From Candidatus Poribacteria bacterium (GTDB lineage: Bacteria; Poribacteria; WGA-4E; WGA-3G): a stretch of DNA of 33,409 nucleotides. The notes under the pieces were generated by a model. That model did not search any database. It saw only the letters and a list, made by a program, of their open reading frames with translations, and was not told where the DNA came from. The position numbers and the translations under genes are program-made. The stretch is taken from the NCBI GenBank assembly GCA_009839975.1, contig VXOP01000074.1:1-33409 (forward strand), given 5' to 3'. This document shows, in pieces, positions 1 through 33,409 of this stretch; position 1 is the first letter of the stretch, and every line of letters begins with the position of its first letter.

Positions 1-23
1 TCGTAAACAACTATTGGACGCAT
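1..23 (-). CDS. 5' end of a PIN-type toxin gene (partial)
   Basis: Too short for the ORF track. On the minus strand an ATG at 23 opens MRPIVVY(D/E) and runs off the window. A GAGGA Shine-Dalgarno lies 6 nt upstream, inside the preceding antitoxin-like frame, and the two genes overlap by 13 nt. A short hydrophobic strand leading into an acidic residue right after the start is how PIN-domain ribonucleases begin (usually V-V-hydrophobic-D-T-N), and an overlapping antitoxin just upstream fits a toxin-antitoxin pair. Only seven residues are visible, so the PIN assignment is inference; another short overlapping gene is possible. Confidence 0.5.
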
Positions 24-268
24 TGACGGTCCTCGTGGACAACATCATTGATGAAATCTTGACGTTCTTCATCTGTCATTGTATTCCAATCTAACCCTCG
101 TTCAGCACAAAGTTCTCGAACATTTGATTCAAGGGACTTCATCTGTTCAGCACGTCCAGGCCAAGACTCCTCTGCAAGTGCAAGAATGGCTGCCAGCCTT
201 TCTTCTCCAGGCATTTGTCGGATAAAATCAATAACTTATTCAGTTGTCAATTTGACAGTCAGTTCCAT
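11..268 (-). pseudogene. Antitoxin-like small gene broken by an in-frame stop
   Basis: The ORF track gives only the distal 67 codons (ATG at 214), which has no ribosome binding site. Upstream in the same frame is an ATG at 268 with a good site (GAAAGGAAA). It encodes MELTVKLTTE, then TAA (236-238), then VIDFIRQMPGEERLAAI and onward. The stop sits where a Gln (CAA or CAG) would make a continuous 85-residue protein. The N-terminal strand-helix pattern resembles short antitoxins found upstream of PIN toxins. It overlaps the start of the next gene (1-23). The reading frame downstream of the stop is intact, so the change is recent, or is a sequencing error. Confidence 0.65.
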
Positions 269-330
269 TTTAAAATTTCCTTTCAAATCAATGGTAAAAT
301 CGTCAAGATTTTTCTTTCAGGTGTTTCGGT

Positions 331-553
331 TTATCTGTTTAGCAGTTGCGTGAAGTCTTCAATGTTTTGCACCTTTGCTGCGGCGGTGTGCAGTTCTTCC
401 AGTCGTTGCAAATCGCTAATGTTCTGAATTATAGGTGTTAATGCATTCACAATACCTACTGAGAATTTTGCTTTAAGCACTGTTGAGATGTGCTTGATGG
501 TAGTTTCTCTGACAATTCTCTCGCGTATGAGTTGGTAAATTAGATTCTCGCAT
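331..553 (-). pseudogene. Frameshifted copy of the neighbouring 74-aa gene
   Basis: On the minus strand an ATG at 553 behind GAGGAACTT starts MRESNL and soon hits a stop. Shifting frame after codon 6 restores QLIRERIVRETTIKH onward to ...NIEDFTQLLNR and a stop at 331. This aligns along its whole length with the product of 585-809 (MQESKFYQLQRER...ETFSQLLCE). The copy is 223 nt against 225 nt, so it is exactly 2 nt short. The loss falls in an A/T run: AAATTTT in the intact copy, AATTT here. Both the ribosome binding site and the ends match, so this is a tandem duplicate inactivated by a 2-nt deletion. Confidence 0.72.
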
Positions 554-584
554 AAGTTCCTCGTATCCTTATACCGTAATGTTG

Positions 585-809
585 CTATTCACAGAGCAAT
601 TGTGAAAAGGTTTCTATGTTCGGAACTTTTGAGGCAGCAAGGAGTAACTGCTTGAGTCTTGGCACGTCTTCAATGCTGTGAAGGAGAGGTTTAACAGCAC
701 TCACAGCTTCAGGATGAAAGCGATCTTGAAGCAATGCTAAAGTATTATCAATTGTGTTTTCTCTGAAAAACCTCTCTCGTTGGAGTTGGTAAAATTTAGA
801 TTCTTGCAT
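585..809 (-). CDS. Small hypothetical protein, 74 aa (intact tandem copy)
   Basis: I chose the ATG at 809 rather than the tracker start at 914, because 914 lies inside rng and 809 has a strong GGAGGAA site 4 nt upstream. The protein is helical: MQESKFYQLQRER, then a segment NTLALLQDRF, then a C-terminal part IEDVPRLKQLLLAASKVPN. The pattern (L..LL..RF ... I.D...L..LL..A) recalls the C-terminal tails of Rpn-family transposase/nuclease-like proteins. That is recollection, not a search, so this may be a detached tail or an independent small gene. It starts 28 nt downstream of rng on the same strand and could be co-transcribed. A frameshifted paralogue follows at 331-553. Confidence 0.6.
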   Translation of the reverse strand: MQESKFYQLQRERFFRENTIDNTLALLQDRFHPEAVSAVKPLLHSIEDVPRLKQLLLAASKVPNIETFSQLLCE

Positions 810-837
810 AAGTTCCTCCAGCACCACCTCACGTTTA

Positions 838-2385
838 CTAATCCAAATATAGTTCCTCACCGTTAGCGACGAAGATGCGATAATCCTCAAGGTGCAGGTC
901 AGCGTCAGGTTCAAGGGTCAATTCCAGTTTTAGATTCCGCTTAAGTTCCCGCAATTTCGTATACATCTGCGCGTTGATATGTGAGATGATGTGATCATTC
1001 GCGAGAATACGCAGTTTAGATTGCTGCGTCTGGCGATAGGCGGTCTTAATCGCACGGAATAACCTTATCGCGACAGTTTCAATAGAGAGAATTGTACCAT
1101 GACCTTCACAGTAAGGACACTGTTCTGTGAGCAAAGTAGATAGACTCGGACGGGTGCGTTGACGCGTCATTTCAACCAAACCTAAATCAGAAAAATGGAG
1201 GATGTTTGTCCGCGCTTTATCCTTTCGCAGTGCTTCTCGTAAGATTTTAAACACCTGCTTCCGATGTGCATGTGCCTCCATGTCAATAAAGTCAACAACG
1301 ATAATCCCTCCCAAGTCGCGTAACTGAATTTGACGCACGACTTCATCAACCGCTTCAAGATTTGCACTTAGAATCGTATTATCTGGATCAGATTGTCCAA
1401 CGAAACGTCCAGTATTTACATCAATAGACACCATCGCTTCCGTTTGTTGAATGATTATATGTCCACCACACTTAAGCCAGATTTTCTCACTAAGTGCTTT
1501 CTGTAGTTCCTCCTCAACGCCGTACGCTTCAAAAAGTGCAGTGTCGTTTTTGTACAGAGAAATCCGATCCAGCATATTCGGCATTATTGAGGTGACATAA
1601 TCAACTGTTTCCTTATATCCAGATTGTGAGTCGATCAGAAGTTGTTTAACGTCCTTTGTAAGCATGTCCCGAACAATACGATTCGCGAAACTTACATCTT
1701 TGAGAATTAGACTCGGTGCAGATTTACGTTTTGCCCGTTCCCCTACCTGTTTCCACTGATTGATCAGTGCTCGGATTTCTGCGCCAAATTCCTCTTCACT
1801 TAGTCCTTCAGCAGCGGTTCGAATAATAAAGCCGCCATCAACATCTGCCTTCAAGTTCTGTGCTAAGTCCCGCAATCGATCACGTTCACTTTCCGACTCT
1901 AACCGGCGTGAAACGCCAATAGTAGATGAATTCGGCAGATAGACAACATAACGTCCTGGCAGTGTGATATTACTCGTAACACGTGCTCCTTTACTACCTA
2001 TAGGTTCTTTACAAACTTGAACGAGTATTTCTTCTCTCTTTGAAATAAGGTCAGTAATTAGGTAAGGAAAACCTATGCCACCCCGCGACTTGTTTGGCGG
2101 TGTTGCCTGCAGGTCTAATGTTGGCAATCCATCCTCCCCACTACCGTTAATTGAGTTGTTATATTTCAAATCAGATATGTGTAGGAAAGCATGTCGTTCT
2201 AAACCTATATCAACAAAAGCGACCTGCATTCCCGGTAATACATTTTCAACACGTCCCTTATATAGATTTCCTAAGACAGGTTTTACCGCTTTTCGTTCAA
2301 TCTGAATTTCATTTAATACGCCTTCCTCCAATACAGCACATCGCGTTTCATACTCATCGTCAGAAATCAGTATCTCCTTTTCCAT
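838..2385 (-). CDS. rng: Ribonuclease E/G
   Basis: This endoribonuclease of the RNase E/G family processes and degrades RNA in the cytoplasm; RNase G types mature the 16S rRNA 5' end. The protein is 515 aa, the size of RNase G, with no long RNase E scaffold tail. An S1 RNA-binding domain lies at about residues 35-125 (NLYKGRVENVLPGMQVAFVDIG). The catalytic domain has SIDVNTGRFVG and IIVVDFIDM, which carry the metal-binding aspartates. CPYCEGHG matches the CPxCxG zinc-link. The start has AGGAGGTAAAACTGATAATG upstream. It lies downstream of the porY-porX pair on the same strand, across 221 nt. Confidence 0.95.
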   Translation of the reverse strand: MEKEILISDDEYETRCAVLEEGVLNEIQIERKAVKPVLGNLYKGRVENVLPGMQVAFVDIGLERHAFLHISDLKYNNSINGSGEDGLPTLDLQATPPNKSRGGIGFPYLITDLISKREEILVQVCKEPIGSKGARVTSNITLPGRYVVYLPNSSTIGVSRRLESESERDRLRDLAQNLKADVDGGFIIRTAAEGLSEEEFGAEIRALINQWKQVGERAKRKSAPSLILKDVSFANRIVRDMLTKDVKQLLIDSQSGYKETVDYVTSIMPNMLDRISLYKNDTALFEAYGVEEELQKALSEKIWLKCGGHIIIQQTEAMVSIDVNTGRFVGQSDPDNTILSANLEAVDEVVRQIQLRDLGGIIVVDFIDMEAHAHRKQVFKILREALRKDKARTNILHFSDLGLVEMTRQRTRPSLSTLLTEQCPYCEGHGTILSIETVAIRLFRAIKTAYRQTQQSKLRILANDHIISHINAQMYTKLRELKRNLKLELTLEPDADLHLEDYRIFVANGEELYLD

Positions 2386-2569
2386 TATCAGTTTTACCTC
2401 CTATCATGCTTTTCCTAAGAAAAACATCTCGGTTATTCAATTCGTTTTGATGAATAAGCGGCAGCACTGAGAAAGAAGAGTTCATTAGTCGCAATTGCAA
2501 TACAGCGATAGATTTACTGTACATAGGATTCTCAAGGTTCTGATGATAAACTTTCAAATAAAAGATCAT
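2360..2569 (-). CDS. Possible small ORF between porX and rng (69 aa)
   Basis: The tracker begins this ORF at 2599. An internal ATG at 2569 has a plausible ribosome binding site (GGAGAG 5 nt upstream). It would encode MIFYLKVYHQNLENPMYSK and so on, with its last 26 nt overlapping the rng start in another frame. I recognise no domain, and the end is simply rng sequence read out of frame. It may be a spurious ORF in an untranslated spacer or a decayed gene. It is listed because the 221-nt gap between porX and rng otherwise holds nothing I can identify. Confidence 0.25.
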   Translation of the reverse strand: MIFYLKVYHQNLENPMYSKSIAVLQLRLMNSSFSVLPLIHQNELNNRDVFLRKSMIGGKTDNGKGDTDF

Positions 2570-2606
2570 AATCTCTCTCCGTGTTATGATTGTTTGCAAT
2601 TCACAC

Positions 2607-4181
2607 CTACTCTTTCCGTGGTGTCAACGTAACCACAGGGGTTATCAGTTCTCCCATTGAGATACCCCCATGTTGGAACCCTCCCTGAAACTGCCGTTTA
2701 TATTTATAAAATTCGTTTGGATAGACGAAATAATAATCGTCTTTTGCGAGAATATAATCCTTGCTCGCGTTTTCGGCTGGTAGCCGATATTCCTCTGGCT
2801 TTGAAATATACACGGCTTGGTTCTCATCACATCCTAAATTATTCCCGATTTTAAAGCGGAGGCTTGTGCTTGTATCGCGATTGCCATACGCGCGAGTTGC
2901 ACGATTGCAGAACTCTGAACCGTGATCTGTCGTAAGCACAACATGTACCCCTTGATCAGCTATTATCCGTAAAATATCGTAAAGGGATGAATGTGCGAAC
3001 CAAGAGCGCGCCAAAGCACGAAATGCAGGTTCGTCAGGGGCCAGTTGTTGCAGTACTTCTGATTGTGAACGTTGATGCGTTAAGATATCTATAAAATTCA
3101 CAACCAATGCAGATAAACTGACTTGTGCTGCTGCAGCAACCCGTTTTTTATATTCACTGCCACCGCGTAAATCAAAAATCTTAAAATACTTAACACCAGG
3201 TTTAATACTGATGCCGTTTCTCTTTAAATACGCCTCAAGTAATTGTCGTTCATACTGGTTTGTACTTGTACCATTGTCCGATTTCTCCTGCCAGTATTCT
3301 GGGTAATTCCTTGCTAAATCGGCAGGAAATAACCCGCTAAATAGACCATTCCGAGAATACATTGTTGCGCTCGGAAGAATAGAAAAACTATAGTCTAAAT
3401 CAATGGAAAAATATGGATACAATAGCGATTCTATCGCCATCCAATGGTCAAGACGAAAACAATCTACGACTATAAAATAGATCGGAACATTCTCTTTAAG
3501 TAATGGCAACACATGACGGTCCAAAACATCCACAGATAACGGGGGTCTATCCACACCACCGTTAACCCATTCTGGATAATTCAATGCCACAAAATCAGAG
3601 AATTCGGTGTTGCACTCTTTTTTCTGCTCCAAGTGTGTCTCTTGTAATCCCTGTTCGGCTAACCGATCAGATTGTAGATCCCATTTGAGTAATTTGACGT
3701 AGATATCAATCCAATCTTGCCAACCCGGTTGTGATGCCTTTAGGGTGCTAATCATATTAAAATCATTGGTATAACGTCCCGGTATTTGCGTTTCCACTAT
3801 GTGTTGCTGTTCGAGTACCCGTTTGAGTGTAGAAGCAATCTGAGCAACCCCAATCGGTTTCACCAAAAAATCTGTCACCTGTTTACCGAGGGCGACGTCA
3901 ACAAATTTATCATCACTGGACTGTGTTACAAGGATTACAGGAATCTGTGTGTTAATTGTCCGGATAACATCCAATGTCGCCATGCCGTCTTTCCCGGGCA
4001 TCACTTGGTCAAGTAAGATTGCATCGTAACCAGTTTTTTGCTGCTTCAGCAATTCAATCCCATCTTCTCCATTCGTAGCAGCGGTGACGACATATCCGCG
4101 TGTTTCAAGAAAACGTCTATGCGGTAGCAATGCCTCTATTTCATCGTCTATCCATAGTATTTGGTGTGATTTCTGTTGCAT
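2607..4181 (-). CDS. porX: PorX-like response regulator with PglZ phosphatase domain
   Basis: Residues 1-125 are a receiver domain with the acidic pair D12/D13, phospho-acceptor D58 (LLDQVMPG), T86 and K108-P109. The rest is a PglZ domain of the alkaline-phosphatase superfamily. Metal ligands are seen at D240 (VVDCFRLDHW) and TTDHGSEF, and the putative nucleophile T273 is in SATMYSRN. This architecture and the wording of the N-terminus match PorX, which in Bacteroidota controls type 9 secretion genes and hydrolyses oligonucleotides. At 524 aa it is the expected length. It starts 19 nt after the stop of a PorY-like kinase, so the two are a cognate pair in one operon. Its target here is unknown. 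A type 9 secretion link is not shown by anything in the window. Confidence 0.88.
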   Translation of the reverse strand: MQQKSHQILWIDDEIEALLPHRRFLETRGYVVTAATNGEDGIELLKQQKTGYDAILLDQVMPGKDGMATLDVIRTINTQIPVILVTQSSDDKFVDVALGKQVTDFLVKPIGVAQIASTLKRVLEQQHIVETQIPGRYTNDFNMISTLKASQPGWQDWIDIYVKLLKWDLQSDRLAEQGLQETHLEQKKECNTEFSDFVALNYPEWVNGGVDRPPLSVDVLDRHVLPLLKENVPIYFIVVDCFRLDHWMAIESLLYPYFSIDLDYSFSILPSATMYSRNGLFSGLFPADLARNYPEYWQEKSDNGTSTNQYERQLLEAYLKRNGISIKPGVKYFKIFDLRGGSEYKKRVAAAAQVSLSALVVNFIDILTHQRSQSEVLQQLAPDEPAFRALARSWFAHSSLYDILRIIADQGVHVVLTTDHGSEFCNRATRAYGNRDTSTSLRFKIGNNLGCDENQAVYISKPEEYRLPAENASKDYILAKDDYYFVYPNEFYKYKRQFQGGFQHGGISMGELITPVVTLTPRKE

Positions 4182-4200
4182 TTTCTTTCCTTAATACACG

Positions 4201-5685
4201 CTAAGATACATTACAAGGCAGACGAATTTCAAATGTAGTTCCATCAGAACTACTTTCTACTAACCTTATATTACCGTGATGATAGTCTCTAATAATACGC
4301 CTTACGATAGTCAACCCAAGTCCCCAACCGTGCGTTTTTGTTGTCATACCTGGTTCAAATATTGTCCGTTGATTTTCTGCTGCAATACCACTTCCGTTAT
4401 CCGAATAACGTATGATCACTTGCTTATGTCGGCTGTCATATTCAGGTTCTATTTCAATATGTCCGACCTCTTTTTGCATTGCATCCAATGAGTTCCGAAT
4501 TAAGTTTTCAAAGACCCACTGTAGCAATTGTGCATTACCCGTAATGACAGGCACATTATAAGGTTTAATACCGATCTCAATATCCCGACTAATCTGAGGT
4601 AATCGCTTTTCAAAGTACGTTAGAACTTCGGCGAGCACCTCTGCCAGGTTCACATCAGTCATAGTTGGTTCAGTGCCGATCAAGCCGAATCTTGTTGTTG
4701 TTTTCTGCAGTCGTTCAAGGTCGTTCTGCATGTTTGCAGATAGTTCCGCAAGAACTCTGTCACCTGTTTCCTCACTGTGTTCATCTAATAGTTCTGTCCA
4801 TGCTAACAGAGCCGAGATAGGTGTGCCAAGTTGATGTGCGGTCTCTTTGGCTAATCCTCCCCATATTGCTGCATGTTCATAAGATTTTATCCGCATATAG
4901 ATCATCAGGGAACCAAAACCAAAAAGCAAGAAAACAACTGCCAATACAATAGGTGTTACCAATAAACCGTAAAACGATCTAATTTCGTAGTAGAAATAAC
5001 CTTCTTGCCATTCGGGTATAGTCTGAATTGCTGCGAAAGAAGGTGTATTTTGAACGAATGTTTGTGCGCGTTCTTTCTCCTCAAGCGTCGCCTTTTCGGC
5101 AGTGAGCACATCGTTCCACATCTGCCATTTCTGGGGCATCTTATCAATATCCGTTATTGCGAATGGGAGCTGTGCCATCTCACTCGGTGCCACATCCCCA
5201 TAGTAGAAATATCCCGCAATTTTTCTATCTTCTTGAAGGAACGGTATTTTTCTCGGTTCATTCTTACTTCTCATCCGTTCCAAAGAGGAAAGAAGCAGCG
5301 CATGCTCTGTATCTGTTAACGAAATAGTACCATCTTCGTTGACTTTTTCATCTAACTTTGTATCAACACCTTGAGAAATCTCAACATTCCCATCAGCGTC
5401 GGTTATAATAAAAGAAAACCGACGCACCCTATTTTCAGCATAAAGTTCCTGCCGCATGACTAAAAGTAAACGTGCCTGCAATTCCCGATCTTCAATACTC
5501 GGTAATTCAATTGCAAGATTCACAAAAATTTCTATCTGTGACTCTATTTCAGCATTTAAATCCGAAATTTGACGCGTATAATACGTAAATACAATAATCA
5601 GTATGACTACGCCAACACTGAAATAGATGAACATTAACCGACCGGTCGGGTAAGTAGAAGTAATGTTACGATACCACCTCAACAT
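4201..5685 (-). CDS. porY: PorY-like membrane sensor histidine kinase
   Basis: The 494-aa protein has two transmembrane segments (about 17-37 and 240-264) enclosing a roughly 200-residue sensor region, with no recognisable HAMP. The dimerisation/phosphotransfer box is ETAHQLGTPISALLAW, with phospho-acceptor H284. The ATP-binding domain follows: N-box FENLIRNSLDAMQ, G1 YSDNGSGI and G2 GWGLGLTIV. The H-box wording AHQLGTPIS is characteristic of the PorY-type kinases that partner PorX. The ATG at 5685 has GAGGT just upstream and a sigma-70-like promoter further up. It is the first gene of the minus-strand run porY-porX(-rng). The ligand is unknown. Confidence 0.87.
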   Translation of the reverse strand: MLRWYRNITSTYPTGRLMFIYFSVGVVILIIVFTYYTRQISDLNAEIESQIEIFVNLAIELPSIEDRELQARLLLVMRQELYAENRVRRFSFIITDADGNVEISQGVDTKLDEKVNEDGTISLTDTEHALLLSSLERMRSKNEPRKIPFLQEDRKIAGYFYYGDVAPSEMAQLPFAITDIDKMPQKWQMWNDVLTAEKATLEEKERAQTFVQNTPSFAAIQTIPEWQEGYFYYEIRSFYGLLVTPIVLAVVFLLFGFGSLMIYMRIKSYEHAAIWGGLAKETAHQLGTPISALLAWTELLDEHSEETGDRVLAELSANMQNDLERLQKTTTRFGLIGTEPTMTDVNLAEVLAEVLTYFEKRLPQISRDIEIGIKPYNVPVITGNAQLLQWVFENLIRNSLDAMQKEVGHIEIEPEYDSRHKQVIIRYSDNGSGIAAENQRTIFEPGMTTKTHGWGLGLTIVRRIIRDYHHGNIRLVESSSDGTTFEIRLPCNVS

Positions 5686-5734
5686 AACGACCTCTAAGCA
5701 AATTTATACGCCTCAAACATATCGGTATAGTAAT

Positions 5735-5763
5735 ATTATATCTTAAATGATGCGTTATTTCAA
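5735..5763 (-). promoter_or_regulatory. Sigma-70-type promoter for porY-porX
   Basis: Reading the minus strand: TTGAAA, 17-nt spacer, TATAAT. The predicted start is near 5728, leaving a leader of about 40 nt before the porY ATG at 5685. It is back to back with the plus-strand promoter at 5795-5823. Confidence 0.72.
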
Positions 5764-5794
5764 GTAAGTTATTGTTCACTTCTCTATTAGTGCC

Positions 5795-5823
5795 TTGACA
5801 TATTACAGTATGCAAGATACAAT
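5795..5823 (+). promoter_or_regulatory. Near-consensus promoter for the HAD-epimerase-aminotransferase operon
   Basis: TTGACA, 17-nt spacer, TACAAT. The predicted start is near 5830, about 40 nt before the ATG at 5869. It is divergent from the porY promoter; the two -35 boxes are 31 nt apart, so one regulator could serve both. Confidence 0.78.
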
Positions 5824-5868
5824 GAAGGATGAATTAGATAGTAAAAAAACGTAACAACAGGAGAATTA

Positions 5869-6609
5869 ATGCTCAAAGCAATTACATTTGATTTTTGGCA
5901 AACGCTTTATGCAGATTCACTTGAAAATTGGAAAAGACGACAGGTAATACGTGTAAAGAAATGTCACGATTATCTAAACAGTCAAGGACACTCTTGTGAA
6001 ATAAGTCAGGTAGAAACAGGCATGGATGATGCATATAATGTTGTGATGTCTCAATGGCACCAACATAAAGGTATTTCTGTAGAAACATGTATGATGACCT
6101 TTGCTGAAACGCTTGAAATTACGCTTGATGAAACAGAAATCGCAGCTATTATTGAGTGTCTGGGGAGTGCTTTCTTGGCATCTCCACCTATTCTCATTCA
6201 ACATATAAAACCTGTATTAGCAAACCTTAGCAGAGAATATTCAATGGGAATTATTTCAGATTCCGCATTGACACCAGGACGTTACGCACGACAACTCATG
6301 GAACGTGACGATATTCTGCAGTACTTTTCTGTCTTTACTTTCTCTGATGAAACAGCACATACAAAACCGGAAGTTATACAATTTCACTCTACTTTGAAGG
6401 CATTAAACGCAAAACCTGCAGAAGCAGTGCACATCGGAGACATCGTTAGAACCGACATTGTAGGAGCAAAAAATGCTGGGATGAAAGCCATACGGTTCGC
6501 GGGCATTAATAGGTCAGAAAGCAACGACACGCTTAGTGATGCTGTCATAGATGATTATCAACAACTGGAAAGCACTATCACTGAACTTTCAAAACGGAGA
6601 AAAAAATGA
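5869..6609 (+). CDS. HAD-superfamily protein with altered catalytic motif
   Basis: A 246-aa haloacid-dehalogenase-fold protein. Motif I is FDFWQTLY, with nucleophile D8, but the usual second Asp (general acid/base of phosphatases) is W10. Motif II is IISDSA, motif III Lys is in HTKPE, and motif IV is IGDIVRTDIVGA with both metal-binding acids. The cap is helical and inserted between motifs I and II, as in subfamily I. The missing second Asp suggests weak, different or no phosphatase activity, although DFW-type HADs form a known subgroup. The ribosome binding site AACAGGAG precedes the ATG. The stop overlaps the next start (ATGA), so translation is coupled to the epimerase gene. The substrate cannot be named. 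Confidence 0.85.
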   Translation: MLKAITFDFWQTLYADSLENWKRRQVIRVKKCHDYLNSQGHSCEISQVETGMDDAYNVVMSQWHQHKGISVETCMMTFAETLEITLDETEIAAIIECLGSAFLASPPILIQHIKPVLANLSREYSMGIISDSALTPGRYARQLMERDDILQYFSVFTFSDETAHTKPEVIQFHSTLKALNAKPAEAVHIGDIVRTDIVGAKNAGMKAIRFAGINRSESNDTLSDAVIDDYQQLESTITELSKRRKK

Positions 6610-7520
6610 AAAAAATACTTGTCACAGGGGGAACTGGTTTCATTGGAAGAAAAGTTTGTGATACCCTCCACAATAAAGATTATGATGTAAATGTAGTGTC
6701 TCGTAATCCTGAAAAAGCAAAAACTAAATTAGAAGCCGTAGGAGAAATATACGGTTGGAATCCAGAATCAGAACAACTCCCCACCGAAGCTATATCGGAA
6801 ACAGAAGCCGTAATTCATCTCGCAGGAGAAACAATCGCTGGCAGGTGGAATACTGAGAAAAAACAGAGAATACGGGACAGTCGTGTTCTATCTACCCGAA
6901 ATCTTGTTGAATCCTGTGCTAATGCTGAATCCAAACCCGATGTATTGATATGTGCATCAGCGATAGGTTTATATGGAGACAGCGGAGACAATAGCTTTAC
7001 TGAGGAAACACCGCCGGGCACAGATTACCTCGCTGAGGTTTGTAAAGAATGGGAAACTGAAGCATACAAGGCAAGTGAACTTGGAATACGGGTTGTAACT
7101 GTTCGAATCGGACTTGTCCTTGGTTTAGGTGGTGGCATGCTGCAACAAGTTCTAACACCATTCAAAATAGGGATCGGGGGAAAACTCGGAAGTGGACAAC
7201 AGTGGATGTCGTGGATTCATGTAGACGATGTGGTTGGGATCATATTACATGCATTGGAAAATGATAGTATCAATGGTGCATTGAATGCTACAGCACCTGT
7301 CCCTGTCAGGAACATTGAGTTCACAAAAGCACTCGGTTCAGTTCTTGGTAAGCCAACTATTCTCCCAGCACCCTACTTCGGACTGAAGTTAATGATGGGT
7401 GAGTTTGCAGATTTTGTTTTATTAAGTCAGAAAGTCCTTCCTGAAAAAACAGTAGCAAGCGGTTATGAATTTCAGTTTACAACTATTGATTCGGCTCTCT
7501 CGGACTTGCTGTTAAAATAG
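6606..7520 (+). CDS. YfcH/SDR39U1-type NAD(P)-dependent epimerase (TIGR01777)
   Basis: An extended-SDR protein of 304 aa. The Rossmann nucleotide-binding motif is VTGGTGFIG at residues 6-14. Family landmarks are VIHLAGETIAGRWN, SAIGLYGDSGD and MSWIHVDDVVG. The C-terminal DUF1731 segment (LPAPYFGLKLMMGEFAD ... LPEKTVASGYEFQF) is typical of the YfcH family. The physiological substrate of this family is not established. It overlaps the HAD gene by 4 nt and is followed 3 nt later by the aminotransferase gene, so the three form a tight operon. Confidence 0.9.
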   Translation: MKKILVTGGTGFIGRKVCDTLHNKDYDVNVVSRNPEKAKTKLEAVGEIYGWNPESEQLPTEAISETEAVIHLAGETIAGRWNTEKKQRIRDSRVLSTRNLVESCANAESKPDVLICASAIGLYGDSGDNSFTEETPPGTDYLAEVCKEWETEAYKASELGIRVVTVRIGLVLGLGGGMLQQVLTPFKIGIGGKLGSGQQWMSWIHVDDVVGIILHALENDSINGALNATAPVPVRNIEFTKALGSVLGKPTILPAPYFGLKLMMGEFADFVLLSQKVLPEKTVASGYEFQFTTIDSALSDLLLK

Positions 7521-7523
7521 CCT

Positions 7524-8876
7524 ATGAAAACAGATGAAATTAGAGATGTCCTGCTTTCTGACTACGGTAACGCTTCAAGTGTTCCCTCAGCAGTTAACCG
7601 GATGATGACAGATTTCGCTGTCGGTTTTCGGGATGCGTTGGATATCAACCTGGGAGTGGGTTACGTCAATGAAAACACGATCCCGCACCAACAAATACAG
7701 AATGCCTGTGAAGCCGTCATCACGAACCCGCAGAAATATCGCGCTTCCCTTAATTATGGTGGTGCACAAGGCTCACAAAATCTGATCAAATCTATCAGAA
7801 GATACCATCTAGATAATAAAATTGGCAATATTACAGAAGATGTCTTCAATACACGGGATGTTGTTATCGGTGCCAACGGAGCAACTAGTCTGTTGGAGAG
7901 TATCACACATTTACTTCCTACCGGAATTGTTTACACTGCCGATCCAATGTATTACATCTACTGTAATGATCTGCATAGGAAAGGCTTCTCTATTGACGCA
8001 ATACCTGAAGACAGTCAAGGTCTCCAAACAGATTTATTGAAGGCAAGATTGAAGACATTAGGAAGTGGAAAAGAGAAAATTCGATTTTTCTATGTTGTGA
8101 CTGTAAATAATCCAAGTTGCACCATACTTTCCAATCATAGAAAGCGAGAACTTGTTGAGATTGTTACCGAACTCTCCTACAAATTAGGTTGCAAAATACC
8201 CATAGTCTTTGACAATGCATACAGTGAACTTATTCATGATAACAGTGTTGAACCGATGGAATCCGCATTCAACTACGATGAACTTGGTATTGTATATGAG
8301 ATCGGTACTCTGTCAAAAATACTTGCCCCAGGCTTACGTATCGGATACCTCATCGGTCCCAAAGGTGCATTCCTCAACAGCATTATCCAACGTACAAGCG
8401 ATATAGGTTTCAGTGCCCCACTTATTAATCAGGAAATTGCCAGTTATCTGCTGGATAACAGTATTGGAACACAGATTAAGAAGGTAAATGATGGGTATAG
8501 ACAGAAAGCACAACAGGTCAAAACGTGGATAGAAGAACTGATGGGTAATAGTGTACAGGAGTGCAGCGGTGGAAGCGCAGGATTCTATTATTATCTAACA
8601 CTTGCGAATACTGAAACGGATTCGAAATCTGACTTTTTCAAATTTCTCACCCGAACAACCGGACAGGAAGCTATAGATGGACCTGTTGACAATCCCCATC
8701 CAAAAGTAATTTACATTCCCGGTGAACACTGCGTGCATCCGAATGGTGATATGGTTGAGATAGGAAGACGACAACTGCGTATATCTTACGGGTTTGAGGA
8801 ATTAACGCAGATACATAGGGCATTGAAACTTATGCAGGGTGCGATAGAATATTGTCATGAGAGTTCGGGTTTTTGA
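7524..8876 (+). CDS. PLP-dependent class I/II aminotransferase
   Basis: A fold-type I aminotransferase of 450 aa. The PLP-binding Lys lies in GTLSKILAPGLRIGY, preceded by the cofactor-contacting Asp and Tyr in PIVFDNAYSEL. The substrate-carboxylate Arg is likely in GRRQLRISYGF near the C-terminus. The N-terminal half has a glycine-rich segment, YGGAQGSQNL, and VIGANGATSLLES. It resembles MocR/LysN-type aminotransferases without the DNA-binding domain. The amino-acid substrate cannot be told. It starts 3 nt after the epimerase stop with no clear ribosome binding site, so it probably depends on coupled translation. It is the last gene of the operon. Confidence 0.88.
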   Translation: MKTDEIRDVLLSDYGNASSVPSAVNRMMTDFAVGFRDALDINLGVGYVNENTIPHQQIQNACEAVITNPQKYRASLNYGGAQGSQNLIKSIRRYHLDNKIGNITEDVFNTRDVVIGANGATSLLESITHLLPTGIVYTADPMYYIYCNDLHRKGFSIDAIPEDSQGLQTDLLKARLKTLGSGKEKIRFFYVVTVNNPSCTILSNHRKRELVEIVTELSYKLGCKIPIVFDNAYSELIHDNSVEPMESAFNYDELGIVYEIGTLSKILAPGLRIGYLIGPKGAFLNSIIQRTSDIGFSAPLINQEIASYLLDNSIGTQIKKVNDGYRQKAQQVKTWIEELMGNSVQECSGGSAGFYYYLTLANTETDSKSDFFKFLTRTTGQEAIDGPVDNPHPKVIYIPGEHCVHPNGDMVEIGRRQLRISYGFEELTQIHRALKLMQGAIEYCHESSGF

Positions 8877-8941
8877 TGTGCAAAGTAGTTTATTTAAAGC
8901 CAGATTTAAAATCATAAAGGAATTGAGAATTTAGAAAAGAG

Positions 8942-8970
8942 TTGATATATTTCATAAAGTAAAGTAATAT
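8942..8970 (+). promoter_or_regulatory. Candidate promoter of the SDR gene
   Basis: TTGATA, 17-nt spacer, TAATAT, in the 178-nt gap before the SDR gene. The predicted start is near 8977. In the leader a small hairpin, TTGCTAC-ATAG-GTAGCAA (8991-9008), has no T-run after it, so it is not a clear terminator. Confidence 0.45.
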
Positions 8971-9054
8971 ATGACACAAACTAAAAGTTTTTGCTACATA
9001 GGTAGCAACTTAGGCTGCAATAGTTCTAAAGATTAAGTGATGAGGGATTCATAG

Positions 9055-9816
9055 ATGCGATTAAGAGATAAAGTTGTATTGATAGGTGGAGCTGGCTCAA
9101 ATATGAGTCGCGCATCCGCACTGCTTTTTGCTCAAGAAGGTGCGAAAGTAGCTCTCGCAGCACGGACAAACGAAAAGATGCATGAAACAGCACAACGTAT
9201 ACGCGCAGACGGTGGAGATGTACTAACACATCAGACAGATTTGACTGATACATCACAAGTAGATTCCTTGATAGATGTTACAATCTCCGAATTTGGTGGA
9301 ATCGATTGCTTCATACACGCTGCAGGAGGGTTTTTCTCAACTGAGCATGATATTACTGCAATGGATCCTGAATTTTGGGACGGTGCGTTAGAAAACAACC
9401 TGAGAACACTCTTCAATCCTGTTCGGAAACTTGTTCCAATTTTACAAGAACGTGGGGGTGGATGCATCATCACCATTTCAGCAGGGGCACGAGTACGGCA
9501 AGATGCAAACGCTGCTTATGCTGCAGCAAAAGCGGGTATGGTCGCTACTGCCAAAAACCTTGCCAAAGAACTGTATGAAAAGAACATCCGCGTCCATGCA
9601 TTATGTCCAGGGATAATCTGGGATCCACTACCAGATGGAGAGATTGCACCCGTTGCACCACAGTTAGAGAGATTAGGTAATCCCATTGACGTAGCCTATG
9701 CCGCGTTATGGCTCTGTTCAGATGAGGCTGCGTGGGTTACAGGTTTGGAATTGACTATTGATGGTGGTGATGCATTGTTCATTGACTCACCAAGCCGACG
9801 CGAAGTTTTAATGTAA
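9055..9816 (+). CDS. Short-chain dehydrogenase/reductase
   Basis: A 253-aa NAD(P)-dependent oxidoreductase. The classical catalytic set is present: Ser in TISAGARV and Tyr-Lys in YAAAK, and the C-terminus ends the way SDRs do (VTGLELTIDGGDALF). The cofactor loop is unusual: GGAGSNMSRA at residues 11-20 lacks the TGxxxGxG glycines. It fits the divergent G-x5-S-x-A pattern known from FabI-type enoyl reductases, though the active site here is YxxxK rather than Y-x6-K. The substrate is unknown. The ATG follows GATGAGGGATTCATAG. It appears to be a single-gene unit, convergent with the metallophosphatase gene. Confidence 0.88.
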   Translation: MRLRDKVVLIGGAGSNMSRASALLFAQEGAKVALAARTNEKMHETAQRIRADGGDVLTHQTDLTDTSQVDSLIDVTISEFGGIDCFIHAAGGFFSTEHDITAMDPEFWDGALENNLRTLFNPVRKLVPILQERGGGCIITISAGARVRQDANAAYAAAKAGMVATAKNLAKELYEKNIRVHALCPGIIWDPLPDGEIAPVAPQLERLGNPIDVAYAALWLCSDEAAWVTGLELTIDGGDALFIDSPSRREVLM

Positions 9817-9854
9817 TTATAGTGAACTATAGAATTAATGAAACACGCCACAAC

Positions 9855-9872
9855 GGGCGAGGGACCTCGCCC
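9855..9872. repeat. GC-rich palindrome between convergent genes (REP-like)
   Basis: GGGCGAGG-GA-CCTCGCCC is a perfect 8-bp inverted repeat with a 2-nt centre, followed by CTACAGGG. It is far more GC-rich than its surroundings and lies in the 129-nt gap between two convergent genes. This is where dispersed extragenic palindromes are commonly found; it could also act as a bidirectional terminator, although there is no T-run. Only one copy is in the window. Confidence 0.55.
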
Positions 9873-9945
9873 CTACAGGGTGGTCTTCGTCATCGTTGTA
9901 TGGGGTAAAATGTCTTATCAATTATTAGCTTTACTATACTATCAA

Positions 9946-11583
9946 TCAGCGGACTCTAATGATTCTGCGTCCTGTGAAAGTTTGACCATACATATCAGTT
10001 GTCCTAACATATATAACATGTGTTCCTTTACGAGTGTCCTCTGGAAGTTTAGCTTGCCAGATATGTGTTGATTTCGGGACACCGTAAAGTAGTCGTTTCC
10101 CCCTATCGGGTAGTTCGGTTTCTTCCTTCAACAGCAACTGCATTGAATCGCGTATTGCAGCATGTATTTTCTGCTCAATATGGTAAGTTTCGTCTCGCTT
10201 TTTAAGAGCTTGAAAGTACGGGTCTTTCTGCGGCATATAAGTCATGCTTTGCCATTTCCCATCTGTCCCAAGACGCATTTCAACCTTTGACCGTTTTGTT
10301 CCGCCAAAGATATTAACGAGAACATCAGTTTTGGCAGTTTCTGTTTGTGGCACTTCCCATGGTGCCCAAATATTCATCTGATAATCCGCGGGACGACGGG
10401 CAGCTTTAAACCGAATTGAATATTGATTCCCACTAAATGTGAAGATTCCATATCCGTTCGGGGCACCATCCCGCATCGTTGTGTGTGGAATACCGATCTC
10501 ATCAAGCGTTCCTTGCCACCAACTTCCAGAAGTGGTTGCATGGTTATGGTGATGATGTGGTTCATCACCATGCCACCCGTGATCCGTTCCAAGGAAGTCA
10601 TCCCTTTGTAAGTGTGTATGTGCAGATAGTGTTAATGTGTTAGGTCGATCATCAAGTAGATCCATCAATTTTTTCACATCACGCATCTCAGTCAATGGAA
10701 TGTGCATGGATATAACGACGAGCTGCTCTTTCGGAACAAAAGCCAGATCATTTCGAATAAAAGTCAACTGCCTGTCTCCCAACTCACAGATGTACGGGGG
10801 ATTATCCTCTTTTTCAGGTTGAAAAATCACATTGTCAATATTAATGAAATGAACAGGTCCCCAATCAAAGGAATAGCATGTGGGTCCATAAACACGTTCA
10901 AATGTTTCATCTGCGTAGCGGTCATCAGGAGCGAGACGGTTCATATCATGATTGCCATAGACGTTATACCACGGGACACCGACAGTAGCAATTACTTCAT
11001 TAAGCGGATGGAATAAGTTCAAATTGTCCCCAACCAGATCACCCAGACTGAGACCGAAAACTGCATCAGTTCCAATTACCTCTTCAATCACATCGTGTGC
11101 TAACCACGCAATCTCCCGCATATTACTGGGTTGAGTGTCACCGAAGACGAGTACCTTGAAGGTATCAGATTCGTCCTGCTCAATAAGTGGAAAATCAATA
11201 GTCTCAGGCAACGGACCGGTAGGTGTGACCCCTTTATATTTTAATGCGTCTGGTGAACCTTGTGGTTTGTGAATGTAATAGAATTTTGGAAGTTGGTTCT
11301 TATCAACAGGTGTGATAAACCCACGAGGTTTAATAACAAAAACAATCGTGTCATCACTGACTGTAAGGGAGTATTTTCCATTAGCATCGGTCTGCACAAC
11401 ATCTTGACCATTAGAGACACGAACACCAGCCAACCCTTTCTCATTGGCATCCTTCACCTGATTACGATTTGAATCCAGAAATACAGTGCCAGTTGCGGTC
11501 AGATTGACTGCTACACTGTTTCCAATCCAGTAGAACATTAAAAGAACGAGTAAAAATGAAAACCTACATCGCTGGTAAACCAT
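9946..11583 (-). CDS. Exported calcineurin-like phosphoesterase (MetallophosN/C type)
   Basis: The start at 11583 is preferred over the tracker start at 11751. It has AAGGAG 6 nt upstream, lies just after the PhyH stop, and opens a signal peptide (MVYQRCRFSFLLVLLMFYWIG). This gives 545 aa. After cleavage comes a short beta-sandwich with the SdrD/EF-hand-like motif FLDSNRNQVKDANEKG and TDANGKYSL (MetallophosN-like). The central metallophosphoesterase domain has GDTQP, SLGDLVGD, YGNHD, SMHIPL and SAHTHLQ, so all the metal ligands are present. A C-terminal beta domain (about 430-545) matches the MetallophosC position. It likely acts in the periplasm or outside the cell on an unknown phosphoester. 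It is 22 nt downstream of the PhyH gene and probably co-transcribed. Confidence 0.9.
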   Translation of the reverse strand: MVYQRCRFSFLLVLLMFYWIGNSVAVNLTATGTVFLDSNRNQVKDANEKGLAGVRVSNGQDVVQTDANGKYSLTVSDDTIVFVIKPRGFITPVDKNQLPKFYYIHKPQGSPDALKYKGVTPTGPLPETIDFPLIEQDESDTFKVLVFGDTQPSNMREIAWLAHDVIEEVIGTDAVFGLSLGDLVGDNLNLFHPLNEVIATVGVPWYNVYGNHDMNRLAPDDRYADETFERVYGPTCYSFDWGPVHFINIDNVIFQPEKEDNPPYICELGDRQLTFIRNDLAFVPKEQLVVISMHIPLTEMRDVKKLMDLLDDRPNTLTLSAHTHLQRDDFLGTDHGWHGDEPHHHHNHATTSGSWWQGTLDEIGIPHTTMRDGAPNGYGIFTFSGNQYSIRFKAARRPADYQMNIWAPWEVPQTETAKTDVLVNIFGGTKRSKVEMRLGTDGKWQSMTYMPQKDPYFQALKKRDETYHIEQKIHAAIRDSMQLLLKEETELPDRGKRLLYGVPKSTHIWQAKLPEDTRKGTHVIYVRTTDMYGQTFTGRRIIRVR

Positions 11584-11605
11584 ACGTTTCTCCTTAGTAA
11601 GAACT

Positions 11606-12538
11606 CTATTCCAAACCCCACTCATGACGGAGTTCCGCCATCGGTGTATAACTTGCGCCTTTGTTGTAAAAATTACCGAGCCAACTACCATCTTCACGAA
11701 AAAAGAAGCGGTCATCCTTCTCATCGCAAGAAAGTTGATAGCGTGTATCAATACTGATACGATACCGGTCGGTCAGATTAGGAGCACTGCTGTGCATCAT
11801 ATATAGCCCAAAGATTATAACATCACCCGGTTGAAAATGTGCTGTTGCAAGCGTGAACCCAAATTTCTCAACCATTTCACGTGGATCTGTGCTGAATACC
11901 GCTTCAGTTAAGTCTCGATCCATATCTGTGGCACCATAGGTTGACTTTAATAGATCATGCCGATGAGAACCGAGGCAAATAACAAGAGGGCCGTTTTCCA
12001 AACCGATGTCCGTTAGTGCGCTCCACATTGTGTATCTATTCTGCGTGCCGCGTCCAACGTAAACACTATCGTAATGAAAATGGTTATGACCTCCTTTCGC
12101 CATGCAGCGAAGCCAACGTTTGTCAAACGTAGTGATAGGACCACCCAGGAATTCTTCATAGAACCGCAGCGTCCTTGGACTGTCCACCACATCAAGAATA
12201 GGTTTAGCATGAGCCACCTCAGTCTGACGAAAGAAACTAAATGTCTGATTCGCTTCACCGATGATGCCATCTTCTACAAGAGAATCAGCCTTTAACCCGC
12301 GGCGTTGTCCTATTGCCTGCAGTGTCCATTGTGCAGCTTTCTCCGCATGCTCCCGCGGATGAAAACCGCGAATAAACAGATATCCATCCTCACGCATCTT
12401 TATATGCAACGCATCAGAATCATCAAGCAGTGAGGAGGAATCTGTTAACTCCACGATCTCCTGACCGAAATGAAAACGATGCATACCAAATTCAAAAGGT
12501 GTTCTGTCTGAGATTTTTTTAGGTCTATTCAATGTCAT
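11606..12538 (-). CDS. Phytanoyl-CoA dioxygenase (PhyH) family protein
   Basis: A non-haem Fe(II)/2-oxoglutarate-dependent oxygenase of 310 aa. The facial triad is visible as H-x-D in HNHFHYDSVYV (about residue 155) and a distal His in LYMMHSSAPN. The 2-oxoglutarate-binding Arg follows in TDRYRISIDTRYQ. FQPGDVIIFG before the distal His is typical of PhyH. Members hydroxylate lipids, halogenate or tailor small molecules, so the substrate cannot be stated. The ATG at 12538 has CGAGGG upstream. It shares a short intergenic space with the phosphoesterase gene behind it, suggesting a joint role in organophosphate or lipid breakdown (inference). Confidence 0.9.
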   Translation of the reverse strand: MTLNRPKKISDRTPFEFGMHRFHFGQEIVELTDSSSLLDDSDALHIKMREDGYLFIRGFHPREHAEKAAQWTLQAIGQRRGLKADSLVEDGIIGEANQTFSFFRQTEVAHAKPILDVVDSPRTLRFYEEFLGGPITTFDKRWLRCMAKGGHNHFHYDSVYVGRGTQNRYTMWSALTDIGLENGPLVICLGSHRHDLLKSTYGATDMDRDLTEAVFSTDPREMVEKFGFTLATAHFQPGDVIIFGLYMMHSSAPNLTDRYRISIDTRYQLSCDEKDDRFFFREDGSWLGNFYNKGASYTPMAELRHEWGLE

Positions 12539-12648
12539 TATACCCTCGTGTTTTATAAATATGTGACGTTTTTAATTTGAATTAGGTTGAAACCATAAAA
12601 CTTCAAAGTTGATTGTCTCCTGAATCCATACCTTCATACCAAAAAAGA

Positions 12649-12677
12649 TTGCATACAGCTAAGAAACGTGTTATAAT
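12649..12677 (+). promoter_or_regulatory. Strong promoter of rpsB-tsf
   Basis: TTGCAT, 17-nt spacer, perfect TATAAT. The predicted start is near 12684, giving rpsB an untranslated leader of about 137 nt. Confidence 0.78.
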
Positions 12678-12701
12678 TACTATGACTTTATGAAAGAAAC
12701 A

Positions 12702-12815
12702 CACCTCCAGATCTGCACGGCGGGTTCTCTCAAAATGTGAGTCTGTTGCAGATGTGAAGGAGGTGGATGCCCAAACCCAATAATGAGCATTAAGTCTCAT
12801 ACAAACCCAGGAGGT
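12702..12815 (+). promoter_or_regulatory. Structured rpsB leader with alternative anti-Shine-Dalgarno pairing
   Basis: CACCTCC (12702-12708) pairs perfectly with GGAGGTG (12759-12765). Inside this, ATCTGCA (12711-12717) pairs with TGCAGAT (12747-12753), across a small internal loop, and a weaker CTCTCA/TGTGAG stem lies further in. The same ACCTCC could instead pair with GGAGGT at 12810-12815, which is the rpsB ribosome binding site. Two exclusive folds are therefore possible, one leaving the start open and one closing it. Leaders of ribosomal-protein operons often mediate feedback by the encoded protein, here S2. This is a sequence-based proposal and does not match an RNA family I can name. 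Confidence 0.55.
12767..12793 (+). other. Possible 8-codon upstream ORF in the rpsB leader
   Basis: ATG CCC AAA ... TAA encodes MPKPNNEH. It starts 3 nt after the GGAGG of the leader stem, which is closer than ideal spacing. If translated, ribosomes would disrupt the stem at 12702-12765. It is too short for coding evidence. Confidence 0.25.
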
Positions 12816-12820
12816 AATTT

Positions 12821-13720
12821 TTGCCAGTTACAATGAAAGAGCTCCTTGAATGTGGAGTTCATTTTGGACATCAAACCCGACGCTGGAACCCAAAGATGGC
12901 AGAATACATCTTTGCGGAGCGAAACGGTATATACATTATTGATTTACAGAAGACACTGAGAATGTTGGAAACTGCAGTAGAGTTCGTACAAACCGTTGCT
13001 GCACAAGGCGGTTCAGTGCTTTTTGTGGGAACAAAACGACAGTCACAGGAAGCGGTGTTAGAAGAAGCAATGCGTTGTAGTATGTTCTATGTCAATCACC
13101 GATGGTTAGGAGGTATGTTAACCAACTTTCAAACGATTAGACAAAGCATCAGTAAATTAGAGGAACTTGAAGCTGAAGAAGAGAGCGGTGAACTGGAAAA
13201 GCGACCGAAAAAAGAGATTATACGTTTGATGCGAGAGAAAGGGAAGTTGGCAAATAACCTGACAGGTATCAAAGAGATGTCAATCCTCCCTGCTGTTGTT
13301 ATAGTTACAGACACCCGCAAAGAACACACGGCTATTGCAGAAGCGAACAAACTCGGTATTCCAATCATCGCGATAGTAGATACGAATTGTGATCCCGACC
13401 CAATTGATTTACCCATCCCAGGGAACGATGACGCTATCCGGTCAATTCGGCTTATATGTTCTGTTCTTGCTGAAGCTGTTATTGAAGGACGTGGTGATGC
13501 AGTTGAAGGTGCGGAAGTTGAAGCAGAAGATGGAAAGTCTGCCGAGAACCAATTAGATAAGGTTGCTGAAGTGGAACGCCATGAACAGCAGACTGCACAG
13601 ATTCTGGATGTTGAACAACTTTCTGCTGAACCAGAGACGATCGGTGATGGAGAACAACGTCAGACGCGTCAACAACGTCCGAAGAAAAGACCTGGACGAC
13701 CACGACGCTCCTCACAGTAA
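12821..13720 (+). CDS. rpsB: 30S ribosomal protein S2 with C-terminal extension
   Basis: S2 binds the 30S subunit between head and body and is needed for S1 recruitment. The start is TTG at 12821, 6 nt after GGAGG. The next ATG (12833) would be 18 nt away and would remove the usual residues before [22 protein letters not shown]. Other S2 hallmarks are [44 protein letters not shown] and [11 protein letters not shown]. The fold ends at about residue 226. A tail of roughly 70 residues follows, first acidic ([12 protein letters not shown]), then basic and ending [14 protein letters not shown]. tsf follows after 112 nt, as is usual. Confidence 0.97.
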
Positions 13721-13832
13721 ATCAATAACTAGTTTTATATCCTGCGGAAGCATAATGTAGGGTTTTAACTTCACAATTCACAAAGATTATTACATGTTAG
13801 TGCAATGTAAAGCACCTAAATTTGGAGGAAAG

Positions 13833-14426
13833 ATGGCAATTACAGCAAAGATGGTCAGTGAACTGCGTTCGCGCACGGGAGCAGGGATTATGGACTGCAA
13901 ACAGGCATTGACTGAAACGGAAGGAGATGTTGATGCTGCAATTAAAAAACTTCGTGAGCAAGGTTTAAAAGCTTCTGAAGTAAAAGGCGGACGGGCAACT
14001 GAAGAGGGACTTATTATCTCATATATACATCCAGGAAACCGAGTCGGCACAATGGTGGAATTAAACTGCGAAACTGACTTCGTCGCAAGAACAGAACAAT
14101 TCCAAAAATTAGCAACAGAGATTGCTATGCAAGTCGCTGCTGCAAAACCAAGATACGTCAAAGAGGATGATGTCCCCGCAGAAGAACTTGATGCAGAAAA
14201 AACAATATTGAAGACTCAAGCTCTACAGGAAGGAAAACCTGACCATATTGTTGATAAAATTGTTCAAGGACGGCTTTCTAAATTCTATTCGGAAGCATGT
14301 CTGCTAAAACAACCGTATATTCGCGATGCCGATAAAACGATTGAAGATCTCGTCAAGGATGCAATTGCACAGCTTGGTGAGAATATCGTAGTTAAACGGT
14401 TTGTGCTTTATGTCCTCGGGCAGTAA
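13833..14426 (+). CDS. tsf: Elongation factor Ts, short form
   Basis: EF-Ts is the guanine nucleotide exchange factor for EF-Tu. The start at 13833 is preferred over the tracker start at 13794 because GGAGGAAAG lies just upstream and MAITAKMVSELR is the usual N-terminus. Signatures are RTGAGIMDCKQAL in the UBA-like N-terminal domain and VELNCETDFVAR in the core. At 197 aa it is the short one-core form, as in Thermus, rather than the roughly 280-aa E. coli form. It sits between rpsB and frr. The gene commonly next to it, pyrH, is missing. Confidence 0.96.
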   Translation: MAITAKMVSELRSRTGAGIMDCKQALTETEGDVDAAIKKLREQGLKASEVKGGRATEEGLIISYIHPGNRVGTMVELNCETDFVARTEQFQKLATEIAMQVAAAKPRYVKEDDVPAEELDAEKTILKTQALQEGKPDHIVDKIVQGRLSKFYSEACLLKQPYIRDADKTIEDLVKDAIAQLGENIVVKRFVLYVLGQ

Positions 14427-14493
14427 AGTCTAATCTGGATGCGACACCTTACATCGGAATCAGCGAATACAGAAACAAAGAAAGGGAATTCAG

Positions 14494-15081
14494 ATGCAAG
14501 AAGTACTGAAAGATGCTGAATCACGAATGAAGAAATCGGTCGAATCAACAGCAAATAAACTCTCACATGTACAGACAGGACGCGCGACAACTGCGTTGTT
14601 AGACCAAGTGACAGTAAACTATTACGGCAGCAAAACACCTTTGAATCAAGTTGGAACGATCACAACTCCCGAACCGCATCAACTCGTCATTCAACCTTGG
14701 GACAAGACATTGATTACAGAAATCGAAAAAGCAATTGCTCAATCTGATTTAGGACTCGCAACAAGTAATGATGGAAGTATTATTCGCATCCAAGTACCAG
14801 AGTTGACAACCGAACGTAGAGTTGAACTTACCAAACTCGTTAAGAAATTAGCCGAAGAAGGTCGAGTTGCCATAAGAAACATACGCAGGGACGCTAACGA
14901 TGCTATTAAGAAACTTGAAGGTGGCGATGCAAGCTCAGGTAGCAGAAGAAGCAAAGGTAGAGGTGGGGATAAAAAATCTGGCCGTACCGATGCTGATCCT
15001 GTACAGAACCTAACGGATACTTATGTCAACAAAATCAATGATTTAGCCGATACCAAAGAAGCTGAACTTTTAGAGAAATAA
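14494..15081 (+). CDS. frr: Ribosome recycling factor with altered loop
   Basis: RRF splits post-termination ribosomes together with EF-G. The protein is 195 aa against about 185 usually. Core motifs are HVQTGRATTALLDQVTVNYYG, TPLNQVGTITTPEP, IQPWDKTLITEIEKAI and VRNIRRDAND-type AIRNIRRDANDAIK. Between about residues 148 and 170 the usual charged helix is replaced by a Gly/Ser/Lys/Arg-rich segment (GGDASSGSRRSKGRGGDKKSG). The terminal helix LTDTYVNKINDLADTKEAE then resumes. It begins 67 nt after tsf and ends 2 nt before the cdsA ATG. Confidence 0.95.
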   Translation: MQEVLKDAESRMKKSVESTANKLSHVQTGRATTALLDQVTVNYYGSKTPLNQVGTITTPEPHQLVIQPWDKTLITEIEKAIAQSDLGLATSNDGSIIRIQVPELTTERRVELTKLVKKLAEEGRVAIRNIRRDANDAIKKLEGGDASSGSRRSKGRGGDKKSGRTDADPVQNLTDTYVNKINDLADTKEAELLEK

Positions 15082-15083
15082 CC

Positions 15084-15923
15084 ATGTTTTGGCGGCGAGC
15101 TCTGAGTGCTGTTGTCCTGGCTCCATTAGTCTTGTTGATTATCTATTTTGGCAGCCTGTTTTTCTTGCTTCTTATCTCTATCGCTGTCATAATGATGCAA
15201 GTTGAATACTGCCGATTGACACAACACCTGAGTCAAAAACTAAATCCGATAAGTCCATCAATATTAACAGTAGCATTCTGCTTGTTCGCGTATTTCCTTC
15301 CAACACCTTCACACGGAGAAAACGCTTACGCCGAAACAGTTCTGTTGAGTTTCTTTGTTTTTATACCTATCTATGCATTCTGTACAAGTATATTTCGGGG
15401 AGAGGTAGCAGACGAACTACTTACTGTTGCACTAAAACTCACAGGAATACTTACAATCGGGGGGTTGTTTGGGTATTACTGTATCCTACTAAGAGAAACT
15501 GACAAAGTAGGCATGCAACTGATTTTCTTACTTATTGGAACCATTTGGATCGGTGATACAGGGGCATACCTAATCGGACGCGCTGTAGGAAAACACAAAC
15601 TGAGTACACCAATTAGTCCACGAAAGACTATTGAAGGCACTATTGCTGGATTGGTTGTCGGAACCTTGACCAGTATTGCTATTAGTTCAGTATTCCTAAA
15701 AGGGACATTTTCTGTTACGCATGCAGCAATTATTGGGTTTCTATTGAGTATCGTGGGACAGATTGGGGATCTGAGCATATCTCTTATGAAACGTACCGCC
15801 GGTGTCAAAGACTCAGGGGATACTATCCCTGGACATGGAGGTCTACTGGATAGATGTGATAGTCTCATCTTCAGTGCACCTGTACTCTATTATTGTTTTC
15901 TTGTGGTCACGAAATATCTGTAA
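15084..15923 (+). CDS. cdsA: Phosphatidate cytidylyltransferase
   Basis: This inner-membrane enzyme makes CDP-diacylglycerol from CTP and phosphatidic acid, the branch point of phospholipid synthesis. The 279-aa protein is mostly transmembrane helices, beginning with a hydrophobic stretch at about residues 8-38. The C-terminal CDS signature is complete: SLMKRTAGVKDSGD followed by IPGHGGLLDRCDS. SPRKTIEGTIAGL is also characteristic. It lies directly behind frr with a 2-nt gap. The usual uppS gene between frr and cdsA is absent. Confidence 0.95.
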   Translation: MFWRRALSAVVLAPLVLLIIYFGSLFFLLLISIAVIMMQVEYCRLTQHLSQKLNPISPSILTVAFCLFAYFLPTPSHGENAYAETVLLSFFVFIPIYAFCTSIFRGEVADELLTVALKLTGILTIGGLFGYYCILLRETDKVGMQLIFLLIGTIWIGDTGAYLIGRAVGKHKLSTPISPRKTIEGTIAGLVVGTLTSIAISSVFLKGTFSVTHAAIIGFLLSIVGQIGDLSISLMKRTAGVKDSGDTIPGHGGLLDRCDSLIFSAPVLYYCFLVVTKYL

Positions 15924-15980
15924 TAAGATCCGTGACAAATTGCTTTCTAACAATGAATTGTCCAACTACAACAAACACAC

Positions 15981-17147
15981 ATGAAGCACATCTCCATCTT
16001 AGGTAGTACCGGTTCAATTGGAAAGAATGCACTTAAGGTCGTAGAAACACATCGTGAGGAGTTTAATGTAGTCGCACTGGCTGCAAACAGCGACGTTGAC
16101 ACGCTTGAACATCAGATCCGTAAATTTTGTCCAAGGTTAGCTGCACTTAACACCCCTAACGCAGCGGAGCAACTGAGAAAACGACTACCAGATTATAAAA
16201 GTACTGAAATCCTATCTGGTTCGGAAGGAATTCAAGCAGTCGCAACTATTCCTGAAGCGGACCAAGTATTGGACGGAATGGGTGGAAGCGCGGGATTGTT
16301 GCCGACACTATCAGCAATCAACGCCGGTAAAGACATCGCCTTCGTCAATAAAGAGGTGATGGTGATGTGCGGTTCCATTGTAATGAACGCTGTTAAAAAA
16401 AATGGTATTAATCTGATACCTATTGATGGTGAAATGAGTGCAATTTTTCAATGCTTAGAGGGAGCAAGAGAACGACAAGATGACATCCATCGCTTGATAT
16501 TGACAGCATCCGGTGGTCCATTTCGGGATACACCAAAAGAGAACCTACATAAGGTAACAGCACAGCAGGCACTTAAACATCCCAATTGGGATATGGGAGC
16601 AAAAATAACAATTGATTCCGCTACTATGATGAATAAAGGGTTAGAGGTTATTGAAGCGAAGTGGTTGTTTGACATTGAACTTGAAAAGATTGATATTGTT
16701 ATTCACAGAGAGAGCATTATCCATTCAATGGTTGAATGGATGGATAGTTCAACGCTTGCACAGTTGGGCCCAACGGATATGCGGATAATGATTCAATATG
16801 CGTTGTCATATCCAAATAGGTTACCGACCCCTGTCCCACGGTTAGACCTCTGTGAATTACGCACTTTGCATTTTGAACCTGTAGATAGAGATAAATTCCC
16901 ATGTATTTCACTTGCATACACAGCAGCGGAAGTCGGGGGGACACTACCGGTTGTCCTTAGCAGTGCAGATGAAGTCGTAGTAGAGGCTTTTCTCAATGAA
17001 AGGATCGGGTTTATGGATATCCCTGCAATATTGGATCAAGTGATGAACAAACATGTCGTAATAGACGATCCGACACTTGAGGATGTCCTTGAGGTAGACA
17101 GATGGACAAAGTCAACTACCCGTTCAATCATCAATGCTAAAGGATAA
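15981..17147 (+). CDS. dxr: 1-deoxy-D-xylulose-5-phosphate reductoisomerase
   Basis: DXR converts DXP to 2-C-methylerythritol 4-phosphate with NADPH, the second step of the MEP isoprenoid pathway in the cytosol. At 388 aa it is standard length. The NADPH motif is GSTGSIGKNAL (residues 7-17). Active-site landmarks are FVNKEVMV, PIDGEMSAIFQCL, TASGGPFRD, HPNWDMGAKITIDSATMMNKGLE and HSMVEW. It sits between cdsA and rseP, a widely conserved order. There is no good Shine-Dalgarno directly before the ATG, but the protein start matches the family. Confidence 0.96.
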   Translation: MKHISILGSTGSIGKNALKVVETHREEFNVVALAANSDVDTLEHQIRKFCPRLAALNTPNAAEQLRKRLPDYKSTEILSGSEGIQAVATIPEADQVLDGMGGSAGLLPTLSAINAGKDIAFVNKEVMVMCGSIVMNAVKKNGINLIPIDGEMSAIFQCLEGARERQDDIHRLILTASGGPFRDTPKENLHKVTAQQALKHPNWDMGAKITIDSATMMNKGLEVIEAKWLFDIELEKIDIVIHRESIIHSMVEWMDSSTLAQLGPTDMRIMIQYALSYPNRLPTPVPRLDLCELRTLHFEPVDRDKFPCISLAYTAAEVGGTLPVVLSSADEVVVEAFLNERIGFMDIPAILDQVMNKHVVIDDPTLEDVLEVDRWTKSTTRSIINAKG

Positions 17148-17192
17148 ACTGTATACAAATTGATCATGCAATCATAATATTAGGAGACAATA

Positions 17193-18881
17193 ATGGCTAT
17201 TCTTGAATTAGTTCTCGGTATTTTTCCTGCAATCAAAGCGATTATCATCGCCATAATTCCCCTTGGCTTTCTCATATTCATACATGAGCTGGGCCACTTC
17301 CTCGCAGCAAAAAAATCAGGTATTAAGGTCAACACTTTCTCAATCGGATTCGGACCAAGAATCGTAGGGTATATGTATAAAGGGACAGAATACAGGCTCT
17401 CTTGGTTACCCTTTGGTGGATATGTACAAATGGAGGGAGAGAATCCAAATGAACAGACTGGTGCAGAGGGTGAATTCGCAAGTGCATCTTTGGGTAAACG
17501 CGCGTTCGTTGTTATTGCTGGACCCGCTGTGAATCTACTGTTCGGTGTATTAGCATATTGGATCGTCTTCAGTGTCGGTATCAACGCGGGGACTATAGGG
17601 TTAATCAACGGTTTGACAGGACAAGCTATCGGTTTGGATCAGAAGGGTGTTAAAATCGGGATGATGGCTGACCACAGTCCTGCCCTTGCCGCAGGTGTGA
17701 TGTCCGACGACACGATTATTTCTCTAAACGGAGAAGCAATTCCAAACGATGCCAGATTCCGAGAGTTAGTAATGCTTAACCCTGAAAAAGAATTGGAACT
17801 TGTTGTGGAACGAGAGGGCAGTCTGAAAACTCTCACTGTCGTACCTGATGCCATCCCCGATACAATCGGAGACAGTGATGGCATTCTTCATGTGAGTTTT
17901 AAATACGACACGATTGTAAAACAAATTGACCCGGATAGCTCAGCAGAAAAGGCAGGGTTAATAGTCGGTGACCAGATCGAATCCATTAACGGACAGAGTA
18001 TATACAATACACCGTATTTTGGACCGAGAATCTGGAGCGACACAGCGAATTGGATTGATGAGAAATACCGGAGCATCTATGAGGAAATCAATGAAAATAA
18101 AGATGTCGTTACACTGGGAGTCCGACGCGACGAAGAGAAACTTACGTTCAAGCTTCCTGTGGAATGGGACCTGAAAGCAAAAGTTGTGGAAAAAAGCACC
18201 GCCCATAAGGCTGGTATAAGAACGGGGGATATACTCACTACATTTAATGGACAGACGGTTGACAGTAAATCACTCTATTCTCAGATTGAAGCAGCGGCTG
18301 ATATGCCAGTAACGCTCGGATTCATACGAGATGGAACGTTAAGAACATATACCATATCTCCCGAAGATAAATCAAAATCGGATACAGATGGAACTTTTTA
18401 CGGTATAATATGGAACAATTCTCTGAGCGGTATGTTGTTAAAAAGGCAAGAAATACCGACACAATACTATAGTCTTATAGGTGCTTTTAACAACGGTGTG
18501 AAAACCAGCTGGCTTACTTGCACAGCAATCGTACGCATCTTAAAAAAGTTGTTTGAGGGGGAAGTGAAACCTAATGATCTTGCTGGCGCAGTAGGAATTG
18601 CAACTATGACAAATACGATGTTTGAAAACGTCGGTTTAAACAGTCTTCTCTTTTTCATCGGTTTCATCAGTATCAATCTTGCGATCGTAAATCTATTACC
18701 GATCCCAATTGCTGATGGGGGCCATCTACTATTCTTTACTTTGGAGAAAATTCGCGGCCGTCCCATACCACTCAAAGCACAGGCAATAATACAGCAGGTA
18801 ACCGTTATCCTTATCATCGCATTGTTCATATATATCACTTGGTATGACGGACTAAGACTATTCCATAGTTTGCGGAATTGA
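17193..18881 (+). CDS. rseP: Site-2 zinc metalloprotease RseP family, with three PDZ-like domains
   Basis: An intramembrane protease that cleaves transmembrane anti-sigma factors and remnant signal peptides in the inner membrane. The zinc motif HELGH is at residues 31-35 in the first membrane helix, and the third ligand is in NLLPIPIADGGH near the C-terminus. At 562 aa it is about 110 residues longer than E. coli RseP (450). The extra length is in the periplasmic part, where I see three PDZ-like repeats, marked by ALAAGVMSDDTIISLNG, AEKAGLIVGDQIESING and AHKAGIRTGDILTTFNG, instead of two. ATG follows AGGAGACAATA. It forms a pathway-neighbour cluster with dxr. Confidence 0.94.
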   Translation: MAILELVLGIFPAIKAIIIAIIPLGFLIFIHELGHFLAAKKSGIKVNTFSIGFGPRIVGYMYKGTEYRLSWLPFGGYVQMEGENPNEQTGAEGEFASASLGKRAFVVIAGPAVNLLFGVLAYWIVFSVGINAGTIGLINGLTGQAIGLDQKGVKIGMMADHSPALAAGVMSDDTIISLNGEAIPNDARFRELVMLNPEKELELVVEREGSLKTLTVVPDAIPDTIGDSDGILHVSFKYDTIVKQIDPDSSAEKAGLIVGDQIESINGQSIYNTPYFGPRIWSDTANWIDEKYRSIYEEINENKDVVTLGVRRDEEKLTFKLPVEWDLKAKVVEKSTAHKAGIRTGDILTTFNGQTVDSKSLYSQIEAAADMPVTLGFIRDGTLRTYTISPEDKSKSDTDGTFYGIIWNNSLSGMLLKRQEIPTQYYSLIGAFNNGVKTSWLTCTAIVRILKKLFEGEVKPNDLAGAVGIATMTNTMFENVGLNSLLFFIGFISINLAIVNLLPIPIADGGHLLFFTLEKIRGRPIPLKAQAIIQQVTVILIIALFIYITWYDGLRLFHSLRN

Positions 18882-18902
18882 TAAAACAGAATAGGAATCT
18901 CC

Positions 18903-19607
18903 ATGACAAAAGATGCCATCAAAGAGGAATACTTGCAGCTTGCAGCAACGGTGAGGGAACACGTGGAAGAACAACTTCAACTCGGTCTGTTTGAAGCAGA
19001 AATAACCGAAACTGAACAGAAATCTCAATATGCAGACTTGAATTTAACTGCATTGGATGCAGATGCACAAAGTTGCGTAAAATGTGGTTTGCATCAAGGA
19101 AGAAATACCGTAGTCTTCGGAGTTGGTAATCCAGATGCTGATCTGATGTTTGTCGGTGAAGCACCAGGAGCAGATGAGGATAGACAAGGAGAACCCTTTG
19201 TCGGAAGAGCGGGACAATTGCTCACAAGAATAATAGAAGCAATGCAATTGACTCGCGACGACGTGTATATTGCAAATGTACTTAAATGTCGTCCACCAGA
19301 TAACAGAAATCCTGCACCAGATGAAGTAGAAACATGCAGCCCCTATCTACTACGACAGATTGAATTAATCCAACCGAAAGTAATTGTCACGCTCGGTAAT
19401 TTTTCTGCCAAGATGTTGCTTGACACGAAAACAGGGATTACGGCACTTCGTGGAAAATTCTATGAATATGCTTATGCTAAACAAGATGCTCATGTCCCCG
19501 TTGTCATGCCGACCTATCACCCAGCATATCTACTTCGTAACCCAAACGCAAAAAAAGATGTTTGGGAAGATATGCAACAAGTTATGACGTATTTAGAGCA
19601 AAACTGA
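18903..19607 (+). CDS. Type 4 (Fe-S) uracil-DNA glycosylase
   Basis: Removes uracil from DNA to start base excision repair. Four cysteines for the 4Fe-4S cluster are visible: [17 protein letters not shown] and TCSPYL. Catalytic and uracil-binding motifs are [25 protein letters not shown] and, near the end, [12 protein letters not shown]. The roughly 60-residue N-terminal part before CVKC is helical and acidic, as in many family members fused from the TIGR00758 group. At 234 aa the length is usual. It follows rseP after 21 nt on the same strand, with no clear promoter of its own. Confidence 0.93.
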
Positions 19608-19644
19608 CAAACACACTGTGTAGCGTAAGAACAACATTTGTCTA

Positions 19645-19653
19645 TGGTAGAAT
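19645..19653 (+). promoter_or_regulatory. Candidate extended -10 promoter upstream of priA
   Basis: TGG-TAGAAT matches an extended -10 element. No good -35 box is seen 17 nt upstream. The predicted start is near 19660, which would put the hairpin at 19681-19705 in the priA leader. Confidence 0.35.
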
Positions 19654-19680
19654 ATGGAGTTATTTACACAGTCAACAACG

Positions 19681-19705
19681 GCAGAATACGCGTATGGTAT
19701 TCTGC
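19681..19705. promoter_or_regulatory. Perfect 9-bp hairpin before priA
   Basis: GCAGAATAC, 7-nt loop, GTATTCTGC. It lies 80 nt before the priA ATG in the 178-nt gap after the UDG gene. No T-run follows, so it is more likely an operator, a leader structure or a factor-dependent terminator than an intrinsic terminator. Confidence 0.5.
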
Positions 19706-19785
19706 ATTGATTAGGATATCGCACCTACCGGGGTATGATGTGTGTAATTATTTTCATTTTTCACCATAAACGGAAAAACAGCAGC

Positions 19786-22302
19786 ATGACTTATGCAAAC
19801 GTTGCCTTCCCTATTGCGGTCAATAGACTGTTTACCTATACAATCCCAGAAAGCTTATTGAATGTTGTGAAACCGGGAGTACGCGTCTTAGCCTCTTTTC
19901 ACGGTAGTAAGCAGGAAGGGGTCGTTGTAGAAAGGATAGAAGAGACCGATCTACCAGCTGATATAATAAAACCAATTGCTGATTGTCTTGATGAGATTCC
20001 CACATATTCCCATGAGCTGCTTACGCTAACAAAGTGGATGGCAGATTACTATCTATCATCATGGGGAAACGCACTTTTCTGTGCCGTTCCCGCAGCTGTA
20101 CGGAATAAGAAACTACAATTGGTTCAACTCTGTCCTGATTATAAACCGCCTATAGGAAAAAACCAGAAAAGGATTGTCACTGCATTGGAAGCAGGAGGAC
20201 CACTTTCCATAAATCAACTGGCACAAGAAACTGACTTGAGCCTTCAACGTCTACAAACGACAATTAGAACACTACGAGATAGAGGCGTTATTGAACTGAC
20301 GGTTACACATAAACCTAAAGCGAATGCCAAGACGACTAATGTTGCCACATTGGCTTTACCGACCGAAGATATTGAAGCAGAGATTGAAAAGCTCACATCG
20401 GGGGAAGATGGGTATGGCAATTCAATAGATGATAAAGGGAAAATCACACCCCACGCAGCAGATATTAAACATGCTAAACTTCTACAAATCTTGCTTAATG
20501 AAGGTGTTCCTGTTGCGACATCTGACCTCACGAAACGCACAAAAACAAACTTATCTCTCCTTCGTACGCTTGAGCGGCGCGGATTTGTCAAAATTACACG
20601 TGCTGCAGTAGTGCGGAATCCGCTCAGTTCGCAATCTGTTGTACCAACGCATCCGCACGAATTAAATCCAGCACAGTTAGAAGCATTCACTGAAATTAGC
20701 AACGCACTTGAAATAGAAGATAATTCCATACAGACTCATCTACTTCATGGAGTCACAGGAAGCGGTAAAACTGAGATTTATATGCGGGTTATGGCACAGA
20801 TACTTGAAACAGGAAAATCGGTCATCGTGCTTGTGCCGGAAATATCGCTTACACCTCAAACTGCCTCAAGATTTATTGGACGTTTCGGGGAACGGATTGC
20901 TGTTCTTCATAGTCGTCTCAGTGTCGGTGAACGTTTTGATCAGTGGTATCGTATACACAACGGGGATGCTGACATCGTTATAGGTCCACGTTCAGCAGTC
21001 TTTGCTCCGGTAAAGGACCTCGGTTTATTGATAATGGACGAAGAGCATTCTGACTCATATAAATCCGATACGTCCCCCCGTTATCACGCAAGGGAAGTAG
21101 CAAAGAAACGTGCAGAAATTGCAAAATGTCCACTCATTCTTGGCAGTGCTACTCCCTCACTTGAAAGCTATTATCAAGCAAAGCAGGATAGGTACAAACT
21201 TCTAAGTCTGCCAACGCGCGTACTGGGTAGGAAGATGCCGGATGTTCATATCGTAGATATGCGGGATGAACTCAAAAACGGAAATAGGTCTATCCTCTCT
21301 GAATGCCTGAAATTCGCTATTGCGGAACGACTTCTAATTCAGGAACAGGTGATACTTTTTCTTAATCGACGGGGACATTCCAGCTATGTTTTCTGTCGCA
21401 GTTGTGGTTATGCAGAGAGATGTGAAAACTGCTCAATCTCACTCACTTTCCATTTTGAATCTAAGAAGTTGGTGTGTCATCATTGTGGTCATAGACGCGA
21501 AACCCACTCATCTTGTCCCGAATGTGATAGTCCAGCAATAGATTATTTTGGCAGGAAAGGATTCGGAACCGAAACTGTGGAAAGGGAAATACAGAAACTG
21601 TTTCCAGATGCACATGTGAAAAGGTTTGATGCGGATTCTACTGCAAAGAAGAACGCGCATGAACAGATTCTAACTGCATTCGAAAAACAGGACATTGACA
21701 TCCTTATCGGAACACAGATGATCGCAAAAGGGTTAGACTTTCCGAACGTGACACTTGTTGGGGTTGTCGTTGCGGATACGGCACTTAATCTACCGGACTT
21801 CCGAGCGAGTGAAAACACGTTCAGTTTGCTGACACAAGTTGCGGGACGTTCGGGACGTGCAGATACTGCGGGTGAAGTTATCATTCAGACCTATATGCCT
21901 GAGCATTATTGCATTTCGGCTGTAAAGAAACACGATTACATTGACTTCTATGAAAAAGAGGTGGAAGCCAGAAGTCCGCTACAGTATCCTCCATTTTCTC
22001 ACATGGGAACTTTGCTGCTTCGCGGCAAGAATGAAAATGAAGTCATTGATACTGCAAACATCATGAGCAATCATCTTGACATATTACAGACTGAACAGTT
22101 TCCGGATATAAAAGTATTGGGTCCAGCTCCTGCGCCTCTATCAAGAATTGATGGAAAGTTCCGATGGCACTTCTTGTTCCGTTGTAGACAGGTGGAAAAA
22201 TTATCTCAACTTCTACGGTGTGTGAACGATGATGTGCTACCTGAAATAAAATCAAAGACAGTTGAATGCATTATGGATATTGACCCAACCAATACCTTGT
22301 GA
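19786..22302 (+). CDS. priA: Primosomal protein N' (replication restart helicase PriA)
   Basis: PriA recognises stalled or broken forks and reloads the replicative helicase. The tracker start (19735) adds 17 residues that do not look like PriA. The ATG at 19786 gives MTYANVAFPIAVNRLFTY, the usual N-terminal DNA-binding domain, though neither start has a clear ribosome binding site. Walker A is LLHGVTGSGKTE and motif II is IMDEEHSDSYK. The zinc region has eight cysteines (CRSCGYAERCENC ... CHHCGHRRETHSSCPEC). Motifs V/VI include QMIAKGLDFPNV and QVAGRSGRAD. The protein is 838 aa. A winged-helix region (ALEAGGPLSINQLAQ) precedes the helicase core, longer than in E. coli PriA (732 aa). Confidence 0.95.
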   Translation: MTYANVAFPIAVNRLFTYTIPESLLNVVKPGVRVLASFHGSKQEGVVVERIEETDLPADIIKPIADCLDEIPTYSHELLTLTKWMADYYLSSWGNALFCAVPAAVRNKKLQLVQLCPDYKPPIGKNQKRIVTALEAGGPLSINQLAQETDLSLQRLQTTIRTLRDRGVIELTVTHKPKANAKTTNVATLALPTEDIEAEIEKLTSGEDGYGNSIDDKGKITPHAADIKHAKLLQILLNEGVPVATSDLTKRTKTNLSLLRTLERRGFVKITRAAVVRNPLSSQSVVPTHPHELNPAQLEAFTEISNALEIEDNSIQTHLLHGVTGSGKTEIYMRVMAQILETGKSVIVLVPEISLTPQTASRFIGRFGERIAVLHSRLSVGERFDQWYRIHNGDADIVIGPRSAVFAPVKDLGLLIMDEEHSDSYKSDTSPRYHAREVAKKRAEIAKCPLILGSATPSLESYYQAKQDRYKLLSLPTRVLGRKMPDVHIVDMRDELKNGNRSILSECLKFAIAERLLIQEQVILFLNRRGHSSYVFCRSCGYAERCENCSISLTFHFESKKLVCHHCGHRRETHSSCPECDSPAIDYFGRKGFGTETVEREIQKLFPDAHVKRFDADSTAKKNAHEQILTAFEKQDIDILIGTQMIAKGLDFPNVTLVGVVVADTALNLPDFRASENTFSLLTQVAGRSGRADTAGEVIIQTYMPEHYCISAVKKHDYIDFYEKEVEARSPLQYPPFSHMGTLLLRGKNENEVIDTANIMSNHLDILQTEQFPDIKVLGPAPAPLSRIDGKFRWHFLFRCRQVEKLSQLLRCVNDDVLPEIKSKTVECIMDIDPTNTL

Positions 22303-22308
22303 TATAAT
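22280..22308 (+). promoter_or_regulatory. Promoter overlapping the end of priA
   Basis: TTGACC, 17-nt spacer, TATAAT. The -10 box begins directly after the priA TGA, and the -35 box is inside the priA coding region. The predicted start is near 22315, serving the gene at 22372. Confidence 0.72.
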
Positions 22309-22371
22309 ATAAGATACGAATGGATTACAGATAAGAATTATAACGCACCAAAACAGAGGAATTTATTTTTT

Positions 22372-23325
22372 ATGGGAAATCGGATATTTGAAAAGCTTGA
22401 AAACACTGACCTTCTTGCGGAGAGTCCTATTCTCGTTTTTGCTGCTGACCCACTTGCATCAGCAGGCATTAAAGGACTCGGTCAAGTCCAGCATCCAAAA
22501 CCGCACTATAGAACTCACGCAGAGTTTTTACAGTTGCAGCGTGATCTAACGGCTGATGGACAACTTGATGGACTTCTCATGACCCCCGCAGATGCTGAGA
22601 TATTGGCACTTGATGAGAATCTTTTTGAGGATACACCTATCACACCAATTGTTAGAATGAACTCTGAAACAGCTATCTGGAATCCACGTTTTGGTGTCTA
22701 TACATCACGTCCCTCAATGCCATTTCAGACCGTTTTTCCCGAAGACATGCAGCGGTATTGTGAAAACCTTATCGGACCAGCATTGGATTGTCGTGTCAGT
22801 TTAGGTTTATATTCAATAACCCTTAATAATGATCCACTTGTTGACGAAAAAATGTTGCAATCATACATACAATTTGCCCACGTTGTCGGTGAGATAGAAG
22901 GATTTGATCATCTATTAGAAGTGTTTTTGCCGAATGTTAAACTACCGGGAATGGATGAAGAGAAACGTGGTATGTATGTGGCTGATTCAATTGTCCGAAC
23001 GATGAGTTATCTACGAAGACACCAACGACCACGTTTTATTAAAACTGCGTATACCACTGCAGAAGTTTGGCGTGAGTTATGTCAATTTGATACAACACTT
23101 GTGATCGGTGCGCTGGGAGGTCCGCGTCAAAACGCGCGAAGTACCTTTGCTCTTGCACAGAATGTTGTTCAGAACGGGGGACGTGCAATCCTATTCGGAC
23201 GCACAATTTTCGGTGAGGATGACCCGATCAGTTTCGTGCAATGCCTACGACGTGTGTTAGATGGTGAACATGATGCGCAGACAGCACATGCGGAATACCA
23301 GAAACTACTCCGGACCAAAATTTAG
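22372..23325 (+). CDS. Class I aldolase-like protein (FbaB/LsrF/DeoC superfamily)
   Basis: A 317-aa protein with TIM-barrel features of the DhnA/LsrF aldolases. DGLLMTPADAEIL matches strand 2 of the barrel, and a candidate Schiff-base Lys is in RFIKTAYTTAEVW. A glycine-rich phosphate loop, VIGALGGPRQNARST, is followed by GGRAILFGRTIFGEDDP, which parallels the GRN(I/V)(F/W)Q motif of LsrF. The likely reaction is aldol cleavage or retro-thiolase-type chemistry on a phosphorylated substrate; the substrate cannot be told. It has its own promoter at 22280-22308. The ATG has AGAGGAAT upstream with slightly long spacing. The assignment is by motif only. Confidence 0.62.
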   Translation: MGNRIFEKLENTDLLAESPILVFAADPLASAGIKGLGQVQHPKPHYRTHAEFLQLQRDLTADGQLDGLLMTPADAEILALDENLFEDTPITPIVRMNSETAIWNPRFGVYTSRPSMPFQTVFPEDMQRYCENLIGPALDCRVSLGLYSITLNNDPLVDEKMLQSYIQFAHVVGEIEGFDHLLEVFLPNVKLPGMDEEKRGMYVADSIVRTMSYLRRHQRPRFIKTAYTTAEVWRELCQFDTTLVIGALGGPRQNARSTFALAQNVVQNGGRAILFGRTIFGEDDPISFVQCLRRVLDGEHDAQTAHAEYQKLLRTKI

Positions 23326-23407
23326 AAGATTATCGTTTAACTACAGATAAGGCTATCACTACCACATTGATAGTTGTTGTACCTTGTTTGGTAAAATAAT
23401 AGGACAG

Positions 23408-23437
23408 TTGACAGACACCGTCTTAATAGAATAATAG
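23408..23437 (+). promoter_or_regulatory. Weak candidate promoter of the 80-aa gene
   Basis: TTGACA, 18-nt spacer, TAATAG. The predicted start (about 23444) would fall on the ribosome binding site, so the placement is doubtful. The rest of the 130-nt gap has only a 6-bp CTATCA/TGATAG hairpin. Confidence 0.3.
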
Positions 23438-23455
23438 AATAAGGAAGGAAATACA

Positions 23456-23698
23456 ATGCATATCTCACCTGTTTATAGTGAAATAATTGATTTCATCGCG
23501 GCGGGGACGACACCACAAAATCTGGTTGATTTTTCCCCATCCGAAAAGGCAAAAGAACGTATGGCTGATCTTATTCATCGTGAGAAAACAACCGGGCTTA
23601 CTTCTGAAGAAACAGCGGAACTAAATCACTGTCTTCAACTTGAGCACTTAATGCGGCTTGCTAAATCCCGGGCAATACATTATTTGAAAAATGAGTAG
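23456..23698 (+). CDS. Small conserved protein, upstream partner of an HNH gene
   Basis: An 80-aa helical protein with a strong ribosome binding site (AAGGAAGGAAA). Its wording (VYSEIIDFIAAGTT ... LIHREKTTGLTSEETAELN ... LEHLMRLAKSRA) matches, from memory, a family common in cyanobacteria and other phyla. It is typically encoded directly upstream of a small HNH endonuclease. Here too the stop overlaps the ATG of an HNH-like frame by 8 nt (ATGAGTAG). It may be an antitoxin-like or accessory partner; no biochemical role is known to me. It is intact although the nuclease gene behind it is truncated. Confidence 0.75.
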   Translation: MHISPVYSEIIDFIAAGTTPQNLVDFSPSEKAKERMADLIHREKTTGLTSEETAELNHCLQLEHLMRLAKSRAIHYLKNE

Positions 23699-23798
23699 GA
23701 CTTACGTTTCTGTTGCTCTAAGACAGTTAGTCAAGAAACGAGCTAAAGGGGTGTGTGAATATTGTCCTATACACGAAGAGAATACACACTCAGGATAA
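23691..23798 (+). pseudogene. Truncated HNH endonuclease (N-terminal remnant)
   Basis: Too short for the ORF track. Starting in the overlap ATGAGTAG, the frame encodes 35 residues: MSRTYVSVALRQLVKKRA, then GVCEYCPIHEENTHSG and a stop. This is the N-terminal start of small HNH nucleases, whose first zinc half is CEYC. The second half, with the H-N-H residues, is missing. The trpS 3' end begins 14 nt later on the other strand, so the rest was deleted. Confidence 0.7.
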
Positions 23799-23812
23799 CT
23801 GAATTGCTCGTT

Positions 23813-24814
23813 TTACCGAGAACCAGTAACACCCACTGCTTTTCGGACCTTGCCTAAAACCCGCTTTGCGATATAACGCGCTTTTTCTGCACCTTCCTGA
23901 AGCACTTTTTCCAATTCAGCGCGATTATCCATCAGGGCATTATAACGTTCCCGTTGTGCCGAGAAAGTTGCCTCTAACAATACATAAAGTTCATTCTTCA
24001 TGTCGCCATACGCAAGACCACCATCAAGATAGAGTTGCCGTTTCTCCGCAATTGCATCAGCATCAGCAAAATGTTTGTAGATAGCGTAGATATTACATGC
24101 ATCCGGATCCTTCGGTTCTTCTGGACGTTTAGAATCCGTTACGATACGCATAACCTTTTTACGCACTTCGTTTGATGGGGCAAAAAACGGGACAACGTTG
24201 TTGTAACTCTTACTCATTTTCCTACCGTCAAGACCCGTGATAGTCATTACCTCTTTCCGAATGACTGCTTCTGGTACAACCAATACTTCACGATAGTTAT
24301 TATTGAAAGCGAGTGCGACATCTCGTGTAATCTCAAGATGTTGTTTTTGGTCGAATCCTACAGGGACAATGTGTGTGCCGAATAACAGTATATCTGCCGC
24401 CATCAGGACTGGGTAGGTATAGAGTCCAGCATTGATACCTTTATCTTCCTCTCGTCCTTCAGCAATATTCTCATCAATAAGCGTTTTATAAGCGTGTGCG
24501 CGATTGAGTAATCCCTTTGATGTAAAGCAGGACAATACCCAGGACAACTCAAACACTTCTGGTATATCAGATTGACGATAGAAAATCACACGCTCCGGGT
24601 CTAAACCGAGGGCTAACCATGTTGCTGCTACCTGATAGGTCAAATCGGTTAACTCTTTCTTGTCCTTTACGGTGGTTAAGGCGTGGTAATCAGCGATAAA
24701 GTAGAGTGCTTGATAATCTTCCGCAAGTTCCAACGCAGGTTTGATCATACCGAGATAGTTGCCGATATGCGGTTGACCTGTCGGTTTTATTCCTGTTAAA
24801 GCGATCTGTCTCAA
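23813..24814 (-). CDS. trpS: Tryptophanyl-tRNA synthetase
   Basis: Class Ic synthetase that charges tRNA-Trp. The HIGH-type motif is PTGQPHIGNYLG (His at residue 16) and the KMSKS loop is GRKMSKSYNN at about residue 197. At 333 aa it is standard length. The start codon is TTG at 24814, with AAGGAG 7 nt upstream; this agrees with the usual beginning before ALTGIKPTGQ. It is third in a minus-strand run after the isomerase and SAM hydrolase genes, 54 nt behind the latter. No trp leader or T-box is visible in that gap. Confidence 0.96.
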   Translation of the reverse strand: MRQIALTGIKPTGQPHIGNYLGMIKPALELAEDYQALYFIADYHALTTVKDKKELTDLTYQVAATWLALGLDPERVIFYRQSDIPEVFELSWVLSCFTSKGLLNRAHAYKTLIDENIAEGREEDKGINAGLYTYPVLMAADILLFGTHIVPVGFDQKQHLEITRDVALAFNNNYREVLVVPEAVIRKEVMTITGLDGRKMSKSYNNVVPFFAPSNEVRKKVMRIVTDSKRPEEPKDPDACNIYAIYKHFADADAIAEKRQLYLDGGLAYGDMKNELYVLLEATFSAQRERYNALMDNRAELEKVLQEGAEKARYIAKRVLGKVRKAVGVTGSR

Positions 24815-24868
24815 ATCTGTTCTCCTTTATTTTTGCCACAGTAATTATAACTTGTAGAAATAGAGATG

Positions 24869-25705
24869 TCAATCAAACCTACGGACAACGATTCTATCAT
24901 CCCTTTTCAAACCTAAACCTGTTTCGGCATTCCCCAAATTGATGGCGATTTCTAACAAACCAAAACTCCCAATAATAGCAAGCGGCTCACTAGGCTCGGA
25001 TTCTGCGTAAAAACTGTTTAATTTCGTAAGGGAAGTATCTCCTGCTCTAATTTCAAAATCAACGGAATCCGCATTAGAACCAGATGCTAACAAGAAAGAG
25101 GTAAGCATGTCTTCAGAGATGTTCGTTATTAAATTCCCGAAACTGTCTATTTTGATAATCTGACCTGTCAATGAATTATCAATAGTTTGTACTGTTGAAA
25201 CAGGAAACCGGACAAGGTCCTGAATCGGTGTCCCGAACTGCGACAACGCAACACCAAGCGATAGATGTGCAGCGACAGGAGAGAAGATATCTCTACCATG
25301 GAATGTATTACTCACTTGGGGTAATATGTAGGATGGGTTCTCTATGACTACCGATTTAGGTGTGTTCGTGTCATCTGTTTCAATGTCCTGCCATACACGA
25401 CTCAATACCCCGTTGTTAGCACAGACAAAGTAGGCTTTGTCTGTTTGACATACTATTGGTTGTCGGTCACTACCGACACCTGGATCAACAACGACAACAT
25501 GAATTGTGTTTTCTGGGAAATAGCGATATGCTGCTCGAATTGTGAAAGCTGCCTCATAGATGTCCTGAGGTGAAACAGAATGCGTTATATCTATAATCTT
25601 TACATCCGGATTGATACTTAAGATGACACCTTTCATTACACCGACATACACATCGCTGGTACCAAAGTCGGTTGTTAAGGTGATAATACGCGAAGATCTA
25701 TCCAT
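24869..25705 (-). CDS. SAM hydrolase / SAM hydroxide adenosyltransferase (DUF62)
   Basis: This family splits S-adenosylmethionine with water into adenosine and methionine, and is related to fluorinases and chlorinases. The 278-aa protein has the N-terminal motif TLTTDFGTSDVYVGVMKG and DITHSVSPQD. The catalytic Asp-Arg-His set is in VVVDPGVGSDRQP and STFHGRD-type NTFHGRDIFSPVAAHL. This D-R-H set marks the hydrolase group; the halogenating members differ. A C-terminal beta-barrel domain (about 180-278) includes IDSFGNLITNI. It starts 19 nt after the isomerase stop. Confidence 0.92.
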   Translation of the reverse strand: MDRSSRIITLTTDFGTSDVYVGVMKGVILSINPDVKIIDITHSVSPQDIYEAAFTIRAAYRYFPENTIHVVVVDPGVGSDRQPIVCQTDKAYFVCANNGVLSRVWQDIETDDTNTPKSVVIENPSYILPQVSNTFHGRDIFSPVAAHLSLGVALSQFGTPIQDLVRFPVSTVQTIDNSLTGQIIKIDSFGNLITNISEDMLTSFLLASGSNADSVDFEIRAGDTSLTKLNSFYAESEPSEPLAIIGSFGLLEIAINLGNAETGLGLKRDDRIVVRRFD

Positions 25706-25724
25706 TTCTACACATCAAGTACTA

Positions 25725-26525
25725 TTACAGGTTTTCCTGCATCCAGGTGAAACTTTTCCGTTGACCGGTGCCATCGTTTTCTCGTCCTTCGTATTCACAA
25801 CACCAAACGCCATCATATCCGGCATCGCGCAAGCATCTGATGGCTTTTGCGAGATCAATTTCACCCTCACCGAGTGCTTCGCCACGGTAATTGCCGCGGG
25901 AACCTGTTCCATCCTTTAGATGTGTGTGTAGTGTAAAAGGTGCAATGATTTCATAATATCTGCCAACAGTTTCCAAATCATGTCCTGCCCACCGATAGTT
26001 CATAGTATCCATATTTGCCCCGACATGCTTTGAACCGACCTTTTCAAACAACTCTACTTGTAAGTCTCCATCGTTGGTAACAAGTCCGTGGTTGTCAACA
26101 GCTAAGTAAACATCATCTCTTTCAGCAAATTCCAGGCAACGCGTCAGACATTCAGCCATCGCTTCAACCCATCGGTCTTGCGGAACAGAATCTTTCATCG
26201 CGCCTCCCTCTGTGCGAAGAATAGATGTGCCAACCCGTTTTGCCAATCCCGCAATACGTTCCATCCGTTCAACTTGTTGCCGTATTGCTTCTTCTTCTAA
26301 CACAACAAAGTCGTTCCCAGCACCGAGTGCGGACACTTGTAGACCGTAGGATTCAACCAGTTCGCGCACCTTCTCCGCATTTTTTTCAGGATCGTCAGTA
26401 TCTGCGTTCCAGACAGTACCCACGGCTAATTCTACATAACCGAAACCAGTATCGCTTGTAAACTTAAGAAAATCCTCAAGTGAGTTGCCCGCGTAATTGT
26501 AATGAATAAGACCCAGTTTTGACAT
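25725..26525 (-). CDS. Sugar phosphate isomerase/epimerase (xylose isomerase-like TIM barrel)
   Basis: A 266-aa AP-endonuclease-2-type TIM barrel, as in IolE, hydroxypyruvate isomerase and related enzymes. Likely metal ligands are in VDNHG, ANMDTMNYRWAGHD, LHTHLKDG and CEYEGRE. The family binds a divalent metal and isomerises or epimerises sugars and related compounds. The substrate cannot be told from sequence. The ATG at 26525 has AAGGAACG upstream. It is first in the minus-strand run with the SAM hydrolase and trpS genes, behind the promoter at 26582-26611. Confidence 0.87.
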   Translation of the reverse strand: MSKLGLIHYNYAGNSLEDFLKFTSDTGFGYVELAVGTVWNADTDDPEKNAEKVRELVESYGLQVSALGAGNDFVVLEEEAIRQQVERMERIAGLAKRVGTSILRTEGGAMKDSVPQDRWVEAMAECLTRCLEFAERDDVYLAVDNHGLVTNDGDLQVELFEKVGSKHVGANMDTMNYRWAGHDLETVGRYYEIIAPFTLHTHLKDGTGSRGNYRGEALGEGEIDLAKAIRCLRDAGYDGVWCCEYEGRENDGTGQRKSFTWMQENL

Positions 26526-26556
26526 AATTGTATTCGTTCCTTTTAGAAAGAATCTT

Positions 26557-26586
26557 TTGCATTTTTGTTGGTTGTTATGCTATAAT
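26557..26586 (+). promoter_or_regulatory. Promoter of mqnE-mqnA
   Basis: TTGCAT, 18-nt spacer, TGC-TATAAT (extended and consensus -10). The predicted start is near 26593, about 63 nt before the mqnE ATG. This also argues against the tracker start at 26557. Confidence 0.72.
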
Positions 26587-26611
26587 ACCTTTATTATTAC
26601 ACAACTGTCAA
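26582..26611 (-). promoter_or_regulatory. Minus-strand promoter sharing its -10 box with the mqnE promoter
   Basis: On the minus strand: TTGACA (26606-26611), 18-nt spacer, TATTAT (26582-26587). The -10 overlaps the plus-strand TATAAT (26581-26586) over the near-symmetric TATAATA. The predicted start is near 26575. It would drive the isomerase-SAM hydrolase-trpS run. Confidence 0.65.
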
Positions 26612-26655
26612 GTAGTTTTTTGAAACATTATAATAGACACAAGGTATTGATCACA

Positions 26656-27792
26656 ATGGAGAATTTTAACCTATTTACAGATCCGCGATTACACCCGATC
26701 TTTGAAAAAGTAAAGGCAGAAGAGCGGATCTCCTTTGAAGAGGGTGTTACACTTTACGAAAGTCCAGATATAACAGGTGTTGGACATATAGCAAACCACA
26801 TTCGTGAACGCTTAAACGGGAACTTAGCATACTACAACATCAATCAACATATAGATTATTCAAACGTATGTATCCTGCATGCACGCTGTCATTTTTGTGC
26901 TTTTGCCCGAAAGAATATGCAGACAGAAGGTGCATGGGAGATGACCGTTGACGAATTTTTAGATAAGGCAATGTATTCTATTGAGCACGGATGCACCGAA
27001 ATTCATAGCGTTGGGGGTCTGCACCCTAAACTCCCCTTTGACTATTATCTTCAGATTATACGGGGTCTCAAAGAACGCATGCCAGATGTACACCTCAAGT
27101 TTTTTACTGCAGTTGAAATACATCACTTTTCACGTATATTCAAAATGTCTGTAGAAGAGGTATTGACACAATTCAGAGAAGCAGGATTAGATTCTTTACC
27201 AGGGGGTGGTGCCGAGATCTTTGCTGAAGAGACACGTGAGAAAATCTGTCCTGGAAAACTCAGTGCTGAAGGATGGCTTGAAATACATCACATTGCACAT
27301 AAATTGGGTATACCAACAAACGCAACAATGCTCTATGGACACCTTGAAACCAATGAGGATAGGGTTGATCATTTCATTAGATTGCGCGAGCAACAGGATA
27401 AATCAGGTGGGTTTGTTACATTCATCCCGCTCGCGTTCCATCCGGCAAACACACGCATGGCTTATCTCCCTTCAACCTCAGGTTTAACTGATTTACGCAG
27501 CATCGCTGTTTCAAGAATAATGCTGGATAACCTACCACATATCAAGGTCTATTGGATTATGACTGGCTTAAAAACTGCACAGGTTGCACTCCGATTTGGT
27601 GCTGACGACATTGATGGAACGGTAACTGAAGAAAAAATCACGCACATGGCAGGCGCAGATACACCTGAAGCCGTTTCAGTTGATACCCTAACAAGACTTA
27701 TAGATGAAGCAGGTTACATTCCTGTAGAACGCGATACGTTATACAATGAAATCATTCGTGAGGGTAATCGGTGGTGCAGAAAAGCCGCATAA
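26656..27792 (+). CDS. mqnE: Aminofutalosine synthase (radical SAM)
   Basis: Second step of the futalosine route to menaquinone: it joins the chorismate-derived enol ether with SAM's adenosine to give aminofutalosine. The start at 26656 (378 aa) fits the family length and lies behind the promoter. Family landmarks are TEIHSVGGLHP, SLPGGGAEIFAEETREKICPGK, NATMLYGH and IPLAFHP. The iron-sulfur site reads NVCILHARCHFCAF, so the cysteines (72, 78, 81) are spaced CX5CX2C, not the CX3CX2C of radical SAM proteins. The coding sequence there is clean, so the two extra residues are not a frame error. The mqnA gene overlaps its end by 22 nt. Confidence 0.92.
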   Translation: MENFNLFTDPRLHPIFEKVKAEERISFEEGVTLYESPDITGVGHIANHIRERLNGNLAYYNINQHIDYSNVCILHARCHFCAFARKNMQTEGAWEMTVDEFLDKAMYSIEHGCTEIHSVGGLHPKLPFDYYLQIIRGLKERMPDVHLKFFTAVEIHHFSRIFKMSVEEVLTQFREAGLDSLPGGGAEIFAEETREKICPGKLSAEGWLEIHHIAHKLGIPTNATMLYGHLETNEDRVDHFIRLREQQDKSGGFVTFIPLAFHPANTRMAYLPSTSGLTDLRSIAVSRIMLDNLPHIKVYWIMTGLKTAQVALRFGADDIDGTVTEEKITHMAGADTPEAVSVDTLTRLIDEAGYIPVERDTLYNEIIREGNRWCRKAA

Positions 27793-28589
27793 GAGTCGGT
27801 GCCGTTTCATTTCTGAACACAAAACCACTCATATATCCTCTGTTAAACGGTGAACTGCCATCAGAAAACATCATACTTAGTGTTCACGTACCGAGCGAAC
27901 TTGCTAACCAACTACGTAACGATGAATTAGATATCGGTTTGATCCCCATAGTTGAGTATTTTCGTGCTAACGCAACAGGAGCAGGTTATCGTATTCTGCC
28001 TGAAATTGCAATTACGTCCCATGGGAGTGTCCTAAGTATACAGTTGTTCAGTCGTGTCCCTATTGACGAAATCAAGCATATCGCTTTAGATACAAGTTCA
28101 CGTTCATCTATTGCACTGCTGAAAATCCTGCTGGCAGAGAAATACCATATAGACCCGAACTTCGTCTGGTGTGAACCTTCAATTAATCCTGTAACTGCAG
28201 AAACAGAATCGGTGTTATTAATTGGAGATGCAGCTCTAAAGAATCTTGGCACAACAGAATACAGTATTGACCTCGGAACTGCATGGCAGGAATTAACAGG
28301 TTTGCCTTTTGTTTACGCATGTTGGGTGGCAAGAAGAGAAGTAGACATTGGGGATACAGCGAAGTTACTCTTGAAAGCAAAGGAACGTGGAATTACAAGA
28401 ATACCTGAGATTGCACAGGTTGAAGCAAAGAAACTCGGTTTACCCGTAACGCTCTGCACAGAATATATTCAAAAACACATCCATTACAACTTGGATGAAT
28501 CGGCTATTGCGGGTCTTGAAAGGTTTTACAAATTAGCTGCAAAGCACGGACTTGTTGAACCTGGACAAACCTTGTCCTTTATAGATTGA
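27771..28589 (+). CDS. mqnA: Chorismate dehydratase
   Basis: First step of the futalosine pathway: it dehydrates chorismate to 3-[(1-carboxyvinyl)oxy]benzoate. The 272-aa protein has a periplasmic-binding-protein-like fold. Landmarks are RVGAVSFLNTKPLIYPL, LDIGLIPIVEY, SHGSVLSIQLFS, LDTSSRSSIALLKILL and LLIGDAAL. The start is GTG at 27771 (a second GTG follows at 27774), with GAGGG 6 nt upstream, inside the end of mqnE. The overlap implies coupled translation. The later genes mqnB, mqnC and mqnD are not in the window. Confidence 0.93.
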   Translation: MVQKSRIRVGAVSFLNTKPLIYPLLNGELPSENIILSVHVPSELANQLRNDELDIGLIPIVEYFRANATGAGYRILPEIAITSHGSVLSIQLFSRVPIDEIKHIALDTSSRSSIALLKILLAEKYHIDPNFVWCEPSINPVTAETESVLLIGDAALKNLGTTEYSIDLGTAWQELTGLPFVYACWVARREVDIGDTAKLLLKAKERGITRIPEIAQVEAKKLGLPVTLCTEYIQKHIHYNLDESAIAGLERFYKLAAKHGLVEPGQTLSFID

Positions 28590-28620
28590 ATGAGAAGAAA
28601 ATATCGTAAACGGGTTGAAA

Positions 28621-29109
28621 ATGAATAACACAGAAGAAACCAATAACGTTGAAGAAGTATCAGCACAGTTTGAGGATTTCCTCAGAAGCTCGGGTCTCCG
28701 TTTAACCCAAAGTCGAATGGATGTCTTGAATCAGGTGTTTGCGTATCCTGGTCATTTTCAAATTGAGGATCTTCTGGTTCAGATGCGTCAAAATGGTTAC
28801 AAAGTTTCGCGCCCAACAATTTATCGCACACTCCCACTTCTTGTCAAAAGTGGATTGCTTACTGAATTTATTGATGCACATAAGAACACCCGTTATGAAA
28901 GGATTCATTCACTTCAGGAACATGCCCACCTCATCTGTCTACGTTGCGGACAGATTGTTGAGTTTATTGAACCAGAGATAGAATCCTTGCAGAAAGCAGT
29001 CTGTGAAGCACATAGATTCAAACCAGTTCGCTATAGAAATGAGATTATCGGTTACTGTTCTGAATGTCAAGCAGAATTAGAGCCGACCTCCGACACAGAA
29101 GAGCAGTGA
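28621..29109 (+). CDS. Fur-family transcriptional regulator
   Basis: A 162-aa metal-responsive repressor-type protein. The tracker starts at a TTG two codons upstream; the ATG at 28621 is more natural. The N-terminal winged helix has LRSSGLRLTQSRMDVLNQVF and KVSRPTIYRTLPLLVKSGLL. The C-terminal dimerisation domain has HAHLICLRCGQIVEF and GYCSECQ, so both CxxC pairs of the structural zinc site are present. Whether it senses iron, zinc, manganese or peroxide cannot be decided. It begins 31 nt after mqnA and may be co-transcribed with the menaquinone genes. I found no clear Fur-box palindrome upstream. Confidence 0.9.
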   Translation: MNNTEETNNVEEVSAQFEDFLRSSGLRLTQSRMDVLNQVFAYPGHFQIEDLLVQMRQNGYKVSRPTIYRTLPLLVKSGLLTEFIDAHKNTRYERIHSLQEHAHLICLRCGQIVEFIEPEIESLQKAVCEAHRFKPVRYRNEIIGYCSECQAELEPTSDTEEQ

Positions 29110-29157
29110 GTTATTTCACCATACATTTTCTGCAAGCGTAGTTTGTATCATTTTTTA

Positions 29158-29186
29158 TTGCAAAACACACGGTTTCTGTGTATAAT
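29158..29186 (+). promoter_or_regulatory. Promoter upstream of the sigma-like gene
   Basis: TTGCAA, 17-nt spacer, perfect TATAAT. The predicted start is near 29193, leaving a leader of about 220 nt that contains the small ORF at 29282-29365. Confidence 0.7.
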
Positions 29187-29281
29187 TATTACGTTGAATA
29201 TTTACCAATTAATTCGCTGATATCATCATGGTATCTAAGCAAAACTCCAACCATAACTCATATATAAGGAGGTACCGACTA

Positions 29282-29365
29282 ATGTTATATTATGTCCACA
29301 CCACACACAATTTGAACGTATTGCGTCCAAGGCGATGGTGCCTCTGTCCATTCTCAATACATTAA
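29282..29365 (+). CDS. Possible 27-aa leader peptide or small protein
   Basis: Not in the ORF track. ATG follows AAGGAGG with 9-nt spacing, one of the best ribosome binding sites in the area. It encodes MLYYVHTTHNLNVLRPRR and then WCLCPFSIH. It lies in the long leader between the promoter at 29158-29186 and the sigma-like gene at 29414. There is no recognisable domain, and no runs of one amino acid suggest attenuation. It could be a leader peptide, a small protein or chance. Confidence 0.35.
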   Translation: MLYYVHTTHNLNVLRPRRWCLCPFSIH

Positions 29366-29413
29366 GTTTGAATGGCATAGGTACTCACGTCTCTCATTGA
29401 GGAGTCGTTATCT

Positions 29414-29788
29414 ATGTCCAAGTTTAACCCGGACTTTTGGGAAATTCCGGTTTCACCAGAATATTTTGACCAACTGACTACTGAAGACCACCTCTGGTAT
29501 GAACCCTCATCTAACGGATATACTGAGGCGCGCAGTGCAAAAAAGCAGCAAGTCTTAAAACAGATCCGTCTGATAATTGCCGAAGAACTCACTGACCGAC
29601 AATACGATTGTGTTCAACTTTACTTCTATGAAGGCAAGACACAAGATGAGATAGGAGAAATACTCGGTATTTCTCGCCGTGTTGTAAGTCAACATCTCTT
29701 TGGTGTTACACGGGATGGTAGGAAAGTCGGTGGTGCAATTAACAAAATCAGAAAATTGTGCCGAAAATTAGGCGTGCAGTTTCCGTAG
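29414..29788 (+). CDS. Sigma-70 region 4-like HTH protein
   Basis: A 124-aa protein whose C-terminal half is a sigma region 4 helix-turn-helix: LTDRQYDCVQLYFYEGKTQ, DEIGEILGISRRVVSQHLFG. The N-terminal part (SKFNPDFWEIPVSPEYFDQL) is not a sigma region 2, so it cannot be a complete sigma factor. It may act as a DNA-binding regulator or an anti-sigma-like adaptor. The ribosome binding site is GAGGAG, 9 nt before the ATG. It has its own promoter and a following hairpin terminator, so it is a single-gene unit. Confidence 0.78.
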   Translation: MSKFNPDFWEIPVSPEYFDQLTTEDHLWYEPSSNGYTEARSAKKQQVLKQIRLIIAEELTDRQYDCVQLYFYEGKTQDEIGEILGISRRVVSQHLFGVTRDGRKVGGAINKIRKLCRKLGVQFP

Positions 29789-29834
29789 TCTTGAAGAATT
29801 AACAAACATATCACTGTTTAGTATCATCAAATAT

Positions 29835-29861
29835 GAGAGACAATCATCTTGATTGTCTCTC
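29835..29861 (+). terminator. Rho-independent terminator of the sigma-like gene
   Basis: GAGAGACAATCA, 3-nt loop TCT, TGATTGTCTCTC: a perfect 12-bp stem, followed by the pyrimidine-rich CTTCTGTCT. It lies 47 nt after the stop codon at 29788. Confidence 0.75.
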
Positions 29862-29883
29862 CTTCTGTCTGCATATAATCTCC

Positions 29884-29912
29884 TTGACATCTGAGACAAT
29901 TATAGGTATCAT
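29884..29912 (+). promoter_or_regulatory. Promoter of the NHL-repeat gene
   Basis: TTGACA, 17-nt spacer, TATCAT. The predicted start is near 29919, 30 nt before the ATG at 29949 and directly behind the terminator at 29835-29861. Confidence 0.72.
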
Positions 29913-29948
29913 TAAAGTCAAAAAGCATAGAAAAAACAAAGGAACTCC

Positions 29949-31985
29949 ATGATAACAAAACCTCAAATAAAATTCAGATATCTACATCTGACACTACATG
30001 TTACCATCTTTACAATTCTGTTATTCCTCTTTAGTTCCATTGCTTCTGCAGTTGAATTCATTCAATTAGAGCGAGAATTCTCTGGGAAAGGTTCAACTGA
30101 AGGTGCTTTTAGCAAAGATATTCATCTTGCATTTAAGACGAATATATATGTCAGTGATACTGAGAACAGACTTATCCAGAAACTATCTCCAACAGGAGCA
30201 TTTCTACTTCAAATTCCAACTAATCCAGAATCTCCTGATAACATCCTGCGGAAACCGGGGCACCTTACAGTTGATGATCTTGGGAATATCTATGTAGCAG
30301 ATGTAACCGCTCATCACATGGCAGATACTTCTGATCCGAGAATCTATGTTTTCGCACCCTGTGTGCATAAACTAAGCGCAACAGGTGAACTCTTACACAC
30401 ATATTTTGCGGATCCTGTTGATGAACGTCCGGGTGTCGTATTACCTGCACAACTGATAATTGATGAAAAGGGCAAAACAGCATTTGCCATACAACCCACC
30501 GGACACGACCGTGCATTACGGGTCGCTGTTAACGCAGAGAACCATCTCTATGTCTTAGACGCTCAACGCGGACGTATTCACAAATTCGACACAGACGGTA
30601 AAAAGACACTAACTTTTGGCAGATATGGTGCGGGTGATGGTGAATTTGATAAAGATGCAGCCGATATTGCTATTGATGCCCGAGGCAATGTGTTCATCGC
30701 AGATACAGGTAACCACCGTATTGTGAAGTTTAGTGGTGATGGAAAATTTGTGCTTAGTTTCGGTAAGAGAGGCCGAAACAAGAGTGAATTTGTTAAACCG
30801 ATGTCACTTGTCCCGCTACCTACAGGTGAGATTTTAGTGAAGGATGAAAGTCGTTTTCGTAGAAAAATCGGTGGCTTACCGGAAGTCATTGCGCTTTCAC
30901 CAACTTTGACACAACTGACCGAAAGCACTCCGACGCAAGCGAACCTTGCCGATACTATCACAAATGCAACACGACCCGAATATGGACCTTTTGCACAAAA
31001 TCCTTTAGAAGCGGTTGACACTGTATCTCTTAATCGGCGTCTACGTCTGCTTGAAGAGGCGGAATATCGTAGATACTATGACTATGATGAAAAAACTGAA
31101 GAAGATGAAGAACTTGCTGAAGAACTTAAACGCGCTGATATACGACTAACACTCTTCCACAACATAATCTCACGCGTCCAGAAATTTGACAACAACGGTA
31201 ATTATGTTGACAGGATCATCTACGAAACTGATCAGTTGAGTGAAGAGAAACACGACCTTACGTTTCTTGATTTCGATTCATCAGGATATCTTTATCTGAG
31301 AGATACCAGTGACTTCACTATTGCACAGTATTCTATAACTGGGTTTACAATAAAACCTTCACACATGAACGGTTTTTATAGTGCACGTGTTGCGAATTTC
31401 TCAAATGACTATTTAGAGGACTATGAAGACATTGATTTCTCAACAGATGTGCAAGATGAACTCAACCAATTAGAGCTGAAGAATCTTGTTGGATGGACCT
31501 ATAGTCTCACTGAACGATGGCACTTTACATTTCTTGATGAATTGACCTACAGTGAACAGGATGAACGTTATGTCACTCCGCCGAAACTGGAAGATAGTTT
31601 CAATTTTGACACACAAGCATTAGAAAACGCGTTCGTTGCCAATTTGAAGTTTATTACAGATCCGAATCCGTATCGGTATAAGGAGTTCAACATTTCAATT
31701 GGACGTATAGATGGCACTTCTGATCTGACACAGGATGCGCTATTTCCTGAACAGAACAAACAACGAAGGGTTGATACAGGGGATGCAGATGCAACGGTAT
31801 TTGAGATTAATTGGGACTTGTGGGCACGTACCAATTTCTGGTTCCGTTATGCTGATCTTAATCCTGCTGAGACCAGTCGGAACTATGTCCGTAGGTTTTA
31901 CGATGTCGGTGGGGATCTCTATGAAGTTTTTGGTAGTCGTAATCAAGCGCGTCAGTTTCTCAGTGAGTTGACAATTAAGTTTTAA
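29949..31985 (+). CDS. Exported NHL beta-propeller protein with a possible outer-membrane barrel end
   Basis: A 678-aa protein with a signal peptide (TIFTILLFLFSSIASAVEF; likely cleavage after ASA). Residues about 40-300 contain NHL-type propeller repeats, for example DDLGNIYVADV, AENHLYVLDAQRGRIHKFD, DARGNVFIADTGNHRIVKF and a degenerate one later (DSSGYLYLRDTSDFTIAQY). An acidic stretch at about 375-395 (EKTEEDEELAEELK) separates these. The last 190 residues alternate polar and aromatic residues (WTYSLTERWHFTFLDELTYS, INWDLWARTNFWFRYADL) and end in FLSELTIKF. A terminal Phe is the usual signature of an outer-membrane beta-strand. The role is unknown; a surface or periplasmic binding function is inference. 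Promoter and ATG spacing (AAAGGAACTCC) are good. Confidence 0.82.
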   Translation: MITKPQIKFRYLHLTLHVTIFTILLFLFSSIASAVEFIQLEREFSGKGSTEGAFSKDIHLAFKTNIYVSDTENRLIQKLSPTGAFLLQIPTNPESPDNILRKPGHLTVDDLGNIYVADVTAHHMADTSDPRIYVFAPCVHKLSATGELLHTYFADPVDERPGVVLPAQLIIDEKGKTAFAIQPTGHDRALRVAVNAENHLYVLDAQRGRIHKFDTDGKKTLTFGRYGAGDGEFDKDAADIAIDARGNVFIADTGNHRIVKFSGDGKFVLSFGKRGRNKSEFVKPMSLVPLPTGEILVKDESRFRRKIGGLPEVIALSPTLTQLTESTPTQANLADTITNATRPEYGPFAQNPLEAVDTVSLNRRLRLLEEAEYRRYYDYDEKTEEDEELAEELKRADIRLTLFHNIISRVQKFDNNGNYVDRIIYETDQLSEEKHDLTFLDFDSSGYLYLRDTSDFTIAQYSITGFTIKPSHMNGFYSARVANFSNDYLEDYEDIDFSTDVQDELNQLELKNLVGWTYSLTERWHFTFLDELTYSEQDERYVTPPKLEDSFNFDTQALENAFVANLKFITDPNPYRYKEFNISIGRIDGTSDLTQDALFPEQNKQRRVDTGDADATVFEINWDLWARTNFWFRYADLNPAETSRNYVRRFYDVGGDLYEVFGSRNQARQFLSELTIKF

Positions 31986-32000
31986 CGGAACAGTTTAGAT

Positions 32001-32978
32001 ATGGAATTTCGCTCACTTGCTCCTGAAGAATTTGATGCATGGCTTGATCATGTAGCACACGTCTTTTCGGGAAGTCGTCAATACTTCTCAAACCATTGGT
32101 ACAACGATCCGTGGAAGGATTTTGAGGGAATTCGCGTTGCGGTTGATGCTGGAAAGATCGTTAGCACCTTACGAGTCTTTATTAGAAAGATGTACTTACA
32201 TGGTCAACCCATTTCTGTCGGAGGTATTGGAGAAGTTAGCACACGTCACGAATACAGGAAACGTGGACTCGCCACACAACTCCTCAAAGATTCAATCCAG
32301 TTTATGGAAGATCGGAACATTGCCATCTCCATGCTACACGGAAACCAACGTATCTATTCGGGTGAAGGATGGGAAAGCGTTCCTCGATACTATGCCAAGA
32401 AGACACTCTTCGCTGCAAATCAGCAGGTTTGGAAAGTCCGTCCTGTCAATTTTAAAGATGCGGACGAAGTCAGTCAACTCGCTGCACTCTACCACACTTA
32501 TTCTCAGAAATTCAACGGTACATTTGTTAGAGATGATATGAAATACTGGACTGACTGGGTTCAGACAGAATCTCCGAGCTTATGGGTTGCTCAACGACAC
32601 AATCGAATTGATGGATATGTTTCTATCAGAAAGCGGAATGGAGCATTAGGCGTCAAAGAATTCGCCGTATCAGAGGACTTATTTACAGAGAACGGTGCAA
32701 CAGACTTTTTTGAGGTTATGTTGTCTGATGTAATTGCCCAGATGGGTGAGGTAAAACTTGAAGTAGCGTATCCCGCGCCGATTGCTGATGGTTTCAATGC
32801 TCCGAAGGTTGAGACTTACGGAAGCACAATGTATCGTGTTATAGACACCCAAGCCTTTCCATCTAACTTGCAGAAAGAACTCAAAACTACACTTCCGGAC
32901 CTACTCCATAGTCAAGCGAAGGAACTGTCACAAGACATCCGCTCCCATCACGTCTTTTGGCAGACTGACGGATTTTAA
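32001..32978 (+). CDS. GNAT-family acetyltransferase (Eis-like N-terminus)
   Basis: A 325-aa protein with an N-terminal GNAT domain. The acetyl-CoA pyrophosphate-binding motif A is EYRKRGLATQLLKDSIQFM, preceded by strand VGGIGEVSTRHE. RIYSGEGWESVPRYYAKKTLF corresponds to the motif B region, where GNATs have a Tyr near the sulfur. The remaining half (about 150-325) may be a second, degenerate GNAT fold, as in Eis-type enzymes. The substrate is unknown. It starts 15 nt after the NHL gene and is probably co-transcribed with it. Its 3' end overlaps the DUF433 gene on the other strand by 51 nt. Confidence 0.85.
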   Translation: MEFRSLAPEEFDAWLDHVAHVFSGSRQYFSNHWYNDPWKDFEGIRVAVDAGKIVSTLRVFIRKMYLHGQPISVGGIGEVSTRHEYRKRGLATQLLKDSIQFMEDRNIAISMLHGNQRIYSGEGWESVPRYYAKKTLFAANQQVWKVRPVNFKDADEVSQLAALYHTYSQKFNGTFVRDDMKYWTDWVQTESPSLWVAQRHNRIDGYVSIRKRNGALGVKEFAVSEDLFTENGATDFFEVMLSDVIAQMGEVKLEVAYPAPIADGFNAPKVETYGSTMYRVIDTQAFPSNLQKELKTTLPDLLHSQAKELSQDIRSHHVFWQTDGF

Positions 32979-33164
32979 TGCGCGTACTGCATAGCCAAGC
33001 ACCGCCCGAATGCTTTCCTCGCTCAATATCGGATAATCTGCAATAATCTCTTCGTTTGTCATTCCGTTTGCCAATAGTCCCAACACATGTTCAACGCTTA
33101 TACGCGTGCCTTCAATTACAGGTTTCCCACCAAGGATTCCCGGATTAGCAATAATTCTAACCAT
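32928..33164 (-). CDS. DUF433 antitoxin-like protein (orphan)
   Basis: A 78-aa winged-helix-type protein of the DUF433 (VapB45-like) family: NPGILGGKPVIEGTRISVEHVL, then GMTNEEIIADYPILSEESIRAVLGYA. Such genes usually precede a DUF5615/PIN-like toxin gene on the same strand. Here none follows; the sequence downstream is the end of the acetyltransferase gene read in reverse. The last roughly 15 residues (KSVSLPKDVMGADVL) lie in that overlap and probably replace the original C-terminus. The ATG has GGAGAG upstream and a candidate promoter at 33205-33233. Confidence 0.85.
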   Translation of the reverse strand: MVRIIANPGILGGKPVIEGTRISVEHVLGLLANGMTNEEIIADYPILSEESIRAVLGYAVRALKSVSLPKDVMGADVL

Positions 33165-33204
33165 AATTATTTCTCTCCATTATGAGGTTTTTTAACCAAT
33201 AGAT

Positions 33205-33233
33205 ATTTTACCAAAGTCTTGGTATTATATCAA
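33205..33233 (-). promoter_or_regulatory. Candidate promoter of the DUF433 gene
   Basis: On the minus strand: TTGATA, 17-nt spacer, TAAAAT. The predicted start is near 33198, 34 nt before the ATG at 33164. The -35 box lies in one of the short repeats at the window's right end. Confidence 0.5.
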
Positions 33234-33409
33234 ACCGTTTGTTTCCATGAGGTGTGTAAAGTTTTTGGCATGACGTCATGATGAACGTCATGCCAAAAAA
33301 GCATCTGCTCAGAATTTGGCATTATCAAACCGTAGCACATTCATCTTGATTGTGCAACGCAGCACGTCAACCTACGCGATAATGTTTCTGCTCAGCATTG
33401 GGTCTTATC
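33219..33409. repeat. Degenerate short direct repeats at the right end
   Basis: Two related patterns occur. TTGGTATTATATCAAACCGT (33219-33238) and TTGGCATTATCAAACCGT (33316-33333) differ by one base and a 2-nt indel and flank the hairpin. A longer unit beginning TCTGCTCAG occurs at 33304-33326 and at 33387-33409, with 18 of 23 bases the same and an 83-nt period. No ORF of note lies in the 245 nt after the DUF433 start. The window ends within the last copy, so the extent is unknown. Confidence 0.4.
33262..33299. terminator. Perfect 15-bp hairpin, likely bidirectional terminator
   Basis: TTTTTGGCATGACGT, 8-nt loop, ACGTCATGCCAAAAA. The A- and T-runs at the base of the stem give a T-run after the hairpin on the minus strand, and A-runs that pair on the other. 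It lies upstream of the DUF433 gene, so it would end a minus-strand transcript coming from outside the window, or be part of a palindromic repeat. Confidence 0.65.

Follow-up and report, generated by a model that had tools for sequence, protein, structure and literature searches.

What RNA precedes rpsB in this member of the Poribacteria, and how might it govern the genes behind it? The window, i.e. the whole 33,409-nucleotide stretch of contig VXOP01000074.1 that was analysed, carries ACCTCC at 12703-12708 and GGAGGT at 12759-12764 and again at 12810-12815. A first-pass annotation, made from the letters alone, had read these as one anti-Shine-Dalgarno sequence with two exclusive partners in a possibly new family of ribosomal leader. 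We conclude instead that the window leader is very probably a poribacterial form of the rpsB-motif (S2) leader already described, under autogenous control by S2.

Genomic context

The promoter, ribosome-binding site and genes that frame the leader are as follows.

12649..12677, plus strand: promoter predicted from sequence; TTGCAT, 17-nt spacer, TATAAT (extended -10 TGtTATAAT, 12669-12677)
12809..12815, plus strand: rpsB Shine-Dalgarno (SD) sequence AGGAGGT, conserved in the family alignment
12821..13720, plus strand: rpsB, ribosomal protein S2, TTG start (TIGR01011, 356.5 bits)
13833..14426, plus strand: tsf, elongation factor Ts, second gene of the operon (TIGR00116, 196.7 bits)

The second GGAGGT is the SD of rpsB, as the first-pass annotation had it; the gene starts with TTG at 12821, as it does in 58 of 58 family members. 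The same start codon (12821-12823) is found in most other poribacterial families and is unusually constant for a weak one. Every one of the 18 genomes in the genus keeps the promoter pattern TTGCAT-N17-TRTAAT, which ends 24-46 nt short of the first stem (P1) of the leader; the predicted transcript start, near 12684, precedes the entire element. Downstream, frr follows tsf directly (14426-14494), without the pyrH that many bacteria have between them. The window's genome also codes for a multi-domain protein of S1 type.

Fold of the leader and its conservation

We compared the regions upstream of rpsB in 58 genomes from the window's family and in the other families of the phylum. The family alignment comprises 57 leaders (56 distinct sequences) and contains invariant blocks; the leader is conserved in all 58 family members having rpsB. 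The following parts were delimited (R1 and R2 are covariance models described below).

12697..12779, plus strand: core rpsB-motif (S2 leader) RNA (R1, which was trained on the window leader among others, 97.6 bits; R2, 59.8 bits, E 3e-14)
12702..12708, plus strand: 5' strand of P1a, containing ACCTCC, partner 12759-12765 (paired in 99.7% of cells; compensatory changes at two pairs)
12711..12720, plus strand: 5' strand of P1b/P1c, partner 12743-12753 with 12746 bulged (98.2% of cells paired)
12722..12726, plus strand: junction strand GGGUU, 5' half of the pseudoknot (invariant in the family; covaries phylum-wide and beyond)
12727..12741, plus strand: hairpin P3, P2 being absent (paired in 98.9% of the relatives' cells; the window has a single U-U mismatch)
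12743..12765, plus strand: 3' strand of P1 by alignment and predicted fold, including GGAGGTG at 12759-12765, an SD-like sequence that is part of P1a
12774..12778, plus strand: AACCC, 3' half of the pseudoknot, just 3' of P1 (able to pair with GGGUU in all 56 distinct sequences)
12783..12800, plus strand: hairpin P4 between pseudoknot and SD, AUGAG/CUCAU in the window (7 of 8 pairs with compensatory changes in the family)
12804..12808, plus strand: second AACCC adjoining the SD in the window's genus, a possible alternative pseudoknot partner

The core lies 41 nt upstream of the rpsB start, and at the equivalent place in relatives. P1 is a long two-part stem (12702-12765) whose 17 pairs, over P1a, P1b and P1c, are formed in 98-99.7% of cells. 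Its outer stem (12702-12708/12759-12765) has 7 bp, as does the inner one (12711-12717/12747-12753; AUCUGCA/UGCAGAU), so that the ACCTCC/GGAGGT pairing and the second 7-bp stem noticed in the first reading are both present; the predicted pairing probability of P1 is 0.97-0.98, falling to 0.79-0.80 at the innermost pairs. The pseudoknot (12722-12726/12774-12778) and the hairpins P3 and P4 had escaped that reading. Compensatory changes in P1a run from C-G to U-A, and across phyla (47 leaders) the matched P1a pairing was better than all 3000 permutations. Taken by itself, the leader folds more stably than its shuffled versions (z = -2.13); on the other side, the unconstrained minimum-energy fold, in which pseudoknots are disallowed, takes part of the GGG into P1. 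Given the compensatory changes in P1 and the presence of the whole element upstream of rpsB across phyla, the observation stands beyond chance.

The pseudoknot is invariant within the window's family, and its covariation support comes from other families only. Both covariance models were built without it, and it can thus be tested separately. Its strands were read by hand from 26 leaders, drawn from 17 poribacterial genomes of ten families, E. coli and 8 Firmicutes. The partners change together: GGGUU/AACCC, AGGUU/AACCU, UGGGU/ACCCA, CGGGU/ACCCG, GCGGU/ACCGC, GGGGU/ACCCC and UAGU/ACUA. The mean duplex energy of the true pairs was -7.04, as compared to -5.82 +/- 0.29 for permuted pairs, and none of 5000 permutations was as good.

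Membership of the rpsB motif

The published rpsB motif consists of P1, an optional P2, P3 and a pseudoknot between J2-3 and a 3' extension, located before rpsB (Meyer 2009, PMC2704228); its known hosts are Alpha-, Gamma- and other Proteobacteria, Cyanobacteria and Firmicutes (PMC2704228). In E. coli the leader mediates autogenous repression by S2 (PMC10931766, PMC2704228), and S1 helps S2 to repress rpsB-tsf (PMC10931766). The window leader shows the structural traits of this motif: it lies in the 5' UTR of rpsB, it has a long P1, P1 is capped by a junction carrying P3 (the optional P2 is absent), and it has the pseudoknot. A further mark of membership is recognition by a model of other members, which was obtained with R2.

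Two reciprocal covariance models were used. Of 85 genomes of the phylum, 73 had a match at E <= 0.1 to R1, the model built from poribacterial leaders, although some few matches were off target. R1 was then searched in 64 non-poribacterial sources (63 rpsB loci and the E. coli region), where all 18 matches with E < 0.05 were on the sense strand immediately before rpsB; one is the rpsB leader of E. coli (E 2.8e-5), and the other 17 are leaders of Clostridia type, among them that of Thermobrachium celere (E 9e-9). R2 was built from these 18 non-poribacterial leaders only. Its sole significant match in the 4.8-Mb genome was 12697-12779 of the window, the next match scoring 15.4 bits, and it recovered 39 of 45 other poribacterial loci. 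The training set of R2 was chosen and aligned with R1, and the two models are to that extent not fully independent; the position before rpsB was not imposed by R1. The idea that the leader might found a new family thus gives way: the leader shares the architecture of the described motif, and a model of E. coli and Clostridia leaders retrieves it.

The Rfam model t44 (RF00127; curated cut-off 44 bits) matched nothing in the window at E <= 10, nothing in the window's genome and nothing above the cut-off in relatives, and a search of the window against Rfam at gathering and permissive thresholds returned nothing relevant. The t44 model appears narrow, since it exceeded its cut-off only once among 14 control genomes, and the leader is unannotated because t44 does not reach it. 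Our literature search found no earlier report of ribosomal leaders in Poribacteria. What is new here is the host phylum and, in the window's family, the covarying hairpin P4, which separates the pseudoknot from the SD.

Like the motif of Meyer 2009, the window leader combines a position before rpsB, a long P1 with an internal loop, P3, and a pseudoknot of five pairs linking the junction to the 3' extension; P2 is absent, as in Firmicutes and Cyanobacteria members. It differs in its host, Poribacteria being missing from the published list, in its junction (GGGUUC in the window's family, GGGUGC in the published motif) and in the extra hairpin before the SD. With the E. coli rpsB-tsf leader (t44) it shares ACACAC before P1, GUGGA-G after P1 and the order of parts; the E. 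coli pseudoknot GGGGU/ACCCC is the counterpart of GGGUU/AACCC. The E. coli P1a (ACGUAUC), in contrast, is unlike that of the window, its leader is without P4, and its spacer to the start codon is 23 nt rather than 41. Clostridia leaders (Thermobrachium celere, Carboxydothermus islandicus, Thermincola) have the same layout of P1, P3 and pseudoknot directly before rpsB, but often just three to four pseudoknot pairs (AACC) and a shorter distance to the SD.

The ribosome-binding site region and variant leaders

With compensatory changes in all but one of its pairs, P4 has been selected as structure, not sequence. It is absent in sister families f2-f8, in which 14-26 nt separate the motif from the start codon (except in the degraded leader L189); in families f9 and f10 a hairpin again stands between pseudoknot and start codon.

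Within the rpsB coding region, CTCCTT (Leu codons CTC CTT, 12842-12847) is complementary to the SD, and can also pair with GGAGTT a few codons on. Together with the second AACCC, it raises the possibility of an added local switch at the ribosome-binding site in the window's family, in which the SD would pair with the coding CTCCTT, or GGGUU would move to the second AACCC. The two codons are kept in 57 of 58 and 52 of 58 genomes, above the 27-73% observed at 16 other Leu sites, and the second AACCC abuts the SD in the window's genus. However, the first codons of tsf also show raised synonymous conservation (a weaker 5' effect), CTCCTT is lost in many sister families, and neither CTCCTT:SD nor GGGUU with the distal AACCC (12804-12808) covaries; relatives often carry AACTT or AACAT at the latter place. 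An alternative pseudoknot with the distal AACCC was rejected, being wobble-only or broken in many relatives. We regard such a switch as rather unlikely. The same low expectation attaches to the suggestion that the S2 leader of the window's family has gained an output device of its own, formed by the covarying P4 between two AACC strands, beside an SD that can pair with CTCCTT; if it did exist, an S2-dependent choice of partner for pseudoknot or SD would account for silencing of the ribosome-binding site by S2 bound at a distance upstream.

Several leaders elsewhere in the phylum depart from the common form. Those of genus g2 (L057, 49-282, minus strand; L059) carry insertions: the P3 loop of G002 is enlarged by about 60 nt, and G001 and G002 both have an additional hairpin (ATAGGCGTGC...GCGCGCTAT) immediately ahead of the SD. 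In L177 (G084:C1:2229660-2229900) unrelated sequence stands in place of the 5' strand of P1, and the pseudoknot has decayed; the genome is otherwise complete, and the leader looks as though it had been disrupted by an insertion. No motif was recognisable upstream of rpsB in L187 (G069), L192 (G077) or L196 (G075), from the deep families f5 and f7.

Other readings of the leader

The conserved fold could instead serve as a stability or translation-enhancer element, for example as a landing site for S1 or the 30S subunit, and not be bound by S2. S1 favours pseudoknots (PMC10931766), and binding of S2 in Poribacteria is itself argued by analogy. Against this, the E. coli motif mediates S2-dependent repression (PMC10931766; PMC2704228), and 18 of 18 confident non-poribacterial matches precede rpsB; such a role, as stability element or enhancer, is improbable.

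A still lower likelihood falls to the two-partner switch proposed at first, in which ACCUCC (12703-12708) would pair either with GGAGGU at 12759-12764 or with the rpsB SD at 12810-12815, the choice being made by S2 or by ribosomes. The letters fit, and 99% of family cells can form the second pairing, wobbles included. However, that this pairing can be written in most family members follows mainly from a fixed SD and a pyrimidine-rich P1a. The alignment of relatives, which bears out the P1 stems through compensatory changes, holds no double change between anti-SD and SD in 56 distinct leaders; where P1a changed from C-G to U-A, its P1 partner followed and the SD stayed. The matched energy was no better than permuted (2638 of 3000 permutations were as good over 47 leaders; 162 of 3000 in Poribacteria alone), and in the window the pairing has a probability of <= 0.003 and comes out 4-9 kcal/mol worse before the pseudoknot is even taken into account. 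It is unavailable to E. coli and many Clostridia. Finally, by keeping P1 closed S2 would leave the SD free, which runs counter to repression. We consider this switch very improbable.

Control of the downstream fold by translation of the short ORF is scarcely credible: the 8-aa ORF MPKPNNEH (12767-12793) does begin at 12767, after the first GGAGGT, as had been noted, but that GGAGGT is 2 nt from the ATG and buried in P1, ATG occurs in 12 of 58 relatives (ACG in 41), and the peptides range from 1 to >30 aa, unrelated in length and without a common sequence. An intrinsic terminator was looked for in the leader and none was found, which makes transcription attenuation unlikely.

Proposed regulation and its meaning

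Of the original claim that the rpsB leader is controlled by the operon's own product, the structured leader is observed, and autogenous control by S2 is its most likely function by analogy with E. coli. We infer that S2 binding and repression, with S1 as a helper, carry over from E. coli to the Poribacteria. The proposed order of events is as follows: the rpsB-tsf mRNA would start near 12684 and fold into P1-P3 and the pseudoknot, in which GGGUU of the P1/P3 junction pairs with the post-P1 strand AACCC. S2 in excess over 16S rRNA, possibly together with S1, would then bind this fold of P1, P3 and pseudoknot, and the bound fold would block initiation at the downstream rpsB SD. Expression of tsf would be shut down as well, by coupling or by loss of the mRNA. 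As an outcome, the output of S2 and EF-Ts would track ribosome demand.

The P1/pseudoknot core is common to E. coli, Clostridia and Poribacteria, though Rfam leaves it unannotated here. The insertion of P4 provides natural variants for an open question (PMC10931766), namely by what route S2, bound a long way upstream, silences the ribosome-binding site of rpsB, and P4 is the part that a specialist might take up. Our reading extends the S2 autogenous leader, as a very probable assignment, to a phylum of uncultured sponge symbionts.
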